Of a stretch of 64,000 nucleotides of DNA, positions 1-64,000 are shown in pieces. The notes under the pieces are model-generated. The model searched no databases, was not told the DNA's origin, and saw only the letters and a program-made list of their open reading frames with translations. The translations under genes were made by a program, and so were the position numbers. The first letter of the stretch is position 1. Every line of letters begins with the position of its first letter. The stretch covers positions 1-64,000 of the forward strand of contig CAJXUQ010000009.1 of the NCBI GenBank assembly GCA_913061145.1, read 5' to 3'. Source of the DNA: an uncultured Haliea sp. Lineage in GTDB: Bacteria; Pseudomonadota; Gammaproteobacteria; Pseudomonadales; Halieaceae.

Positions 1-46
1 AGATTTCTGCCTGTCTCGTGGGCTCGGAGATGTGTATAAGAGACAG
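1..46 (+). other. Illumina Nextera adapter left in the assembly
   Basis: Not genomic DNA. Bases 28-46 are the Tn5 mosaic end AGATGTGTATAAGAGACAG, bases 13-27 are the Nextera read-2 overhang GTCTCGTGGGCTCGG, bases 5-12 (TTCTGCCT) match the i7 index of primer N703, and bases 1-4 (AGAT) are the end of the P7 primer. The order is exactly that of a finished library molecule. The contig therefore starts at base 47 and its left end is an assembly end, not a biological boundary. Confidence 0.97.
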
Positions 47-187
47 TCCCTGGACCGCATGGAGTGGGAGCATCTACAGCGTGTACTGAACGCAAACGAT
101 GGCAACATTTCTGCCACGGCGCGCGCACTGGGCATGCACCGCCGCACGCTGCAGCGGAAACTACAGAAGCGCCCGGTACGTCGCTGA
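47..187 (+). CDS. Response regulator, RegA/ActR/PrrA type, C-terminal fragment
   Basis: Reading from base 47 in frame gives 46 residues and a TGA at 185-187; the 5' part is lost to the contig end. The fragment carries a Fis-type helix-turn-helix with the stretches NISATARALGM and HRRTLQRKLQKR, which is typical of the very conserved DNA-binding end of the redox-responsive RegA/PrrA/ActR/RoxR regulators. In that family the partner is a RegB/PrrB sensor kinase, which would lie outside this window. It ends 11 bases before the convergent crotonase gene. The family call rests only on this C-terminal part; another NtrC/Fis-type regulator is possible. Confidence 0.75.
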   Translation, partial: SLDRMEWEHLQRVLNANDGNISATARALGMHRRTLQRKLQKRPVRR

Positions 188-198
188 GCGCCGATCGG

Positions 199-999
199 CT
201 AGCGATCGCGAAACACCGGCGGGCGTCGCTCGACAAAGGCCAGCCCCGCTTCCGCTGCATCCTCGCTCAGGCCAAGCAGGGTCTGGTGACGATCTTCCAT
301 GGCCATGGCCGCCTGCAGGCTGGGGGCATCAATGGCGTAGTTCAGCGCCTCTTTGGTCAGGCGCAGGCCCATCGGCGTCGCCGCCAGCATGTCGTCGATA
401 TAGCCCTGCGCCTCGGCCGCCAGCCCGTCCTCTGCCACCACGCTGGACACCAGGCCGGTGGCAAGCGCGCGCGGAGCGTGAATGAAGCGTGCGGTCAACA
501 GCAGCTCTGAAGCCAGCGCAGCACCGACCAGGCGTGGCAGGAAATAGCTGCTGCCCATATCGCAACCGGTCAACCCGATGGACAGGTACGCGGCATTCAT
601 GCGTGCCGACTCAGCGGCGATACGTATGTCGGATGCCAGCGCCAGGCTGAAACCGCCACCACAGGCGGCGCCCTGCACCAACGTGATAACAGGCTGCGGG
701 CAGGCACGCATGGCCTGGTAGATACTCGCAATGCGACGCTGCACCTTCCAGATAGCGCGCGGGGAACGCGGCTGCGGATTGAACTCGGGCTCGGTGAGAT
801 CCAGCCCCGCACAGAAGTTGCGTCCGGCGGCCCGCAGCACGACCACCCGTACCTCCTCGCGGTCACGCAGTGCGGTAAAGTAGGTCAACAACGCATCAAC
901 CAGCGCAGCATTCAACGCATTGCTGCGCTCCGGACGGTTCAGGGTCAGCCATTCGACCGGGCCATGTTGCTCAATCAAAAGTGGGGTGGCTGTCTCCAT
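199..999 (-). CDS. Enoyl-CoA hydratase/isomerase (crotonase) family protein
   Basis: A 266-residue crotonase-fold protein acting on CoA thioesters in the cytoplasm. The oxyanion-hole segments are visible: NFCAGLDL at about 61-68 and QGAACGGGFSLA at about 109-120. The two glutamates of classical hydratases look absent: the position after GGGF is Ser117 rather than Glu, and the second falls at about Tyr138. The GLTGCDMG motif (about 142-149) is found in many uncharacterised members. So hydration of a plain enoyl-CoA should not be assumed; isomerase, hydrolase or C-C cleavage chemistry is open. It is the last gene of a minus-strand operon with the mutase and MeaB, 33 bases after meaB, which suggests it handles the mutase product or precursor. 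Confidence 0.85.
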   Translation of the reverse strand: METATPLLIEQHGPVEWLTLNRPERSNALNAALVDALLTYFTALRDREEVRVVVLRAAGRNFCAGLDLTEPEFNPQPRSPRAIWKVQRRIASIYQAMRACPQPVITLVQGAACGGGFSLALASDIRIAAESARMNAAYLSIGLTGCDMGSSYFLPRLVGAALASELLLTARFIHAPRALATGLVSSVVAEDGLAAEAQGYIDDMLAATPMGLRLTKEALNYAIDAPSLQAAMAMEDRHQTLLGLSEDAAEAGLAFVERRPPVFRDR

Positions 1000-1032
1000 G
1001 GGACAGGGATCCTCGCAATTTTTCCCGTTAGT

Positions 1033-2019
1033 TTACCCGGCGATGGCAGCGCTTGCCCGCCTGCAAAGCTCACGCAGCAAGACGTCTCCCGCCGCTGCCA
1101 TATCCAGTGCGCCAGCGGCGACAGCCTCCAGATGTGTGTCGGCAGCTCCCGAAGCAAACAGCTGATCCAGCTCTGCCTCCAGACGTGCGTCGATCAGGCC
1201 ATGCAACTCGGCCCGCAGCTGTTGTTGACGACGTGACGCCAATTCCCCGGACAGGGTGATGGCTTCGCGGTGTGACGCAATCGCTGCCCAGAGATCCGCC
1301 GCGCCACGACCCTCACTTGCCACCGTCTCGACAATCGCCGGCCGGCGCTCCGCCGGCAGGGAGGCAAGCGCACTTTCCAGATCCCGCCTGGTCGCCTGCA
1401 GGCCAGCCTTGTCGGCTTTGTTGATCACGAATATATCCGCGACTTCCATGAGCCCCGCCTTGTTGGCCTGAACCTCATCGCCCCAACCCGGGTTGAGTAC
1501 TACCACAACAGTGTCCGTGGTGGATGCCACGTCCAGCTCCACCTGCCCTACCCCAACCGTCTCGATAAGAATCAGTGGCCATCCACAGGCTTCCAGCAGG
1601 CGCCGGGCACTGCGGGTTGCCACGGCAAGCCCTCCGAGCTGGCCACGGGACGCCATCGAACGGATAAATACCTGGCTTGATGCAGCGTGCGAATGCATGC
1701 GCACGCGGTCGCCCAACAGGGCACCACGACTCAGAGGCGATGTCGGGTCCACTGCAAGCAGGGCGACACGCCCCGCATCCGCCAGCGCTTCACCCAGCAG
1801 CGTATTCACCAGCGTGGACTTGCCGGCACCGGGCGCCCCGGTGATACCCACGGTATAGCCCCCGGCGCCGCGAGAGGATAACCCCCGCTCTACGGATGCC
1901 GCGGCGTCACCGCCGCGCTCCAGAACGCTGATCAGACGCGCGAGCGCACCGCGATCGCCGGCACGTGCCCGCTCCAGTAGCTGGTCTGTGTCCTGCGCTG
2001 ATAGCTGGCTCACCGCCAT
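1033..2019 (-). CDS. meaB: MeaB/ArgK-family GTPase, acyl-CoA mutase chaperone
   Basis: A G3E-type P-loop GTPase of about 328 residues. Visible motifs are Walker A GAPGAGKST (about 61-69), the family motif DPTSPLSRGALLGDR, the switch segment ETVGVGQ and the base motif NKAD. MeaB proteins load adenosylcobalamin into B12-dependent acyl-CoA mutases and protect or reactivate them. Its position directly after the mutase small subunit fits that role. The start is uncertain: ATG at 2019 is used here; GTG at 2040 would overlap the upstream gene by 11 bases, and GTG at 2013 has the best-spaced GGGGA. No arginine transport role is implied by the old ArgK name. Confidence 0.9.
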   Translation of the reverse strand: MAVSQLSAQDTDQLLERARAGDRGALARLISVLERGGDAAASVERGLSSRGAGGYTVGITGAPGAGKSTLVNTLLGEALADAGRVALLAVDPTSPLSRGALLGDRVRMHSHAASSQVFIRSMASRGQLGGLAVATRSARRLLEACGWPLILIETVGVGQVELDVASTTDTVVVVLNPGWGDEVQANKAGLMEVADIFVINKADKAGLQATRRDLESALASLPAERRPAIVETVASEGRGAADLWAAIASHREAITLSGELASRRQQQLRAELHGLIDARLEAELDQLFASGAADTHLEAVAAGALDMAAAGDVLLRELCRRASAAIAG

Positions 2020-2029
2020 TCCCCGTCGC

Positions 2030-2416
2030 TCAGGCGGCACCCGTCAGGCGCATGGCGGCTGCGACGATGTCGGGCAACTGGCTACCCGGCGGGTAAACTT
2101 CAACGCCCAACCCCTCGAGCTTGCGCTTGGCATGGGGCGGCACCACACCACCGACAAAGATGGGCACTTCCGGCCTTGACTCACGCACCATGCCGATGGC
2201 GCGCACAGCGACGTCTACGTGGCCCCCAATATTCAGGCCGACAAGATCGACATCTTCGTCAATGCTCGCCTGCATCACTTCCTCAGGGCGCGCCATGCCG
2301 ATCATAATGACTTCAAAACCCGCGTCACGCAGCGCCTTGGCAACAACGGTAGGGCCACGCCAGTGTCCGTCGAGGCCGGTCTTTGCCATCAATATGCGTT
2401 TTCCTGCTGTGCTCAT
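2030..2416 (-). CDS. B12-binding small subunit of acyl-CoA mutase
   Basis: A 128-residue cobalamin-binding domain starting at MSTAGKRILMAK. The B12 motif DxHxxG is present as DGHWRG (16-21); His18 would replace dimethylbenzimidazole as the lower cobalt ligand. A Rossmann-like core follows with VGLNIGG and FVGGVVPP. Separate small subunits of this size are known from isobutyryl-CoA and 2-hydroxyisobutyryl-CoA mutases, whereas most methylmalonyl-CoA mutases carry this domain fused to a larger chain. It lies 10 bases after the large subunit, so the two are surely cotranscribed. An upstream in-frame start at 2476 would overlap the large subunit and is less likely. Confidence 0.92.
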   Translation of the reverse strand: MSTAGKRILMAKTGLDGHWRGPTVVAKALRDAGFEVIMIGMARPEEVMQASIDEDVDLVGLNIGGHVDVAVRAIGMVRESRPEVPIFVGGVVPPHAKRKLEGLGVEVYPPGSQLPDIVAAAMRLTGAA

Positions 2417-2426
2417 GTGTATCGCC

Positions 2427-4061
2427 TCAGGTCTGAATTGGAGTCGCCCAGTCACCAAACACGGAGCGATAAACATCGCCGATTTCGCCCAGAGTCACCT
2501 CAGCGGCCAGGGCATCCATCATCGCGGGCATGATGTTTTCGCCGTCACGACAGACTGACTCCAGCGCCCCAAGCGCTTGCGAGGCGCCTTTCTCGTAACG
2601 CGTTCTGCGTACCTCGTGCAACCTCTCCAGGGCGACATCGTAGGCGTCGTCGACACCCATAAACCCGTCCACATCGAAGGGCGACACATCATCTTTGTGG
2701 TCGGTAACGCCGATGATGACCTGCTCTCCACTCTCCTGCTGACGGAAGTCTTCGCTCTGGTTCTCAGCGGCACGTTCATGCAACCAGCCGGAATCGAGGG
2801 AAGCGAGGAAGCCACCCTGCTCCATAATCTCGTCGAAGAATTCCCAGGCGCGCTCGACCAGTTCTGCAGTCAGTGTCTCAACGTAATAGGAGCCACCCAG
2901 CGGATCGGTCACTGCCTGGATATTGGTCTCTTCCTGCAGGATCTGCTGAATCCGCACGGACATCTGGTGGGCATGTTCGGAAGGGATGGACAATGCCTCA
3001 TCGTAACCGGAAACTCCGAGGGACTGGACTCCGCCAAGCGCCGCCGCCAGGGCCATCACCGTGCCGCGTACGATATTGTTCAGCGGTTGCTGGTAGGTCA
3101 TCCGTGAACCGGCGGTCACGCAGTGGATGCGCAGGTTGGCGACCTTGGGGTTGGTAATGCCATAGCGGCGTTCCAGAAGCTGCTGCCACATCAGGCGAGC
3201 CGCCCGCATCTTGCTGGCTTCCTCGAACAGATCCATGGACGCACGAAAATTCACACCGCCACAGGCGCGAGCCGCGTTCTCCAGTGACATGGTGTTACGG
3301 CGCTTGATTTCCTCGAGGTACTCAACGGCGTTGGCAAACAGGGCTCCGAGCTCCTGATAGGCGTTGAGCCCCGTGTCGGCGCCGTTATAGCCGGCGATGG
3401 AGACAGGCACCCAGCGGGGCAGATGTTTGTCACAGAATTCCATGATATCGGCATTGAAGCGCAAGCCGTCCCGGGTGGGAATCTGTTGCTTGGTGACGCA
3501 CCCGAGGTAAGTCAGGAAGAAATCGCTCTGGCCGGTGCCGGGAAGACGTGCAAGGTCAACACCGCGCTGCTTCGCCACCGTCCAGTAGCCTGCAAGCGCA
3601 AAGGGTGCGTGTTGCACAACGGCGCCACCCGCATGGCCGTAGCTGGTCGCCAGGGGCAGATCCTTCATGCAGATGTCGATGTCGCGCACGCTCTGCATGA
3701 CCGCCCCCGTCAGGCCTACATCCTCGCGGCGTGCCACGACATCGGGATGATCCACGTTGTAGCAATGGTCGCCCGTGTTGCGATCATGCTCCATGATGAA
3801 CCCGGTTTCGCCTTGCTCCAGCAGGAAACGGATACGCTCGTTTTCGTCCTCTGGCTTGCCGAAGCCACTGAGCTGAAAGATACGCCAGGGCTTGGTTCGG
3901 TAGCCTGTCGGATAAGCTCCGCGGTGAAATGGGGATTCGCCGGGTGGTACAGCGACATGCTTGCGGTGAGACTCGGGAACGTCTTCGGGCGCATAGAAGT
4001 TCTTCAGATGCAGACCCGAAGCCGTGTTCCAAACCCTGCCGTTACCATTATTTGAATTCAT
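2427..4061 (-). CDS. Divergent B12-dependent acyl-CoA mutase, large subunit
   Basis: A 544-residue TIM-barrel catalytic subunit of the methylmalonyl-CoA mutase superfamily, without its own B12 domain. Hand alignment with the Propionibacterium enzyme (numbers from memory) puts Leu64 at Tyr89, Glu91 at Ala116, Val189 at Arg207 and Asn226 (in SIAGYNGADTG) at the catalytic His244. The spacings 64-91 and 189-226 match the reference exactly (27 and 37). Loss of Tyr89 and Arg207 rules out a normal methylmalonyl-CoA pocket. An acidic residue at 91 recalls the Asp at the same place in 2-hydroxyisobutyryl-CoA mutase, but the third pocket residue (Gln there, Val here) and the missing His differ. It is first in the operon with the small subunit, meaB and a crotonase. 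The substrate is unknown; I infer a branched or hydroxylated acyl-CoA. Confidence 0.9.
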   Translation of the reverse strand: MNSNNGNGRVWNTASGLHLKNFYAPEDVPESHRKHVAVPPGESPFHRGAYPTGYRTKPWRIFQLSGFGKPEDENERIRFLLEQGETGFIMEHDRNTGDHCYNVDHPDVVARREDVGLTGAVMQSVRDIDICMKDLPLATSYGHAGGAVVQHAPFALAGYWTVAKQRGVDLARLPGTGQSDFFLTYLGCVTKQQIPTRDGLRFNADIMEFCDKHLPRWVPVSIAGYNGADTGLNAYQELGALFANAVEYLEEIKRRNTMSLENAARACGGVNFRASMDLFEEASKMRAARLMWQQLLERRYGITNPKVANLRIHCVTAGSRMTYQQPLNNIVRGTVMALAAALGGVQSLGVSGYDEALSIPSEHAHQMSVRIQQILQEETNIQAVTDPLGGSYYVETLTAELVERAWEFFDEIMEQGGFLASLDSGWLHERAAENQSEDFRQQESGEQVIIGVTDHKDDVSPFDVDGFMGVDDAYDVALERLHEVRRTRYEKGASQALGALESVCRDGENIMPAMMDALAAEVTLGEIGDVYRSVFGDWATPIQT

Positions 4062-4098
4062 AGGCGATTGCTGCAGTCGGGGTTAGAGGTCGCCAAAC

Positions 4099-4127
4099 AA
4101 TGTAGTACCGCCCCCAGCCTTTGTCTA
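4099..4127 (-). promoter_or_regulatory. Putative sigma70 promoter of the mutase operon
   Basis: On the minus strand TAGACA (4127-4122) and TACATT (4104-4099) are separated by 17 bases and lie about 38 bases upstream of the mutase ATG at 4061. This is the only good match in the short divergent region. Confidence 0.4.
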
Positions 4128-4144
4128 CCATAAATATTTTTTCC

Positions 4145-4172
4145 TTGACGATCAGTAAAAAAAGCTTACTCT
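4145..4172 (+). promoter_or_regulatory. Putative sigma70 promoter of the plus-strand catabolic arm
   Basis: TTGACG (4145-4150) and TACTCT (4167-4172) are spaced by 16 bases in an A-rich stretch, about 50 bases before the dehydrogenase start at 4223. It lies back to back with the minus-strand promoter. Confidence 0.45.
4154..4170. promoter_or_regulatory. Inverted repeat AGTAA-N7-TTACT, candidate TetR operator
   Basis: Perfect 5-base arms at 4154-4158 and 4166-4170 sit inside the spacer of the plus-strand promoter, where a bound repressor would block RNA polymerase. The TetR gene two positions downstream (5419) is the natural candidate ligand. Short arms mean it could be chance. Confidence 0.35.
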
Positions 4173-4222
4173 TTGGCTACGCATGCCTCACCCAAAAAAT
4201 AATGAGCACATCGGGAGCAGCT

Positions 4223-5398
4223 ATGGCCATACAACCGAGCGTGGTGGGCCTGACCACAACGGAAAAAGTCTACCTCGGCGAACCCGCCGCAAAGGCGGTG
4301 GCGGCAGAAGCCGAGCGACTGCAGGCTGAGCGGGTGTTCCTGCTGGTCAGCCGCACCCTGAACACCCAGACAGACGAAATTGAACGCATCCGCAAGGCGC
4401 TGGGCCCTCGTGTCGCGGGGCTGTATGACGGCATGCCACCGCACGCCCCGCGCAGTGCTGTGCTGGCCGCTGCGGCCATGGCCCGCGATTCGCAGGCCGA
4501 CATGATTGTCACCGTGGGTGGCGGCTCGATTACCGACGCCGGCAAGATCGTCAGTCTCTGCCTGAAGCACAACCTCCGGGAGCACGATGACCTCGAGCCT
4601 TACCACGTCTATGTCAACGACGAGGGCGAGGTCATAAAGCCCGAATTCGAGGGGCCCGATATCCCCGTCGTCATCTGCCCGACAACGCTTTCGGGCGGCG
4701 AGTTCAACCCCCTGAGCGGCGCTACGGATGAGAAGATCCATCACAAGCAGGGATTTGAACACCGTGATATGGCACCGGTTGCCGTGATCCTTGATCCCGC
4801 GCTCACCTTGCATACGCCGGAGTGGCTTTGGCTGTCCACGGGGGTTCGGGCACTCGATCACGCACTTGAGACACTGGGGTCACTGCAATCGAATGACTTC
4901 TGCGATGGTATGGCCGACTCTGCCCTGCGGCTTCTGATTGAGGGCTTGCCCGGGGTCAAGAACAACCCCGGGGATCTGGCGGCACGCCTGAAGTGCCAGG
5001 TTGGCGCGTGGCAATCAATGATTCCGGTGATTGCCGGCGTCCCCATGGGCCTGAGCCATGCGATCGGCCACATCCTGGGGGGCACCTGTGACGTGCCCCA
5101 TGGCTATTGCTCATGCGTCATGGCGCCCGCCGTGCTGGCCTACAACGCCCCGGTCAACGGCGAGCGCCAGAAACGCATCAGCCAGTGCTTTGGTCAGCCG
5201 GACAGACCGGCCAGCGAACTGGTCGACGTATTCATTCGCAGCCTCGGCATGCCGCGCTCACTGCGCGAGGTCAACGTTGACAGCGACCGTCTGCAGCAGG
5301 TTGCCGAATACACGATGCTCGACCTCTGGGCGCGAACCAACCCGCGCCCCGTTACCGGCGCAGCTGATGTGCTGCCGGTACTGGAAATGGCGCTATAG
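4223..5398 (+). CDS. Iron-containing-alcohol-dehydrogenase family protein (maleylacetate-reductase-like)
   Basis: A 391-residue NAD(P)-dependent dehydrogenase. The nucleotide motif TVGGGSITDAGK is at 97-108. Of the usual metal ligands, His213 (in ALDH), His283 (in SHAIGH) and His293 (in VPHG) are present, but the first one, normally Asp in the D-A-L-x-H motif, is Arg209. Maleylacetate reductases also vary at this place (often Asn), so the enzyme may work without iron. It probably interconverts an alcohol and a ketone or aldehyde in the local pathway. Start chosen at ATG 4223, which has GGGAG five bases upstream; in-frame starts further upstream (4121, 4202) have poor ribosome sites and would add an unrelated N-terminus. 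Confidence 0.85.
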   Translation: MAIQPSVVGLTTTEKVYLGEPAAKAVAAEAERLQAERVFLLVSRTLNTQTDEIERIRKALGPRVAGLYDGMPPHAPRSAVLAAAAMARDSQADMIVTVGGGSITDAGKIVSLCLKHNLREHDDLEPYHVYVNDEGEVIKPEFEGPDIPVVICPTTLSGGEFNPLSGATDEKIHHKQGFEHRDMAPVAVILDPALTLHTPEWLWLSTGVRALDHALETLGSLQSNDFCDGMADSALRLLIEGLPGVKNNPGDLAARLKCQVGAWQSMIPVIAGVPMGLSHAIGHILGGTCDVPHGYCSCVMAPAVLAYNAPVNGERQKRISQCFGQPDRPASELVDVFIRSLGMPRSLREVNVDSDRLQQVAEYTMLDLWARTNPRPVTGAADVLPVLEMAL

Positions 5399-5418
5399 CG
5401 CGTCGGAGGAATGCACAA

Positions 5419-6081
5419 GTGACCGCCGCCCGACCCGGAAAGAACCTCAAAGCGGAGCTCGCACTGTTCAAGCGGCGCCGTATCCGCGATGAGGCAAGTC
5501 ATCTGTTTTTCCGGTTCGGGTACGAGGGCACAACCATCGATGCCATTGCCGACCAGCTGCAGGTCACCAAGCCTTTCATCTACAGCTACTACAAGAACAA
5601 GGGCGAGATTCTCTACGACATCGCCGAGGTTGGCATCAGCGTCTCTCTGGAGGCGCTGAACAAATCCCTGCTGTCGTCAGGGTCGCACTGGGACCGACTG
5701 AAGCTGGTCGTCGATCAGGTAGCGCGCCTGATCATCGAAAACCAGGAACACATCGTTGTGTATCTGCGCGAGGAGAAAAACCTCGAACAGGGCGCCGCGC
5801 GCCGGGTGCGCGAGAAGCGTTCCCTGTTTGACCACCGTCTCGCAGAACTGCTGACCAATGGTCACGCAGAGGGTGAATTTGACGTTGAGGATCCCGTCCT
5901 CACTGCCACAACCATTGGCGGAATGATGAGCTGGGTCGCGCTCTGGTACCAGCCGGGGGGAAGCTGGTCCGAAGCGGAAATCATCACGCATGTCATCCGC
6001 AGCGTTGCGAGGCTGGTTCTGCCACGCACCATGCCCACGACCAGAACCGCCGCCGGCAAGCGGCCCGCCACCCCGCAATGA
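5419..6081 (+). CDS. TetR/AcrR-family transcriptional regulator
   Basis: A 220-residue one-component regulator. The N-terminal helix-turn-helix lies at about residues 18-65, with the TetR signature GYEGTTIDAIADQLQVTKPFIYSY split over helices 2-3. The remaining 150 residues are the variable ligand domain. GTG start at 5419 with GGAGGA eight bases upstream. It sits between the dehydrogenase and the ligase genes in the same direction (20 and 21 base gaps), so it most likely senses a pathway intermediate or CoA thioester and controls both divergent arms from the palindrome near 4160. Confidence 0.9.
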   Translation: MTAARPGKNLKAELALFKRRRIRDEASHLFFRFGYEGTTIDAIADQLQVTKPFIYSYYKNKGEILYDIAEVGISVSLEALNKSLLSSGSHWDRLKLVVDQVARLIIENQEHIVVYLREEKNLEQGAARRVREKRSLFDHRLAELLTNGHAEGEFDVEDPVLTATTIGGMMSWVALWYQPGGSWSEAEIITHVIRSVARLVLPRTMPTTRTAAGKRPATPQ

Positions 6082-6102
6082 ACCGTTGATGGAGCTACGC
6101 CA

Positions 6103-7719
6103 ATGACTGGCCACCAATGCGCCGATCCGAGGGTCCCAGACAGAGAAACCTGCGTGGTCAGGTATCTCATCGATCGTTGGGCAGAACAACAACCCGACCA
6201 CGTGTACGCGATCTTTGACGATGGCAGACAATGGACTTACGCCGAACTGCGCGACCGGGTCAGACAGGTTGCCGGCGGCCTGCATGCCCGGGGAGTCCGT
6301 CAGGGCGACCACGTGGCGGTGTGGCTGTTTGGAGGCGCCGAGGGCATTCTCAGTTTTTTTGCCATCAATTACCTGGGGGCAGTTTTCGTGCCCTTCAACA
6401 CGGCCTACAAGGGCAACCTGCTGGCCCATGTACTGGCCAACTCCGATGCCCGTCTGCTGATTGCACACGGAGAACTGGTCGAGCGGCTCGACGACATCGA
6501 CACGGCGCTGATCGAAAAGGTACTGACCACCGGAACCACAAGCCCACAGATAAAACTGCCCTGTGAGCCGTTTTCTGCCCTGGCGTCGACACAGAATCAG
6601 CCCCCCGAACCCGACAGCCCGATAGAACCCTGGAATACCCAGTCCATCATTTACACCTCCGGCACAACAGGGCCGTCGAAAGGCGTACTCTCGTCCTATC
6701 TGCATTTGTTTACCAATGCAGGCCCGGAAACCTGGCACTTTATTACCGGCGAGGACAGGTTCCTGGTGAATATGCCGCTGTTCCATATTGGCGGCATGGG
6801 CATTATCTTCGTGATGCTGGCACGCGGCGGTTCGATCGCAGTCATGGAGAACTTCAGCACCGAGAGTTTCTGGCCTTTCGTGCGCGAAACCGAGACGTCA
6901 GCAGCCTTCCTGCTCGGTGTTATGGCCACCTTCCTGCTCAAACAGCCGGCGACAGAAGACGACAGAAAGCATGGACTGAAAAAGGTGTTCATGGTGCCAC
7001 TGACCGAAGCGGCCAGCGAGCTGCACCAGCGCTTCGGTATCGACGTCTACACCATTTTCAACATGACAGAGATCTCTTCTCCCATCGTCTCCGAACCGAA
7101 TCCCACCCGGCGCGGCACCTGCGGCAAAGTTCGCCCCGGTGTGGATGTGCGTCTGGTCGATGAGAACGACTGCGAAGTGCCGTTGGGCGACGTTGGAGAA
7201 ATGCTGGTGCGCACGGATCGTCCCTGGGGCATGAATCACGGGTACTACAAGAACCCCGAAGCGACCGCCGAAGCCTGGCGCAATGGATGGTTCCACACCG
7301 GGGATTGTTTCCGTCAGGATGAGGAAGGCTTTTTCTATTTCGTCGACCGGCGTAAAGACGCCATCAGGCGCCGCGGTGAGAACATTTCATCCTTCGAAGT
7401 CGAAGCGGAGGTGGTCGCCTACCCCGCGGTGCGCGAAGCCGCTGCCTACGGCGTTCCCAGCGACGTCGGTGAAGACGACGTGATGGTGGCAGTCGCCGCA
7501 ATTGAGGGGTCTGCGATTGATCCGGCTGAATTGCTCGATTTCCTGCAACAACGCATGCCCTACTTCATGGTGCCGCGCTACATCAGGATTCTACCTGAGC
7601 TGCCCAAGACACCTTCTGCGAAGGTGCAGAAGCACATCCTGCGTAGCGAAGCTGTGACGAAAGACAGCTGGGACAGAGAACAACACGGCGTATCGATTCG
7701 CCGGGAAAAACTCAAATAG
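6103..7719 (+). CDS. AMP-forming acyl-CoA ligase (ANL superfamily)
   Basis: A 538-residue adenylate-forming enzyme that activates a carboxylic acid to its CoA thioester. The P-loop YTSGTTGPSKG spans about 184-194. The A8 hinge region appears as GWFHTGD and DRRKDAIRRRGENIS, and the C-terminal catalytic lysine is Lys507 in TPSAKVQK. The closest general type is the medium-chain/crotonobetaine-CaiC-like group; the substrate cannot be read from the sequence. Placed after the regulator and before the TonB receptor, it would supply the acyl-CoA on which the crotonase and B12 mutase act. Confidence 0.9.
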   Translation: MTGHQCADPRVPDRETCVVRYLIDRWAEQQPDHVYAIFDDGRQWTYAELRDRVRQVAGGLHARGVRQGDHVAVWLFGGAEGILSFFAINYLGAVFVPFNTAYKGNLLAHVLANSDARLLIAHGELVERLDDIDTALIEKVLTTGTTSPQIKLPCEPFSALASTQNQPPEPDSPIEPWNTQSIIYTSGTTGPSKGVLSSYLHLFTNAGPETWHFITGEDRFLVNMPLFHIGGMGIIFVMLARGGSIAVMENFSTESFWPFVRETETSAAFLLGVMATFLLKQPATEDDRKHGLKKVFMVPLTEAASELHQRFGIDVYTIFNMTEISSPIVSEPNPTRRGTCGKVRPGVDVRLVDENDCEVPLGDVGEMLVRTDRPWGMNHGYYKNPEATAEAWRNGWFHTGDCFRQDEEGFFYFVDRRKDAIRRRGENISSFEVEAEVVAYPAVREAAAYGVPSDVGEDDVMVAVAAIEGSAIDPAELLDFLQQRMPYFMVPRYIRILPELPKTPSAKVQKHILRSEAVTKDSWDREQHGVSIRREKLK

Positions 7720-7766
7720 AAGGCAATAACAAACTATTCAAAAACATCCACGCGCGAGGAACAAAC

Positions 7767-9965
7767 ATGCATAACACGATAAGAACAGGCATTTATGCAG
7801 GGCTGCTTGGCGCCCTGGCACTCTCACAAACCACCCTGGCGCAGAACACCCTCGAGGAGGTCGTGGTCACTGCGACCAAACGTTCGGTCAGCCTCGACGA
7901 CTTTTCTGGTGGCGCCAACGTGATTGGTGCCGATGAACTTGGCCCCGGTGGCATCGAAAACGTTCGCGACATGCTGGTCGCGGTGCCCAACATGTCCATC
8001 GGCGACCAGTTTGGCTTTGCCCGCGTGTTCATTCGCGGCATCGGCATGACCAGCATCGATATCGGTGGCGAGGGTGCCGTCTCCTTCCTGCAGGACGGCG
8101 CCATTATCCCGCGTCCCGCCGCCCAGTTGGCGGGCATGTTTGATCTCGCACAGGTGGAGGTGCTGCGCGGCCCACAGGGCACACTCTACGGGCGCGGCGC
8201 CACGGCAGGTGCTATCAACCTGGTGACCAATAAACCCGGTGACGAATTTGGAGGCTACGCAAACCTCACGGCGGGCAACTACGGTCTGGGACTGTTTGAG
8301 GGCGCGGTCGATATGCCCATGGCGCCCGACTTCTCAGTCCGTCTCGCCACCAAGCTGGAAAAGCGTGACGGCTACGGCGACAACCTGTTTACCGGCAATG
8401 ATGTCGACGACCGTGACGCTCAGGCCTACCGCGCGACCTTTGCCTACAATCCAGATGCCGCCTGGGATGCCACTCTGTCACTGCAGTATTATGAAGAAGA
8501 CGATAACAACTTCGCCTTCCACTACTTTGGCCCCTCGCTGGGCACTGCGGGCGGCCTGCCGCCCGCAGTGCCTGTGCTTGGCGGCCGCACCGTGTTCGAT
8601 GTCGGCGGCGACTTCTATGACATCAACTCGGACCAGGAAGCCATCAACACGCGCGAGGGCTACGGCGCCACACTGCTGCTCAACTTCGAACTCAGCGACA
8701 GCCTGAACCTTCGCTCAGTAACGTCGCTGCAGGGGCTTGACCGCTTCCTCCGGGATGACCTCGACTCCACCGATGCCGACCTGTTCGGGCGCAACGACTA
8801 CACGGAGGAAAGCGACTCCTTCGGTCAGGAATTCGTCTTTAATTACTCGGGTGACGGCTACGACCTGCTGGCGGGTGTCATGTACCTGCAGGAAGACCTG
8901 TATGGCAATGTTTTCGTACCCCTGAACAATATCTGCTTCCTGCTCGCGCCTGATCTCTGCGGCACACCGATTGGCGATGCCATCAACAGCGGCCGTTATG
9001 AACAGAATGGTGACGTGGATATTACCGCCTACGGTGCCTTCGCGGAGTTGAACTACCCGATCACCGACACCCTCACCGTCATCGCGGGGCTGCGCTATAA
9101 CTATGAAGAGAGGGACGGCACCGGCTTCTTTCGCTTCGATGCTGCCGGCATCGACATCAGCACCGACAAATCCGCTGATTGGGACGACATTACACCGCGC
9201 CTGACGCTGGAGTATCGCAGTGACGATAATTCACTGCTCTACGCCACCTACACCCAGGCCTTCAAATCCGGCGTCATCAACACCGGCAGCCTCAGCGACC
9301 CGCTCGACCCCGAAACGGTCGATGCTTTCGAAGCCGGCTACAAGTGGAGCGCGCCGGACGGTTCGCTGTCCTATGCGCTGTCCGCCTTTTACTACGACTA
9401 TCAGGACCTGCAAATCTCCTTTGTTGATGAAACCAGCACCGTTACCACCATCAACGCCGCGAAGGCCGAGAACTACGGCATTGAACTGGAAATGGACGCC
9501 CAACTCGGTGGCGGATTCTCGGTTGACCTGTATGCAACCTACCTGAGCGCAGAGTACAAGGAATTCCTGAATGGCGACTATGCCAATGCCTTTGAAGTCA
9601 CCGACCTCAGCGGCAACACCCTGCCCAACGCACCGGAATACACCGTCAAAGCGGGTGTGAATTATGAGGTCCCGGTGGGTGACGGACTGCTGCATCTGCG
9701 CGGCGAAGCCTACTATCAGGACGACATCTACTTCACCGAATGGAACCGCAGCGACGCCTTCCAGGAGGGCTACGGTCTGTTGAATGCACGGGCGGACTAC
9801 GCTTTCCCGGGGGACAGCTGGATTGTCAGCCTGTGGGCGAGAAACCTGTCCGATGAGGAGGTGATCTCGAACAACATCATTACCGCGCCGCTCTACAACT
9901 CATTGCGCGTCGGTTCCATGCTGCCGCCCCGCACCTACGGCGCCAGCGTGTCCTACCAGTTCTGA
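7767..9965 (+). CDS. TonB-dependent outer-membrane receptor
   Basis: A 732-residue receptor. It has a signal peptide (about 1-25, ending TLAQ), a TonB box LEEVVVTATK at about 28-37, a plug domain with the typical LRGPQGTLYGRGATAG segment, and a 22-strand-type barrel ending in aromatic Phe (SYQF). Ribosome site GAGGA just upstream. TonB receptors of this CirA/FecA-like, iron-independent group often import hydrophobic plant or steroid compounds in marine and sphingomonad degraders. Its place among catabolic genes suggests that it takes up the substrate of this cluster rather than a siderophore. Confidence 0.92.
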   Translation: MHNTIRTGIYAGLLGALALSQTTLAQNTLEEVVVTATKRSVSLDDFSGGANVIGADELGPGGIENVRDMLVAVPNMSIGDQFGFARVFIRGIGMTSIDIGGEGAVSFLQDGAIIPRPAAQLAGMFDLAQVEVLRGPQGTLYGRGATAGAINLVTNKPGDEFGGYANLTAGNYGLGLFEGAVDMPMAPDFSVRLATKLEKRDGYGDNLFTGNDVDDRDAQAYRATFAYNPDAAWDATLSLQYYEEDDNNFAFHYFGPSLGTAGGLPPAVPVLGGRTVFDVGGDFYDINSDQEAINTREGYGATLLLNFELSDSLNLRSVTSLQGLDRFLRDDLDSTDADLFGRNDYTEESDSFGQEFVFNYSGDGYDLLAGVMYLQEDLYGNVFVPLNNICFLLAPDLCGTPIGDAINSGRYEQNGDVDITAYGAFAELNYPITDTLTVIAGLRYNYEERDGTGFFRFDAAGIDISTDKSADWDDITPRLTLEYRSDDNSLLYATYTQAFKSGVINTGSLSDPLDPETVDAFEAGYKWSAPDGSLSYALSAFYYDYQDLQISFVDETSTVTTINAAKAENYGIELEMDAQLGGGFSVDLYATYLSAEYKEFLNGDYANAFEVTDLSGNTLPNAPEYTVKAGVNYEVPVGDGLLHLRGEAYYQDDIYFTEWNRSDAFQEGYGLLNARADYAFPGDSWIVSLWARNLSDEEVISNNIITAPLYNSLRVGSMLPPRTYGASVSYQF

Positions 9966-9980
9966 CGCGGTTTCTCTGCT

Positions 9981-10006
9981 CCCGCCGCCCCCTGGGGCGC
10001 GGCGGG
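9981..10006. other. Strong GC hairpin between receptor and monooxygenase genes
   Basis: CCCGCCGC (9981-9988) pairs with GCGGCGGG (9999-10006) around a C/G-rich loop. There is no T-run after it, so it is not a classical terminator; it could shield the receptor mRNA end or attenuate read-through into the monooxygenase operon. Confidence 0.4.
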
Positions 10007-10049
10007 CGTGGGCGCGTTAAGACAGTAAAGTCCGATGGGGTAGCGGGGA

Positions 10050-11126
10050 ATGGCTTCTTCAGAAAAACTGCAGCTGGGCGTCTTTATGCCCAACTGTTCG
10101 AACATGCCCTCCATCTCGACACACGCGGTTGTCGCGGATCAATGGCATTACGAGAACAACGAACGCATTGCGTTGCTTGCCGAGCGACTGGGCTTCCGTT
10201 ACCTCTTCCCAGTGAGCCGCTGGCGTGGCTTTGGCGGTACAACCAATTTTCTTGGCATATCACTGGAAACCAACACCTGGGCCGCGGCCCTGCTGCGGGC
10301 CACGCGCAGCATACGGGTCTTTTCCACAGTCCACGTTCCGCTGTTTCATCCCGTTGTGATGGCCAAGATCGGCGCCACCCTGGCACACATGAGCGGTGAC
10401 CGGTGGGGGCTGAACGTGGTGAGCGGCTGGAGCGAGCGCGAGTTTGGCATGATGGGTATCACCCTCGCGGAGCACAGCCGACGCTACGAGCGCACGGGGG
10501 CATTCGTCGATATTCTGCGCAAACTCTGGGACCCCGGACAAGCGCCACTGGACCACCATTCAGAGTGGTACACAATCACCGCGGGCGTGTCCTTGCCACG
10601 CCCGGCTCGCATGCCCGAGATCGCCAACGCCGGCGTTTCAGCAGATGCCCGTGCCATGACTGCAGAGTATTGTGATTGGTCGTTCATGTCAGGCGCCAGC
10701 ATCGAGGCCCTGCCGGCACTGGTAAATTCGGTCCACGCCGATGCGGAGCGCTTCCAGCGCAAGGTCCGTACAGCCATATTTCCCTTCCCGTTATGGCGGG
10801 ATTCCGCCTCACAGGCGGAGGACGAGCTGGCCAGAATCATCGAGCACAAAGACGCGGAGGCCACTGGCAACTGGCTGCGGGATATCGGTGCAGGCAGCGG
10901 CTCCTTCGACACCTTCACCGAGAATATGCTGGCTGCCAGCGGCGGTGGTTTGAACCTGATCGGCACCGCAGAAGATGTCGCGGAACAGCTGCAAGCGGTG
11001 CATCGCTCAGGGGTCAATGCGGTGATGCTGACATTCCAGGATTACGAAAGGGACCTGCAACGCTTTGCGACGGATATTCTCCCGCTGTTGAAACGGATGC
11101 AGATTGTGGATACCAGCGAGGCATAG
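10050..11126 (+). CDS. Luciferase-like flavin monooxygenase, RutA/SfnG-like
   Basis: A 358-residue bacterial-luciferase-fold enzyme. Segments RGFGGTTNFLG, LNVVSGWSEREFGMMGI and RYERTGAFVDILRKLW line up with RutA (pyrimidine ring-opening) and SfnG (dimethylsulfone) monooxygenases. That group uses reduced FMN supplied by a separate reductase, and some members form a flavin-N5-peroxide that attacks carbonyl carbons, cleaving C-N, C-S or C-Cl bonds. In this cluster it could perform a Baeyer-Villiger-like or ring-opening step before the MBL hydrolase. No flavin reductase is encoded nearby. First gene of a tight trio with the hydrolase (4 base gap) and P450. Confidence 0.88.
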   Translation: MASSEKLQLGVFMPNCSNMPSISTHAVVADQWHYENNERIALLAERLGFRYLFPVSRWRGFGGTTNFLGISLETNTWAAALLRATRSIRVFSTVHVPLFHPVVMAKIGATLAHMSGDRWGLNVVSGWSEREFGMMGITLAEHSRRYERTGAFVDILRKLWDPGQAPLDHHSEWYTITAGVSLPRPARMPEIANAGVSADARAMTAEYCDWSFMSGASIEALPALVNSVHADAERFQRKVRTAIFPFPLWRDSASQAEDELARIIEHKDAEATGNWLRDIGAGSGSFDTFTENMLAASGGGLNLIGTAEDVAEQLQAVHRSGVNAVMLTFQDYERDLQRFATDILPLLKRMQIVDTSEA

Positions 11127-11130
11127 CGCC

Positions 11131-12090
11131 ATGCGACCAACACCCGAGTCGCCCGACTTCATGGTCGGGAAATTTGCAATCCATAACATCGAAGAGTGGC
11201 AGGGAGAGTTTGCCCGGCCGCAGGATCTGTTTGCCGGTTTCGACGCAAAGGACTTCGCCACTTTTTCCGCCCGGATTCCGCTCGACTACTACCATCCACA
11301 GAGCGACCGCATCTACGCATTCCTGCAAAGCTGGGTTATATGCGCCAACGGTCTCACCATTCTCTACGACACCGGGGCGGGAAATGACAAGCCACGACCG
11401 GGAATACCGGTTTTTGGCGACCTGCACACCCCGTTTCTCGGCAACCTCGCCCGCGCCGGGTTCGCCCCTGAGGATATCGACATTGTTATCTGCTCTCACC
11501 TGCATATCGACCATGTAGGCTGGAACACTCGCCTTGAGAACGGTGCCTGGGTGCCTACGTTTCCCCGCGCGCGCTACCTGATGTCGAGCATTGATCGCAA
11601 CTACTGGGATCCTGCGGGCAGCGGTGATCGACCCAGCCTCACGGGTAGCCAGGTGAACGCACAGGTGTTCGAAGACAGTGTGCAGCCGATTCTGGACGCC
11701 GGACTGGCGGAGCTTGTCGACGGCACCTATGAAATCGCACCGGGAATAACACTGTGGCTGGCACCCGGCCATACACCCGGCCATCTTGTGCTCGAGCTGC
11801 AGAGCCAGGGTGAGAACGCGCTGTTCGTTGGTGACATCCTGCACCATCCGGCCCAGGTCTTCAGGCCGGACTGGAACAGCGTGTACTGCGAAGACCAGGG
11901 AGCGGCGCGACAAACCCGGCGCAAGATTCTCCAACAGGCCGCCGATCGCCAGGCACGCGTTGTCCCGGCGCATTTCGGCGGCGGCCATTCGGTCTGGATC
12001 GAGCACTGTGATGACGGCTTCCGGCCCCGATTCCCCCACAGCGAGCCAGACGTATCCCGCATCGGACCGGAGGGCGCCGGGCATGAGTGA
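11131..12090 (+). CDS. Metallo-beta-lactamase-fold hydrolase, lactonase-like
   Basis: A 319-residue MBL-fold protein with a complete dinuclear metal site: His123, His125, Asp127 and His128 (in SHLHIDHVGW), His214 (APGHTPGH), Asp235 (FVGDILHH) and His281 (VPAHFGG). This arrangement is shared with AHL lactonases and related ester hydrolases, while glyoxalase II and lactamases differ in surrounding loops. No signal peptide, so cytoplasmic. It starts 4 bases after the monooxygenase and overlaps the P450 start by 8 bases, which strongly implies a shared pathway. Opening a lactone or ester made by the monooxygenase is the simplest reading, but this is inference. ATG 11131 is preferred to the TTG at 11104, which would overlap the upstream gene. 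Confidence 0.87.
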   Translation: MRPTPESPDFMVGKFAIHNIEEWQGEFARPQDLFAGFDAKDFATFSARIPLDYYHPQSDRIYAFLQSWVICANGLTILYDTGAGNDKPRPGIPVFGDLHTPFLGNLARAGFAPEDIDIVICSHLHIDHVGWNTRLENGAWVPTFPRARYLMSSIDRNYWDPAGSGDRPSLTGSQVNAQVFEDSVQPILDAGLAELVDGTYEIAPGITLWLAPGHTPGHLVLELQSQGENALFVGDILHHPAQVFRPDWNSVYCEDQGAARQTRRKILQQAADRQARVVPAHFGGGHSVWIEHCDDGFRPRFPHSEPDVSRIGPEGAGHE

Positions 12091-13339
12091 GCAGCGCAGT
12101 GTGGCAGCGAACCGACCGACTGTTCACTTCGACCCCACCAACGCCTCGTTGATCGAGAATCCGCACCGTGTGTTTGCGGAGTTTCGACAGCGGTCACCGG
12201 TGGTATGGAATGAAGCAGGCTTCTGGATCGCCACCGGCTACGACACCGTGCGTTCAGTCATCATCGACAAGCGGAATTTCGGTCAGGGCGATTTCATTCG
12301 CAACATACAGCTCTACTACGGCGACGGTTTCGATGTGTTTGCGCATTCTGCCTATCGATGGCTCTCCGAAGTGTTCGTCTACCAGGATCCGCCACGCCAT
12401 ACACGTATTCGCGGCCTTGTATCGCAGGCGCTCACCGTCAGGCGGGTGCGGGAAATGCGCCCTGATATTGAAGCCATAACCCACGGTTTACTGGACCGCG
12501 TTGCCGATCAGGGGAGCATGGAGTTGATCCACGATTTCGCCTACCGTCTGCCTACCCTGGTTATGTGCAACATGCTGGGCATTGGCGCAGACGAGGCCGA
12601 TGAAGCCCTGCTGACGCGACTGAACCAGGCCATCGCCGACGCCTTTCTGGTGCTGGAAATGCGGCCCTTGACTACCGCGGAACTCGAGCTGGCCAACCGT
12701 CAGACCGACTTCTTGGAATCCTTCTTTGGTGAGATTTTCGAGCGGCGACGCAAGCAGCCCCGCGACGACCTCGCCACAGCCCTGCTACACGCCCGTGACG
12801 GCGACAGCCAACTCACCGAGCGCGAGATGATCACAGTGGCCATCGCCCTGTTCGGCGCTGGATTCGAGACCACTGCCCACATGATCGGTAACGGCGTTCT
12901 GGTGCTCAGGCAGAACCCACAGGAATGGCAGACGCTGGTCGCCACACCGGAACTGGCCGCCCGCGCCACGGAAGAGATTCTGCGCTACGAGAGCTCGCTC
13001 ATTGCCACCTACCGTACCGCGTTCAACGACATCGAGGTGGGCGGACAAACCATACAGGCCGGGGAGCGGGTGCTGGCCGTGCTGGCGGCGGCAAATCGCG
13101 ACCCCGGGATGTTCCCGCAGCCTGATACCTTTACGATTGAGCGCGAGGGCGCGCATCACCTCGCATTCGGCGGCGGTATACACTTTTGTGTGGGGGCCGA
13201 ACTGGCAAGGCTGGAAGGGGAGATTGCACTGCGTGCACTGGCCACCCGGATGCCCGCCCTTGAAGTGGTAGAAAGCACGCCGCAGTGGCGTCCGGGCTTT
13301 ATGTTTCGCGGGCTCAGCGAACTCCGGGTGCGCTGGTAG
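12083..13339 (+). CDS. Cytochrome P450, bacterial class I
   Basis: A soluble 418-residue P450. The heme loop [10 protein letters not shown] gives Cys369 as the iron ligand, the I-helix oxygen motif is AGFETT (259-264) with Thr263, and the K-helix ExxR is Glu298-Arg301. No membrane anchor. It would hydroxylate a small hydrophobic substrate using electrons from a ferredoxin and ferredoxin reductase, neither of which is encoded in this window. ATG at 12083 lies inside the end of the MBL gene (ATGAGTGA overlap), so translation is coupled. Its last 26 bases overlap the end of the convergent lipB gene, an unusually tight junction. Confidence 0.94.
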
Positions 13340-13958
13340 CCGCCTCCAGCTGTTCGCGAAGCGCCTCGAGCAGCGCATCACCGACATCCTCCATTGCCGG
13401 CGCGCGCGCTTCCGGAAGGCACTGCACCATGGACGTCACCCGCAGGCCCTGGTGGCCGCAGGGATTGATGCGCAGGAAAGGCTCCAGATCGAGATCGACA
13501 TTCAGCGCCAGGCCATGATAACTGCAGCCGCGGCGCACGCGCAGGCCGAGCGAGGCAATCTTGTCACCCTGCACATAGACCCCGGGGGCATCAGCGCGCG
13601 GCGCGCCTTCGATACCGTAAGCTGCAAGCACCTGGACGATACCCTGCTCAATGAGGGTAACCAGTTGCCGGACGCCGAGACCGCGGCGCCGCAAATCTAC
13701 CAGCAGATAGAGTACCCACTGGCCGGGTCCGTGGTAGGTCACCTGTCCGCCACGGTCGACCTGGATCACCGGAATGTCGCCAGGCGCCAGCACATGCTCC
13801 GCCTTGCCGGCCTGCCCCTGGGTGAAGACCCTGGGGTGTTGCAGCAGCCACAGTTCATCCGGTGTGGCGGCGTCACGGCTGTCGGTGAATGCTTTCATCG
13901 CCTCGAGCGTCGCCAGGTAGTCAGCAGCGCCCGGCAAGCGACGACAGAGTATGTCCAT
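13314..13958 (-). CDS. lipB: Octanoyl-[acyl carrier protein]:protein transferase LipB
   Basis: A 214-residue cytoplasmic transferase that moves octanoate from ACP to the lipoyl domains of 2-oxoacid dehydrogenases and GcvH. It shows the family features [12 protein letters not shown], the lysine motif [10 protein letters not shown] and the catalytic cysteine in [12 protein letters not shown]. It follows ybeD by 4 bases, as in other gammaproteobacteria. The usual next gene, lipA (lipoyl synthase), is absent: the convergent P450 gene overlaps its last 26 bases instead. Confidence 0.96.
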
Positions 13959-13962
13959 CGGA

Positions 13963-14232
13963 CTAAATCACCATCTGCACCTGCCCGGTCGCCATCAGGT
14001 CCTGGTGCAGTGCGCGCAGCTGCTCCGGACCTGTCGCCGTGATGGTGATCGTCAATGAGGTAAACGTGCCTTTGCTGCTGCCTTTCACGACGATGGTCTC
14101 CTGGTCAAACCCGGGCGCATGACGCTCGAAGACGGTCACGATGAGGCTGCGGAAATCCTCCGAGCTGCGCCCCAGCACCTTGATCGGGTACTCACAGGGA
14201 AACTCGATTTTAGGCGGCTCCTGCGCTGTCAT
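13963..14232 (-). CDS. ybeD: YbeD/DUF493 family protein
   Basis: An 89-residue ACT-like protein ([11 protein letters not shown] near the N-terminus, then [11 protein letters not shown]). The family is universally placed between dacA and lipB; its biochemical role is unsettled, although it has been called a lipoate regulatory protein. Start at ATG 14232, 7 bases after dacA; longer in-frame starts run into dacA and lack family similarity. Confidence 0.9.
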
Positions 14233-14239
14233 GATGAAC

Positions 14240-15403
14240 TCAGCCCTCGACGCTGAACAGTTGACTGAACCAGAGGCGGATACTGTCCCACACGCGGGCA
14301 AAGAACCCCGCCTGCTCAACAGATGCCAGCGCCACAACCGGTGCCTCAAACACGGTGTCATCGCCCTGGGTCAGGCGCACCGTACCCACCTGGTCACCGC
14401 GGGCAATGGGCGCCACGAGCGTGGTGTCCAGCTCGACCACCGTCTCCATTGCCTCGCGCTGTCCACGGGGCAGTGTGACCCGCGCAGCCTCCAGCACACC
14501 GACTGCGACGCTATCCTGCAACCCTTTCCAGACGCGCGGCTGCGCCAGTTCCTGCTCGGCGGTGAACAGCTCCACCGTCTCGAAGAATCGGAAGCCGTAG
14601 TTCAGCAGGCCCCGTGTCTCGTTTTTGCGCGCCGTTGGACTGCGCGTTCCCAGCACCACGGAAATCAGGCGCATGCCGTCACGTTCCGCCGAGGCTACCA
14701 GACCGTATCCCGCTTCTTTCGTGTAGCCGGTCTTGATGCCATCCACCGAGGGATCCTCGCCGAGCAGGGAATTCCGGTTGTACTGGCGAATATTGTTGTA
14801 GGTGAACTCGCGCTTCTTGTAGAGCGAGTAGTGCTCCGGAAAATCATTGATCATGGCGGCGGACAGTTTGGCCAGGTCCCGCGCCGTCACCACTTGCCCT
14901 TCGGCAGGCAGCCCGTGGGAGTTCGCGAAATGCGAATTGGTCATGCCCAATGCCTTGGCATAACTGTTCATCATGTCGGCGAAAGCCTCCTCGCTGCCGG
15001 CGAGATGCTCCGCCACCGCCACCGTGGCGTCGTTGCCCGAAGATATGATGATGCCGTGCTCCAGGTCCCGAATGGACACGTCCTTGCCGGGTTCAATCCA
15101 CATCAGCGAGGAACCATTGAATACCGGATTCTGCGACCATGCATTCCGGCTGACCGTCACCATATCGTCTGCCGATACACGACCGGACTCTATTTCACCG
15201 GCGAGCACATAAGCTGTCATCATCTTGACCAGGCTGGCGGGTGGGCGCGGCTCGTCGGCATTGCCCTCCGCCAGCACCGCACCAGTGTCGGCATCAATCA
15301 GCAAATAGGCCTCGGCCGCCACCTGCGGCGGCGCGGGAACAATGGCCGCCTGCGCAAAACCGGAAGCAAGAACAAGCAAAAGAGAACATACAAAACGCGT
15401 CAT
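14240..15403 (-). CDS. dacA: D-alanyl-D-alanine carboxypeptidase (PBP5/6 type)
   Basis: A 387-residue low-molecular-weight penicillin-binding protein that removes the terminal D-Ala from peptidoglycan pentapeptides in the periplasm. Signal peptide at 1-20 (ending AQAA), active-site SLVK at Ser57-Lys60, SGN at 122-124 and KTG at 224-226. The C-terminus has the PBP5 beta domain and an amphipathic, aromatic-rich end (RVWDSIRLWFSQLF) that anchors it to the inner membrane. Part of the elongation cluster with rlpA, mltB, rodA and mrdA. Confidence 0.95.
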   Translation of the reverse strand: MTRFVCSLLLVLASGFAQAAIVPAPPQVAAEAYLLIDADTGAVLAEGNADEPRPPASLVKMMTAYVLAGEIESGRVSADDMVTVSRNAWSQNPVFNGSSLMWIEPGKDVSIRDLEHGIIISSGNDATVAVAEHLAGSEEAFADMMNSYAKALGMTNSHFANSHGLPAEGQVVTARDLAKLSAAMINDFPEHYSLYKKREFTYNNIRQYNRNSLLGEDPSVDGIKTGYTKEAGYGLVASAERDGMRLISVVLGTRSPTARKNETRGLLNYGFRFFETVELFTAEQELAQPRVWKGLQDSVAVGVLEAARVTLPRGQREAMETVVELDTTLVAPIARGDQVGTVRLTQGDDTVFEAPVVALASVEQAGFFARVWDSIRLWFSQLFSVEG

Positions 15404-15475
15404 AACGTATCAGGCCTGAAAGGTTGGAACATGGATGGAGCAGAACGCACCGTGAGGACGGCGCGCCCCGCCTCG

Positions 15476-16300
15476 TCAGGGCAGCAATTGCGTACCACTG
15501 TAGCCGCTCGCCTCAAGGCGCTGCTGCAGTTGCAGGATATCGTCATTGGCTGCCACTGGGCCAATGCGCACCCGGTACAGGCGGCCACTGCCGGTTTCTA
15601 CCGGGCTCACCGCGATAGGCGAGGTCACCAGCGCCGCCAGCTCAATACGCAACCGCTGCGCTGCCGACTCTGAACCGAACGCACCCAGCTGTACGTACCG
15701 ATAGTGCCCGGCAGGATTGTTGCGGCGGTCGTCAATGCCCGCCAGGTTGATAACCTCCACCTCGACCGGCGCGGTGCCCACCTCCATGAAGCCGAGCTTG
15801 ACCGCTGCACCGTAGGACAGGTCTATCAGGCGGTCGCTGTGAAAGGGGCCGCGGTCATTCACGCGCACGATCATGCTGCGCCCATTGGCCAGATTGGTCA
15901 CGCGGGCAAAGCAGGGAATCGGCAGGGTCTTGTGGGCGGCCGACGCGGAATAGAGGTCGAAAATCTCGCCGTTGCTGGTTTTCTGGCCGTCGAACTTGGT
16001 GCCGTACCAGGACGCTATACCGCGCTCGCGGTAATTCGTGAAGCTGTCGAGCACTTCATAGGTCTCGCCATTCACGGTGTAGGGACTGAAATTCCCCACG
16101 ATAAGGATCGGGTCGGGACGTGGCACGGCATCGAGCACATCATCGGGGTGAATCGTGCGCAGGGGCGCACCGTCCTTGATCAAGGCACCTGTCGGCGCGG
16201 GTGGCTCGCCGGGCACGGTGACCACCTCCGGACCCCGCGTGGCGCAGCCAGCCAGCACCAGGGCCAGACCCGCAACAACCAGCAGACCACCCCGGCTCAC
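15476..16300 (-). CDS. rlpA: Septal ring lytic transglycosylase RlpA
   Basis: A 274-residue outer-membrane lipoprotein with lipobox LAGC at about 16-19. The double-psi beta-barrel domain spans about 95-185 (GIASWYGTKFDGQKTSNGE and VRVNDRGPF) and a SPOR domain fills the C-terminus (about 197-274). RlpA cleaves glycan strands lacking stem peptides, and its SPOR domain targets it to such strands at the division site. Its start overlaps the mltB stop by 4 bases, so the two are coupled. Confidence 0.95.
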   Translation of the reverse strand: MSRGGLLVVAGLALVLAGCATRGPEVVTVPGEPPAPTGALIKDGAPLRTIHPDDVLDAVPRPDPILIVGNFSPYTVNGETYEVLDSFTNYRERGIASWYGTKFDGQKTSNGEIFDLYSASAAHKTLPIPCFARVTNLANGRSMIVRVNDRGPFHSDRLIDLSYGAAVKLGFMEVGTAPVEVEVINLAGIDDRRNNPAGHYRYVQLGAFGSESAAQRLRIELAALVTSPIAVSPVETGSGRLYRVRIGPVAANDDILQLQQRLEASGYSGTQLLP

Positions 16301-17283
16301 TGAACCAGCCCTGCCGCCAGGCGCTGACTCAACTGGTACACGCTCATGGCGTACATGGCGCTGTGGTTGTAGCGCGTGATGACGTAGAAATTGTGCAGAC
16401 CCAGCCAGTATTCATACCCTTCCTCCAACTCCAGACGTACCGGTGTCACCAGTGTCTCGTCTTCCAGCGGTGCCCTGGCGCGCAGGCCGCCGACCTTCAG
16501 TTCGTCCACGCGGCGCTTGGGCACCAGACCCAGCCCAAACCATGCTTCAGGTACCTCGGCGGAGGCCGCCGCGGGCACCACGACACCCTCGCCGCTGCGC
16601 CAGCCGTGGCGACGCAGATAGTTGGCCACGCTGCCAATACCATCCACCGGGTTATTCCAGATATCAATGCGGCCATCAGCGTCAAAGTCAATGGCGTAAC
16701 TCCGATAGCTGCTGGGCATGAACTGCCCGTAACCCATCGCGCCGGCATAGGAGCCCTGCATCGCCAGCGGGTCCAGCTGCTGTTCGGCGGTCAGGATCAG
16801 ATAGTTCTTCAGCTCCTTGCTGAAATACGAGGAGCGACGGGGGTAGTCGAAGGCCAATGTGGCAAGCGCATCCAGCACGCGATAACTGCCGGTGATGCGG
16901 CCATAGGACGTTTCAACACCGAGGATGGCCAGCACAATCTCGGGCGGAACACCCAGTTCCGCCTGCACGCGGCGGAATGTGGCCTCGTGTGTGCGGTAAA
17001 ACGCCAGGCCTTCGGTCACCCGCTGTTCGTTCAGGAAAATCTGCCGGTACTCATACCAGGGCTTGACCCGCTCCGCAGGCCTCGACATGGCCTCCAGGAT
17101 GCGTTCCTGGCGCTCTGCGCTGGCCATCACCTGAAGCAGGTGATCGCGATCCAGGCCGCGCTCTTCCACCAGCTCGTCCACCAGTGCCCGCGCGGCCGGG
17201 AGGTCCCCGTAGCCCGCGCTGGCAGCTGCCGCCTGCCACCCACACCACAGGGCCAGCAGCCGAACGGCCATCGCTTTCGTCAT
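16297..17283 (-). CDS. mltB: Lytic murein transglycosylase B
   Basis: A 328-residue periplasmic glycosidase releasing 1,6-anhydro-muropeptides. The catalytic Glu is in GVETSYGR (about residue 124), followed by the GH103 features YAGAMGYGQFMPSSYR and DGIGSVANYL. Start at ATG 17283 is chosen because the hydrophobic signal sequence begins there and GGTGAG lies upstream; an ATG at 17316 would give the ATGA overlap with rodA and 11 more polar residues, so it cannot be excluded. No lipobox is evident, unlike E. coli MltB. Confidence 0.93.
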   Translation of the reverse strand: MTKAMAVRLLALWCGWQAAAASAGYGDLPAARALVDELVEERGLDRDHLLQVMASAERQERILEAMSRPAERVKPWYEYRQIFLNEQRVTEGLAFYRTHEATFRRVQAELGVPPEIVLAILGVETSYGRITGSYRVLDALATLAFDYPRRSSYFSKELKNYLILTAEQQLDPLAMQGSYAGAMGYGQFMPSSYRSYAIDFDADGRIDIWNNPVDGIGSVANYLRRHGWRSGEGVVVPAAASAEVPEAWFGLGLVPKRRVDELKVGGLRARAPLEDETLVTPVRLELEEGYEYWLGLHNFYVITRYNHSAMYAMSVYQLSQRLAAGLVQ

Positions 17284-17312
17284 GCGCTGATTCTCACCAA
17301 TACACTGCCTTG

Positions 17313-18455
17313 TCATCGCCGGCCCGAATCGCTGGTAGCCACGGCCATCAGCACGCCAAAACCGGCCATCAGTGTGACCACGGACGTCCCTCCGGCGCTG
17401 ACCAGGGGAAGCGGCACACCCACCACCGGCAACAGGCCGGCGACCATGCCCATGTTAACAAAGATGTAGACGAAAAACGTCAGGGTGATGCTGCCCGCAA
17501 CCATACAGCCGAAATTGCTCTTCGCGTTCACGGCAATCCAGAAACCGCGCAGGACGATCAGCAGATACAGCGCGATCAGTACCAGCACGCCGCGCATGCC
17601 GAACTCTTCCGCAAGCACCGCAATGATGAAATCGGTATGGCTTTCCGGCAGAAAGTCGAGTTGGGACTGGGTGCCGTTGAGCCACCCCTTGCCCTCCCAG
17701 CCACCGGAACCTATGGCGGTTTTCGACTGGATAATATTCCAGCCAGCGCCCAGCTTGTCGCTCTCCGGGTTGAGCAGGGTGAGGATGCGCTGTTTCTGGT
17801 AGTCCTTCAGCACATACATCCACACCGGCCATGCGGAGAGACAGGCCAGGACGAAGGCCCCCACGATGTATGCCCAGCCTATGCCCGCCATGAACAGCAC
17901 AAAAAGCCCGCTGGCGGCTATCAGCAGGGCGGTGCCGAGATCCGGCTGCAGCAGGATCAGCACCGAGGGCAGGGCCACCAGCAACAGGCAGGCCAGCACG
18001 TACTTGAAACGCGGCGGTAACGCGCGGGATGACAGGTACCAGGCCACAGTCAGCGGCATCACCAGCTTGAGGATTTCCGAGGGCTGAAAACGGAATCCAC
18101 CCACCGACAGCCAGCGCTGGGCTCCCTTGGCCCCCACGCCAAAAAATATCACCCCCACCAGCAACAGCACACCCAACAGATAAAACCAGGGGGACCAGCG
18201 CTGGTAGCGCTTGAGGTCGATCTGCGCCGCCGCGAACATGACACAGTAGGCGAGCAGGAAGTACTGCCCCTGGCGGATAAGCGCCGGCATTTTCTGGCCC
18301 GACGCACTGTAGAGCACAAACAGGCCGAAGCCGGTGAGCAGCGCCAGCAACAGCAACAGCGGCAGGTCCAGGTGCAGGCGCAGGGCCAGGGGCTGTCTGC
18401 GTGAGAAATCAGAACTCTCACCCGGGAGCTGTAGCTGGCGGACGTAATCACCCAT
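17313..18455 (-). CDS. mrdB: Peptidoglycan polymerase RodA
   Basis: A 380-residue SEDS glycosyltransferase with about ten membrane segments that polymerises lipid II for cell elongation, working with PBP2. Family signatures are GSGGWEGKGWLNGTQSQLDF, the FLPESHTDFI stretch and the C-terminal GVPLPLVSAGGTS. It starts at ATG 18455, inside the end of mrdA (8 base overlap), the usual coupled arrangement for this enzyme pair. Confidence 0.96.
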   Translation of the reverse strand: MGDYVRQLQLPGESSDFSRRQPLALRLHLDLPLLLLLALLTGFGLFVLYSASGQKMPALIRQGQYFLLAYCVMFAAAQIDLKRYQRWSPWFYLLGVLLLVGVIFFGVGAKGAQRWLSVGGFRFQPSEILKLVMPLTVAWYLSSRALPPRFKYVLACLLLVALPSVLILLQPDLGTALLIAASGLFVLFMAGIGWAYIVGAFVLACLSAWPVWMYVLKDYQKQRILTLLNPESDKLGAGWNIIQSKTAIGSGGWEGKGWLNGTQSQLDFLPESHTDFIIAVLAEEFGMRGVLVLIALYLLIVLRGFWIAVNAKSNFGCMVAGSITLTFFVYIFVNMGMVAGLLPVVGVPLPLVSAGGTSVVTLMAGFGVLMAVATSDSGRR

Positions 18456-20325
18456 CGGTCTGCTCCTCTGCCACCCCGTCGACTGGCTCGGGGTCATCGA
18501 CCAGCCAGGCGTCCAGCACGGCCCGGGCGATGGGCGAGGCCGCGGAGGCCCCGCCGCCATTCTCCACAATCACTGCGACGGCAATGGTGGGCGCCTCGTA
18601 GGGCGCGAAGGCGATGAACAGCCCGTGGTTGCGGTGCCGTTCGGCCACATCGGCCTCCACGTAAATCGCATTCTGCGCAATGCCGATGACCTGTGAAGTA
18701 CCCGTTTTACTGGCCATTTCGTAGCGTATACCCTCGCCGATCTTGCGCGCCGTGCCCCGGGCACTGTGCACGACTGCCCGCATGGATTCGTGCACCGCCT
18801 CCCAGTAGGCCGGGGGGGCCGATAGTGTCTCGACAGGTTCATTCGGCAGTTCCTGGCCCGCCACGCTGCGCAGCAGGCGCGGCGTGCGCCACTGCCCACG
18901 GGTGGCGAGAACACTGGTCGCCGCCGCCAGTTGCATGGGTGTCGCCAGCATGTAGCCCTGACCGATCCCGGCACTCAGGGTTTCTCCCGGGTACCAGGGC
19001 TGGTTCATGGCGTCACGCTTCCAGCGGGTGGAGGGCAGCACACCGGGGCGCTCGTTGGTTGTGTCCACCTGGGTGCGCTTGCCGAGGCCATAACCAGAGA
19101 GGTACTCGTGCATGCGGTCTATCGTGAGACGCCGGGCGAGGTCGTAAAAGTAGACGTCGCAGGACTCTGCAACGGCCATGTGCATGTCCACACGGGGGGC
19201 ATGCCCTGTGCCACGGATCTTCAGGATCCAGTCGCGATAGCGGCGGGAGTCTCCCGGGAGGCTGTACCAGCCGGGGTCCGGGACGGTGGTTTCCGGCGTC
19301 ACCAGCCCCGCCTGCAGCCCTGCCATGGCCATCATTGGCTTCACCGTGGAGCCCGGCGGGTACTGGCCCTGTATGGCGCGGTTGAACAGGGGCACGTCCG
19401 GGGAATTGCGCAGCGCCTGGTAATCCGCAGAACTGATGCCGTTGACGAACAGGTTGGTATCGAAGCCCGGGGTGGAAACCAGTGCCAGCACGCCGCCGGT
19501 CCAGGGATCGATGGCGACCACGGCGCCGCGTTGTTCACCCAGCGCCTCCAGCGCGGTCTGCTGCAGCTCAAAGTCCAGGTGCAGCGTGATATCCGCACCC
19601 GGCACCGGGTCGAAGCGCTCCAGCACCCTCAGCACACGTCCATGCGCATTGGTTTCCACATTCTGATACCCCACCTCCCCGTGCAGCAGGTCTTCGTAGA
19701 ATTTCTCCACCCCCACCTTGCCCACATGAAAGGTGCCGCGGTAGTCGCGCTCATCCAGGCTTTGCGCCTCCTGCTCATTGATCCGCCCGACATACCCCAC
19801 CGCATGGGAGAACAGGGGGCCATGCGGATAGTGCCGCACCAGCTGCGCATCCACTGTGACACCCGGCATGCGGTGCCGGTTCACCGCCAACAGGGCGCGC
19901 TCTTCCTCGGTCAGCCGAAAACGCAGGGGCACCGCCTCGTAGGGACGACGACGCTGCAGCTTCTGCTGGAAGTTTTCGAGGTCGGACTCCGAAATGGGCA
20001 GCAGCGTCTGCAACTCCGCCAGCGTGGCATCGAGATCCTCCACGCGCTCGCGGACGATGGACAGGATATGGCTGGGCCGGTTGTCGGCCAGCAGCACGCC
20101 GTTGCGGTCGTAGATCAGGCCGCGTTTGGGGGGCAGGGGCTGCAATTGCACCCGGTTGCGGTCGGACTGGGTACGATAGATCTCGTAATCATTGATTTGC
20201 AGGTCGTAGTACCGCGCCAGTATCACGCCCAGCAAGGCCAGCACCAGCAGCACTGAAAACAGGATCCGGGTAATGAACAGGCGGGCTTCACCGCCGGGGT
20301 CCTTAAGAGGAATGTGCTGTGGCAT
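18448..20325 (-). CDS. mrdA: Penicillin-binding protein 2, elongation transpeptidase
   Basis: A 625-residue class B PBP of the rod complex. One N-terminal membrane helix (about 17-38), a pedestal domain, then the transpeptidase domain with Ser326-Thr-Val-Lys329, the SxN-equivalent Ser388-Cys-Asp390 and Lys540-Thr-Gly542. It cross-links the glycan made by RodA. Start at MPQHIPLKDP (20325) has homologous character; the longer frame to 20400 would overlap rlmH by 40 bases. Confidence 0.96.
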   Translation of the reverse strand: MPQHIPLKDPGGEARLFITRILFSVLLVLALLGVILARYYDLQINDYEIYRTQSDRNRVQLQPLPPKRGLIYDRNGVLLADNRPSHILSIVRERVEDLDATLAELQTLLPISESDLENFQQKLQRRRPYEAVPLRFRLTEEERALLAVNRHRMPGVTVDAQLVRHYPHGPLFSHAVGYVGRINEQEAQSLDERDYRGTFHVGKVGVEKFYEDLLHGEVGYQNVETNAHGRVLRVLERFDPVPGADITLHLDFELQQTALEALGEQRGAVVAIDPWTGGVLALVSTPGFDTNLFVNGISSADYQALRNSPDVPLFNRAIQGQYPPGSTVKPMMAMAGLQAGLVTPETTVPDPGWYSLPGDSRRYRDWILKIRGTGHAPRVDMHMAVAESCDVYFYDLARRLTIDRMHEYLSGYGLGKRTQVDTTNERPGVLPSTRWKRDAMNQPWYPGETLSAGIGQGYMLATPMQLAAATSVLATRGQWRTPRLLRSVAGQELPNEPVETLSAPPAYWEAVHESMRAVVHSARGTARKIGEGIRYEMASKTGTSQVIGIAQNAIYVEADVAERHRNHGLFIAFAPYEAPTIAVAVIVENGGGASAASPIARAVLDAWLVDDPEPVDGVAEEQTDG

Positions 20326-20360
20326 GTCGTGCAGGGCCCGCGAGGTGGCTGGCTGGTGCG

Positions 20361-20831
20361 TCAGGCGCGATGATACGGGTGCCCGGCAGTGATTGTCCAA
20401 GCCCGGTACAGCTGTTCTGCAAGCACCACGCGCACCAGAGGGTGCGGCAGGGTGAGCGCGCTCAGTGACCAGCGCTGCTGAGCGCGCTGCAGGCAGTCCT
20501 GCGACAGACCGTCTGGACCACCAATCAGCAGGCTGACATGGGTCCCCGCCATCTGCCAGTCACTGAGTTCCTCTGCGAGTTGCTCAGTGCTCCACGCGGC
20601 GCCACGCACATCGAGTGCAATGACCCGGTCGCCCTCGGGCAGCGCCTTGAGAATCTGTTCGCCCTCGCGCAGCCGGAGCTGCTCCGGGCTGGTATCGCGT
20701 CCACGCCGGGCCAGGGGCAACTCACGCCACTCCAGGCGAATCTCCCGAGGCAGCCTGCGGCTGTAGTCCGCGACACCTTCGTTGACCCAGGCAGGCATTT
20801 TGCCGCCCACGGTAATGACCGTCAGACGCAT
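20361..20831 (-). CDS. rlmH: 23S rRNA pseudouridine(1915) methyltransferase RlmH
   Basis: A 156-residue SPOUT methyltransferase that methylates pseudouridine 1915 in helix 69 of 23S rRNA using SAM. It shows LLIGGPDGLS (the SAM-binding trefoil loop) and the C-terminal signature LPHPLVRVVLAEQLYRAW. ATG 20831 overlaps the rsfS stop by one base (TGATG), so the two are coupled. Confidence 0.96.
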   Translation of the reverse strand: MRLTVITVGGKMPAWVNEGVADYSRRLPREIRLEWRELPLARRGRDTSPEQLRLREGEQILKALPEGDRVIALDVRGAAWSTEQLAEELSDWQMAGTHVSLLIGGPDGLSQDCLQRAQQRWSLSALTLPHPLVRVVLAEQLYRAWTITAGHPYHRA

Positions 20832-21166
20832 CAACCACTCTGCCCGGTATCGACCCAGAGCCGCTCAAGGTCATAGAAATCGCGGGTCGCGGGCAGCATC
20901 ACATGCACCACCACATCACCGAAATCCACCAGAACCCATTCGCCCGGGTTTTCGCCCTCAACCCCCAGCGGGCGGATGCCTTCTTTTTTGGCTTCCATGC
21001 AGACATTATCCGCGAGGGACTTGACGTGCCGGTTGGAGGTGCCACTGGCGATGACCAGGTAATCCATGACGTCAGTCAGGTCTCTCACATCCAGGGTGAC
21101 GGTGTTGACCGCCTTCAGCTCATCCAGGGCATTGATGACGAGTTCTTTCAGGTTTTCGGCTTGCAT
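20831..21166 (-). CDS. rsfS: Ribosome silencing factor RsfS
   Basis: A 111-residue protein that binds ribosomal protein L14 and blocks joining of the subunits when nutrients are low. The conserved core [20 protein letters not shown] and [16 protein letters not shown] is complete. Located between nadD (20 bases) and rlmH, the standard order. Confidence 0.96.
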
Positions 21167-21186
21167 CCGGTGTTGTTCTCTCCAGT

Positions 21187-21858
21187 TCAGAAATCGATGC
21201 CAGCCGCGTACAGCTGGTGCTTTTCAATATAGTCTAGTACCGGCTCAGGGAGCAGGTAACGCGGGGAACGCCCCGCAGCGCACAGGGCACGAATCTCGGT
21301 TGAGGAAATGTCCAGGGGCCGCAGTTCCAGCACCAGCACCGCTCCGGCAGGGTGTTGCTGCACTGCCGAGGGCTCCGCCGCCCTGTGCCGCGTCAGCCAG
21401 TCTGCCACTGCACCCTGCTCGGGCAACTGCCAGCCGGGCCGCGCGATCACCACAATATGCGCAAAGTCGAGCAGCGCCTGCCAGCGATGCCAGCGGTCCA
21501 GGCCGAGCAGCGCATCGCAGCCCAGCACCAGACTCAGGCTGCGCTGTGGCCCATATTCAGCGCGCAGTTCCTGCAGGCTGTCGACCGTCCACGAGGGCCC
21601 GCTGCGCGCCAGTTCACGACGGTCACAGCACAGGCGGGGTTCACCCAGGATCGCCAGCTCCACCATGTCGGCACGGCGCGTCGCCGGGCAATCCGGCGCA
21701 TCGCGATGCGGCGGCGTGGCGCAGGGCATCAGGTGCAGCCGGGCAAAGCCAAGGCGCTCGACCAGTTCCAGCGCAGAGCGCAGGTGCCCGTTGTGTATCG
21801 GGTTGAAAGTCCCGCCAAGGATGGCAACCGGAGCGACACTGGCCTCGGGCAGCGTCAA
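21187..21858 (-). CDS. nadD: Nicotinate-nucleotide adenylyltransferase NadD
   Basis: A 223-residue enzyme making deamido-NAD from nicotinate mononucleotide and ATP. The nucleotidyltransferase motif [12 protein letters not shown] is at about 15-26 and the C-terminal ISSTEIR motif is present. Overlaps the end of proA by 4 bases, as in pseudomonads. Confidence 0.96.
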
Positions 21859-23111
21859 CAGCGAACCTGCCCCTCGCCAAATACCACGTACTTGCGCGAT
21901 GTCAGGCCTTCCAGACCCACCGGCCCGCGGGCGTGCAGCTTGTCGGTGGAAATACCGATTTCCGCACCCAGTCCGTATTCAAATCCATCGGCAAAGCGCG
22001 TTGAGGCATTGATCATGACAGAGCTGGAATCCACTTCTCGCAGGAACCGCATGGCGCGTCCGTGGTGCTGCGTGACGATGCTGTCGGTGTGCTGTGACCC
22101 GTAATGATTGATGTGCGCAATGGCGTCATCAAGCCCGTCAACGATGCGCAGGGCAAGCACGGGCGCCAGGTATTCCTCAAACCAGTCCTGTTCAGTGGCG
22201 GCCTGCACGCCCGGCAGGATGGCGCTGCTGCGGGCACAGCCCCGCAGTTCGACACCTTTGGCGGCGAAGGCCTCGGCCAGGCGCGGCAGCAATACCGGCG
22301 CCTCTCCCGCCGCGACAAGCAGCGTTTCCATGGTGTTACAGGTGCCGTAGCGGTGAGTCTTGGCATTCACCGCAATGGCCACCGCCATGTCGTGGTCTGC
22401 GCCGGCATCGATGTATACATGGCAGACGCCGTCGAGGTGCTTGATCACCGGCACGCGGGCGTCGCGGCTGATGCGCTCAATCAGGCTCTTGCCACCGCGG
22501 GGGATGATCACATCCACATACTCGGGCATGCCGATCAGCGCACCCACCGCAGCCCGGTCGGCGGTTTCCACGACCTGCACCGCGGCAGCCGGCAGACCCG
22601 CCTGCCTGAGCCCCGAGGCGATACAGGCGGCGATCGCACGGTTAGAGGCCAGCGACTCGGACCCGCCGCGCAGGATCGTGGCATTCGCCGACTTCAGGCA
22701 GAGACTGGCCGCCTCCACGGTGACGTTGGGGCGCGACTCGTAAATGATGCCGATCACCCCCAGCGGCACCCGCATGCGGCCGACCTGGATGCCGCTCGGC
22801 ATGCGGTTGACGTCACTGATGCTGCCCACCGGGTCGGCAAGCGCCGCCACCTGCTGCAAACCCTGCAGCATGGCATCGATCCGCGCCGGGGTGAGCTCCA
22901 GGCGATCCAGCAGCGGCGCATCGAGCCCGCGCTCGCGACCCCGGGCGAGGTCCTCGGCATTGGCTTGCGCCAGGCTGTCGCGGGCAGCATCCAGCGCCTC
23001 GCAGGTCGCCAGCAGGGCGGCATTGCGCTGCGCCGTACTCGACGCCGCCAGCTGTCGCGAGGCGGCGCGCGCCGCGCTCCCCAGCTCCTGCATGTAATGC
23101 TCAATGCTCAT
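21855..23111 (-). CDS. proA: Gamma-glutamyl phosphate reductase ProA
   Basis: A 418-residue NADPH-dependent reductase of the aldehyde-dehydrogenase fold, catalysing the second step of proline synthesis. Recognisable segments are [24 protein letters not shown], and the catalytic cysteine in [14 protein letters not shown]. Start at [11 protein letters not shown] (23111); a longer frame would run into the upstream divergent gene's leader. First gene of the run proA-nadD-rsfS-rlmH-mrdA-mrdB. Confidence 0.95.
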
Positions 23112-23199
23112 TCCGCTTCCCGTGCCTGTTTCGCCGCCGATTATACCTGAAGCCCGGGGCGGGTGTGCTAATCTGCTGACAGACCGCACAGGAGCCCCC

Positions 23200-23835
23200 A
23201 TGAACGACTTGCCCACCCTCGAATGCTTCTACGACTGTTCCAGCCCCTGGACCTACCTCGCCTTCCACCGCCTGCAACCCCTGTGCCGCGACCTGGGCAT
23301 CGCGGTCGACTGGCGCCCGATCCTCGTCGGCGGGGTGTTCAATGCGGTCAACCAGGGGCTGTATGCGGCCCGGGAAAGCATGTTCAACAATCCCCGCCGC
23401 CTGGGCCACTACCAGAAAGACCTCGCGGACTGGGCGGAGTATTGCGGCCTCACCATCCGTCACCCGGACGTGTTCCCGGTGAACTCGGCAGGCGCGATGC
23501 GCGGCGCCCTGTTCGCTGCCGAACAGGGGCTGCTGGTACCCTGGTCAGAGGCCGTGTTCGCCGCCTACTGGGGCGACAACCAGGACATCTCGCAGCAGGA
23601 CGTACTCGCGCAGCTGGCTGCGGATGTGGGTCTGGACCCGGCAGCGACGCTGGCTGCGACCCGCGACCCTCACTACAAGGCGCTGCTGCGCACCAACACC
23701 GATGAGCTGGTGGAACGGGGCGGCTACGGCTCTCCGACGCTGTTCATCAACGGGTCGGACATGTATTTCGGAAACGACCGCCTGCCACTGGTGGAGTACC
23801 GCATCAGGCAGTGCCTCGCCGGTGAAGGGCGCTGA
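23200..23835 (+). CDS. 2-hydroxychromene-2-carboxylate isomerase/DsbA-like (kappa-GST) protein
   Basis: A 211-residue thioredoxin-fold protein of the DsbA/kappa-GST class. The N-terminal active-site stretch is [12 protein letters not shown], where the Ser of the SPW motif binds glutathione in HCCA isomerases, and a cis-Pro loop GSPTLFING lies near the C-terminus. HCCA isomerases act in naphthalene-type degradation, but many family members with this context are uncharacterised. ATG 23200 with GGAG seven bases upstream. Divergent from proA across an 88-base gap. Confidence 0.82.
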
Positions 23836-23862
23836 GGCCCGGGGCCCGGGCCGCGCCCGGCG

Positions 23863-24192
23863 TCAGCTGGCGCTCTGGGCGGCAGCGGCTTCCTTGACCA
23901 GCGCCAGCAGTTCACCGCTGGCGTGCATCTCGGTGACGATATCGCAACCACCGATGAGTTCGCCGTTGATCCACAACTGCGGGAAGGTCGGCCAGTTCGC
24001 GTACTTGGGCAGGTTGGCGCGAATATCGGGGTTGGACAGTACATCCACGTAGGCGAAGCGCTCACCGCAGGCCATCAGGGCCTGTACAGTCTGCGCGGAA
24101 AACCCGCACTGCGGCTGGTTGGGGGAGCCTTTCATGTACAGCAGAATGCTGTTGCTCTGAATCTGCTCCTTGATCGTGTCGAGAATATCCAT
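23863..24192 (-). CDS. grxD: Monothiol glutaredoxin, Grx4 family
   Basis: A 109-residue CGFS-type glutaredoxin (motif in PQCGFSAQ) with the WPTFPQLWINGELIGG stretch that follows in this family. These proteins bind a [2Fe-2S] cluster with glutathione and pass it to client proteins, often with BolA. Start at ATG 24192; the longer open frame beyond it is only the argD promoter region read backwards. Confidence 0.95.
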   Translation of the reverse strand: MDILDTIKEQIQSNSILLYMKGSPNQPQCGFSAQTVQALMACGERFAYVDVLSNPDIRANLPKYANWPTFPQLWINGELIGGCDIVTEMHASGELLALVKEAAAAQSAS

Positions 24193-24331
24193 AGTGTTCC
24201 ATGCCTGTGTTGGGGGTGCGTGTTGGACCCATTGCGAAGGCGGAAGTTTACCCGATCCGGGGAGAAAACGCAGGCACGATGCGGGCAGGCTGTACGGGGC
24301 GCGGTAGGCTGACCGGGTCGCGGCAAGGCAA

Positions 24332-24360
24332 TTGCCAAGCTCTCGCAATGCCGCTAATAT
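24332..24360 (+). promoter_or_regulatory. Putative sigma70 promoter of argD
   Basis: TTGCCA (24332-24337) and TAATAT (24355-24360) with the ideal 17-base spacer, about 80 bases before the argD GTG at 24441. No obvious ArgR box was found beside it. Confidence 0.5.
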
Positions 24361-24440
24361 CACGGTCTGACAGGCAGCTAGCGCTGCCTTTTTGCGTTTC
24401 TGGGCCCCTGAGCGGGCCCTGCCATTGGGGAGAAAAGCCG

Positions 24441-25607
24441 GTGTCCGCGTTGATGCAAACCTATGCAAGGCTGCCCGTGACCTTCAGTCACGGCGAAGGT
24501 GTCTACCTGGTGGACACCGATGGCCGACGCTATCTGGATGCATTGTCCGGCATCAGCGTCACCAACCTGGGCCATGCACATCCCGCCGTGACCGAGGCCG
24601 TACGGCGCCAGGCGGGGCGCCTGCTGCACACCTCGAACCTCTACCACATTGCTGCGCAGGAGGCGCTGGCCGACGCCCTGACGGCCGTCTCCGGCATGGA
24701 GACCGCCTTCTTCTGCAACTCCGGCGCGGAAGCCAATGAAGCCGCCATCAAACTGGCCCGGCTGTACGGCCACCAGCGCGGCGTGGAAAAGCCCGCGGTC
24801 ATCGTGTTCGAGAACGCCTTCCACGGCCGCACCCTCGCCACCCTCAGCGCCACCGGCAACCGCAAGATCCAGGCGGGCTTTGAACCGCTGGTATCGGGCT
24901 TTATACGGGCGCCCCTGAACGACCTGGCGGCCGTGCAGCAAATCGCCGCCAACAACCCGGACGTGGTGGCAATACTGGTGGAGCCGATTCAGGGCGAAGG
25001 CGGTATCAGGGTCGCGGACACGGCGTTCATGCAGGGCCTGCGCGCACTCTGCGACGCTCGGGGCTGGCTGCTGATGCTCGACGAAGTGCAGTGCGGCAAC
25101 GGCCGGGCCGGCCACTATTTCGCCTGCCAGGGTATGGGTGTGGTGCCGGATGTGATCACCACCGCCAAGGGGCTGGGCAATGGCGTGCCCATCGGCGCCT
25201 GCCTGGCCCACGGCCCGGCAGCAACCGTGTTCAGGGCAGGCCACCACGGCTCCACTTACGGCGGCAACCCGCTGGCCTGTGCGGCCGGGCTTGCCGTGGT
25301 GAATACGGTGATCAATGAAGGGCTGGCGAAACGGGCCACCGCGGCGGGCGCACACCTGCTGCAGCGGCTGGAAGCGGCCCTGCAGGGTTGCGACAACCTG
25401 GTCGAGATACGCGGTCGCGGCCTGATGATCGGTGTGCAGTTGCGCCGTGAATGTGGCGACCTGGTACAACGTGCGTTGGCAGCGGGGCTGCTCATCAACG
25501 TCACAGCGGGCGACACCATCCGCCTGCTGCCGCCGCTGATCTGCAGCGACGCACAGCTGGACGAACTGGCCGCAGGCCTCAATACATTGATCCGGGACTT
25601 CGATTGA
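24441..25607 (+). CDS. argD: Acetylornithine/succinyldiaminopimelate aminotransferase
   Basis: A 388-residue class III PLP aminotransferase converting N-acetylglutamate semialdehyde to N-acetylornithine. The PLP lysine is Lys243 in ITTAKGLGNGVPIGA, and CNSGAEANEAAIKLAR and LDEVQCGNGR are the cofactor-binding segments. Start at GTG 24441 is chosen because GGGGAGA sits seven bases upstream and the protein then begins MSALMQTYARLPV, typical of the family. Followed by argF after 32 bases. Confidence 0.94.
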   Translation: MSALMQTYARLPVTFSHGEGVYLVDTDGRRYLDALSGISVTNLGHAHPAVTEAVRRQAGRLLHTSNLYHIAAQEALADALTAVSGMETAFFCNSGAEANEAAIKLARLYGHQRGVEKPAVIVFENAFHGRTLATLSATGNRKIQAGFEPLVSGFIRAPLNDLAAVQQIAANNPDVVAILVEPIQGEGGIRVADTAFMQGLRALCDARGWLLMLDEVQCGNGRAGHYFACQGMGVVPDVITTAKGLGNGVPIGACLAHGPAATVFRAGHHGSTYGGNPLACAAGLAVVNTVINEGLAKRATAAGAHLLQRLEAALQGCDNLVEIRGRGLMIGVQLRRECGDLVQRALAAGLLINVTAGDTIRLLPPLICSDAQLDELAAGLNTLIRDFD

Positions 25608-25639
25608 AGCCCGGACCAGCGCTTTAGCAGGAAACTCTC

Positions 25640-26551
25640 ATGGCGTCACCCCGGCACTTCCTCACCCTGCTCGATTTCAGCCCCGACGAATTGCAGTCAC
25701 TGATCAATCGCGCCAGCGAATTGAAACAGGGGCACCGCGCGGGCGCCGACCAGCGTCGCTTCCCGGGCAAGGTGCTGGCGATGATCTTTGCCAAGTCCTC
25801 GACCCGCACCCGCGTCTCCTTTGAGGCCGGCATGGCACAGCTCGGCGGGCATGCCATGTTCCTGTCACCCCAGGATACCCAACTGGGCCGCGGCGAACCC
25901 GTGGAAGACAGCGCACGGGTGATCTCCTCCATGGTGGATGTGGTGATGATCCGCACCTTCGGCCACGACATCGTGGAACGCTTTGCGGCCCACTCCTCGG
26001 TGCCCGTGATCAACGCGCTCACCGATGACTTCCACCCCTGCCAGCTGCTGGCGGATATGCAGACCTGGCAGGAGCACCGGGGCCCCATGGCGGGCAAGAC
26101 CGCCGCCTGGGTCGGCGACGGCAACAATATGTGCCAGTCCTATATCAACGCCGCACGGCAGTTCGACTTCAAGCTGCGCATCGCCTGCCCCCCCGGATTT
26201 GAACCCCGCGCCGACCTGCTGCGCGACAACCGCGACCGGGTGGAGCTCAGTCATGACCCGGTTACGGCAGTGCGCGGCGCCGACCTCGTGGTGACCGATG
26301 TCTGGGCCTCGATGGGCCAGGAAAAAGAACAGCAGACCCGCGCGCGCCAGTTTGCACCCTACCAGGTGAACGAAGCCCTGATGGCGCACGCCGCCAGCGA
26401 TGCCCTCTACCTGCACTGTCTGCCGGCCCATCGCGGCGAGGAGATCAGCGCGGGGCTCATGGATGCGCCGGATACGGTGATCTGGGACGAGGCGGAAAAC
26501 CGGCTGCACGCCCAGAAGGCGCTGCTGGAGTTTCTGCTGCAGGGCGGCTAA
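25640..26551 (+). CDS. argF: Ornithine carbamoyltransferase
   Basis: A 303-residue anabolic enzyme forming citrulline from ornithine and carbamoyl phosphate. The carbamoyl-phosphate loop STRTR is at 54-58, HPCQ at 132-135 and the ornithine-site HCLP near residue 257. Probably cotranscribed with argD. Confidence 0.95.
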
Positions 26552-26573
26552 TAACCGGGGCGCCTAAACGCAA

Positions 26574-26591
26574 AAATTCTTAGAAGAATTT
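26574..26591. promoter_or_regulatory. Perfect 18-base inverted repeat downstream of argF
   Basis: AAATTCTT (26574-26581) and AAGAATTT (26584-26591) are exact reverse complements with a 2-base centre. It is AT-rich in a GC-rich genome and lies in the 291-base gap before nrdA. It looks like a dimer-protein operator rather than a terminator; the protein is unknown. Confidence 0.45.
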
Positions 26592-26699
26592 ATTTACTCG
26601 CGCCTCTGAACCGCGCTGCTTCACGTCGCGCAAGGGCAACTTCAAGCTCATTGCGGCCTGCGGGGTAAGTGGGTACAGACCTACCGCTTCACCCACAAC

Positions 26700-26708
26700 T
26701 TATCCACA
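26700..26708 (+). promoter_or_regulatory. Perfect DnaA box upstream of nrdA
   Basis: TTATCCACA, identical to the strongest DnaA consensus, 22 bases before the nrdA -35 element. In E. coli the nrdAB promoter is also controlled through DnaA boxes, tying dNTP supply to replication initiation. A single 9-mer can occur by chance, but the site and distance are those expected. Confidence 0.6.
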
Positions 26709-26730
26709 ACATAAACCCAGCCTTGCGGCC

Positions 26731-26759
26731 TTGCATTGCCGGCAGGGTCGCTTTATCTT
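26731..26759 (+). promoter_or_regulatory. Putative sigma70 promoter of nrdAB
   Basis: TTGCAT (26731-26736) and TATCTT (26754-26759) with a 17-base spacer. ATCTTGTGC at the -10 and CACACAATA near 26801 resemble single halves of the NrdR box, but neither is a full palindrome. Confidence 0.45.
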
Positions 26760-26842
26760 GTGCTTTATCCTCCCGGATACCCCAACATGTGGGGCCTCGA
26801 CCACACAATAAGGCTGCCCGCCCCGCGCCGTACGGAGACGCT

Positions 26843-29725
26843 ATGCACACCGAAACCACCCTCACCAGCACCACCGGCACCCAGACCGGTGCCGAGACCA
26901 CCCCGGTTCCCGCCAGTATCGCTGCCACCGCCCCCGGCCAGCTGCGCGTCATCAAGCGCAACGGCATGGTGGTGTCGTTCGAGGAGAGCAAGATATCCGT
27001 CGCCATCACCAAGGCCTTCCTTGCCGTTGAGGGTGGCACTGCGGCGGCGTCCAGCCGCATCCATGAAACCGTGGCGAAGCTGACTGACCAGGTGGCGGCC
27101 ACGTTCCGCCGCCGTATGCCCTCCGGCGGCACCGTGCACATCGAGGACATTCAGGATCAGGTGGAACTGGCGCTGATGCGAGCCGGAGAGCACAAGATCG
27201 CGCGCGACTACGTCATTTACCGCGAAGAGCAGGCGCGCAAGCGGGCCGCGCGCAAGGCACTGTCGCCGGCGGCCCAGGAAGCCGCCGGGAATATCACCGT
27301 AATCCAGGCCGACGGCAGCCGTGCTCCGCTGGATCTGGAGCGTCTGCACACGGTGGTCACCGAGGCCTGCAGCAACCTGACCGACGTCAGCAGCACACAG
27401 ATCATTGATGAGGCGCTGCGCAATCTGTACGACGGCGTCACCGCTGCGGAACTGGCCACGTCCCTGGTGATTACTGCCCGCACCATGATCGAGAAGGAGC
27501 CCAACTACACGTATGTCGCCGCGCGCCTGCTCTGCGACAACCTGCGCGCCGAAGCCCTCAATTTCCTCGGCGTTGCACAGTCTGCGACCCAGGGCGACAT
27601 GAACCAGCTCTACGCCCGGGCACTACCCGCCTACATTCAACGCGGCGTGGAACTGGAACTGCTGGACCCGAAGCTCGCCCAGTTCGATCTGGAGCGCCTC
27701 GGTCAGGCCCTGTTGCCGGAGCGCGACCTGCAGTTTACCTATCTCGGTCTGCAAACCCTCTACGACCGCTACTTTATCCACAGCAACGATGTGCGTATCG
27801 AATTGCCCCAGGTGTTCTTCATGCGCGTTGCCATGGGACTCGCCGTTGCCGAGGCCGACCGGGAGGCACGGGCCATCGAGTTCTACCAGCTGCTCTCGTC
27901 CTTCGACTACATGAGCTCCACCCCGACCCTGTTCAATGCGGGCACATTGCGGCCGCAGCTGTCCTCCTGCTACCTGACCACGGTGCCCGACGACCTGCAC
28001 GGCATCTTTGGCGCCATCCAGGACAATGCCATGCTGTCCAAATTCGCCGGCGGTCTCGGCAACGACTGGACACCGGTGCGTGCACTCGGCTCCTATATCA
28101 AGGGCACCAACGGCAAAAGCCAGGGCGTGGTGCCGTTCCTGAAAGTGGTGAACGATACGGCGGTGGCCGTCAACCAGGGTGGCAAGCGCAAGGGCGCAGT
28201 GTGCGCCTACCTGGAAACCTGGCACCTGGACATCGAGGAGTTCGTCGAGCTGCGCAAGAACACCGGCGACGACCGCCGCCGCACCCACGACATGAATTCC
28301 GCCAACTGGATCCCCGACCTGTTCATGAAGCGGGTCTTCGACGATGGCGAGTGGACCCTGTTCTCGCCCAACGATGTGCCAGACCTGCACGACCTGTATG
28401 GCCGTGCCTTCGAAGAGCGCTACACGTGGTACGAGGAGCAGGCACGCGCCGGCAAACTGAAACTGCACAAGACCCTGCGCGCGCAGAACCTGTGGCGCAA
28501 GATGCTGGCCATGCTGTTTGAAACCGGCCACCCCTGGATGACCTTCAAGGACCCCTGCAACCTGCGCTCACCGCAGCAACACGTGGGTGTTGTGCACTCC
28601 TCCAACCTGTGCACGGAAATCACACTGAACACCAGCAAGGACGAGATTGCCGTGTGCAACCTCGGCTCCATCAACCTGCCACAGCACCTCGGCGAAAACG
28701 GCCTCGACCTCGACAAGCTGCGCAGGACGGTGCGCACTGCCGTTCGCATGCTGGATAACGTGATCGACATCAACTACTACTCGGTGCCGCAGGCGGAACG
28801 CTCCAATCTACGCCACCGCCCGGTGGGCCTGGGACTGATGGGCTTCCAGGACGCGCTCTACCGCCAGCATATCGCCTATGGTTCCGAGCAGGCCGTCGCC
28901 TTTGCCGACCGGTCCATGGAAGCCATCAGCTACTACGCCATCGAGGCCTCCAGTGAGCTGGCGGCCGAGCGCGGGGCCTACTCCAGCTACGAGGGCTCGC
29001 TCTGGAGCCAGGGCATTTTCCCCATTGACTCCCTGGATATCCTCATTGAACAGCGCGGCGCCGATTACATACAGGTCGACCGCAGCACATCCCTCGACTG
29101 GGACAGCCTGCGTGCAGCGGTGAAGGAGCGCGGCATGCGCAACTCCAACGTGATGGCCATCGCACCCACCGCGACCATCGCCAACATCACCGGCGTATCG
29201 CAATCCATTGAGCCCACGTACCAGAACCTGTACGTCAAATCCAACCTGTCCGGCGAGTTCACCGTGGTCAATCCCTACCTGGTGAACGACCTGAAGGCGC
29301 GCGGACTCTGGGATGGCGTCATGGTGAATGACCTCAAGTACTACGACGGCAGCGTGCAGGCTATTGATCGCGTACCAGCGGACCTGAAGGCCATTTACGC
29401 CACCGCGTTCGAGGTGGAGCCTCGCTGGCTGGTGGATGCCGCCAGCCGTCGCCAGAAATGGATCGACCAGGCCCAGTCGCTGAACCTGTACATCAACAAC
29501 GCCAGTGGCAAGAAGCTCGACGTCACTTACCGCATGGCGTGGTACAGCGGGCTGAAGACCACCTACTACCTGCGTTCGCTGGCGGCCACGGGGACCGAGA
29601 AGTCCACCATCAGCACCGGCAACCTGAACAAGGTGTCGTCCGGCAGCCAGACCGTGCAGGCGGCACCCGCCGCGGTGCCCACGGCGTGCTCCCTGGACGA
29701 CCCGGACTGTGAAGCCTGCCAGTAG
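26843..29725 (+). CDS. nrdA: Class Ia ribonucleoside-diphosphate reductase, alpha subunit
   Basis: A 960-residue large subunit that reduces ribonucleotides to dNDPs by thiyl-radical chemistry. Two ATP-cone domains are visible at about 33-128 and 150-232, as in Pseudomonas aeruginosa NrdA; the cones sense ATP/dATP and set activity. Catalytic parts include [13 protein letters not shown], the NLCTEITLN radical-site loop and a Cys-rich C-terminal tail ([12 protein letters not shown]) that re-reduces the active site. ATG 26843 with CGGAG upstream; a longer frame back to 26669 crosses the promoter. nrdB follows after 53 bases. Confidence 0.96.
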
Positions 29726-29778
29726 GCCGGGCCCACAGATATCCTGAAACAACAGAGACGGCAAAAGGACAACAGTAC

Positions 29779-31017
29779 ATGCTGAGTTGGGACGACTACC
29801 ACCAGGACGAGACGCAAACAGCACCGGCACCGGCCAAGGCACCACCACCGCCGCCGGCGCTGGAGGCCACGCCCGTCGCCGCTGTGGAGGACACGGCTCC
29901 TGTCGTGGCACCGACGGCCGCGGCCAACGTGGCCGCCGCCGCGCGCGCCGTGGAGGCGCTGGATGTCGCACCCGGGCTGGAAGAGCTTGAGATGGGTGCA
30001 GCGCGGGTGTCAGTCGACGAGAAGGCCATGATCAACTGCCGAGCGGACCTCAACCAGCTGGTGCCCTTCAAATACGACTGGGCCTGGCAGAAGTACATCG
30101 ACGGCTGCGCCAACCACTGGATGCCACAAGAGATCAACATGACGGCGGACGTGTCCACCTGGAAGAGCGCCGACGGCCTGTCCGAGGACGAGCGGCGCAT
30201 CGTCAAACGCAGCCTCGGCTACTTCTCCACGGCCGATTCACTGGTCGCCAACAACCTGGTGCTGGGCATCTACCGCCTGATCACCAACCCCGAGTGCCGT
30301 CAGTACCTGCTGCGCCAGGCCTTCGAGGAAGCGATCCATACCCACGCCTACCAGTACTGCATCGAGTCACTGGGCATGGACGAGGGCGAGGTGTTCAACA
30401 TGTACCGCGAGGTTCCCTCCGTGGCCAAGAAAGCCACCTGGAGCCTCAGTCACACACATCACCTGTCGGACCCCAGTTTCAAGACCGGCACCGTGGAGAA
30501 CGACCAGACCCTGCTACGCAACCTGATCGGGTTCTACGCCGTCACTGAAGGCATCTTCTTCTACTGCGGCTTCACCCAGATCCTGTCGATGGGCCGGCGC
30601 AACAAGATGACCGGCGTGGCGGAGCAGTTCCAGTACATCCTGCGAGACGAGTCCATGCACCTGAACTTCGGCATTGACGTGATCAACCAGATCAAGCTCG
30701 AGAACCCGCACCTGTGGACTGAAGCTTTCCAGCAGGAAGTGATCCAGATGATTCTGGAAGGCACACAGCTGGAAATCGAATACGCGCGGGACACCATGCC
30801 GCGCGGCGTGCTGGGCATGAACGCAGCCATGATGGAAGAGTACCTGCACTTTATCGCCAACCGCCGCCTCTCGCAGCTTGGTCTGCCAGAGCAATTCCCC
30901 GGGGTACAGAATCCCTTCCCGTGGATGAGCGAGATCATGGACCTGCGCAAAGAGAAGAACTTCTTTGAAACCCGCGTGATCGAGTACCAGACCGGCGGCG
31001 CGCTGAACTGGGATTGA
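29779..31017 (+). CDS. nrdB: Class Ia ribonucleoside-diphosphate reductase, beta subunit
   Basis: A 412-residue diiron-tyrosyl radical subunit. The radical Tyr aligns with Tyr191 in [10 protein letters not shown], spaced from the iron ligands Glu184 and His187 as in E. coli NrdB, and [10 protein letters not shown] supplies further ligands. The N-terminus is [11 protein letters not shown] followed by a disordered Ala/Pro-rich linker of about 65 residues, similar in length to pseudomonad NrdB. The C-terminus ([10 protein letters not shown]) is the peptide that docks on NrdA. Confidence 0.97.
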
Positions 31018-31023
31018 TCACCC

Positions 31024-31053
31024 CGGGGGCGGCCCGCCTGCGAGTCGCCCCCG
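31024..31053 (+). other. GC hairpin between nrdB and the small downstream ORF
   Basis: CGGGGGCG (31024-31031) pairs with CGCCCCCG (31046-31053) around a 14-base loop. No T-run follows, so it may be a processing or mRNA-stabilising hairpin that separates the levels of nrdB and the next gene. Confidence 0.4.
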
Positions 31054-31069
31054 TACCCGAGGACTGCCA

Positions 31070-31255
31070 ATGGACCAGCAAGACGAAGCAGAGCGCAACA
31101 GCGAAAAAGTCCTCATGGCACTGGATCAGATCAGCCAGACCATTGATGTGATGAGCAGTGTCGTGACCCGGCTGCGCAAATACGTACAACAGCAGTCAAC
31201 GGCCAAGCAGGGCGAGCTGCAGGCCGAAATGCGCCCGGATCGGGTGCTGCACTGA
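31070..31255 (+). CDS. Small conserved-looking protein downstream of nrdB
   Basis: A 61-residue charged protein, predicted mostly alpha-helical (MALDQISQTIDVMSSVVTRL could form one amphipathic helix), with no signal peptide or membrane segment. GAGG lies nine bases before the ATG. I do not recognise a family. Its place behind nrdB in the same direction suggests cotranscription, but the hairpin between them may decouple expression. It could be a small helical regulator; no function is assigned. Confidence 0.6.
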   Translation: MDQQDEAERNSEKVLMALDQISQTIDVMSSVVTRLRKYVQQQSTAKQGELQAEMRPDRVLH

Positions 31256-31263
31256 CGTGATGC

Positions 31264-31291
31264 GGCGTCGGGCAGCCTCCCGCCAGACGCC
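31264..31291. terminator. Possible hairpin terminator between convergent genes
   Basis: GGCGTC (31264-31269) pairs with GACGCC (31286-31291), with an inner GGG/CCC pairing. No clear T-run on either strand, so it is weak as an intrinsic terminator. Confidence 0.3.
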
Positions 31292-32107
31292 CTAACGCAT
31301 GCCGCGCCGGCGCAGGATCTCCAGTTGCTCGTCATCGTGACGGAAACAGGGCACGCAGTCCGGAGGCCCCTCCAGGGTGACGATATCGGCCACTTCACCC
31401 AGCACCACCTCGGTAATCAGCGGCAGGTCCAGGCTGCAGGCCTGCTCCAGGTCAATCCACTGCAACGCTGACAGCTCGTCAGAGGCGCGTGAAAAATCGT
31501 CCGGGTCCCCTACAACGGCGCTGGCATCAACCAGAAAAAAACGGGCATCAAACCGCCGGGGCGCGCCCGGCGGGGTAATCGCCCGAAACACGTAGCGGAA
31601 GTTTCCGGCACAGGGCAGATGCGCCCTGGCACTGAAGTCGGCCCAGTCCGGGGGCACTGTGCCCTGCCAGTCACCCGGTGCACCCAGCAACAGGCCGGAT
31701 TCCTCCCACACTTCCCGCACGGCAGCAGCCTGCAGGGCGTGCACCCGCTCCGGCGGTGCAGCCTCGGCCAACCGGCGTGCGCACACCGGCCCCACCCGGC
31801 CCGCCATGGGCACACGGGCATCGGCGGGGTCCACGGCGCCACCCGGGAACACGAATTTGCTTGGCATGAAAACGGCGCGGGAGCCTCGCTTGCCCATCAA
31901 AACCCGCGGCTGTGACAGGCGATCACGCACCAGAATCACGGTGGCCGCATCGCGTATGGGCACCTGTGTCTTGCCCGCTGCAGGCTGCCCTTCTGGCACT
32001 CTCGTCAATTCACTGGTCTCCTGTAAGCCTCGCCCCTCGAGTATAAACGCTTGCTCACGCCGGGTCTGCCGCGGCGGACCCTGAAGTCGCCCCGCAGAGG
32101 GAAGCAC
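31292..32107 (-). CDS. Nudix hydrolase with an interrupted Nudix box (NUDT19-like)
   Basis: Up to 271 residues. The Nudix box begins KFVFPGGAVDPAD and ends AAVREVWEESGLLLG, but about 25 extra residues separate the two halves, an arrangement known from NUDT19-type enzymes that hydrolyse CoA or acyl-CoA. The metal-binding REVWEESG core is intact, so it should be active. Possible role: acyl-CoA or nucleotide-sugar pyrophosphate turnover. The start is uncertain: GTG 32107 has AGGAG five bases upstream, while TTG 32008 has AGGAG nine bases upstream and gives a more usual family N-terminus before VPIRDAATVILVRD. Confidence 0.85.
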   Translation of the reverse strand: MLPSAGRLQGPPRQTRREQAFILEGRGLQETSELTRVPEGQPAAGKTQVPIRDAATVILVRDRLSQPRVLMGKRGSRAVFMPSKFVFPGGAVDPADARVPMAGRVGPVCARRLAEAAPPERVHALQAAAVREVWEESGLLLGAPGDWQGTVPPDWADFSARAHLPCAGNFRYVFRAITPPGAPRRFDARFFLVDASAVVGDPDDFSRASDELSALQWIDLEQACSLDLPLITEVVLGEVADIVTLEGPPDCVPCFRHDDEQLEILRRRGMR

Positions 32108-32177
32108 ACACTCTCCTTACCCGGGCGGCGGTTTTTGCCTATACTCAGAGCGGAATTCATCCCGCTAAGGATACGAC

Positions 32178-32552
32178 ATGCTGACTTCACGATTGCTTGT
32201 ACTGTTGCAGATTACCGCGTTTCTGGTGGCAAGCACGGTGGGAACGGCGCAGGCCGCCATCATCGGTACGGCAGAACACCTGGCCGACCAGAGCCGGAGC
32301 GAGCAGCTGGCGCAGATCAGCGCCACGCTGGCCAGCGACACCGTTCAACAGCATATGCTGGAGATGGGCGTGAGCCCCGCAGACACCCTTGCGCGCATCA
32401 ACGCCCTGTCCGATGCCGAATTGCAGCAGCTGGCGCAGCAGCTGGACGCGCTGCCCGCCGGCAGCGGTGCGCTGGGCGTGCTCGGCGCCCTCTTCCTGGT
32501 GCTGCTGGTATTGGAACTGATCGGGGTCACCAACGTCTTCAGCAAGCTTTGA
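32178..32552 (+). CDS. PA2779-family membrane protein
   Basis: A 124-residue protein with an N-terminal signal or membrane helix (about 5-26), a helical periplasmic part containing the repeated-looking ARINALSDAELQQLAQQLD, and a C-terminal membrane helix (about 97-118). It matches the PA2779 family as I remember it; function unknown. It is always found with a PA2778-type cysteine peptidase, and here its stop codon overlaps that gene's TTG start, so both are made together. Possibly a partner or substrate of the peptidase. Confidence 0.8.
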   Translation: MLTSRLLVLLQITAFLVASTVGTAQAAIIGTAEHLADQSRSEQLAQISATLASDTVQQHMLEMGVSPADTLARINALSDAELQQLAQQLDALPAGSGALGVLGALFLVLLVLELIGVTNVFSKL

Positions 32553-33526
32553 TTCGCGGTGCGGCGCTCGCGCTGGCCACCCTGCTCAGCGCCTGCGCCA
32601 CGATCACCACCCGACCGCCAGACGAGGCTGCGAGCGAACTCACCACGGTGCCGTTCTTTCCCCAGGAAACGTATCAGTGCGGTCCGGCTGCACTGGCCAC
32701 CCTGTTGGTGCACAGCGGTGTGGCCATCACCCCGGAAGCCCTGGTCCCGCAGGTCTATCTGCCCGGCCGCGAGGGCAGCCTGCAAGTGGAACTGCTGGCC
32801 GCTACGCGCCGTTCCGGGCGTATCCCCTTCATCCTGCGGGGAGGGGCCGAGGCTCTGTTCGAGGAGCTCGAGGCCGGCAACCCGGTACTGGTGCTACAGA
32901 ATCTGGGGCGGGCATGGCTGCCACGCTGGCACTACGCCGTGGTCGTCGGCTACCAGCCCGACACCCAACGTGTTTTGCTGCGCTCGGGAACCGAACAGCG
33001 CCGGCTGGAGCGCTGGAGCCGGTTCATCGCCAGTTGGGCCCATGCCGACTACTGGGGTCTGGTCATTCCCCGTCCCGGGGAGATTCCGGCCAGCGGCCCC
33101 GCCGACGACCTGGCAGGTGAACTTGCCGGGCAGGAGGCGCTGCTCGAGCCGGCGCTGGTCGCGGCCACCTGGGACGCGGCACTGGCACGCTGGCCCGACA
33201 ATCTGAACCTGCTGTTCGCGGCAGCCAATGCCCGCCGCGCGAACGCAGACACCGAAGGCGCTGCGCAGCTCTACCACACACTGCTGATGCAAGCGCCACA
33301 GCATATGCCGGCGCGCAACAATTTTGCCGACCTCCTGGTGCAGGCGGGCTGCCCGGTCAGCGCAGAAAGGCTGATCGCCCCGGCACAGCAGGCAACCCCG
33401 GCGCTCTCTCCCGCCGTTGCGGAGGCCGTAAGGCAAACCGCGGCGGACATCGCGCGCCAGCGCGCGCAGGTCAGCAACGACCCGGGCCATTGCCGGGCGC
33501 TCACACAGGATCCAACGCTGCCATGA
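32549..33526 (+). CDS. PA2778-family cysteine peptidase lipoprotein with TPR-like tail
   Basis: A 325-residue protein. The lipobox LLSAC at about 12-16 predicts an outer- or inner-membrane lipoprotein. A C39-like papain-fold domain follows, with Cys in TYQCGPAALATLL and His in WHYAVVVGY, the two catalytic residues of bacteriocin-processing peptidases. The C-terminal 130 residues are helical and TPR-like. The start is TTG 32549, overlapping the stop of the PA2779 gene (TTGA); this gives the signal sequence directly, whereas an upstream start would not. It overlaps the dehalogenase gene start by 4 bases. The substrate is unknown. Confidence 0.82.
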   Translation: MIRGAALALATLLSACATITTRPPDEAASELTTVPFFPQETYQCGPAALATLLVHSGVAITPEALVPQVYLPGREGSLQVELLAATRRSGRIPFILRGGAEALFEELEAGNPVLVLQNLGRAWLPRWHYAVVVGYQPDTQRVLLRSGTEQRRLERWSRFIASWAHADYWGLVIPRPGEIPASGPADDLAGELAGQEALLEPALVAATWDAALARWPDNLNLLFAAANARRANADTEGAAQLYHTLLMQAPQHMPARNNFADLLVQAGCPVSAERLIAPAQQATPALSPAVAEAVRQTAADIARQRAQVSNDPGHCRALTQDPTLP

Positions 33527-34470
33527 CTGACGTTCTACGCACGCCCGATCACCGTTTCGACCATCTCCCCGGCTTTCCCTGGGCACCGAATTACCAGCTG
33601 GTGTCTGATCAGCACCACGGGCAACTGCGCATGCACTACCTGGATGTGGGCCCGCGCGACGGACGCATCGTGCTCCTGCTGCATGGGGAGCCCAGCTGGT
33701 GCTTTCTCTACCGGCACATGATCCACGCACTCAGCAGCCGTGGGCTGCGCTGTATTGCCCCGGACCTGATTGGCTTTGGGCGCTCCGACAAACCGACGGC
33801 ACGCAGTGCCTACAGCTATGCCGGCCACGTCGCACAGGTTGGTGAGCTGTTGTGTGCGCTGGATATCACCGGCGCGGTATTGGTCTGCCAGGACTGGGGA
33901 GGCCCTATCGGGCTGTCCCTGCTGGCGCGAATGCCAGAGCGTTTCTGCGCGGTGGTGGCCGCGAACACCCTGCTACCCGGCTGTGAGCCACCCCCCAACG
34001 GGGTCGCACCCTGGCCGGGCGAGATCGTGGAGCAATGGGTTGCAGCCACCCGGGACGCCGATGACCTCGATGTGTCCGGGGTGATAGCCGCCGTCTCCTG
34101 TACCCCACTCAGCCCGGACGTGCTGGCGGCCTATGATGCGCCGTTTCCGGACCCGCGCTACAAAGCCGGTGCACTGGTGTTCCCCAGCCTGATACCCACT
34201 CACGCCGATATGGCCGGCGCGCCTGAAAATCGCCAGACCTGGGCCTTCCTGAGCCAATGGCAGCAGCCCTTCATCACCGCATTCAGCGACAGCGACCCGG
34301 CGACCGCCGCCTGGGCCCCGGTGTTCCAGCGGCGGGTTCCCGGCGCCCGTGGCGTCGAGCACCCGGTGATAGCCGGCGCCGGGCACTTTCTGCAGGAGGA
34401 ACAGGGCGAGGCCCTGGCCGCCGTTGTGGCGCAGACCGTCGACAGTCTGCCTTCCGTGCAGCCAGGCTGA
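33523..34470 (+). CDS. Haloalkane dehalogenase, subfamily HLD-I
   Basis: A 315-residue alpha/beta hydrolase that cleaves carbon-halogen bonds of haloalkanes to alcohol and halide. The oxyanion motif HGEPSW is at 54-59, nucleophile Asp124 with halide-binding Trp125 in CQDWGG, and His288 in AGAGHFLQEE; a catalytic acid is likely Asp256 or Asp258. Numbering almost equals that of Xanthobacter DhlA (Asp124, Trp125, His289). A second halide Trp may be Trp172. No signal peptide. It is translationally coupled to the PA2778 gene, with which no functional link is evident. Confidence 0.9.
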   Translation: MTDVLRTPDHRFDHLPGFPWAPNYQLVSDQHHGQLRMHYLDVGPRDGRIVLLLHGEPSWCFLYRHMIHALSSRGLRCIAPDLIGFGRSDKPTARSAYSYAGHVAQVGELLCALDITGAVLVCQDWGGPIGLSLLARMPERFCAVVAANTLLPGCEPPPNGVAPWPGEIVEQWVAATRDADDLDVSGVIAAVSCTPLSPDVLAAYDAPFPDPRYKAGALVFPSLIPTHADMAGAPENRQTWAFLSQWQQPFITAFSDSDPATAAWAPVFQRRVPGARGVEHPVIAGAGHFLQEEQGEALAAVVAQTVDSLPSVQPG

Positions 34471-34486
34471 TCCGCCACCCGTCGCG

Positions 34487-36346
34487 ATGAGTGTCGACCA
34501 GGGCCTGATACTGCTGATACTGCTGACCTCGGTGGGCATGTTCCTCTGGGGCCGGTGGCGCCATGACATGGTCGCCCTGGGCAGCCTGCTGGCCTGTGTG
34601 CTCGCCGGCCTGGTGACGCCAGACGCGGCATTCAGCGGCTTCGGTCACCCCGCTGTCATCACCGTGGCCTGCGTGCTGGTGCTTAGCCGCGGTCTGCAGG
34701 CCACGGGAGCCGTGGACGTGATCGCCCGACGCGCACTGCCCGCCAGTGCCGGGCCCCTGGTCAGCCTGGCGGCACTGGTCGGGCTGGGTGCGCTGCTCTC
34801 GGGCTTCATGAACAACGTGGGCGCCATGGCGCTGCTGATGCCCGTCGCCCTGCAGATGGCCCGCCGCCACAACCTGCCGCCGGGACAGACACTGATGCCG
34901 CTGGCGTTCGGCACCATACTCGGTGGCATGACCACCATGATTGGCACACCACCCAACCTGATCGTCTCCGGTTTTCGTGCCGAGGCCGGCGGCAATGCCT
35001 TTGCCATGTTCGACTTCACACCCGTGGGGTTGGCGGTCGCGCTCTGCGGCGTGGCGTTTATCGTGCTGCTGGGCTGGCGTCTGGTACCGGCGCGCAAGCA
35101 GCAGGCCGCGGGCGATTTCGACACCGGGGCCTACCTCACCGAGGCACGTGTCCCAGAAAGCAGCAAAGCCGTAGGCATGAGCCTGCGACAGGTGGAAGCG
35201 GCGCTCGACGATGCCGGCGCCCAGGTGGTCGGCCTGGTTCGCAATGAGGTGCGCCTGCACACCCCCTACGGCGGCCGGCAGATCCGCGGGAATGACATTC
35301 TGGTACTGGAAACCAACGCCGATACCCTGGGAGAGGTGCTGGCGCGGTTGGACCTGAAGCTTGAGGAATCGGTGAAACCGGCAGCCACAGAGTCCACAAC
35401 CGGTGACAGCGGCGGGCCGGAAGCCGCCGCACCCAACAGCGAAGCGCAGGAGGAGGTCGAGCACGAGGGCGAGCAAGGGGACAGGCGGGAGGACATTGTA
35501 CTGACGGAGCTCGCCGTCATGCCGGCCGCCGCAGCCGTCGGGCGCTCTGCCAGAGACATCCAGCTGCGCACGCGTTACGGCCTCAACCTGCTGGCCGTAT
35601 CCCGCGAAGGCCACCGCTCCCGCAGTCGGTTGCGCGCCCTGCCCCTGCGACCGGGTGACCTGCTGCTGATCCAGGGTCCGCTGAACGCCACCTCGGAATT
35701 CGCCAGTGACTTCGGCTGCGTGCCGCTGGCCAAGCGTGACCTGCGCATCCCCAGCCCGCGCAGGGCGGTCATGGCAGCGGTCATCATGACGCTCGCCGTG
35801 GGCGGCGCAGCCTTCGGGCTGCTGCCCGCGGCCATCTCATTCGCCCTCGGCGTACTCGCCTCCATGGCGCTGCGCACGGTGCCACCGCGCTCGGTCTACA
35901 GTGCCATCGACTGGCCGGTTATTGTGCTGCTGGCGGCCCTGATACCGGTTGCGGGCGCCATGGCCTCAACCGGCACCGCAGACCTGATCGCGCGCTTCCT
36001 GCTTACGTCGGTGGCCCAGGGCAACGCCATACTGGTGCTGGGCATCATACTGGTGACCACCATGTTCCTCTCCGACCTGATGAACAATGCGGCCACCGCC
36101 GCCGTGATGTGTCCGATTGCGCTGGGCACCGCGGCTGCCCTGGAGGTAAACCCCGACAGCTTCCTGATGGCTGTCGCCATCGGCGCCTCCTGCGCCTTTC
36201 TCACGCCCATTGGCCACCAGAACAACACCCTGATTCTGGGTCCGGGCGGCTTTCACTTCGGCGACTACTGGCGCCTGGGGCTACCGCTGGAAGCCCTGGT
36301 GGTCGCCGTCAGCCTGCCGCTGCTGCTCATCGTCTGGCCGTTGTAG
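34487..36346 (+). CDS. SLC13/DASS-type transporter with two TrkA-C domains
   Basis: A 619-residue inner-membrane protein with two membrane halves separated by a cytoplasmic insert at about 200-420. The insert holds two TrkA-C-like (RCK_C) domains (around VVGLVRNEVRLHTPYGG and LNLLAVSREGHRSRSR) linked by an acidic, low-complexity stretch. Each half has an SNT/GTPPN-like motif, for example MIGTPPNLIVSG in the first. Members carry divalent anions such as sulfate, dicarboxylates or citrate with sodium. The TrkA-C domains suggest ligand gating. The substrate is not determined. Confidence 0.87.
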   Translation: MSVDQGLILLILLTSVGMFLWGRWRHDMVALGSLLACVLAGLVTPDAAFSGFGHPAVITVACVLVLSRGLQATGAVDVIARRALPASAGPLVSLAALVGLGALLSGFMNNVGAMALLMPVALQMARRHNLPPGQTLMPLAFGTILGGMTTMIGTPPNLIVSGFRAEAGGNAFAMFDFTPVGLAVALCGVAFIVLLGWRLVPARKQQAAGDFDTGAYLTEARVPESSKAVGMSLRQVEAALDDAGAQVVGLVRNEVRLHTPYGGRQIRGNDILVLETNADTLGEVLARLDLKLEESVKPAATESTTGDSGGPEAAAPNSEAQEEVEHEGEQGDRREDIVLTELAVMPAAAAVGRSARDIQLRTRYGLNLLAVSREGHRSRSRLRALPLRPGDLLLIQGPLNATSEFASDFGCVPLAKRDLRIPSPRRAVMAAVIMTLAVGGAAFGLLPAAISFALGVLASMALRTVPPRSVYSAIDWPVIVLLAALIPVAGAMASTGTADLIARFLLTSVAQGNAILVLGIILVTTMFLSDLMNNAATAAVMCPIALGTAAALEVNPDSFLMAVAIGASCAFLTPIGHQNNTLILGPGGFHFGDYWRLGLPLEALVVAVSLPLLLIVWPL

Positions 36347-36428
36347 CGCCGCGGGATGCCCGGCAAGCGGCCCCTGCTGGGGCGCGAGAGGCGATGGCTT
36401 TTCAGTGTTATCAGCGTTAACATTGCGG

Positions 36429-36457
36429 TTCACGCCTGCGGCTTTCACCGCTACAAT
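36429..36457 (+). promoter_or_regulatory. Putative promoter of fadBA
   Basis: TTCACG (36429-36434) and TACAAT (36452-36457) with a 17-base spacer, 76 bases before the fadB ATG. Just upstream, TGTTA (36406-36410) and TAACA (36418-36422) form an inverted repeat with 7-base centre that could be a fatty-acid regulator site. Confidence 0.4.
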
Positions 36458-36532
36458 GGCGCCTCGCATCGACTCTGGCCCGGCGCCGGAAAGGCCGCAG
36501 CCAGCCCCGTTCATCCCACACAGGACAGCGAC

Positions 36533-38680
36533 ATGATCTACCAGAGTGACGCGCTCACCGTGACCCGCCTTGACGGCGACATCGCCGAGCTGCATTTCGA
36601 CCTGAAGGGTGAGTCTGTCAACAAATTCGACCAGACCACCGTCAACAGCCTCACCGAAGCGCTCGACGCGCTGGAGGCACAGAGCGGCCTGCGGGGCCTG
36701 CTGGTGACCAGCGGCAAGCCCGTGTTCATTGTCGGCGCCGACATCACCGAATTCACCGGCATCTTCGGTGCCGGCCCCGAGGAGATCAAGGGCTTCACGG
36801 CGGCCAACAATGCCAACTTGAACCGCCTGCAGAATCTGCCCTTCCCGAGCTGTGTTGCCATCAACGGGTTTGCGCTGGGGGGCGGCTTCGAAATCTGCCT
36901 GGCCTGCGACTTCCGGGTCATGAGCACGGCCGCCAAGGTCGGCCTGCCGGAAACCAAACTGGGTATCCTGCCCGGCTGGGGTGGCACCGTGCGCCTGCCG
37001 CGTATCATCGGCGTCGACGAGGCGGCCACCTGGATTGCCGGCGCGACTGAACAACGCGCGGACAAGGCGCTTAAGGCGGGCGCCGTCGATGCGGTCGCCG
37101 CACCCGAGGAACTGCGTGCGGTGGCACTGTCCACGCTGAACCACGCCATCGCCGGCAAGCTGGACTATGCCGGTCGCCGCCAGGCGAAAAGCAGCCCACT
37201 GCCGCTCAACGATACCGAGGCCATGATGGCCTTCTTTACCATGAAATCCCTGGTGCAGCAGCAGGCCGGCAAGAATTACCCGGCACCGGTAAAGGCCGTT
37301 GATGTCATCGAAAAAGCCCGCGGCATGGGCCTGGAGGACGCGCTCAAGGTCGAGGCCGAAGGCTTTGCCGAGCTCGCCGTGACACCGGTGGCCGCCGCGT
37401 TGGTAGGCGTATTCCTCTCCGACCAGTTGCTGGGCAAGAAGGCCCGGGACTGGGAAAAACAGGCCGACCGTAAAGTGCAGCGTGCCGCAGTACTGGGTGC
37501 CGGCATCATGGGCGGTGGCATCGCCTACCAGTCCGCCTACCGCGGTGTCCCCATTCTGATGAAGGACATCAACCAGGCCGGCCTCGATCTGGGCCTGTCG
37601 GAAGCCAACAAGCTGCTGTCCAAGCGTGTAGAGCGCGGACAGATGACGCCGGCGCAGATGGGCGATGTGCTCAACAGCATCGACCCCACACTGACCTATA
37701 CCGGTTTCGACGCGGTCGACATCGTGGTGGAAGCGGTGGTGGAGAATGCCAAGGTAAAACACGCCGTGCTGGCCGAAACCGAAAAGCAGATCGGCGAGGA
37801 CACCATTCTGGCGTCCAACACCTCGACCATTTCCATTACCCACCTCGCAGAAGCGTTGCAGCGCCCCGAGAACTTCTGCGGCATGCACTTCTTCAACCCG
37901 GTGCATGCCATGCCCCTGGTGGAGGTGATTCGCGGTGAAAAAACCTCAGACCGCGCGGTCGCCCGGACAGTCGCCTACGCCAACAAGATGGGCAAGAAAG
38001 CCGTCGTAGTGAAGGATTGCCCCGGCTTCCTCGTCAACCGGGTGCTGTTCCCCTATTTCGATGGCTTCTCCAAGCTGGTACGCGATGGGGCCGACTTCCA
38101 GGCCGTCGATAAGGTCATGGAGCGCTGGGGTTGGCCCATGGGGCCGGCTTATCTCACCGACGTGGTGGGCATCGATACCGGCGTGCATGCCTCTGCGGTG
38201 ATGGCGGAAGGCTTTCCTGACCGCATGCAGCTGGACTTCAAGCCTGCGGGCCAGGTGATGTTCGAAAATGAGCGCTATGGCCAGAAGAATGGTAAAGGCT
38301 TCTACGACTATGTGCCGGACAAGCGCGGCAAGCCGAAGAAAACCGCCAGCGAGGAGGTTTACCGCCTGCTGGCTCCCGTCGCCGCTGAGCGCACGGAGTT
38401 TTCCAAGGAAGAAATCATCGCCCGCATGATGCTGCCGATGGCAACAGAGATGGCTCGCTGCCTCGAGGAAGGCATCGTCGGCACGCCCGCAGAGGCGGAC
38501 CTCGCGCTGCTGTACGGTCTGGGCTTCCCTCCCTTCCGCGGCGGCATCTTCCGCTGGATGGATACGGTGGGCCTCGCCTTCATCGCCGACGCCTCGAAGC
38601 AGTTTGCCCACCTGGGCAAGTCCTACGAACTCACCGACGGCATGCAGGCCATGCTGGCCGATGGCAAAACCTACTATTGA
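36533..38680 (+). CDS. fadB: Fatty acid oxidation complex alpha subunit FadB
   Basis: A 715-residue multifunctional enzyme. The N-terminal crotonase domain has both catalytic glutamates, Glu120 (GGGFE) and Glu140 (VGLPE), so it is an active enoyl-CoA hydratase. The 3-hydroxyacyl-CoA dehydrogenase domain begins near 310 with the NAD motif [12 protein letters not shown]. The length equals that of pseudomonad FadB. It forms the alpha2-beta2 beta-oxidation complex with FadA, encoded 27 bases downstream. This is the housekeeping set and should not be confused with the accessory crotonase at 199-999. Confidence 0.97.
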
Positions 38681-39883
<1,203 letters not shown>

Positions 39884-39900
39884 CCGCGCCGGTACCGGGG

Positions 39901-39934
39901 GTGGCCGCCGCCTGCAATGGGCGACGGCCACTTT
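39901..39934. terminator. Hairpin between convergent fadA and porin genes
   Basis: GTGGCCG (39901-39907) pairs with CGGCCAC (39925-39931), with extra CGCC/GGCG pairing inside, then TTT. It probably ends fadBA transcription. Confidence 0.5.
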
Positions 39935-39943
39935 CCGGACGGA

Positions 39944-41458
39944 TCAGAACGCGAGAATAACGTCGGTGGAGAACACCCAGCCGTTGCCACCGAGGGCCAT
40001 TGGCACGCTGCTGTAACCGACCGGGGAATCATTCAGACGCAGAGCCTGCACACCCAGGCGCAGCTCACGCCGCGACATCGGGAAGTAGTTCAGGCCCAGG
40101 CTGACGTCCGAGGGGTTGCCGTACTCGCCGTCAATGTAGGAATACGCCGCATAGCCCTGTAGCACCTTGGGAATCAGCATGGCCGAACCCTGCAGCTGGA
40201 AACCCTGGTCTTCCAGCTCGGTGACCGGTATTTCGCCAATCACCACGAAGTCATCCACCTTGCGGTAGTAATATTCGCCCTCCAGCGACAGGCCCCGGTA
40301 TTTGAAGCCCGCGTTCAAGGCCAGCATTTCATAGGTCGCCTTGCGCACGTTGCCGCCAGTGAGGAAGGGATCATCACTGAAGATCCGTGTGCCATCGGAG
40401 AGGCGAATCTGGGAATTCTCGAAGCCCTCGACCTCGGACTGCCCCTGGGCATCCTCGCGGCTGTGGGTGAAGTGCACACCAAACAGCGTTGCGACCTCTT
40501 CGTGGTACTCATAATCCCCGAAACCCTGGCCGGGGCCGTATTCACCGGTCGTCGGCATCCACCAAAGGGCTCCCGAGAAAGTGTTGAGTTCGTTGTCCAA
40601 CTGCACGGCATTAACACCCAACTGACTCAGGTTGTTCCCGATCATAGCGCGGTAGCCCACGGTGGGTGACAGCGCACCGGAAGCCCACAGGCCGGTGGTG
40701 TAGGAGCCGCGGAAGAACTCATCGGCGATGGTGCGGTGATCGTTCTTCAACCAGTTGGGAAAGGTGTAGTTGGTCGAACGCGTGGAGGGCAGCGCACCGA
40801 TACCGGCATACAGCGAAAACGCCTCGTCAAACTGATAACCGAGATTACCCGCGACAACCACCTGGGCACCGTCTCCCTGGCTGGTATTCGCCGTCCAGGT
40901 GTAGAACAGGTAGCGGAACTTCGGGTCGAACAACCAGCCCTTGAAATTCATGGTCAGTTTCTGGAACTGGATGTCGTTGCGTAAATCCAGCGTGGTGGTG
41001 CGACCGAAAGCATCGGTGTAGGTGCTGTCCAGTCCCTTCTGGTTGAGGTAGCGCGCGTAGGTGAACGCGCTGAAATCCAGCTCACCCATGTCGGTGCGGG
41101 CCAGCACAAACCCCTTGCCGGGTTCGAAGCGGCCCCAGGTCTCGGGCGCTTCCTCCTCGGCGATACCCGCAACTGCCGGCGTTTCCTCCGGGGCGGATGC
41201 CAGTGCCGGTACTACTGTGACCGACTGCTGCGCTGCATCAGCGCCCTCACCCGGCATGTCCTGCAGGCGTGCTTCCAACGCCTTAATGCGCTGGTCGAAC
41301 TCCCGTGTCTTGCGCTCCAGCTCGTTGCGCAATGCCTGCAGCTGTCGAATTTCCTCCTCGACGCTCAGCTGCGATTCCCCGGCGGACGATGCGGGTGAGA
41401 CCAACCCCGCGAGGGCGAGCGAACAGGCCAGGGCAACGCCCCACAACGGTTTATTCAT
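39944..41458 (-). CDS. Outer-membrane porin-like protein with N-terminal coiled coil
   Basis: A 504-residue protein with a signal peptide (about 1-26), a heptad coiled coil at about 30-68 (EEEIRQLQALRNELERK), a Pro/Ala/Glu linker and a beta-barrel ending in Phe (STDVILAF). The layout resembles phosphate-selective-porin-like (OprP/OprO-type) proteins, whose coiled coil can trimerise and reach the peptidoglycan. The solute is unknown. It is the last of three minus-strand genes with another porin and an amidohydrolase-fold lipoprotein. Confidence 0.78.
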   Translation of the reverse strand: MNKPLWGVALACSLALAGLVSPASSAGESQLSVEEEIRQLQALRNELERKTREFDQRIKALEARLQDMPGEGADAAQQSVTVVPALASAPEETPAVAGIAEEEAPETWGRFEPGKGFVLARTDMGELDFSAFTYARYLNQKGLDSTYTDAFGRTTTLDLRNDIQFQKLTMNFKGWLFDPKFRYLFYTWTANTSQGDGAQVVVAGNLGYQFDEAFSLYAGIGALPSTRSTNYTFPNWLKNDHRTIADEFFRGSYTTGLWASGALSPTVGYRAMIGNNLSQLGVNAVQLDNELNTFSGALWWMPTTGEYGPGQGFGDYEYHEEVATLFGVHFTHSREDAQGQSEVEGFENSQIRLSDGTRIFSDDPFLTGGNVRKATYEMLALNAGFKYRGLSLEGEYYYRKVDDFVVIGEIPVTELEDQGFQLQGSAMLIPKVLQGYAAYSYIDGEYGNPSDVSLGLNYFPMSRRELRLGVQALRLNDSPVGYSSVPMALGGNGWVFSTDVILAF

Positions 41459-41473
41459 AGTGGCATGTCCTTG

Positions 41474-42796
41474 CTAAAGCAGGTCAAATTCGTAATTCAG
41501 AATAATGCGGAAATCGAAAAAATCGTCGCCGCCCAGGTCTTCATCCTGGTCGATGTAGGCTCCACGTACGCGCATCCACAAGCCCTCTGCCCAGCTCTCG
41601 CGCAGGCGATAATCCAGCGTCAGATCGTACTCGGTTTCATCCGGGCTGGCGCTGCTCCCCGAGTCTGGGGTGTCACCCGACACCACATTGGCAAACAGGC
41701 TGAGGTCGCCCGCGCCGACACGCTGGAAGTCATAGGAGAGACCTGCCAGCCAGGCATCCTCACCGGCGCGATCGAAATCGTCAACGATCACCGACAGGTA
41801 GTTGGCGGGGTTGCCGTAGGGTTTCTGTATACCCTTTTCATCATCCGTGCTGCTGGCTGCCAGTCGCCAGGCCCACAGCCCGCGCCGCAGCTCCAGCTTT
41901 GCTGACACCATGGAGGTGTCGAAGTCACCGATCAGGGCATCGCCGTGGCTGCCCTGGTCAGTGTATTGCAGGAAGGCCTTCAACGTCGTTTCGTTATCCA
42001 GCACGAACGGATACTCTGCCGTGGCATAGAGGGTACTGAAGGTTTCAAAGGAGTGCTGGTAGATCGCTCCGAGGTTTCCCCCGGCGGCGGTCTTGTAGCG
42101 GGCGCCGGCAAAGCCGAGACCCTCGTCGCTCCCCGCCGCGCCGGCCGCCTCGGACATGCTGACGAAGTCGTCGTCGTTCTTGCGCTTGATGCGGTCAACG
42201 TAGCCCGCCATGTAGGCGAGGCCGGTATCCGCCACATTGCCGATGGCCAGCGCCTCAAAGGTATTCGGCACCATGCGGATGTCGTGACTGCCGAGGTAGG
42301 GCAGCTCAAGGCGCTGGCGGCCGAGCCGGATGCCCGTGTCTTCCGCGAGGCGCAGTGTCACGTTCGCCTCGCCCAGCACGGAAAACGATTCCTGGCCGGG
42401 CTTGAACAGCAGGGTACCGTCCTTGTCGCTGGGCCCGTAGAGCTTCTGCGAGGTGTAGCCCGTCGCCGCGAAGCGCAGCCGGTCCAGCCACCAGCCAGAC
42501 TGGTAGGCCAGCGCACCGCCGAGGGCGAGGCCGACACTGTCCTTGCCAGAGTCGCGGTTCCGGTCCAGCAGATAGCTGCGCGGACGGAGCACCAGCTTGC
42601 TGCCGTCCAGGAACGACGAGCGCTCGCGGTGTGCCTCGATTACCGGCACCACGCCACTCTGCTGGTTGGGTTCGTCGTCCAGGCGCCCATGTTCGGGTTG
42701 CGCAGACAGGCCCGGCGCGGCAGCGAGCAGCGCACCGCAGCACAGGGCCCTGGCAGCGCGGGCGCGCGGCCCGCAACCGGCTGGCACCTTACTCAC
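41474..42796 (-). CDS. OprD/alginate-export-like outer-membrane porin
   Basis: A 440-residue beta-barrel protein: a signal peptide of about 32 residues (ending LSAQ), a short acidic plug, then alternating amphipathic strands ending in FRIILNYEFDLL. GIRLGRQRLELPYLGSHDIRMVPNTFE is typical of OprD-type substrate channels, here written as two parts of one strand-loop-strand. Such porins let small organic acids or aromatic acids cross the outer membrane. It overlaps the amidohydrolase stop region by 8 bases. Confidence 0.8.
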   Translation of the reverse strand: MSKVPAGCGPRARAARALCCGALLAAAPGLSAQPEHGRLDDEPNQQSGVVPVIEAHRERSSFLDGSKLVLRPRSYLLDRNRDSGKDSVGLALGGALAYQSGWWLDRLRFAATGYTSQKLYGPSDKDGTLLFKPGQESFSVLGEANVTLRLAEDTGIRLGRQRLELPYLGSHDIRMVPNTFEALAIGNVADTGLAYMAGYVDRIKRKNDDDFVSMSEAAGAAGSDEGLGFAGARYKTAAGGNLGAIYQHSFETFSTLYATAEYPFVLDNETTLKAFLQYTDQGSHGDALIGDFDTSMVSAKLELRRGLWAWRLAASSTDDEKGIQKPYGNPANYLSVIVDDFDRAGEDAWLAGLSYDFQRVGAGDLSLFANVVSGDTPDSGSSASPDETEYDLTLDYRLRESWAEGLWMRVRGAYIDQDEDLGGDDFFDFRIILNYEFDLL

Positions 42797-43958
42797 TCGC
42801 AGCGCACACCATGGGAGCGTGATAGTCGAGCTTCATCAGGCGGAAGTAGTTCTCACCCAGTGCGATATTGCGGAACGCCGTGTCGTCGAGCGCGCGCAAG
42901 GCGCGACTGGTGACCTCAAGTTCCTTCGCATAATTGGCATACTCCTTGGCATCCGCCGCCACGAAGTCAGAGCCGGGGAGAATACGGCTGGAGTAGGCAT
43001 TGAAGAAATCAACAAAAATATCACCCCACTGGTGGTAGGCGTTGAACAGCACGTCCCAGGAAATATCCAGCATCAGGTTCGGGTAGGCGTCCAGCCGCTC
43101 CTTCATCAGCGCCACATGCCGGTTGGGATCCATCGTGGTCAATTCCTTGGACAAGCCCATGTGCGCCCACACGATCGGGTTCTCCGGGTAGGTTTCCAGG
43201 ATATGGTCCATCAGGTAGAGGAACTCCGTCGGATTGGCATCGTTGCCCAGGTCCGAGTGCAGCGTTACGGGGATATTGCGCTCCTGCAGGATCGCCATGA
43301 ACGGCGCCCAGGCATCAATGGACTCGAGCGTGGCCGGCTCATGCAGATTGCCCAGCAGCGCCTGCTTGACCACATTGAGCTCTCCGGCCCAGGCGAACAT
43401 GCCCGGGTATTCCCGGTCGTAAAGCTCAATGGTCTCCACCACGTTCTCGGGATGCGCGAGATCCATGAAGGTCATCGAGAGAACGATATTCAGGTTGTCG
43501 TTGGGGTAGGCGACAGCCTCCATGCCGTTGACGAAGTCATTCTTGATGCTGGGCATCGCTCGCACACCGGGGCAGTCCAGGTAATAGGTACACCCGGAGT
43601 CCATTTCCAGAATCTGGCCGATGCCAAAATAGTTGACGAAGCGAACACCCAACTGGTCGAAGTAGCCGAACAGTTCCTGCGGGGGAATCGCCGCCCCCCC
43701 GAAGGGCCGTGGGTGGAAGTGCGCATCCACCACCGGCGTGTAGGTCTCGCTGCTGCGATCAAAACAGGCCTGCTGCTCGGGCGGCAGGGCGAATGAGGCG
43801 AGGTCTCGCTGCGGTTTGGGCAGGGCCGCCACGGGATCGTCGGTAGTTTCCTGCAGGGCCGCACAGCCCGCCAGCAGGGTGAGCAGCGAGCCGCCAGCCA
43901 GCGCCCTGGCCACAGTGCGCAGGGAGAGCTGTTGAGAAGGTTTCAGAAATGCGGTCAT
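42789..43958 (-). CDS. Amidohydrolase-fold (TIM-barrel) lipoprotein
   Basis: A 389-residue metal-dependent hydrolase of the amidohydrolase_2 type, likely a lipoprotein (lipobox LLAGC, Cys32). The metal motif HxH is His80-Phe-His82 (VVDAHFHP), followed by VTLHSDLG, VWAHMGLS and MLDISWD as further ligand or acid candidates. Relatives include ACMSD-type decarboxylases and lactonases, which are cytoplasmic; an exported version is unusual. With two porins downstream in the same operon, it may process a substrate in the periplasm before or after uptake. Start at MTAFLKPSQ; the ATG nine bases earlier is equally possible. Confidence 0.8.
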   Translation of the reverse strand: MTAFLKPSQQLSLRTVARALAGGSLLTLLAGCAALQETTDDPVAALPKPQRDLASFALPPEQQACFDRSSETYTPVVDAHFHPRPFGGAAIPPQELFGYFDQLGVRFVNYFGIGQILEMDSGCTYYLDCPGVRAMPSIKNDFVNGMEAVAYPNDNLNIVLSMTFMDLAHPENVVETIELYDREYPGMFAWAGELNVVKQALLGNLHEPATLESIDAWAPFMAILQERNIPVTLHSDLGNDANPTEFLYLMDHILETYPENPIVWAHMGLSKELTTMDPNRHVALMKERLDAYPNLMLDISWDVLFNAYHQWGDIFVDFFNAYSSRILPGSDFVAADAKEYANYAKELEVTSRALRALDDTAFRNIALGENYFRLMKLDYHAPMVCAASE

Positions 43959-44065
43959 GGCGTCCAACTCCGGGATGATAGTTGTTATGGGGGGGATGCG
44001 CTGCCGCCCTCACCGTCATCCTGACCTGCATGTGCAACGCGAACGACCGGAACACCCTTCACCTG

Positions 44066-44093
44066 AGAATAAACAAGGCTGTTACAAAAGCAA
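44066..44093 (-). promoter_or_regulatory. Putative promoter of the amidohydrolase-porin operon
   Basis: On the minus strand TTGCTT (44093-44088) and TATTCT (44071-44066) with a 16-base spacer, about 108 bases before the amidohydrolase start. The 199-base gap 43959-44157 shows nothing else. Confidence 0.35.
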
Positions 44094-44157
44094 ACACTGC
44101 GTGCTTGCACTGGCAGACAGAATCTGGACAACCCCCACGGAGCAGCGCGGGACGCGC

Positions 44158-44475
44158 CTACTCCACGGTCAGCAGTACATCCACGCGTGCGAGCGCCGCC
44201 AGCAAGCCTGCCGTGGCCAGCGATGAGCCGCGAAAAAACTCCTCCGCCATGGGCGTGATGGCGCAGCGCCCGGGCAGGGGCTCACCCTGCTCGAGCATCC
44301 GATACAGGGTCGGCAGGAAAATGAACTGCAGCCACTGCGGTAGTGTCAGCGTGTCGACGGCGAAGGGCTCGGTAGAGGCCAGCGCAGATGCCGGCGGCGG
44401 CACCGTCTCCCACAGGGCCAGTTGCCGCAGCTGGGCCTCGATGTCGATCAGGACTTCGGCGACTTCCGTGCGCAT
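44158..44475 (-). CDS. YqcC-family protein
   Basis: A 105-residue helical protein with the family stretch LTLPQWLQFIFLPTLYRMLEQG split across two helices, and PMAEEFFRG toward the end. The YqcC family is widespread in gammaproteobacteria with no established function. Start MRTEVAEVL; GGGAG lies upstream. It follows the sbtB-like gene by 29 bases, so it may share the purE transcript. Confidence 0.8.
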   Translation of the reverse strand: MRTEVAEVLIDIEAQLRQLALWETVPPPASALASTEPFAVDTLTLPQWLQFIFLPTLYRMLEQGEPLPGRCAITPMAEEFFRGSSLATAGLLAALARVDVLLTVE

Positions 44476-44504
44476 GGGCTCTCCCGGATACTCCACGGCC
44501 GCTG

Positions 44505-44807
44505 CTAGAACTTCTCCGGGCGCAGCACATCCACATCGCAGGTGTAGAGGATCATCGCGTAGTTGTCGTAGTAGTGCTCGCGCAGGCCGGCGGCAATGCG
44601 ATCCGCCGTGGCGTCATCACACACCACCTCAATGCGCAGGTTGCGGTTCGCCTCCCAGTTGCCCTCGCGCACACCCCGGGCCCCCTTGCCGCGGGCCTCG
44701 GTGATGGTGTAACCGTGCGCGCCCCAGCGTTCGATATGCCGCAGCAGGTGCGACTCGATAGAGGATTCAGTCACGATGGTGAGCAGGCGTCGCGGGTGTT
44801 GTTCCAT
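44505..44807 (-). CDS. sbtB: SbtB-like PII-family regulator
   Basis: A 100-residue small PII-like protein. Beginning RRLLTIVTESSIES and ending YAMILYTCDVDVLRPEKF, it follows the ferredoxin-like pattern of SbtB, the carbon-sensing PII protein that binds adenine nucleotides (cAMP, AMP, ADP, ATP) and plugs the bicarbonate transporter SbtA. The gene starts 2 bases after the SbtA gene ends, which supports the pairing. Its ligand in this heterotroph is not evident from sequence. Confidence 0.85.
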   Translation of the reverse strand: MEQHPRRLLTIVTESSIESHLLRHIERWGAHGYTITEARGKGARGVREGNWEANRNLRIEVVCDDATADRIAAGLREHYYDNYAMILYTCDVDVLRPEKF

Positions 44808-44809
44808 GG

Positions 44810-45754
44810 TCAGGCGGCTCCGATCAGTGCGTACAATTGGCCAGCAAGCCAATGGTACAGCGGAATGCCGACCAGTACATTAAACGGGAACGTCACACCC
44901 AGCGATGCCGCCAGCGACAGCGCAGGGTTGGCCTCGGGAACCGAAATACGCATCGCGGCGGGCACGGCGATATACGATGCACTCGCCGCGAGGGTAGCCA
45001 GCACCACCGCTCCGCCAACGGACAGGCCCAGCAGCCAGCCCAGCCCGAGGCCGATCATTGCCGAGAACACCGGGGTCAGCACACCGAATGCCAGCAGGAA
45101 GAAGCCATAGCGGCGCAGGGTGCCGATCTGGCTCGCGGTCACCAGGCCCATTTCCAGCAGGAACAGGGCGAGCAAGCCCTGGAAGGGGTCGAAGAACAGC
45201 GGGGCGAGCTTGGCCAGGCCGTCGGCGCCGGCAATCCAGCCGATCAGCAGGCCACCCACCAGCAGGACGATGCTCTTGCCCAGCAGCACCTCATGTGCCG
45301 ACTCGCGCAGCCGCTCACCGCCGACCAGCCCCTTGGCGAGGACAATGCCCACCAGGATGGCGGGAATTTCCAGCAGCACGACAAACAGCGGCATGTAGGC
45401 TTCGAAATCAATGTCCCGTGAACCGAGATAGGCGACGACCACCGCGAAAGTGCCAACGCTGACCGAGCCGTAGTGCGCGGCGATAGAGGCCGCATCCGCC
45501 CGCGGCAGGCGACCGAACCGGAGCAGCACGGGGAAGCTGAGCAGGGGCAGGATGAATCCCATGGCGACCACCGCAACCATCTGCCCAAGCAGCTCCAGAA
45601 AGGGCTGTCGGGCCAGCTCGATGCCGCCCTTCATGCCAATGGCGAGCAGCAGCAGGATACTCAGCAGTTCATAGACCTGCACCGGCAGCCGCAGCTCTGA
45701 ACGCAGGATCCCGGCGGTGACGCCCAGCAGGAAAAAGAGAACAACGGGATCCAT
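44810..45754 (-). CDS. sbtA: SbtA-type sodium-dependent bicarbonate transporter
   Basis: A 314-residue inner-membrane protein with ten or so helices in two inverted halves. Characteristic stretches are MKGGIELAR, HYGSVSVGTFAVVVAYL, and AASASYIAVPAAMR in the second half. SbtA imports bicarbonate with sodium and is best known from cyanobacterial carbon concentration. Start at MDPVVLFFLLG (45754), one base after the purK stop codon, so expression is coupled to purine synthesis. Confidence 0.9.
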   Translation of the reverse strand: MDPVVLFFLLGVTAGILRSELRLPVQVYELLSILLLLAIGMKGGIELARQPFLELLGQMVAVVAMGFILPLLSFPVLLRFGRLPRADAASIAAHYGSVSVGTFAVVVAYLGSRDIDFEAYMPLFVVLLEIPAILVGIVLAKGLVGGERLRESAHEVLLGKSIVLLVGGLLIGWIAGADGLAKLAPLFFDPFQGLLALFLLEMGLVTASQIGTLRRYGFFLLAFGVLTPVFSAMIGLGLGWLLGLSVGGAVVLATLAASASYIAVPAAMRISVPEANPALSLAASLGVTFPFNVLVGIPLYHWLAGQLYALIGAA

Positions 45755-45755
45755 G

Positions 45756-46850
45756 CTACGCGGTACCCTCCACGCCCACCAGGCACAGGAGCTCGGCGGT
45801 ACGCTGGCGCAGCGCCGTGGCGTCCTGGTCGACCAGGGTAATGTGGCCCAGTTTGCGGCCCGGCGCGGGCGACTTGCCGTAGTCGTGCAGGTGCGCGCCA
45901 GCAACCGCCAGGATATCCCGTGCGGCGGGCCACTCACCGATAACGTTGACCATCACGCTGGGCGCTACGGCGGCAGTGACCCCAAGGGGCAGGCCGGCAA
46001 TGGCCCGCAGGTGATTCTCAAACTGGGAGGTCACCGCGCCCTCGATAGTCCAGTGGCCACTGTTGTGTACGCGCGGTGCATACTCGTTCACCAGCAGCTG
46101 GTCGCCACACTGGAACAGCTCCAGCGCCAGCACACCGACGTAATCCAGCGCGTTGAGCAAGCGCTCACAGTAGTCGCGGGCGGGACCTTCCATGGGATCG
46201 TTCGCGAGGGAGCGCGAGACACGCAGAATGCCGTCCTCGTGGCGGTTTTCGCTGAGCGGCCAGGTACGGCACTCACCGTCACGGCCGCGCACAGCAATCA
46301 CCGAGAGCTCGCGATCAAAAGGCACGCGGGCTTCGAGGATACAGGGTACGCGACCCAGGGCTTCCCAGGCCGGCAGCAAATCCCCAGCCGCAGCCACGGA
46401 CGCCTGACCCTTGCCGTCGTAGCCCATGCGCCGGGTTTTCAGGATCGCGGGAGTACCCGTCTGGGCCAGCGCTGCGGCCAGGTCCGCCTCGGAATCAATG
46501 GCAGCGTAGCGCGCGGTGGGCAGGCCCAGGCGCGTGAACAATGACTTCTCCTGCAGCCGCTCCTGGGAGAGGAGAATCGCCTGGCTGCAGGGGGCCAGCA
46601 GACCGCGCCGCTCCAGTGCATCAAGCGCAACCGGCGCAATGTGCTCGAACTCCGCCGTGGCCACATCGATGCGCTCTGCAAAGGAGGCCAGTGCAGCGGC
46701 GTCTTCATAGCCACCGCGAAGATGTTCTCCCAGGGGTGCGGCGCAGGGCATCTCCTCGGGCGCCAGGAAGGTACAGCGCAACCCCAGCGGGTAACCTGCC
46801 AGCGCCAGCATCTGCGCCAGCTGGCCTGCGCCCAGGATCCCGATATTCAC
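45756..46850 (-). CDS. purK: N5-carboxyaminoimidazole ribonucleotide synthase PurK
   Basis: A 364-residue ATP-grasp enzyme making N5-CAIR from AIR, ATP and bicarbonate. It begins with the dinucleotide-like [16 protein letters not shown], has [12 protein letters not shown] in the ATP-grasp lid and [21 protein letters not shown] at the metal site. It overlaps purE by 4 bases and directly precedes sbtA. Confidence 0.96.
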
Positions 46851-47344
46851 GGTGCGGTGACCCGGGGGTCGGGGTGCGCCGCCACGTTGGCGGTCTGGCG
46901 CTCACGGTAGGCGCGGAGACGCTCGCGCAGGGCGCTGTCCTGATTGGCCAGCATCGCCGCGGCCAGCAGCGCTGCATTCACGGCCCCTGCGCGGCCTATG
47001 GCCAGCGTGCCGACCGGAATGCCCGCCGGCATCTGCGCGATGGAAAGCAGCGAGTCCATGCCGTTGAGGGCACGGGATTGCACCGGCACACCCAGCACCG
47101 GCACCAGGGTTTTCGCCGCCAGCATTCCCGGCAGGTGCGCTGCACCACCGGCGCCAGCGATGATCACCTGCAGACCGCTGGCTTCAGCCGCCTCGGCGTA
47201 ACTGAACAGGCGGTCCGGCGTGCGATGCGCGGACACCACTTCAACGGTGTGCGGCACCTCCAGCTCAGCCAGGGTGTCTGCAGCGCCTTGCATGGTCTCC
47301 CAGTCGGAACGGGAGCCCATGACAATACCGACGAGTTCATTCAT
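46847..47344 (-). CDS. purE: N5-carboxyaminoimidazole ribonucleotide mutase PurE
   Basis: A 165-residue class I PurE that converts N5-CAIR to CAIR. The active-site motifs are [19 protein letters not shown] and [13 protein letters not shown]. Start at [10 protein letters not shown] (47344). First gene of purE-purK-sbtA-sbtB. Confidence 0.96.
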
Positions 47345-47474
47345 TGTGAGTCTTTCCCCTTGTGTCCTGCCATTGCGGCCGGTGGGCACTTCTGTACCCG
47401 GACATGAATCCTTGTGGCGGGGGCCGGCGGGATAGAAAGCGCACGAATCCTACACAAGACGCCAGCCATGATAT

Positions 47475-47502
47475 ATTCGATTTTTATAAATAATCAATTC
47501 GA
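47475..47502. promoter_or_regulatory. Direct repeat ATTCGA upstream of the NhaR-like gene
   Basis: ATTCGA occurs at 47475-47480 and 47497-47502, 22 bases (about two helical turns) apart in an AT-rich stretch directly before the start at 47514. It is a candidate autoregulation site for the LysR-type protein, which is divergent from purE. Confidence 0.3.
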
Positions 47503-47513
47503 CTATTTCTGAG

Positions 47514-48413
47514 ATGACGCCGCTCAACTACAACCACCTGTATTATTTCTTCCATGTTGCCACCGACGGCAGCATCACGCGCGCCAGCAAGCGCCTGAAT
47601 CTGACCCCGCAAACCATCAGCGGACAGATTGCCGCGTTTGAGGAACAGCTCGGCGTCAAGCTGTTCCGCCGCGAAGGAAGGCGCCTGCGGCTCTCCGAAC
47701 AGGGCCGACAGATTTATGCCCACGCCGATGAAATTTTCCAGCTCGGGCGGGAAATCCGCCAGATGCTGCAGAACGAGAGCGCTCATACCGAGACGTTCCG
47801 CGTCGGCATCACCGATTCGATCCCCAAGATTCTCGCCAACCGGTTGCTGCAACCCGCGCTGAAGGCCGTCGACAACCTGCGCCTGCAGTGCCACGAGGGC
47901 GACCAGGAGACCTTGCTCGCGGAACTGGCGGTAAGCCGCCTCGACTGCATCATCACCGACCAGCCCCTGCCATCCGGCAGCCACATCAAGGCCTGGAACT
48001 ACCGCATTCTGGAGTCCGGTTTCACCTTCTTTGCCGTTCCCGGGCTCGCCGAGACCTGTCGCAGCCAGTTCCCGGCGAGCCTGAGTGGCAAGCCGTTTCT
48101 GGCCCCTGGCCGCAAGGCGGGGAGCCGCTCCTTTCTCAAGGCCTGGTTTGAAAAGCACCGCATTACCCCAGAAATCGTGGCGGAGTTTGACGACAGCGCA
48201 CTTCTGAAGTCCTTCGGCCAGACCGGGCTGGGCATCTTTGCCGCGCCGACCATCATTGAAGCATATGTGATCTCCCAGTACGGCGTTGCGGTGATTGGCC
48301 GCACCCAGGAATTCGTCGATGTGTTTTATGTGATATCCCCGGAGCGCCGCCTGCAGCATCCGGCCACGCTGGAGATCGTCAATACGTCACTGGGCGGGGC
48401 CGCGGACGGCTAA
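47514..48413 (+). CDS. LysR-family regulator, NhaR-like
   Basis: A 299-residue LysR-type regulator. The winged helix at about 4-63 reads LNYNHLYYFFHVATDG then TPQTISGQIAAFEEQLG, the sequence style of NhaR, which in E. coli responds to sodium and activates the nhaA antiporter. The effector domain fills 90-295. No nhaA is adjacent; sodium-coupled transport does occur next door in SbtA, so a link is conceivable but unproven. Its end overlaps convergent dinG by 4 bases. Confidence 0.87.
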   Translation: MTPLNYNHLYYFFHVATDGSITRASKRLNLTPQTISGQIAAFEEQLGVKLFRREGRRLRLSEQGRQIYAHADEIFQLGREIRQMLQNESAHTETFRVGITDSIPKILANRLLQPALKAVDNLRLQCHEGDQETLLAELAVSRLDCIITDQPLPSGSHIKAWNYRILESGFTFFAVPGLAETCRSQFPASLSGKPFLAPGRKAGSRSFLKAWFEKHRITPEIVAEFDDSALLKSFGQTGLGIFAAPTIIEAYVISQYGVAVIGRTQEFVDVFYVISPERRLQHPATLEIVNTSLGGAADG

Positions 48414-50542
48414 CGGGCCAGCTCTCGGGTAAACGGCGGCAGGGAATCCAGTATTGCCTGACCGTAGCGCCGCGTGAGCAAACGCCGATCCATCAGGGTC
48501 ACCCTGCCGCTATCGCTCTCCGTGCGCAGCAGGCGGCCGCTGGCCTGTACCAGCCGCAGCGCCGCATCCGGCACGCTTATTTCCATAAAGGCGTTTCGCC
48601 CCTGGGCTTCCACCCATTCGGCCAGCGCTGCCTCAATAGGGCTGTCGGGTACCGCGAAGGGAATCTTCGCAATCACCACGTGGCGGCAGTAGGCGCCGGG
48701 AAGATCCACGCCTTCGGCGAAGCTGGCCAGCCCGAACAGAATACTGCCACGTCCGGCGTCAACCGCTTCCCGATGCAGGCGCAGGAGTTCCTGCTTGCTG
48801 CCATCGCCCTGCATCAGGAGCCGGTCGCCAAAGGTCGCGCTGACGCCTGCATGGACGTCCTGCATCTGCCGCCGCGAGGAAAACAGCACCAGGCTGGCCT
48901 CGGCGGGATCCAGCAATCCGGGCAGCTGCTCGATCAGCGCCGCGGTGTGTGCCTCGGCGTCACCGGGGTCGCAGGACATGGCGGGCACGTGCAGGGTGGC
49001 CCGGGAATAATCGAAGGGACTGGCCACCACCTTGAAGACGCCCTCGGCCGGAGCGCCGGAATGGAGCCTGAAGCGATCGAAGGAACGCAGCGCAGTAATG
49101 GTCGCCGAGGTGACCACGACACCGGCAGCGCGTGACCACAGGTACTCCTGCAGGATGTCCGCCGCGAGGATGGGGCTACAGCGCAGGTCGAAGCCGGTTT
49201 GCCCGCCCCCGTCCAGCAAGGTCACCCAGCGCGCCATGGGCGGCACCTCACCCTCACCACTGACGGCATAGGCCTGCCACAGGGCCAGCGTGGACTCCGC
49301 GCGGCTCAGCAAACCACCCAGGCTCAGGTGCCAGGTCTCGACATCGCTCTTGTGCAGGCCGCAGTCTTCCTCTTCCAACGCCTCCGACAGGCGGGCCTCA
49401 ATCTTCGCCAGAGCGGTGCTGATCTGCTGGAACTGGTTGGCCAGGCCGGCGGCCAGCGGCTGCAATTGCGCGGGCACCCGGCCATGGGCGAAGCGCAGTT
49501 GCTGCTCGTCACTGCGCCCGCTCCCGGGCACACGCTCGGCAAACAAGGCGGCCACCGCCTGCTCCGCCACCTGCAGCGCGCCCTGGGCCTCCTCCATCAG
49601 CCCCGGCAGCGCAGCCAGCGGCCGCGCCAGGTCAGTCAATGGCGCCAGGGCCGAGGCCGCCTGCAGCAGCAGCTTGCGATTGTCCTGCAACCACTGGCCG
49701 GTGGTGTGCAGGCGGCAGAAACTGGAGAAGTGCCCCAGCGCCTTGTCCGGCAGATGGTGGCCCTCGTCAAACACATAAATACTGTCTTCCGGCGGCGACA
49801 GGATGGCACCGCCGCCGAGCGCCAGGTCGGCAAGCACCAGGTCATGGTTGGCCACCACCACATCGGCGTACTGGAGTGCATCCCGCGCACGAAAAAAACT
49901 GCACTGACTGATATTGGGGCAGCGACGGCCGCTGCACTGACTGTGGTCGGTGGTGGCACCGAACCAGATGGCGTCGGGTATCTGTCCCGGCCAGTTGTCC
50001 CGGTCACCGTCCCAGTCCCCGCGGCCCAGGGCCTCCAGCATGGCGCTGTACACGGGCAGCGCCTCGGCGTTGTCTGGCGCCTGGAACTCGTCCGGGTACA
50101 GCGGCAGTACATCCCCCGCGCCGCTGCCGCCGAGATGGTGGTCCAGCCTGGACAGGCATATATACCGACGACGGCCCTTGGCCAGGGTATAGCTGAATTC
50201 CAGACCACTGTGCTCGCGAATATCCGGGAGATCCTTGTTGACGAACTGCTCTTGCAGGGCAACGGTTGCGGTCGCTACGACCAGCCGCTTGCCCAGGGCC
50301 TGGGCCAGGGGGATCGCCGTCACCGCATAGGCGATGGTCTTGCCCGTCCCGGTGCCCGCCTCAATCACGCACACCGCGGGGGAATCCGGGCTTGCCCGAC
50401 CGGTTTCCGGTTTGATGCGGGCCAGGGCGTTGGCGATTTCGGCGATCATCTGCCGCTGTCCCCAGCGCGGCTTCAGCCCCTTGGCGGCCGTGATGGCGGC
50501 ATAGGCCTCGCGAATCTGGTCCTTCAGCGCCTCGCTCAGCAA
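48410..50542 (-). CDS. dinG: ATP-dependent DNA helicase DinG
   Basis: A 710-residue XPD-like superfamily 2 helicase that resolves R-loops and G-quadruplexes in the 5'-3' direction. Walker A is EAGTGTGKTIAY (about 61-72), the Walker B variant is DEGHH, and four cysteines for a [4Fe-4S] cluster are seen (YICLSRL, CSGRRCPNISQC). The C-terminal helicase motif LVQASGRLLRTESD is intact. Confidence 0.94.
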   Translation of the reverse strand: MLSEALKDQIREAYAAITAAKGLKPRWGQRQMIAEIANALARIKPETGRASPDSPAVCVIEAGTGTGKTIAYAVTAIPLAQALGKRLVVATATVALQEQFVNKDLPDIREHSGLEFSYTLAKGRRRYICLSRLDHHLGGSGAGDVLPLYPDEFQAPDNAEALPVYSAMLEALGRGDWDGDRDNWPGQIPDAIWFGATTDHSQCSGRRCPNISQCSFFRARDALQYADVVVANHDLVLADLALGGGAILSPPEDSIYVFDEGHHLPDKALGHFSSFCRLHTTGQWLQDNRKLLLQAASALAPLTDLARPLAALPGLMEEAQGALQVAEQAVAALFAERVPGSGRSDEQQLRFAHGRVPAQLQPLAAGLANQFQQISTALAKIEARLSEALEEEDCGLHKSDVETWHLSLGGLLSRAESTLALWQAYAVSGEGEVPPMARWVTLLDGGGQTGFDLRCSPILAADILQEYLWSRAAGVVVTSATITALRSFDRFRLHSGAPAEGVFKVVASPFDYSRATLHVPAMSCDPGDAEAHTAALIEQLPGLLDPAEASLVLFSSRRQMQDVHAGVSATFGDRLLMQGDGSKQELLRLHREAVDAGRGSILFGLASFAEGVDLPGAYCRHVVIAKIPFAVPDSPIEAALAEWVEAQGRNAFMEISVPDAALRLVQASGRLLRTESDSGRVTLMDRRLLTRRYGQAILDSLPPFTRELAR

Positions 50543-51705
50543 GAGGCCGGGGGCTCCGCCGCCGCACGCAACGCCAGTTTACTGGCCACCGCATTGGCGT
50601 AGGTCGCCAGCGCAAAACTGCGCTGCTCTTCGGGCAGGCTTTCGATCCGGGCACGAAACTGCGCGTCCGAACAGCTCCCCGCCTCGCGAGTCAGGGTTTC
50701 GGGCACCGCCGCGCCTGGCCCGTGCAGCATCTGCCAGGCCTGCAGGTTGGTGGGGTGCAGGCAGTAGAGTGAGATGATCTGCCGATCGATTTCAGCAGCG
50801 ACCGCGTCCGGGCCATCGAACTCGCCCGCCAGCGGCGTGCCAAACGCCACATGCACCCGGCCCTTCTGGCCGGAAATGCCGCGCGCGATGGAGGCGACAT
50901 CCTCCTGTTCGGCCTTGGCGTAGGTGCCGGTCGTGCTGCGCAGGTGCATTTCGCGCGCCTTCATGCCATCGCAGGGATCCAGCTCGTAGGCAATGGACAC
51001 CGGGACGATGCCGAGCGCATTGATCAGGTCACTGAAGCTTTCTGTCTGCTTGTCACGGCTCATGGCGAGCATCTTGATGACGGCGGGCTCGGTGCGGTCG
51101 ATGCCGTCCTTGGCCCGGCCCTCGCGCTGGGCAATCCAGACCGGTGAGCGCTCTTCCTGCAACGACAGGCGAATGTAGTTGGACAGATGCCGGGATGCGG
51201 CCAGCAACGCCCGCCCACTGCCCACCGAGCGTTTGACGATAAAGCTCTTGTTCAGCCGCATCAGGTCGGACACCCAGGGCTTGGTCAGCAGATTGTCACC
51301 GATGGCGATGCGCACGGTCTGGTGGCCGCTGCGATGCAGCGCGTAGTTGGTGAATGCCGGATCCATCACAATGTCGCGGTGGTTGCTCATGAACAGCCAG
51401 GGGCGCGATACATCCAGCTGTTCCAGACCCGAGACACTGAACCCGGCCGTGGTGTCGTCGATGACCTTCTCCACGTAGTGCTTGATCACCATCTGCATGC
51501 CGTGCACATCGCGCACACCGCGCAACTGTCGCCCGAGGTACCAGCGCACGACGGGGCGCGCGAGCCCGGGCAGAGCCCGCGCCAACGGGCCCAGGCTCAA
51601 CCGGGCAATTGCATCGAGCATTTCCCGGTCCTCGAGCAGCCGGGCCAGAACTTCGGGCACCTCGTCATCGCGGTACGGGCGGATATCCGCAAAGGGGTCA
51701 CTCAA
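50536..51705 (-). CDS. Acyltransferase of the PlsC/PlsB superfamily
   Basis: A 389-residue glycerolipid-type acyltransferase. The catalytic block is FMSNHRDIVMDPAF with His109; the Asp spacing (HX5D) differs by one from the usual HX4D, or the nearer Asp of HRD is used. QREGRAKDG corresponds to the substrate-binding EGTRS block. The long C-terminus (after about 270) is helical. It probably acylates lysophosphatidate or glycerol-phosphate at the inner membrane; exact substrate unknown. It overlaps dinG by 7 bases. Confidence 0.8.
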   Translation of the reverse strand: MSDPFADIRPYRDDEVPEVLARLLEDREMLDAIARLSLGPLARALPGLARPVVRWYLGRQLRGVRDVHGMQMVIKHYVEKVIDDTTAGFSVSGLEQLDVSRPWLFMSNHRDIVMDPAFTNYALHRSGHQTVRIAIGDNLLTKPWVSDLMRLNKSFIVKRSVGSGRALLAASRHLSNYIRLSLQEERSPVWIAQREGRAKDGIDRTEPAVIKMLAMSRDKQTESFSDLINALGIVPVSIAYELDPCDGMKAREMHLRSTTGTYAKAEQEDVASIARGISGQKGRVHVAFGTPLAGEFDGPDAVAAEIDRQIISLYCLHPTNLQAWQMLHGPGAAVPETLTREAGSCSDAQFRARIESLPEEQRSFALATYANAVASKLALRAAAEPPASC

Positions 51706-51870
51706 AGCAATATCCTCACGAAAAACAGCGCCACACGATACCCAAATTCCCCCGGCACGTCATCCGCCAGATCCCGCCACACAGGGCAGCTCCCGCGCGC
51801 TGACACGGCCCCGCGCTTCTGCTAATCTGCAGCCCGCTCCACCGGAGCCATGTGCCTATTGGGAGGAATC

Positions 51871-52092
51871 ATGGAAGCCACATCTGCATCACTACTCACC
51901 TTCGGCCTCGCCACGCTGTTTCTCAGCTGGGTGTTGTTGCTGATCCAATCCTGGAAAGAAGATTACGCATGGGGCCTGTGCACCCTGATTCTTCCCCCAT
52001 TCGCCTACCTCTATGCGCTGTTCCGGCTGGACAAGGCCGGGCAATCGGTGTTGCTCGCGGTTGCCGGGCTGGTAATGATCGGCCTGGCCTGA
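51871..52092 (+). CDS. Small two-helix membrane protein
   Basis: A 73-residue protein with hydrophobic helices at about 8-25 and 35-50 and a third hydrophobic end (VLLAVAGLVMIGLA). GGGAGGA lies just before ATG 51871, a strong ribosome site that decides the start over the upstream ATG at 51850. No family recognised. Divergent from the acyltransferase over a 165-base gap and followed by a terminator, so it is likely monocistronic. Confidence 0.7.
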   Translation: MEATSASLLTFGLATLFLSWVLLLIQSWKEDYAWGLCTLILPPFAYLYALFRLDKAGQSVLLAVAGLVMIGLA

Positions 52093-52137
52093 GGTTGTTA
52101 CCCCGGGTCCGGCCCATTAAACATTTGTAACCTTTTG

Positions 52138-52166
52138 GCGCCCGCAGGACGGGCGCTCGCATTTTT
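52138..52166 (+). terminator. Rho-independent terminator
   Basis: GCGCCCG (52138-52144), loop CAGGA, CGGGCGC (52150-52156), then a T-run at 52162-52166. It ends the small membrane-protein gene. The rest of the 274-base gap to 52366 is AT-rich and probably carries the promoter of the next gene. Confidence 0.65.
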
Positions 52167-52366
52167 ATAATTTGTTTATATAAAACAGTAGCTTAACTCA
52201 AAGGGTCGAACTCGAGACTGAATACCTGTTACTTTTTCGTGTACAGGGTTACGAATCTGTAACTGTTTTACACACGTATTCAGCTCGTACACTGACACCA
52301 TCCTGCCACCGGTATACCACCGTCACAGGCTGGCCAATCACTTCTACCGTCCGTTGAGGAACTACT

Positions 52367-52639
52367 ATGCAACTCGTCAAAATCGCCACCGTCTCCGCCC
52401 TGCTGGCCCTGTCATCCGCTGCCTTTGCCGCCAAGCCGACCAGCATCGTCTTCCAGGGCAACCACGAATCCAACACCGGCGCCGCCTATTCCGAGTACCT
52501 CGTAAAGTGCTCCAATGGCAAAACGGCTACGCTCACGGCGTGGGAAAACCGTCGCAAGTGGTGCGCAGGCAACGAGCTGAACGACAGCTGCGAGCGCAAG
52601 CAGATCAAAGCCGCGAAGGCCGCCTGTAACGCGCTCTGA
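52367..52639 (+). CDS. Small secreted four-cysteine protein
   Basis: A 90-residue protein with a clear signal peptide (1-21, SSAAFA) and a mature part of about 69 residues containing Cys48, Cys66, Cys75 and Cys87, enough for two disulfides, and a basic C-terminal helix (CERKQIKAAKAACN). GAGGA precedes the ATG. I recognise no family. It has its own AT-rich upstream region, so expression is probably conditional. Periplasmic location and disulfide bonding are inferred. Confidence 0.7.
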   Translation: MQLVKIATVSALLALSSAAFAAKPTSIVFQGNHESNTGAAYSEYLVKCSNGKTATLTAWENRRKWCAGNELNDSCERKQIKAAKAACNAL

Positions 52640-53647
52640 TCAGTCCTCGAGATAGCGCCGACGCAGTTCCTCGCGTTCGGCGCTGCCGACCCCCAGCTCA
52701 CGGGTGAGGTAGGTATCGACATCGCCGTAATCGGCAATGGCCTGCAGCGCCCGCTGCAGATAGGCCTCGTGCACCTCCAGCATCGGCATGATCGCCTCGT
52801 CCTCAACTGACTGGAAACCGTACTTGATGCGCAGGCGGTCTATCTCCTGCCGCGGATCGAAGAAGCGACGCGTCAGCAGGTAATCCGCCATCACCTGATC
52901 CACCGACACCCCCAACGCCATCAGAATGATGGCGGCAGCGAAGCCTGTGCGATCCTTGCCTGCCGCGCAGTGCACCAGGAAGCGGGCGTCGTCCTCGGCG
53001 AGTATCTCGGCGAACATGCGCCGATACATAGGGCTCTGCGCCTCAACAAAATCCCGGTTGATATCCACCATAAAGTTGAACATCGGCTGGCGCCCCCCGC
53101 GATCGAGCTGCCCGTTGGCGAAGGCCGCATCGTTGCTGCCCGGCGTGATCGGCAGGCTGGCGACGCGTGGCGCGCGCTCCCGCGGCAGCCGGTTCGGGCT
53201 GGCACTCTGCTCCTCTTCGCGGCGAAAGTCGCACAACAGATCCAGCTGCAGATACGCCAGCAGCGCCAGATCCCGCTCCGTCAAACCCGAGAGCTGCCCC
53301 GAACGGTACAGGTAACCCCAGCGCACACGCCGGCCATCTGCCGTGCGATAGCCGCCAAAATCGCGGAAGTTGGGCGTGCCCTGCATGCCGAGGCGACGCT
53401 CCATCGCAACCAGTTCATTGCCGTGCTGGTCCTGTAGCCGAAAGGTGTGACGGCGGTCGGCTGGCAAGCCAGAGATACGCAGCCGTGACGCCGCGTCCGC
53501 GTCCTCGTAGTGCAGTTGCAGATCCGGCGCCGCGGCGTCCAGGGGACTGACGGTGACCCGGGTCTGGGGGTGGGAGGCCTCCCATTCCACATGATAGTCG
53601 CCCTCTGGGGCGCGCCAAATGTGTACTGTGTCAGCCAGCAGCGGCAT
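52640..53647 (-). CDS. Tyrosine phosphatase with N-terminal FN3-like domain
   Basis: A 335-residue protein of the bacterial tyrosine/lipid phosphatase group (PtpB/MptpB-like). The signature CX5R loop is HCAAGKDRTG, and NFRDFGGYRTADGRRV with YRSGQLS are the usual upstream segments. The first 80 residues look like a fibronectin-III-type domain, a combination seen in related marine proteins. No signal peptide. It may dephosphorylate proteins or phosphoinositides; substrate unknown. Convergent with the secreted-protein gene with no gap. Confidence 0.85.
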   Translation of the reverse strand: MPLLADTVHIWRAPEGDYHVEWEASHPQTRVTVSPLDAAAPDLQLHYEDADAASRLRISGLPADRRHTFRLQDQHGNELVAMERRLGMQGTPNFRDFGGYRTADGRRVRWGYLYRSGQLSGLTERDLALLAYLQLDLLCDFRREEEQSASPNRLPRERAPRVASLPITPGSNDAAFANGQLDRGGRQPMFNFMVDINRDFVEAQSPMYRRMFAEILAEDDARFLVHCAAGKDRTGFAAAIILMALGVSVDQVMADYLLTRRFFDPRQEIDRLRIKYGFQSVEDEAIMPMLEVHEAYLQRALQAIADYGDVDTYLTRELGVGSAEREELRRRYLED

Positions 53648-53659
53648 GCGATCTCCGAA

Positions 53660-54298
53660 TCAGGCAGGTGCGGCAGCGGGGGTTGCGATCACCGCCTGCA
53701 CCAGGGTTTTTATCAGGGTGAGTTGGCGCTCCAGCGCTTCCTCGCTGAACGGGTCCTGGCCGAGCAGGTCGCGATACATCGGCGCCATGGTCACGTAGGA
53801 CATGATGAGGTTGTTGAAGGCCATCACGGCCCAGGGGCGCAGACCGGCATTGCCCAGAGCGCGCAGACCGGGCTGCAGCAGACCGTCATCGTCGTGAAAC
53901 ATGGGCCGGAAAAAGCGCTCGATCAGGTCGTTGGTGCCGGGGCCACCGGACAGCGCCGCGTGCTGCAGCAGGCGGGCGAGGTTGGGATTGGCGTGATGCT
54001 TGCGCACTATCGCTTCCAGCCATTGATACAGGCGCTCATCGGTGATCGGCGCCGTGTGCAGCTCCTCCATGGGCGCGGCGAACTCATCCAGTAACCGGCT
54101 CAGGACCGCCCGGTAAAGGGCTTCCTTGTTGCGAAAGTGATTGTAGAGGCTGGGGGAGCGGATGCCCACGCGCTCTGCCACCTCGCCCAGCGAAGCGCCC
54201 TTGTAGCCTTTCTTGGCGAACAGGTCCTCGGCGGCATCAAGGATGCGCTCGGCGGTACCGCCCCCGAGTTCGGCTCTGTGTACCTGGGTCGCAACCAT
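53660..54298 (-). CDS. TetR-family transcriptional regulator
   Basis: A 212-residue regulator with the HTH at about 16-62 ([18 protein letters not shown], then [17 protein letters not shown]) and a C-terminal ligand domain like those of fatty-acid-related repressors. It sits 12 bases behind the phosphatase start and both face the same way, so it may be cotranscribed with it. Start at [10 protein letters not shown]. Confidence 0.87.
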
Positions 54299-54390
54299 GG
54301 CGTGTATTTCCAGCACTGACGGGTTAATCCCGCAGTATACCGCAGCTTCACCTTATGACGCAGCAGGCCCCTCGGGAACCGGGCTTGCAG

Positions 54391-54419
54391 TTGACAACTC
54401 ATGGGCTTATGTGAATAAT
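54391..54419 (+). promoter_or_regulatory. Strong sigma70 promoter of rpsT
   Basis: Consensus -35 TTGACA (54391-54396), 17-base spacer, -10 AATAAT (54414-54419), ending 39 bases before the rpsT start. It is the best promoter match in the window, as expected for a ribosomal protein gene. Confidence 0.75.
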
Positions 54420-54458
54420 CTCGCCTCCTTAATTTTGCCAACCCACGAGGACATCATT

Positions 54459-54728
54459 GTGGCCAACTCCCCACAAGCCAGAAAGCGCGCCCGCCAGGCG
54501 GAAAAGCGTCGCGCCCACAACGCCAGCCTGCGTTCACTGGTTCGCACCAACATCAAGAAAGTCATTGCCGCTATCGCTACCGGCGACGCCGAGCAGGCCA
54601 AAGCGGCCTATGCCAGCGCCGTTCCGGTGATCGACCGCATGGCTGACAAGGGCATCATTCACAAGAACAAAGCCGCCCGGCACAAGAGCCGCCTGAACAC
54701 CCAGATCAAGGCACTCGCCTCTGCCTGA
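54459..54728 (+). CDS. rpsT: 30S ribosomal protein S20
   Basis: An 89-residue basic helical protein binding 16S rRNA early in assembly. It begins [18 protein letters not shown]. The start is GTG 54459 with GAGG nine bases upstream; a rare start codon is also known for rpsT in E. coli (TTG), where it helps autoregulation. Confidence 0.97.
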
Positions 54729-54750
54729 GCCCGGGCACTGACTTCCACAA

Positions 54751-54777
54751 AAAAGCCGGCTCAGAGCCGGCTTTTTT
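54751..54777. terminator. Bidirectional rho-independent terminator
   Basis: A-run, GCCGGCT (54755-54761), loop CAG, AGCCGGC (54765-54771), T-run to 54777. Symmetric, so it serves rpsT on the plus strand and the diiron protein gene on the minus strand. Confidence 0.9.
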
Positions 54778-54797
54778 GTGTGGCAAACTATCCGCCC

Positions 54798-55979
54798 TCA
54801 GCTCGCCTTACGCGGCTCTTCCGGGGCATCCTGCAGCTTGTGGAACTCCGCCAGCATACTCTGCTCGTAGCCCTGCGCTTCGTTGGTGTCCAGCGGGCGT
54901 TCGAGCAGCGCCCAGTCGATATCACCATCCGTCGCCAGATTCTCGAACTCAAGGATCCCCAGCGCCTCGAACTTCGGCCGGATCTTGTCAGTCAACAGGC
55001 CGATGCGCTTCAGGTTGGGGATCACGCGCTGGAACAGCAGGTTGCGGAAGGTGGACATGACAAAACCTTCCAGCACCTGCAACCGCGCCTCTTCCACGTC
55101 CCAGCCGAAGTGCGCAAAGACGTCTGTGGCCACCAGCCGCTCACGACTGACCACGCAGGCCTCATAGGCAAACTGCGCGCGCTCTTCGCGCTCCTCATCG
55201 GAGAGGGTTTTGACAAACTCTTCCAGATAGTTGACCCCGAAGGTGACATGCCGCGCCTCGTCGCGCGTCACGAGGTACACCACGTCCTTGAGCACCGGAT
55301 CCGGCGTGGTTTCGCGGGTCGTGTTGAACGCCGAAAGCGCCAGGCCCTCGATGACCAGCTGCATGCCGATGAATTTCATGTCCCAGCGCGCATCGGTGAG
55401 GATCTTGTCGATAATCGCTTTCAGGTGCGTGTTGATCGGGTACATCACGCCAATGCGCTTTTGCAGGTATTTGTTGAATACCTCCACATGGCGCGCCTCA
55501 TCAAAGGTCTGTGACGCGGCGTACAGCTTGGCGTTCAGGGTAGGCGCACAGGAACACAGCTGCGAGGCCACCAGCAGCGCACCCTGCTCTCCGTGCAGGA
55601 ATTGCGACAGGCTCCAGGCGTTCATGTGCAGCCAGAACTCCTTGCGGGTCGCCTCGTCCATGTCGAGATAGGGCTGGTAGGTATGCAGGTTCATCAACTC
55701 GGGCATACGCTCTTCATCGGGCCAGGGACGATCCCAGTTGATATCCATCTCCGGGTCCCAGTTCAGCTGCTTGCCCAGGTCGTACAGTTTCTTGATGCGA
55801 TCGTCCTGCACCTTGTAGTCCCAGTTGTAGGACCCGGTCAGCGGCGTGTTGAAGATCTCCGCAATGTGGTCGACATCGCCGGCAGTCAGCAAATCCTCCA
55901 GATCCGGATTTTCACGCGGATAGTCAGCGTTGGCGAAGCGCTGGATCTTGCGCGGGGTGGAACTCCACTCGACTTTCAT
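54798..55979 (-). CDS. Ferritin-like diiron carboxylate protein, putative oxygenase
   Basis: A 393-residue helical protein. It carries a full set of diiron ligands: Glu131, Glu161-x-x-His164 (FDEARH), Glu211 (VIEGLA) and Glu241-x-x-His244 (TRDEARH). This is the R2/ferritin-type pattern and lacks the extra His that marks AurF N-oxygenases. No radical Tyr or known substrate motif is recognised, so activity is inferred only from the metal site. It is transcribed divergently from an AraC regulator across 110 bases, a common sign of a substrate-induced oxygenase. Start at MKVEWSSTPRK. Confidence 0.82.
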   Translation of the reverse strand: MKVEWSSTPRKIQRFANADYPRENPDLEDLLTAGDVDHIAEIFNTPLTGSYNWDYKVQDDRIKKLYDLGKQLNWDPEMDINWDRPWPDEERMPELMNLHTYQPYLDMDEATRKEFWLHMNAWSLSQFLHGEQGALLVASQLCSCAPTLNAKLYAASQTFDEARHVEVFNKYLQKRIGVMYPINTHLKAIIDKILTDARWDMKFIGMQLVIEGLALSAFNTTRETTPDPVLKDVVYLVTRDEARHVTFGVNYLEEFVKTLSDEEREERAQFAYEACVVSRERLVATDVFAHFGWDVEEARLQVLEGFVMSTFRNLLFQRVIPNLKRIGLLTDKIRPKFEALGILEFENLATDGDIDWALLERPLDTNEAQGYEQSMLAEFHKLQDAPEEPRKAS

Positions 55980-56059
55980 AACCGTACTCCTGACATCGAC
56001 ATTGCACCAGTCTGTACTATGTTCGAGCCACCTCCGGCTCACAAGGTGAAGTCTTGTCA

Positions 56060-56073
56060 AAATAAGGTTATTT
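56060..56073. promoter_or_regulatory. Inverted repeat AAATAA-GG-TTATTT
   Basis: Perfect 6-base arms with a 2-base centre lie in the divergent region between the diiron gene and the AraC gene, 17 bases before the AraC ATG. Possibly an operator or promoter element for one of them. Confidence 0.3.
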
Positions 56074-56089
56074 GTGGCCAAATGAAGCC

Positions 56090-57091
56090 ATGCCCCGAGT
56101 CAGCGCGCCAGCACAGTACATCCTGATCCTGATCGACATGGTCGAGAGCTGGGGCTTTGACCGTGAGGACATGCTGGTCGGCACCTCCCTCGCGGACTCC
56201 GGGCTCGCCGGTATCGGTGCGCGCGTCAGTGAAGACGACTTTTCCCGACTGGTCGCCAACGCCCTGGCCATCACCGGCAATACGGCGCTGGGCCTGCAGC
56301 TTGGCATGCGCCTGAACCTGAGCGCACACGCCATCCTCGGTCAGGCCTTCATGACCTGCCGCGACCTGCGTCAGGTGATGGATCTGTTCATGCGCTACTA
56401 CCACCTGCTGTCCTCGCCCACGCTGCAACTCGAATTCACCGAAACCGAGGGCCGCTGCGTACTGACCACCGTCGCCGCACCCGCTGACAATCCACCCGAA
56501 TTCGGCACCGAGCTGATGTATGCCGCCATGCTCAATACACTCCGCGGCCTGCTCAACCGGCAGGATCTCGTTGTGCGCGTGGAACTCCCCTACCCGCCGC
56601 CACCGCATGCAGACACCTACCGCGAGGTGTTTGGCGAGGACGTGCACTTCGACAGTGCGCTGGGGCGCATCTCGTTTGACGCCCGCCTGCTGGATGTGGC
56701 CCTGCCGCTATCCAATCCTGCACTGCGTTCGCTGTATGAGAACGAGTGCGCACGTCTACTGGCGGACCTGGAAGAACATGACTCCGTGTCGGAGCAAACC
56801 CTGCGCCTGCTGCGCAAGCTGGAGGGCCAGTATCCGCAGATGCCCCAGGTGGCCAACATGCTCAACCTGAGCCCCCGCACCTACCGCCGGCGCCTGGAAC
56901 ATGAGGGCACCGCGTACCAGCAGCTGCTGGACAAAGTCCGGGCAGAACATGCCACTCGTTACCTGAAAAACGGTCGCCTGCCCCTGTCCACTATTGCCTA
57001 CCTGGTCGGTTTCAACGACGCCTCCAATTTCCGCCGCGCCTACCAGAAATGGACCGGTCGCACACCGCGGGAGGTACGCTCTGAGCGCTGA
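56090..57091 (+). CDS. AraC-family regulator with arabinose-binding-like N-domain
   Basis: A 333-residue regulator of the OruR/MmsR-like group: N-terminal ligand domain (about 15-200), C-terminal double HTH (about 235-333) with NMLNLSPRTYRRRLEHEG and STIAYLVGFNDASNFRRAYQ. These regulators activate a neighbouring gene when their ligand is present; the divergent diiron protein is the obvious target. ATG 56090 is chosen over the TTG at 56072. Confidence 0.88.
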   Translation: MPRVSAPAQYILILIDMVESWGFDREDMLVGTSLADSGLAGIGARVSEDDFSRLVANALAITGNTALGLQLGMRLNLSAHAILGQAFMTCRDLRQVMDLFMRYYHLLSSPTLQLEFTETEGRCVLTTVAAPADNPPEFGTELMYAAMLNTLRGLLNRQDLVVRVELPYPPPPHADTYREVFGEDVHFDSALGRISFDARLLDVALPLSNPALRSLYENECARLLADLEEHDSVSEQTLRLLRKLEGQYPQMPQVANMLNLSPRTYRRRLEHEGTAYQQLLDKVRAEHATRYLKNGRLPLSTIAYLVGFNDASNFRRAYQKWTGRTPREVRSER

Positions 57092-58151
57092 ACAGGCACT
57101 GTCGGTCTACCTCGGGCGTCGCGCCGCCGGGGTGCTGCGCGATCAGGGCTGGCACCCGGATCACTTCAGCCTGTTACTGGGTGCCTCCGGGGGACCGAAG
57201 TGGCTGGTGCTGGGACAGCTGGACCGCGTGTTGTTCGGCGACTTCCTGCAACGCGGCGGGGAACCGATGTCGCTGCTGGGGTCCTCGATCGGCTCCTGGC
57301 GCCACGCCTGCCTGGCGCAGACGGATCCTGTGGCGGCGCTGGACCGGTTCCAGAACGCCTACCTGGAGCAGGCCTACAGCGCGCGTCCACCACCCAGCGA
57401 AATCAGCGCCGCCAGCGCACACATCCTCGCCCAGCTGCTGGGCGCCGAGGGCGCCGCCGCACTGAGCGATCACCCTCGCTGGCGCACCCACATTGTGACC
57501 GCACGCGGCAGAGGGCCTGCGGGCGCACGACAACCGGCCCTGCTCGGCGCCGCCATGGGCGCGGCGGCGCTCGGCAACACCGTCCACCGCCGACTGCTTG
57601 GTGCCGGCTTCCAGCGAGTGGTCTTCCACAGCGGCGAACGCCCGGCTCCGCAGCTCTCGATGGCTGACTTCAATACCGCCTACACGCCCCTGCGGCCGGC
57701 GACGGTGCCTCTCGCGTTGCAGGCCAGCGGCTCAATTCCCTTCGTACTGGCCGGCGAACGCAACATTGGCGGCGCACCACCGGGACACTACTGGGATGGT
57801 GGCATCATCGACTATCACTTCGACCTGAGACAGTACCGCGGCGAGGGACTGGTGCTGTACCCACACTTCCGCCCTGACCTCACCGCGGGCTGGTTCGACA
57901 AGTTCCTGCCCTGGCGCAGATCCGGCCTGGAGAATCTCGACGACCTGGTGCTGCTGTGCCCCAGCCCGCAGTTCGTCGCCACGCTGCCCGGGGGGAAAAT
58001 CCCGGACCGCAGAGATTTCACCCGCTTGAGCACCGCTCAGAGGGTGGCGGTCTGGCGCGAGTGTGTGGCGCGCAGCGAGGCGCTGGCGGAAGCGTTCCAG
58101 GCATTGATCGATGGCCCCGACCCGCTGGCGGGCGCCACGCTGCTCAGCTGA
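57081..58151 (+). CDS. Patatin-like hydrolase, apparently starting at CTG
   Basis: A 356-residue patatin-like alpha/beta protein. The nucleophile elbow GSSIGSW (about 70-76) gives the catalytic Ser and YWDGGIIDYHF contains the dyad Asp in DGG; LLGASGGPKWLVLG supplies the oxyanion-type glycine loop. Likely a lipid acyl hydrolase. No ATG or GTG lies near the conserved start. CTG 57081 has GGGAGG six bases upstream and overlaps the AraC gene by 11 bases; the alternatives are TTG 56994, deep in the AraC gene, or GTG 57130, which would cut the N-terminus. Confidence 0.78.
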   Translation: MSAEQALSVYLGRRAAGVLRDQGWHPDHFSLLLGASGGPKWLVLGQLDRVLFGDFLQRGGEPMSLLGSSIGSWRHACLAQTDPVAALDRFQNAYLEQAYSARPPPSEISAASAHILAQLLGAEGAAALSDHPRWRTHIVTARGRGPAGARQPALLGAAMGAAALGNTVHRRLLGAGFQRVVFHSGERPAPQLSMADFNTAYTPLRPATVPLALQASGSIPFVLAGERNIGGAPPGHYWDGGIIDYHFDLRQYRGEGLVLYPHFRPDLTAGWFDKFLPWRRSGLENLDDLVLLCPSPQFVATLPGGKIPDRRDFTRLSTAQRVAVWRECVARSEALAEAFQALIDGPDPLAGATLLS

Positions 58152-58419
58152 TCATCTCGTCGAGGTAGCGTTGCACTTCGGCACGCAGCGGCCCCTGGAA
58201 CGCCGAGGCCAGCAGGCCGAGGCGCACCGACACGTCCACCAGCCCGTCGTGAAACGACAGCTTGCCGTCGATACCGCCGCCCTTCATGCGCACGCTGTCA
58301 CCCTCCCAGCGCGAGCGCACGCCGTGTTCGCGCTCCAGCTGGTCCGCGAGACGCTGCGCCGCCTGACGCAGGTCCTCTTTGGGCATGGTGTAAGGTTTGG
58401 TCAGCCGGAATCCCGCCAT
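58144..58419 (-). CDS. Polyhydroxyalkanoate-system family protein
   Basis: A 91-residue protein matching the PHA-granule-region family (GIDGKLSFHDGLVDVSVRLG then LRAEVQRYLDEM). Members occur near PHA synthesis genes, but none is in this window and the function is unknown. It overlaps the convergent patatin-like gene by 8 bases. Confidence 0.8.
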   Translation of the reverse strand: MAGFRLTKPYTMPKEDLRQAAQRLADQLEREHGVRSRWEGDSVRMKGGGIDGKLSFHDGLVDVSVRLGLLASAFQGPLRAEVQRYLDEMIS

Positions 58420-58449
58420 GGTCGAATGCCTGTATTTTTGTGCCCAAGA

Positions 58450-59325
58450 TTACGCCGAGCCGCGGCGCATGACCAGCCAGTTGCCCGCCAGCACCAGGGC
58501 GAAGCCCAACACCCCCAGCAGTGTCCAGTGGTAGCCCTCGAATACGGTCGAGATCAGCAGCGCTACCACCGGGAACAGCAGCGAGCTGTAGGCCGCCCGT
58601 CCCGGACCAATATTGCCGATGAGCGTGACATAGGCCCAGAACGCCACCACCGAGCCGAACACCGCAAGATACAGCAGGGAACTCAGGTAACTGAACTGCC
58701 AGTCGACCGTAATAGGCGTGCCCAGCAGCAGCGCGGTGCTATACAGTGCAAGCGCACCGTAGAGCATACCCCAGGCGTTGCAGACCAGCACCGGCAAGCC
58801 ATCGCGACTGTTGCGCGCCGCGAAAATATTGCCAAAGGACGCACAGCAGGTGCCGGCAAAACACAGCAGCAGCGCGCGAAAGCCAGCATCGTCGAAGGTA
58901 AAGCTCTCCAGCTGCGGCATAAACACACCGACCATCCCAACCAACCCGATGCCGGCGCCCAGCGCCACCATGCCGCTGATGGGAAGTCGCAGGAAAATGG
59001 CGCCATTGACCATGTTCAGCACGACCTGGGTAGAGAACACCACGGCCACCAGGCCACTGGCCAGATGCTCACTGGCGGGATAAATGAACAGGTAATTACC
59101 GCTGAACAGGCACAGTCCCTGAAAGAAGACCATGAGGTGGTCGCGCCGCGAGAGCGGCGTCAGGCGACGGCGCAGCACCAGATACAGAAAGATCAGCAGC
59201 GCGGCGAGCATGGAGCGATGGGCAATAGAGACCATCGGCGCCACTGTCCCCAGCTGGAATTTGATGGCGATCCAGGTAGAGCCCCAGATCACCACCGTGA
59301 TGGCATATAACAGCAGGTTATTCAT
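58450..59325 (-). CDS. EamA/DMT-family transporter
   Basis: A 291-residue inner-membrane protein with ten predicted helices in two EamA repeats (VVIWGSTWIAIKFQLG in the first, FWAYVTLIGNIGPGRAAYSS in the second). Members export or import small metabolites such as amino acids or nucleotides. The substrate cannot be told from sequence. Confidence 0.9.
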   Translation of the reverse strand: MNNLLLYAITVVIWGSTWIAIKFQLGTVAPMVSIAHRSMLAALLIFLYLVLRRRLTPLSRRDHLMVFFQGLCLFSGNYLFIYPASEHLASGLVAVVFSTQVVLNMVNGAIFLRLPISGMVALGAGIGLVGMVGVFMPQLESFTFDDAGFRALLLCFAGTCCASFGNIFAARNSRDGLPVLVCNAWGMLYGALALYSTALLLGTPITVDWQFSYLSSLLYLAVFGSVVAFWAYVTLIGNIGPGRAAYSSLLFPVVALLISTVFEGYHWTLLGVLGFALVLAGNWLVMRRGSA

Positions 59326-59396
59326 GGCGCGGGCCGACGAAAAGCGCGCACTTTAGCGCATCCGCCGGCTCGCGCCTACAGGACCGCTGGCAGGGG

Positions 59397-60263
59397 TCAG
59401 CGCTTGATAAACTCGCTGGCGTACCAGTTCAGCATGGCGATCTTCTCGTCCAGGGGCTTGTCTTCCTCCATCTCGTAGACGTTGCGGAAGCCGATCACCA
59501 CATCGGTCACGCCAATGCTTTCCAGTTTCTCGATACCTTCGCGGGTAAACGCGTCCTGACCGGTAGTGAAAATACGGAAAGGGCGATCGCTGGTACCGTG
59601 CTCATCGCGCAGTTCGTGCAGGCGACGTATATAGCCTTCCAGCTGCTGCATGTCCGCACCGGCACACATCCAGCCATCACCGACCTTGGCCGCGCGACGC
59701 AGTGCCGGCTCGGCATGGCCACCCACGAGTATGGGGGTGGGCGCGGTAGGCTTGGGGGTCATTTTGATCGCCGGCAGGTTGTGAATCTCGCCCTTGTAGC
59801 CGAAGAACTCGCCGCTCTCCAGGCCACGAATGATGTCGATCTGCTCGTCCAGACGCAGACCGCGCTTTTCCCACGGCACATCGCAGACCGCAAAGTCCTC
59901 TTCCCAGGGGCTGATACCCACCCCGAAGTCAAAGCGGTTGTTGGACAGCGCCTGGATGCTCTGCACCTGCTTGGCAACAATCGCCACCTGGCGCACCGCC
60001 ACCTTGTAGACGAACGTGGCGAAGCGAATCTTCTCGGTAACGGTTGCCATGCCTGCGACGGCGATCAGGCTTTCGAGAAACGGCACGCTCTCCAGAAACT
60101 CGCGGCTGCCATCCTTGTTGTACGGATACTTGGAGCTGGCCTCCTGCGGGTAACAAATGCTGTCGGGGATGGTCAGGCCGTCGTAACCGGCCTGCTCCGC
60201 GGCTTGCGCCAGCGGTACGTAGTGATCGGCCTCACACATACCGATCTGGTAACTGAATCTCAT
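59397..60263 (-). CDS. Luciferase-like (LLM class) oxidoreductase
   Basis: A 288-residue TIM-barrel flavin-dependent oxidoreductase of the F420/FMN luciferase-like class. Typical stretches are YQIGMCEADHYVPLAQAAEQ, FDFGVGISPWEEDF and PTPILVGGHAEPALRRAAK. Whether it binds FMN or F420 is not decided by these motifs. It is unrelated in detail to the RutA-like enzyme at 10050. Monocistronic, divergent from hslO. Start MRFSYQIGM; the ATG one codon earlier is possible. Confidence 0.87.
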   Translation of the reverse strand: MRFSYQIGMCEADHYVPLAQAAEQAGYDGLTIPDSICYPQEASSKYPYNKDGSREFLESVPFLESLIAVAGMATVTEKIRFATFVYKVAVRQVAIVAKQVQSIQALSNNRFDFGVGISPWEEDFAVCDVPWEKRGLRLDEQIDIIRGLESGEFFGYKGEIHNLPAIKMTPKPTAPTPILVGGHAEPALRRAAKVGDGWMCAGADMQQLEGYIRRLHELRDEHGTSDRPFRIFTTGQDAFTREGIEKLESIGVTDVVIGFRNVYEMEEDKPLDEKIAMLNWYASEFIKR

Positions 60264-60440
60264 CATGCTGCTCCTGTCTATTATGGCGCGGCCGCCACCG
60301 CAGCCACCTATGAACTACGGCCACTGTACTCCGGCGGATGACCCGGGTCACCGTAACCATTAAAATAGATGGGAGCGGCCTCAAATGCTAAACCTTGCCA
60401 ACCGAAGCACCCGTACGCCGGCGCACCGTCGGAGCGAAAC

Positions 60441-61355
60441 ATGGATGACAGCACCCTCATGACCGACACTGCAGATACCCGGGACACGGGCACCGACTAC
60501 AGCCGACGCTTTCTCTTTGACGATGCTGATATCCGTGGCGAACTGGTGCAGCTGGATCGCACACTGGCGGACCTGCTGGCCGTTCACCAGTACGCGCCGG
60601 GGGTGTGCCGGTTACTGGGTGAATTCCTGGCCGCTGCGACCCTGCTCAGCACCACCCTGAAATTCGAGGGGCGACTGGTATTGCAGGCACGCAGCGAGGG
60701 CGAGATTCCCCTGCTGATGGCCGAGTGCAGCGACCAGCTGCTGGTGCGGGGTATCGCACGAGGTGCCCAGCATGCCACCTCCGAGGCGTTTACCCAGCTG
60801 CTGGCGGGCGGGGTGCTGGCGATCACCGTGGAGCCCCTGAGGGGCAAGCCGTACCAGGGTATTGTGCCCCTGTCAGAGAACTCACTCGCCGCCAGCCTGG
60901 ATGCCTATTTCGAGCAGTCGGAACAGCTGCAGACCCGCCTCTGGCTGGCCAGCGACGGGCGACAGGCCGCCGGGCTCCTGCTGCAGCAACTGCCGGCCCA
61001 GCTGCAGCGCAGCGCCGAAGAGCGGGCCCGGCAATGGCAACATGCGAGCACGCTCGCCGCCACCGTGAGCAGCGACGAGTTGCTGCAGCTGCCCGCGGAA
61101 ACCCTGCTGCACCGCCTCTACCATGAAGATCCCGTGCGCCTGTTCGACCCGCGCGCGGTGCGCTTCCACTGCAGCTGTTCAGAGCAGCGCAGCCGCAGCG
61201 CGCTGGCCGCCCTGCCGCCTCACGAACTGGAGGACATTCTCGCCGAGCAGGGCCACATTGCGGTGGATTGTGAGTTCTGCAACCAGCAGTACCGTTTCGA
61301 GCGCGAGGCACTGTACGACCTGCTGGCGGATGGCCGCGGTGGGACCGTGCATTGA
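60441..61355 (+). CDS. hslO: Redox-regulated chaperone Hsp33
   Basis: A 304-residue cytoplasmic holdase activated by oxidative unfolding. The zinc-binding redox switch is complete at the C-terminus: CSC in FHCSCSEQ and CxxC in CEFCNQQY. ATG 60441 with GGAG upstream; about 15 extra N-terminal residues precede the usual family start. Confidence 0.95.
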   Translation: MDDSTLMTDTADTRDTGTDYSRRFLFDDADIRGELVQLDRTLADLLAVHQYAPGVCRLLGEFLAAATLLSTTLKFEGRLVLQARSEGEIPLLMAECSDQLLVRGIARGAQHATSEAFTQLLAGGVLAITVEPLRGKPYQGIVPLSENSLAASLDAYFEQSEQLQTRLWLASDGRQAAGLLLQQLPAQLQRSAEERARQWQHASTLAATVSSDELLQLPAETLLHRLYHEDPVRLFDPRAVRFHCSCSEQRSRSALAALPPHELEDILAEQGHIAVDCEFCNQQYRFEREALYDLLADGRGGTVH

Positions 61356-61392
61356 GACTCGCCGACGATCGCCGAAATTTTGCATAATCCGG

Positions 61393-61421
61393 TTCGCATA
61401 CCCGGGGGATTCTGACATAAT
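61393..61421 (+). promoter_or_regulatory. Putative promoter of pckA
   Basis: TTCGCA (61393-61398) and CATAAT (61416-61421) with 17-base spacer, 80 bases before the pckA start. Confidence 0.35.
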
Positions 61422-61501
61422 GGCGCCCCCTGAAAGACCCCTAGAGGCAACTCCGCCCAGCGTGGCGGGCTGCACTGAGCAGCAGGAACACAGGACTCAC
61501 C

Positions 61502-63061
61502 ATGACCCTTGAAAGCAACACGCCCCGGGAATACATTGACCTGGGTACGGCACAGCTGGTTGAAGAGGCACTCAAACGCGGTGAAGGCATTCTTGCCGAT
61601 ACCGGCGCCCTTCTGGTTACCACGGGCAAGCGCACCGGCCGTTCTCCCGCCGACCGCTTCATCGTGCGTGAACCCAGCACCGAGGACAGCATAGACTGGG
61701 GCCCGGTCAACCGCCCCTTCGATGCCGAGCGTTTTGACACCCTCTGGGACGAAGTTGAAGCCTACCTGGATGAGCGCGACCGCTTCGTCTCCAACCTCCA
61801 CGTTGGCGAGCACAGCGACCACTACCTGCCGGTGCGGGTTGTCACGGAAACTGCGTGGCAGAACCTGTTCGGACGCAACATGTTCATCCGCCCCAAGCAA
61901 TACAACATCGGCCGCAAGCCGGAGTGGACCGTGATGAACGCACCCGGTTTTGTCTGTGACCCGGCGCGCCACGGCAGCAACTCCGATGGCATCGTGATCC
62001 TCAATTTTGCCCGGCGCAAAATTCTGCTGGCGGGCATGCGCTACGCCGGTGAAATGAAGAAAGCCATGTTTTCGGTGCAGAACTTCCTGCTGCCGGAAAA
62101 AGACGTCATGTCCATGCACTGCTCGGCCAACGTCGGTGAAGACGGCGACACAACCCTGTTCTTTGGTCTCTCCGGCACCGGCAAAACCACCCTGTCCGCG
62201 GATCCGGATCGCTACCTCATCGGCGACGATGAGCACGGCTGGGCCAAGGGCTCCGTGTTCAATATCGAAGGCGGCTGTTACGCCAAGACCATCGATCTGA
62301 GCCAGAAGAATGAGCCGGTGATCTGGGATGCCATCAGCTTTGGCGCCATCATCGAGAACGTGGTGCTCGACACCCAGCGCCACGCCGACTACAGCGACAC
62401 CAGCCTGACCGAGAACGGCCGTTGCTGCTACCCGCTGGAGCACGTTGCCAAGCGCACCGAGGCCAACGCCGGCGGTGAACCCAGGTGCGTGATTTTCCTC
62501 ACCTGCGACGTATCCGGCGTACTGCCCCCCGTTTCCATACTGTCCAAGGAAGCGGCCGCGTTCCACTTCCTGAGCGGCTACACGGCACGGGTTGGCTCTA
62601 CCGAACTGGGTGCGGAAGCGGGCATTCACCCCACCTTCTCCACCTGTTTCGGTGCCCCTTTCATGCCGCGCCCGGCCAGTGACTACGCCGAATTGCTGAT
62701 GAAACGCATTGAGGACTTCGGCAGCCAGGTCTACCTGATCAACACCGGCTGGACCGGCGGCTCCGGCGCCCCCGGCGGCACAGGCTCACGCTTCCCGATC
62801 CCGGTGACTCGCGCCGTCGTTGCGGCGGCACAGAGCGGCGCACTGCTGAACGCGCCCCGCGAACACCTGGACATTCTCAATCTGGATTTCCCGACGGCCA
62901 TTCCCGGCGTCGACGCCAAGTACACCAACCCCCGCAACAGCTGGGGCGATACGGCAGCGTATGATGAGCAGGCGCGCACCCTCGCGACCCTGTTCCAGGA
63001 AAACATCAAGAAGTTCGACGTGTCACCGGCCATTGTTGCCGCAGGGCCAAAGCCGAACTGA
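61502..63061 (+). CDS. pckA: Phosphoenolpyruvate carboxykinase (ATP)
   Basis: A 519-residue gluconeogenic enzyme forming PEP from oxaloacetate and ATP. The P-loop GLSGTGKTT is at 222-230 (kinase-1a), the metal motif in [15 protein letters not shown] (kinase-2), and the substrate segment RSPADRF near the N-terminus. The gene follows hslO, a frequent neighbour in gammaproteobacteria. Confidence 0.97.
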
Positions 63062-63069
63062 GTCTGCGT

Positions 63070-63090
63070 GCCGGTACGCAGTGTACCGGC
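63070..63090. terminator. Hairpin between convergent pckA and RND genes
   Basis: GCCGGTAC (63070-63077), loop GCAGT, GTACCGGC (63083-63090), a perfect 8-base stem followed by a pyrimidine-rich stretch (ACCTTCTTCCC). Likely ends transcription from one or both sides. Confidence 0.55.
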
Positions 63091-63103
63091 GACCTTCTTC
63101 CCA

Positions 63104-64000
63104 CTACGCGGGATCACTCAGGTCCTGCAACCGCTGGCGCCGGTGTAGCACCCTTGCACCCACCTGCTCGCCCGCAAGGTAGAGGCAGGGCACCAGCAGC
63201 AAGGTCACACCCGTGGCGAACAGCACGCCGAATGCCAGTGAGGTCACCATCGGGATGAGGAACTGCGCCTGCACGCTGGTTTCCGCCATGATCGGCAGCA
63301 GACCGACGAAAGTGGTCAGCGAAGTGAGGATGATCGGACGAAAACGGTCCTCGCCCGCCTGTAGCAGGGCCTTGAGCACCGGGTGTCCCACCGCACGCAG
63401 CTGATTGATGCGGTCAATCAGCACCAGGTTGTCGTTCACCACCACGCCCGCACAGGCAATCACGCCAAGGAACGAGAACATGCTCACTTCCCAGTTCAGG
63501 ATAAAGTGCCCGAATATCGCCCCCATCACCCCAAAGGGCACGGCGGTCAGCACCAGTAGCGGCTGGAAATAGGAGCGGAACGGCACCGCCATCAGGGCGT
63601 AGATAACCAACATGGCCAGTACCAGGTACTTCAGCATGGCATCCATGAAGGCCGATTCTTCCTGCAACTCGCCGTCCAGCGACAGGGTCAGCCCCGGAAA
63701 CTGCCGCTTCCATTCCGGCAGGTGGTCATTGAGGATGGCATTGACCACGGCGCGCGGCACCACACTGCCGGGCACCACCTCCGCCGACACCTCCAGCGTG
63801 CGTTTGCGGTTGAGGCGTTCAATGGTCAGATAGCCGGGCTCATACTGCACCTCGGCTACTGTGGCAAACGGCACCTCGCCTCCGGCCGGGGTGCGTACCC
63901 GCATTTCCTGCAGATTATCCACGGACAGGCGCTCCGACTCCGGGTAGCGCACCATCACGCGTACGTCCTCACGGGTGCGGGGAATACGCTGCACTTCAGC
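63104..64000 (-). CDS. RND-family efflux transporter, C-terminal part
   Basis: The last 299 residues of an RND permease; the rest lies beyond the window. It shows the end of a periplasmic porter domain followed by membrane helices with YALMAVPFRSYFQPLLVLTA, GVVVNDNLVLIDRIN (helix 11, with the VNDNLVLID form of the AcrB/CusA-like motif) and ILTSLTTFVGLLPIM. Likely an AcrB-type drug or solute exporter working with a membrane-fusion protein and outer-membrane channel. Confidence 0.9.
   Translation of the reverse strand, partial: AEVQRIPRTREDVRVMVRYPESERLSVDNLQEMRVRTPAGGEVPFATVAEVQYEPGYLTIERLNRKRTLEVSAEVVPGSVVPRAVVNAILNDHLPEWKRQFPGLTLSLDGELQEESAFMDAMLKYLVLAMLVIYALMAVPFRSYFQPLLVLTAVPFGVMGAIFGHFILNWEVSMFSFLGVIACAGVVVNDNLVLIDRINQLRAVGHPVLKALLQAGEDRFRPIILTSLTTFVGLLPIMAETSVQAQFLIPMVTSLAFGVLFATGVTLLLVPCLYLAGEQVGARVLHRRQRLQDLSDPA

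Follow-up and report, generated by a model that had tools for sequence, protein, structure and literature searches.

A divergent two-subunit B12-dependent mutase of the acyl-CoA mutase superfamily, with a conserved new pocket, in a Halieaceae gene cluster

RESULTS

Genes and features of the mutase locus

We analysed a 64,000-nucleotide stretch of DNA (the window) that begins a contig of an uncultured Haliea sp. The genes and features of the mutase cluster are as follows.

199..999, minus strand: enoyl-CoA hydratase/isomerase, the final gene of the mutase operon on the contig (matches to crotonase-family NCBIfam models, below equivalog cut-offs)
1033..2040 (likely start 2019), minus strand: MeaB/MeaH-type G-protein chaperone of the mutase (TIGR00750, 277 bits; cut-off 240.75)
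2030..2416 (longer ORF 2030-2476), minus strand: small B12-binding mutase subunit, ~128 aa (TIGR00640, PDB alignments)
2427..4061, minus strand: large (catalytic, TIM-barrel) mutase subunit, 544 aa (TIGR00641, PF01642, AlphaFold2 model, ortholog alignment)
4154..4170, no strand: AGTAA-N7-TTACT palindrome, candidate TetR operator (divergent promoter, intergenic comparison)
4121..5398 (likely start 4202 or 4223), plus strand: iron-containing alcohol dehydrogenase, divergent to the mutase (NCBIfam and PDB matches)
5419..6081, plus strand: TetR-family regulator (profile match)
6103..7719, plus strand: AMP-forming acyl-CoA ligase, PRK06155/FadD5-like (PRK06155, 481 bits, cut-off 722; PDB FadD5, 192 bits)
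7767..9965, plus strand: TonB-dependent outer-membrane receptor (profile match, locus clustering)
10050..11126, plus strand: luciferase-like flavin monooxygenase, SfnG/RutA-like (profile and PDB matches)
11104..12090, plus strand: metallo-beta-lactamase-fold hydrolase, lactonase-like (profile match; Pfam Lactamase_B in the homolog at locus L041)
12098..13339, plus strand: cytochrome P450, CYP107-like (PDB and Pfam matches)

The cluster stops at ~13.34 kb in the window, where the adjoining genes read as lipoate and cell-envelope genes, names that come from sequence reading.

The two subunits belong to the B12 acyl-CoA mutase superfamily

An initial annotation made from the DNA letters had described 2030-4061 as a B12-dependent acyl-CoA mutase, and profile searches confirmed a pair of this type. 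The large subunit scored 385.6 bits against TIGR00641 (cut-off 303.8) and 463.4 bits against PF01642 (cut-off 22.1), and the small subunit scored 94.0 bits against TIGR00640 (cut-off 57.45). The likely start of the small subunit is the ATG at 2416, ten bases past the large-subunit stop codon. Its B12 motif DxHxxG is present as LDGHWRG with the axial His intact, and is identical in all 40 small subunits compared. The Ser of the SxL motif is replaced by Asn in most orthologs and is Ser or His in a few; the window sequence also contains GLNIGG. The Trp of DGHWRG occupies a position at which methylmalonyl-CoA mutase (MCM) and 2-hydroxyisobutyryl-CoA mutase (HCM) carry Asp.

An AlphaFold2 model of the large subunit, built from 30 sequences as the chain without ligand and without the B12 subunit, had a mean pLDDT of 87 and a pTM of 0.90. 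Its best PDB match was HCM (4R3U; Z 44.9, rmsd 2.0 Å over 520 residues), with which MCM structures were tied as a fold match at Z ~44, followed by IcmF at Z ~37. Comparison of the model with 4R3U thus bore out the TIM-barrel mutase fold. In every testable respect, 2427-4061 and 2030-2416 encode members of the B12 acyl-CoA mutase superfamily. The catalytic activity would be an AdoCbl-dependent 1,2-rearrangement, presumably of an acyl-CoA with a branched skeleton.

Only one further PF01642 protein is encoded in the same genome, in a 737-aa frame that scored 794 bits and has the Y-A-R-H pocket of MCM. Because a normal MCM is present elsewhere in the genome, we rejected the possibility that the mutase of 2427-4061 is the housekeeping enzyme.

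A conserved pocket quartet with Cys at the Arg207 position

Tyr89 and Arg207 of MCM bind the carboxylate of the substrate. The initial annotation had aligned Leu64, Glu91, Val189 and Asn226 of the large subunit with Tyr89, Ala116, Arg207 and His244 of MCM, with exact spacing within both pairs. Three of these assignments held in unambiguous, gap-free alignments: Leu64, between invariant Q63 and G66, corresponds to Tyr89; Glu91, between G87 and invariant D93, corresponds to Ala116 of MCM and Asp117 of HCM; and Asn226, directly after Y225, corresponds to His244. The fourth was off by one. The QSD...P stretch of the large subunit has a one-residue insertion beside the Arg207 position, and the spacing of the second pair, although numerically correct, conceals this indel. 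HMMER, hhalign (ortholog against reference profiles) and the larger MAFFT runs all placed Cys188 opposite Arg207 of MCM and Gln208 of HCM; a single small MAFFT run placed it opposite a gap. All 38 orthologs have Cys188, which is the first residue past helix 181-187 in the AlphaFold2 model, whereas the Val189 position varies among V, I, L and P. Thus, Cys188 rather than Val189 is most likely the equivalent of Arg207. Whichever residue is taken, this position holds neither Arg nor Gln, so that Tyr89, Arg207 and His244 are all changed, as originally claimed (to Leu64, Cys188 or Val189, and Asn226).

The quartet at the Tyr89, Ala116, Arg207 and His244 positions is LECN in 36 of the 38 orthologs and LKCN in the other two (L047 and L058), and this L-E/K-C-N combination was absent from all other sequences collected. 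The corresponding residues are YARH in MCM, ECM and a Marinobacter-type group, IDQH or VDQH in HCM, FAQH in IcmF and ICM-type proteins, and LLNH or LINH in PCM-type proteins, the ECM rows having been assigned by length and motif and the stand-alone ICM reference (L158) by pocket residues, in neither case by assay. The view that the pocket is unlike that of characterised members was therefore upheld against MCM, HCM, ICM/IcmF, ECM and PCM-type Xaut_5043, the set used for pockets and trees, from which Kyrpidia RCM and Streptomyces IcmA were left out. Conservation across 38 orthologs and three phyla indicates that the quartet is real rather than a chance combination. When 249 genomes were surveyed from the phylum to which a Clostridia MAG belongs, most of the proteins obtained had Tyr, Ala and His in the pocket.

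Replacements reach the CoA tunnel and the adenosyl site

The four-residue change was real but understated the divergence of the protein. At ten further MCM positions the replacements are invariant or nearly so across the ortholog family: Thr85 to Arg60 (invariant), Arg87 to Phe62 (near-invariant), Ser114 to Ile89 (31 of 38 orthologs), Ser164 to His143 (invariant), Thr166 to Gly145, Asn236 to Val218, Ser285 to Gly269, Gln330 to Val315, His364 to Gly349 and Asn366 to Ser351. Arg273 is an additional new residue and is invariant among orthologs. Thr195, Gln197, Tyr243, His328, Gln361 and Glu370 of MCM are kept. We take Arg82, Thr85, Arg87, Ser114, Arg283 and Ser285 of MCM to be CoA contacts, and Gln330, Asn366 and Glu370 to be contacts of the adenosyl group; the replacements thus extend into the CoA tunnel and the adenosyl site. 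Arg87 and Ser114 are retained throughout the characterised mutase families. Because several of these presumed CoA contacts are lost, we are less sure than for HCM that the substrate is a CoA ester.

The orthologs form a separate clade

About 40 orthologs share 56-99% identity, and the best match outside the family is at 36.5%. In 98 related genomes, a protein search recovered 13 orthologs (73-99% identity), below which no match exceeded 36%, and a scan of GTDB contigs found ~40 orthologs at 60-99%, after which the next matches fell to 32%; the nearest named record was a Halieaceae MAG (99% identical). Among 398 genomes spread evenly over the phylum, the only ortholog was that of the window itself. 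Although some MAG labels may be wrong, the members are mainly Halieaceae, together with Rhodospirillales, other Proteobacteria MAGs, Acidimicrobiia (including the isolate Acidithrix ferrooxidans), a Jatrophihabitans MAG and a Ktedonobacterales (Chloroflexota) MAG. The Acidithrix locus is on an isolate contig, near genes read as gyrase. One locus labelled as a Klebsiella pneumoniae MAG (L032) bears a Halieaceae-type cluster, and its label is probably wrong.

In trees of 54 and 35 sequences the ortholog family formed one clade (SH-aLRT 100) on a stem of ~1.7-1.8 changes per site. A tree was among the checks that the initial annotation had proposed, and in both trees the 2427-4061 protein and its orthologs lay outside the MCM, HCM, ICM/IcmF, ECM and PCM-type clades. 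The HCM sequences clustered without the ortholog family, and a grouping of the two was neither supported nor rejected. The accessible parts of the literature searched, which lacked the key HCM and RCM primary papers, contained no description of this mutase pocket or family.

Other mutase-like proteins with unusual pockets appeared in the same collections. One family of 36 sequences (L064-L101, for example L064:9989-11635 and L098), uncharacterised and with many members starting MKRETDYG, has the pocket T-I-Q-H and occurs in Rhodocyclales, Burkholderiales, Deltaproteobacteria and Rhodospirillales MAGs; the equivalents of Gln197, Tyr243 and Glu370 are missing in most or all of its members. A second odd mutase with the pocket V-E-V-Q, found in L141 and L142 (genomes G007 and G005, of the window's genus) and in L144, has Glu at the Asp117 position of HCM and lacks His244. 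The mutase-like proteins of L063, L143, L087, L145 and L159 have the pockets I-V-G-E/D, L-I-Y-V or L-I-G-F, and L159 has Asn at the His244 position. By sequence, the LECN family is one among several putative, unexplored mutase branches with unusual pockets (TIQH, VEVQ, IVGE/D, LIYV and LIGF).

A conserved gene cluster accompanies the mutase

The initial annotation had missed the neighbours of the mutase, among which a CoA ligase, an iron-containing alcohol dehydrogenase, a TetR regulator, a TonB receptor and beta-oxidation genes co-occur with it. Across 41 loci, several of which are cut by contig ends, single-linkage clusters that may contain paralogues gave a similar neighbour for the B12 subunit in 40, the ligase in 32, MeaB in 30, TetR in 29, the TonB receptor in 27, enoyl-CoA hydratase in 25, the P450 and the flavin monooxygenase in 15 each, acyl-CoA dehydrogenase in 12, the lactonase-like hydrolase in 11 and an SDR in 9. 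The alcohol dehydrogenase divergently adjoins the mutase in ~28 of these loci. Between L033, L041 and the window the order of these genes differs but the set does not, an argument for a single pathway. The ligase adjoins the mutase even in Acidithrix and the Ktedonobacterales MAG, and in these two loci a nitroreductase-family protein is also present (L056:9274-9969 and L054:14328-15041); none was seen in the Halieaceae loci. No ligase was seen beside the mutase in the distant Rhodospirillaceae members L051 and L059.

The window MeaB is 42% identical to MeaB of the Xanthobacter HCM operon. In contrast, the window ligase showed no real similarity to the HCL homolog of that operon (23.5 bits). 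The alcohol dehydrogenase resembles 4-hydroxybutyrate dehydrogenase and maleylacetate reductase in its NCBIfam and PDB matches, and no PDB match of the alcohol dehydrogenase, P450, monooxygenase or ligase pointed to a substrate. The flavin monooxygenase is most similar to SfnG (dimethylsulfone monooxygenase) and RutA (pyrimidine monooxygenase), far under the curated cut-offs for both, and its own substrate could hint at the pathway. The palindrome at 4154..4170 is classed as a candidate operator because the pattern is no commoner than a reversed control pattern; a genome-wide search for co-regulated genes found none, the sole other exact site in the genome being intragenic.

DISCUSSION

A proposed role in degradation of a branched acyl-CoA

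The computed results described above are the fold and family of the mutase, its B12 motif, the pairing of its subunits, the new pocket with its conservation, and the gene cluster. We consider it rather probable that the locus encodes a two-subunit AdoCbl-dependent carbon-skeleton mutase of a new subfamily, which would make a branched acyl-CoA, probably a bulkier or polar one, accessible to beta-oxidation. In the proposed pathway, an acid would be imported or formed by the TonB receptor and oxidases of the cluster, and the neighbouring ligase would convert it to the CoA thioester. The mutase would then homolyse AdoCbl, abstract a hydrogen from the acyl chain and shift the thioester carbonyl between adjacent carbons (a 1,2-shift), turning a branched acyl-CoA that resists beta-oxidation into one that can be beta-oxidised. 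Enoyl-CoA hydratase, together with the acyl-CoA dehydrogenase and SDR of related loci, would complete the degradation. We infer this order of steps, as well as the nature of the acyl group, which probably exceeds the C4-C5 groups of MCM, ICM, HCM and PCM in size or polarity. A larger group is suggested because four pocket changes lose volume (Tyr to Leu, Arg to Cys, His to Asn and Thr to Gly) against one that gains it (Ala to Glu), and a polar group because the pocket has new charges (Glu91, His143 and Arg273).

A new branched or hydroxy acyl-CoA substrate had been suggested at the outset. New specificity is indeed likely, because the pocket is unlike those of MCM, HCM, ICM/IcmF, ECM and PCM-type enzymes and the protein lies outside their clades; the hydroxy part of the suggestion was weakened, since Glu91 is not strictly conserved. 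The acidic residue at position 91 does match HCM in its placement, but Cys188, Asn226, His143 and Arg273 have no HCM counterpart. We therefore regard as unlikely an HCM-like 2-hydroxyacyl-CoA mutase in which Glu91, acting as Asp117 does in HCM, would bind the hydroxyl group of a 2-hydroxy-2-methyl acyl-CoA, or of the corresponding 3-hydroxy isomer, whose side chain is larger than that of 2-hydroxyisobutyrate. This possibility draws on the acidic residue that 36 of 38 orthologs carry at the Asp117 position, on the resemblance of Leu64 to Ile90 of HCM, on HCM being the top PDB match by both sequence and fold, and on trees that do not reject HCM as sister; it is at odds with Lys at position 91 in L047 and L058, replacement of Gln208 and His245 of HCM by Cys and Asn, a ligase of another type than HCL, and the fact that no 3-hydroxybutyryl-CoA dehydrogenase was recognised beside the mutase.

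Similarly doubtful is a pivalyl-CoA-like mutase that would shift the thioester carbonyl away from a quaternary alpha-carbon in a larger acyl-CoA, either gem-dimethyl or derived from a ring, such as one arising in terpenoid breakdown. Leu occupies the Tyr89 position as in PCM-type Xaut_5043, and P450, SDR, lactonase-like hydrolase, ligase, acyl-CoA dehydrogenase and enoyl-CoA hydratase genes recur near the mutase across phyla. However, the rest of the PCM-type pocket differs (L-L-N-H) and its clade is separate, no neighbouring gene is diagnostic for terpenoids, and charged pocket residues would be odd for a hydrocarbon acyl group.

The changes at the presumed CoA contacts of MCM, largely fixed (T85R, R87F, S114I, N236V and S285G), the new barrel residue Arg273, and the retention of R87 and S114 throughout characterised families would fit a mutase that acts on a free or otherwise carrier-bound acid instead of a CoA ester threaded through the barrel, with the ligase acting on its product. 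We find this new reaction class for the fold improbable, since the cluster includes its own acyl-CoA ligase as well as beta-oxidation genes, Lys57 and Arg/Lys265 may stand in for Arg82 and Arg283, and the nearest fold is a CoA enzyme. Finally, loss of the Tyr89, Arg207 and His244 equivalents might suggest an MCM paralogue that has decayed or has no catalytic function, like the beta subunit of heterodimeric MCM, but we rejected this as very improbable because the new residues are invariant over three phyla, the active-site residues Q197, Y243 and E370 are kept, and the protein has its own B12 subunit and MeaB in a conserved operon.

Significance

To our knowledge, very few acyl-CoA skeleton rearrangements of the B12 superfamily have been characterised, namely those of methylmalonyl-, ethylmalonyl-, isobutyryl-, pivalyl- and 2-hydroxyisobutyryl-CoA. 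Pathways were opened up by several of the characterised mutases (propionate, fuel oxygenates and the ethylmalonyl-CoA pathway). Because its active site departs from those of the studied enzymes at nearly every key position, the mutase of a new subfamily that we favor very probably rearranges a compound still to be discovered. A compact, conserved, shuffled-but-intact cluster combined with a pocket that matches none of these mutases points to a new degradation route, in marine Halieaceae and several other lineages, with defined genes to test. The dedicated gene cluster makes the LECN family one of the easier unexplored mutase branches to test.

Comparison with known systems

We take Xaut_5043/5044 to be of the pivalyl-CoA mutase (PCM) type. 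This system resembles that of the window in its two subunits, clustered together with MeaB, TetR and CoA ligases, and in carrying Leu at the Tyr89 position and a one-residue insertion near Arg207, but Xaut_5043 has an L-L-N-H pocket and lies in a separate clade. ECM/MeaA shares the fold but is a single chain with a fused B12 domain and a Y-A-R-H pocket, in a separate clade. The published work consulted describes MCM and IcmF, with activity on isobutyryl/pivalyl substrates (PMC10481361), HCM and RCM together with the ligase operons to which they belong (PMC7176365), a lactyl-CoA mutase derived from HCM (PMC11599936) and HCM acting in isobutylene catabolism (PMC13188929). ICM/IcmF has the acyl-CoA mutase fold, but its pocket is F-A-Q-H, IcmF is fused to a GTPase, and identity to IcmF is 23-24% across the fold. 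MCM shares the fold, DxHxxG, Q197, Y243, H328 and E370 with the window protein, in which Tyr89, Arg207 and His244 are replaced and identity is ~33%. HCM (PDB 4R3U; Aquincola/Methylibium) likewise has separate large and small subunits, a MeaB-type chaperone and a CoA ligase nearby, as well as an aliphatic residue at the Tyr89 position and an acidic residue at 117. It differs in that the window protein is 31-33% identical, has Cys for Gln208, Asn for His245, Phe for Arg87 and Ile for Ser114, is accompanied by a ligase that is not of the HCL type, and lies outside the HCM clade.
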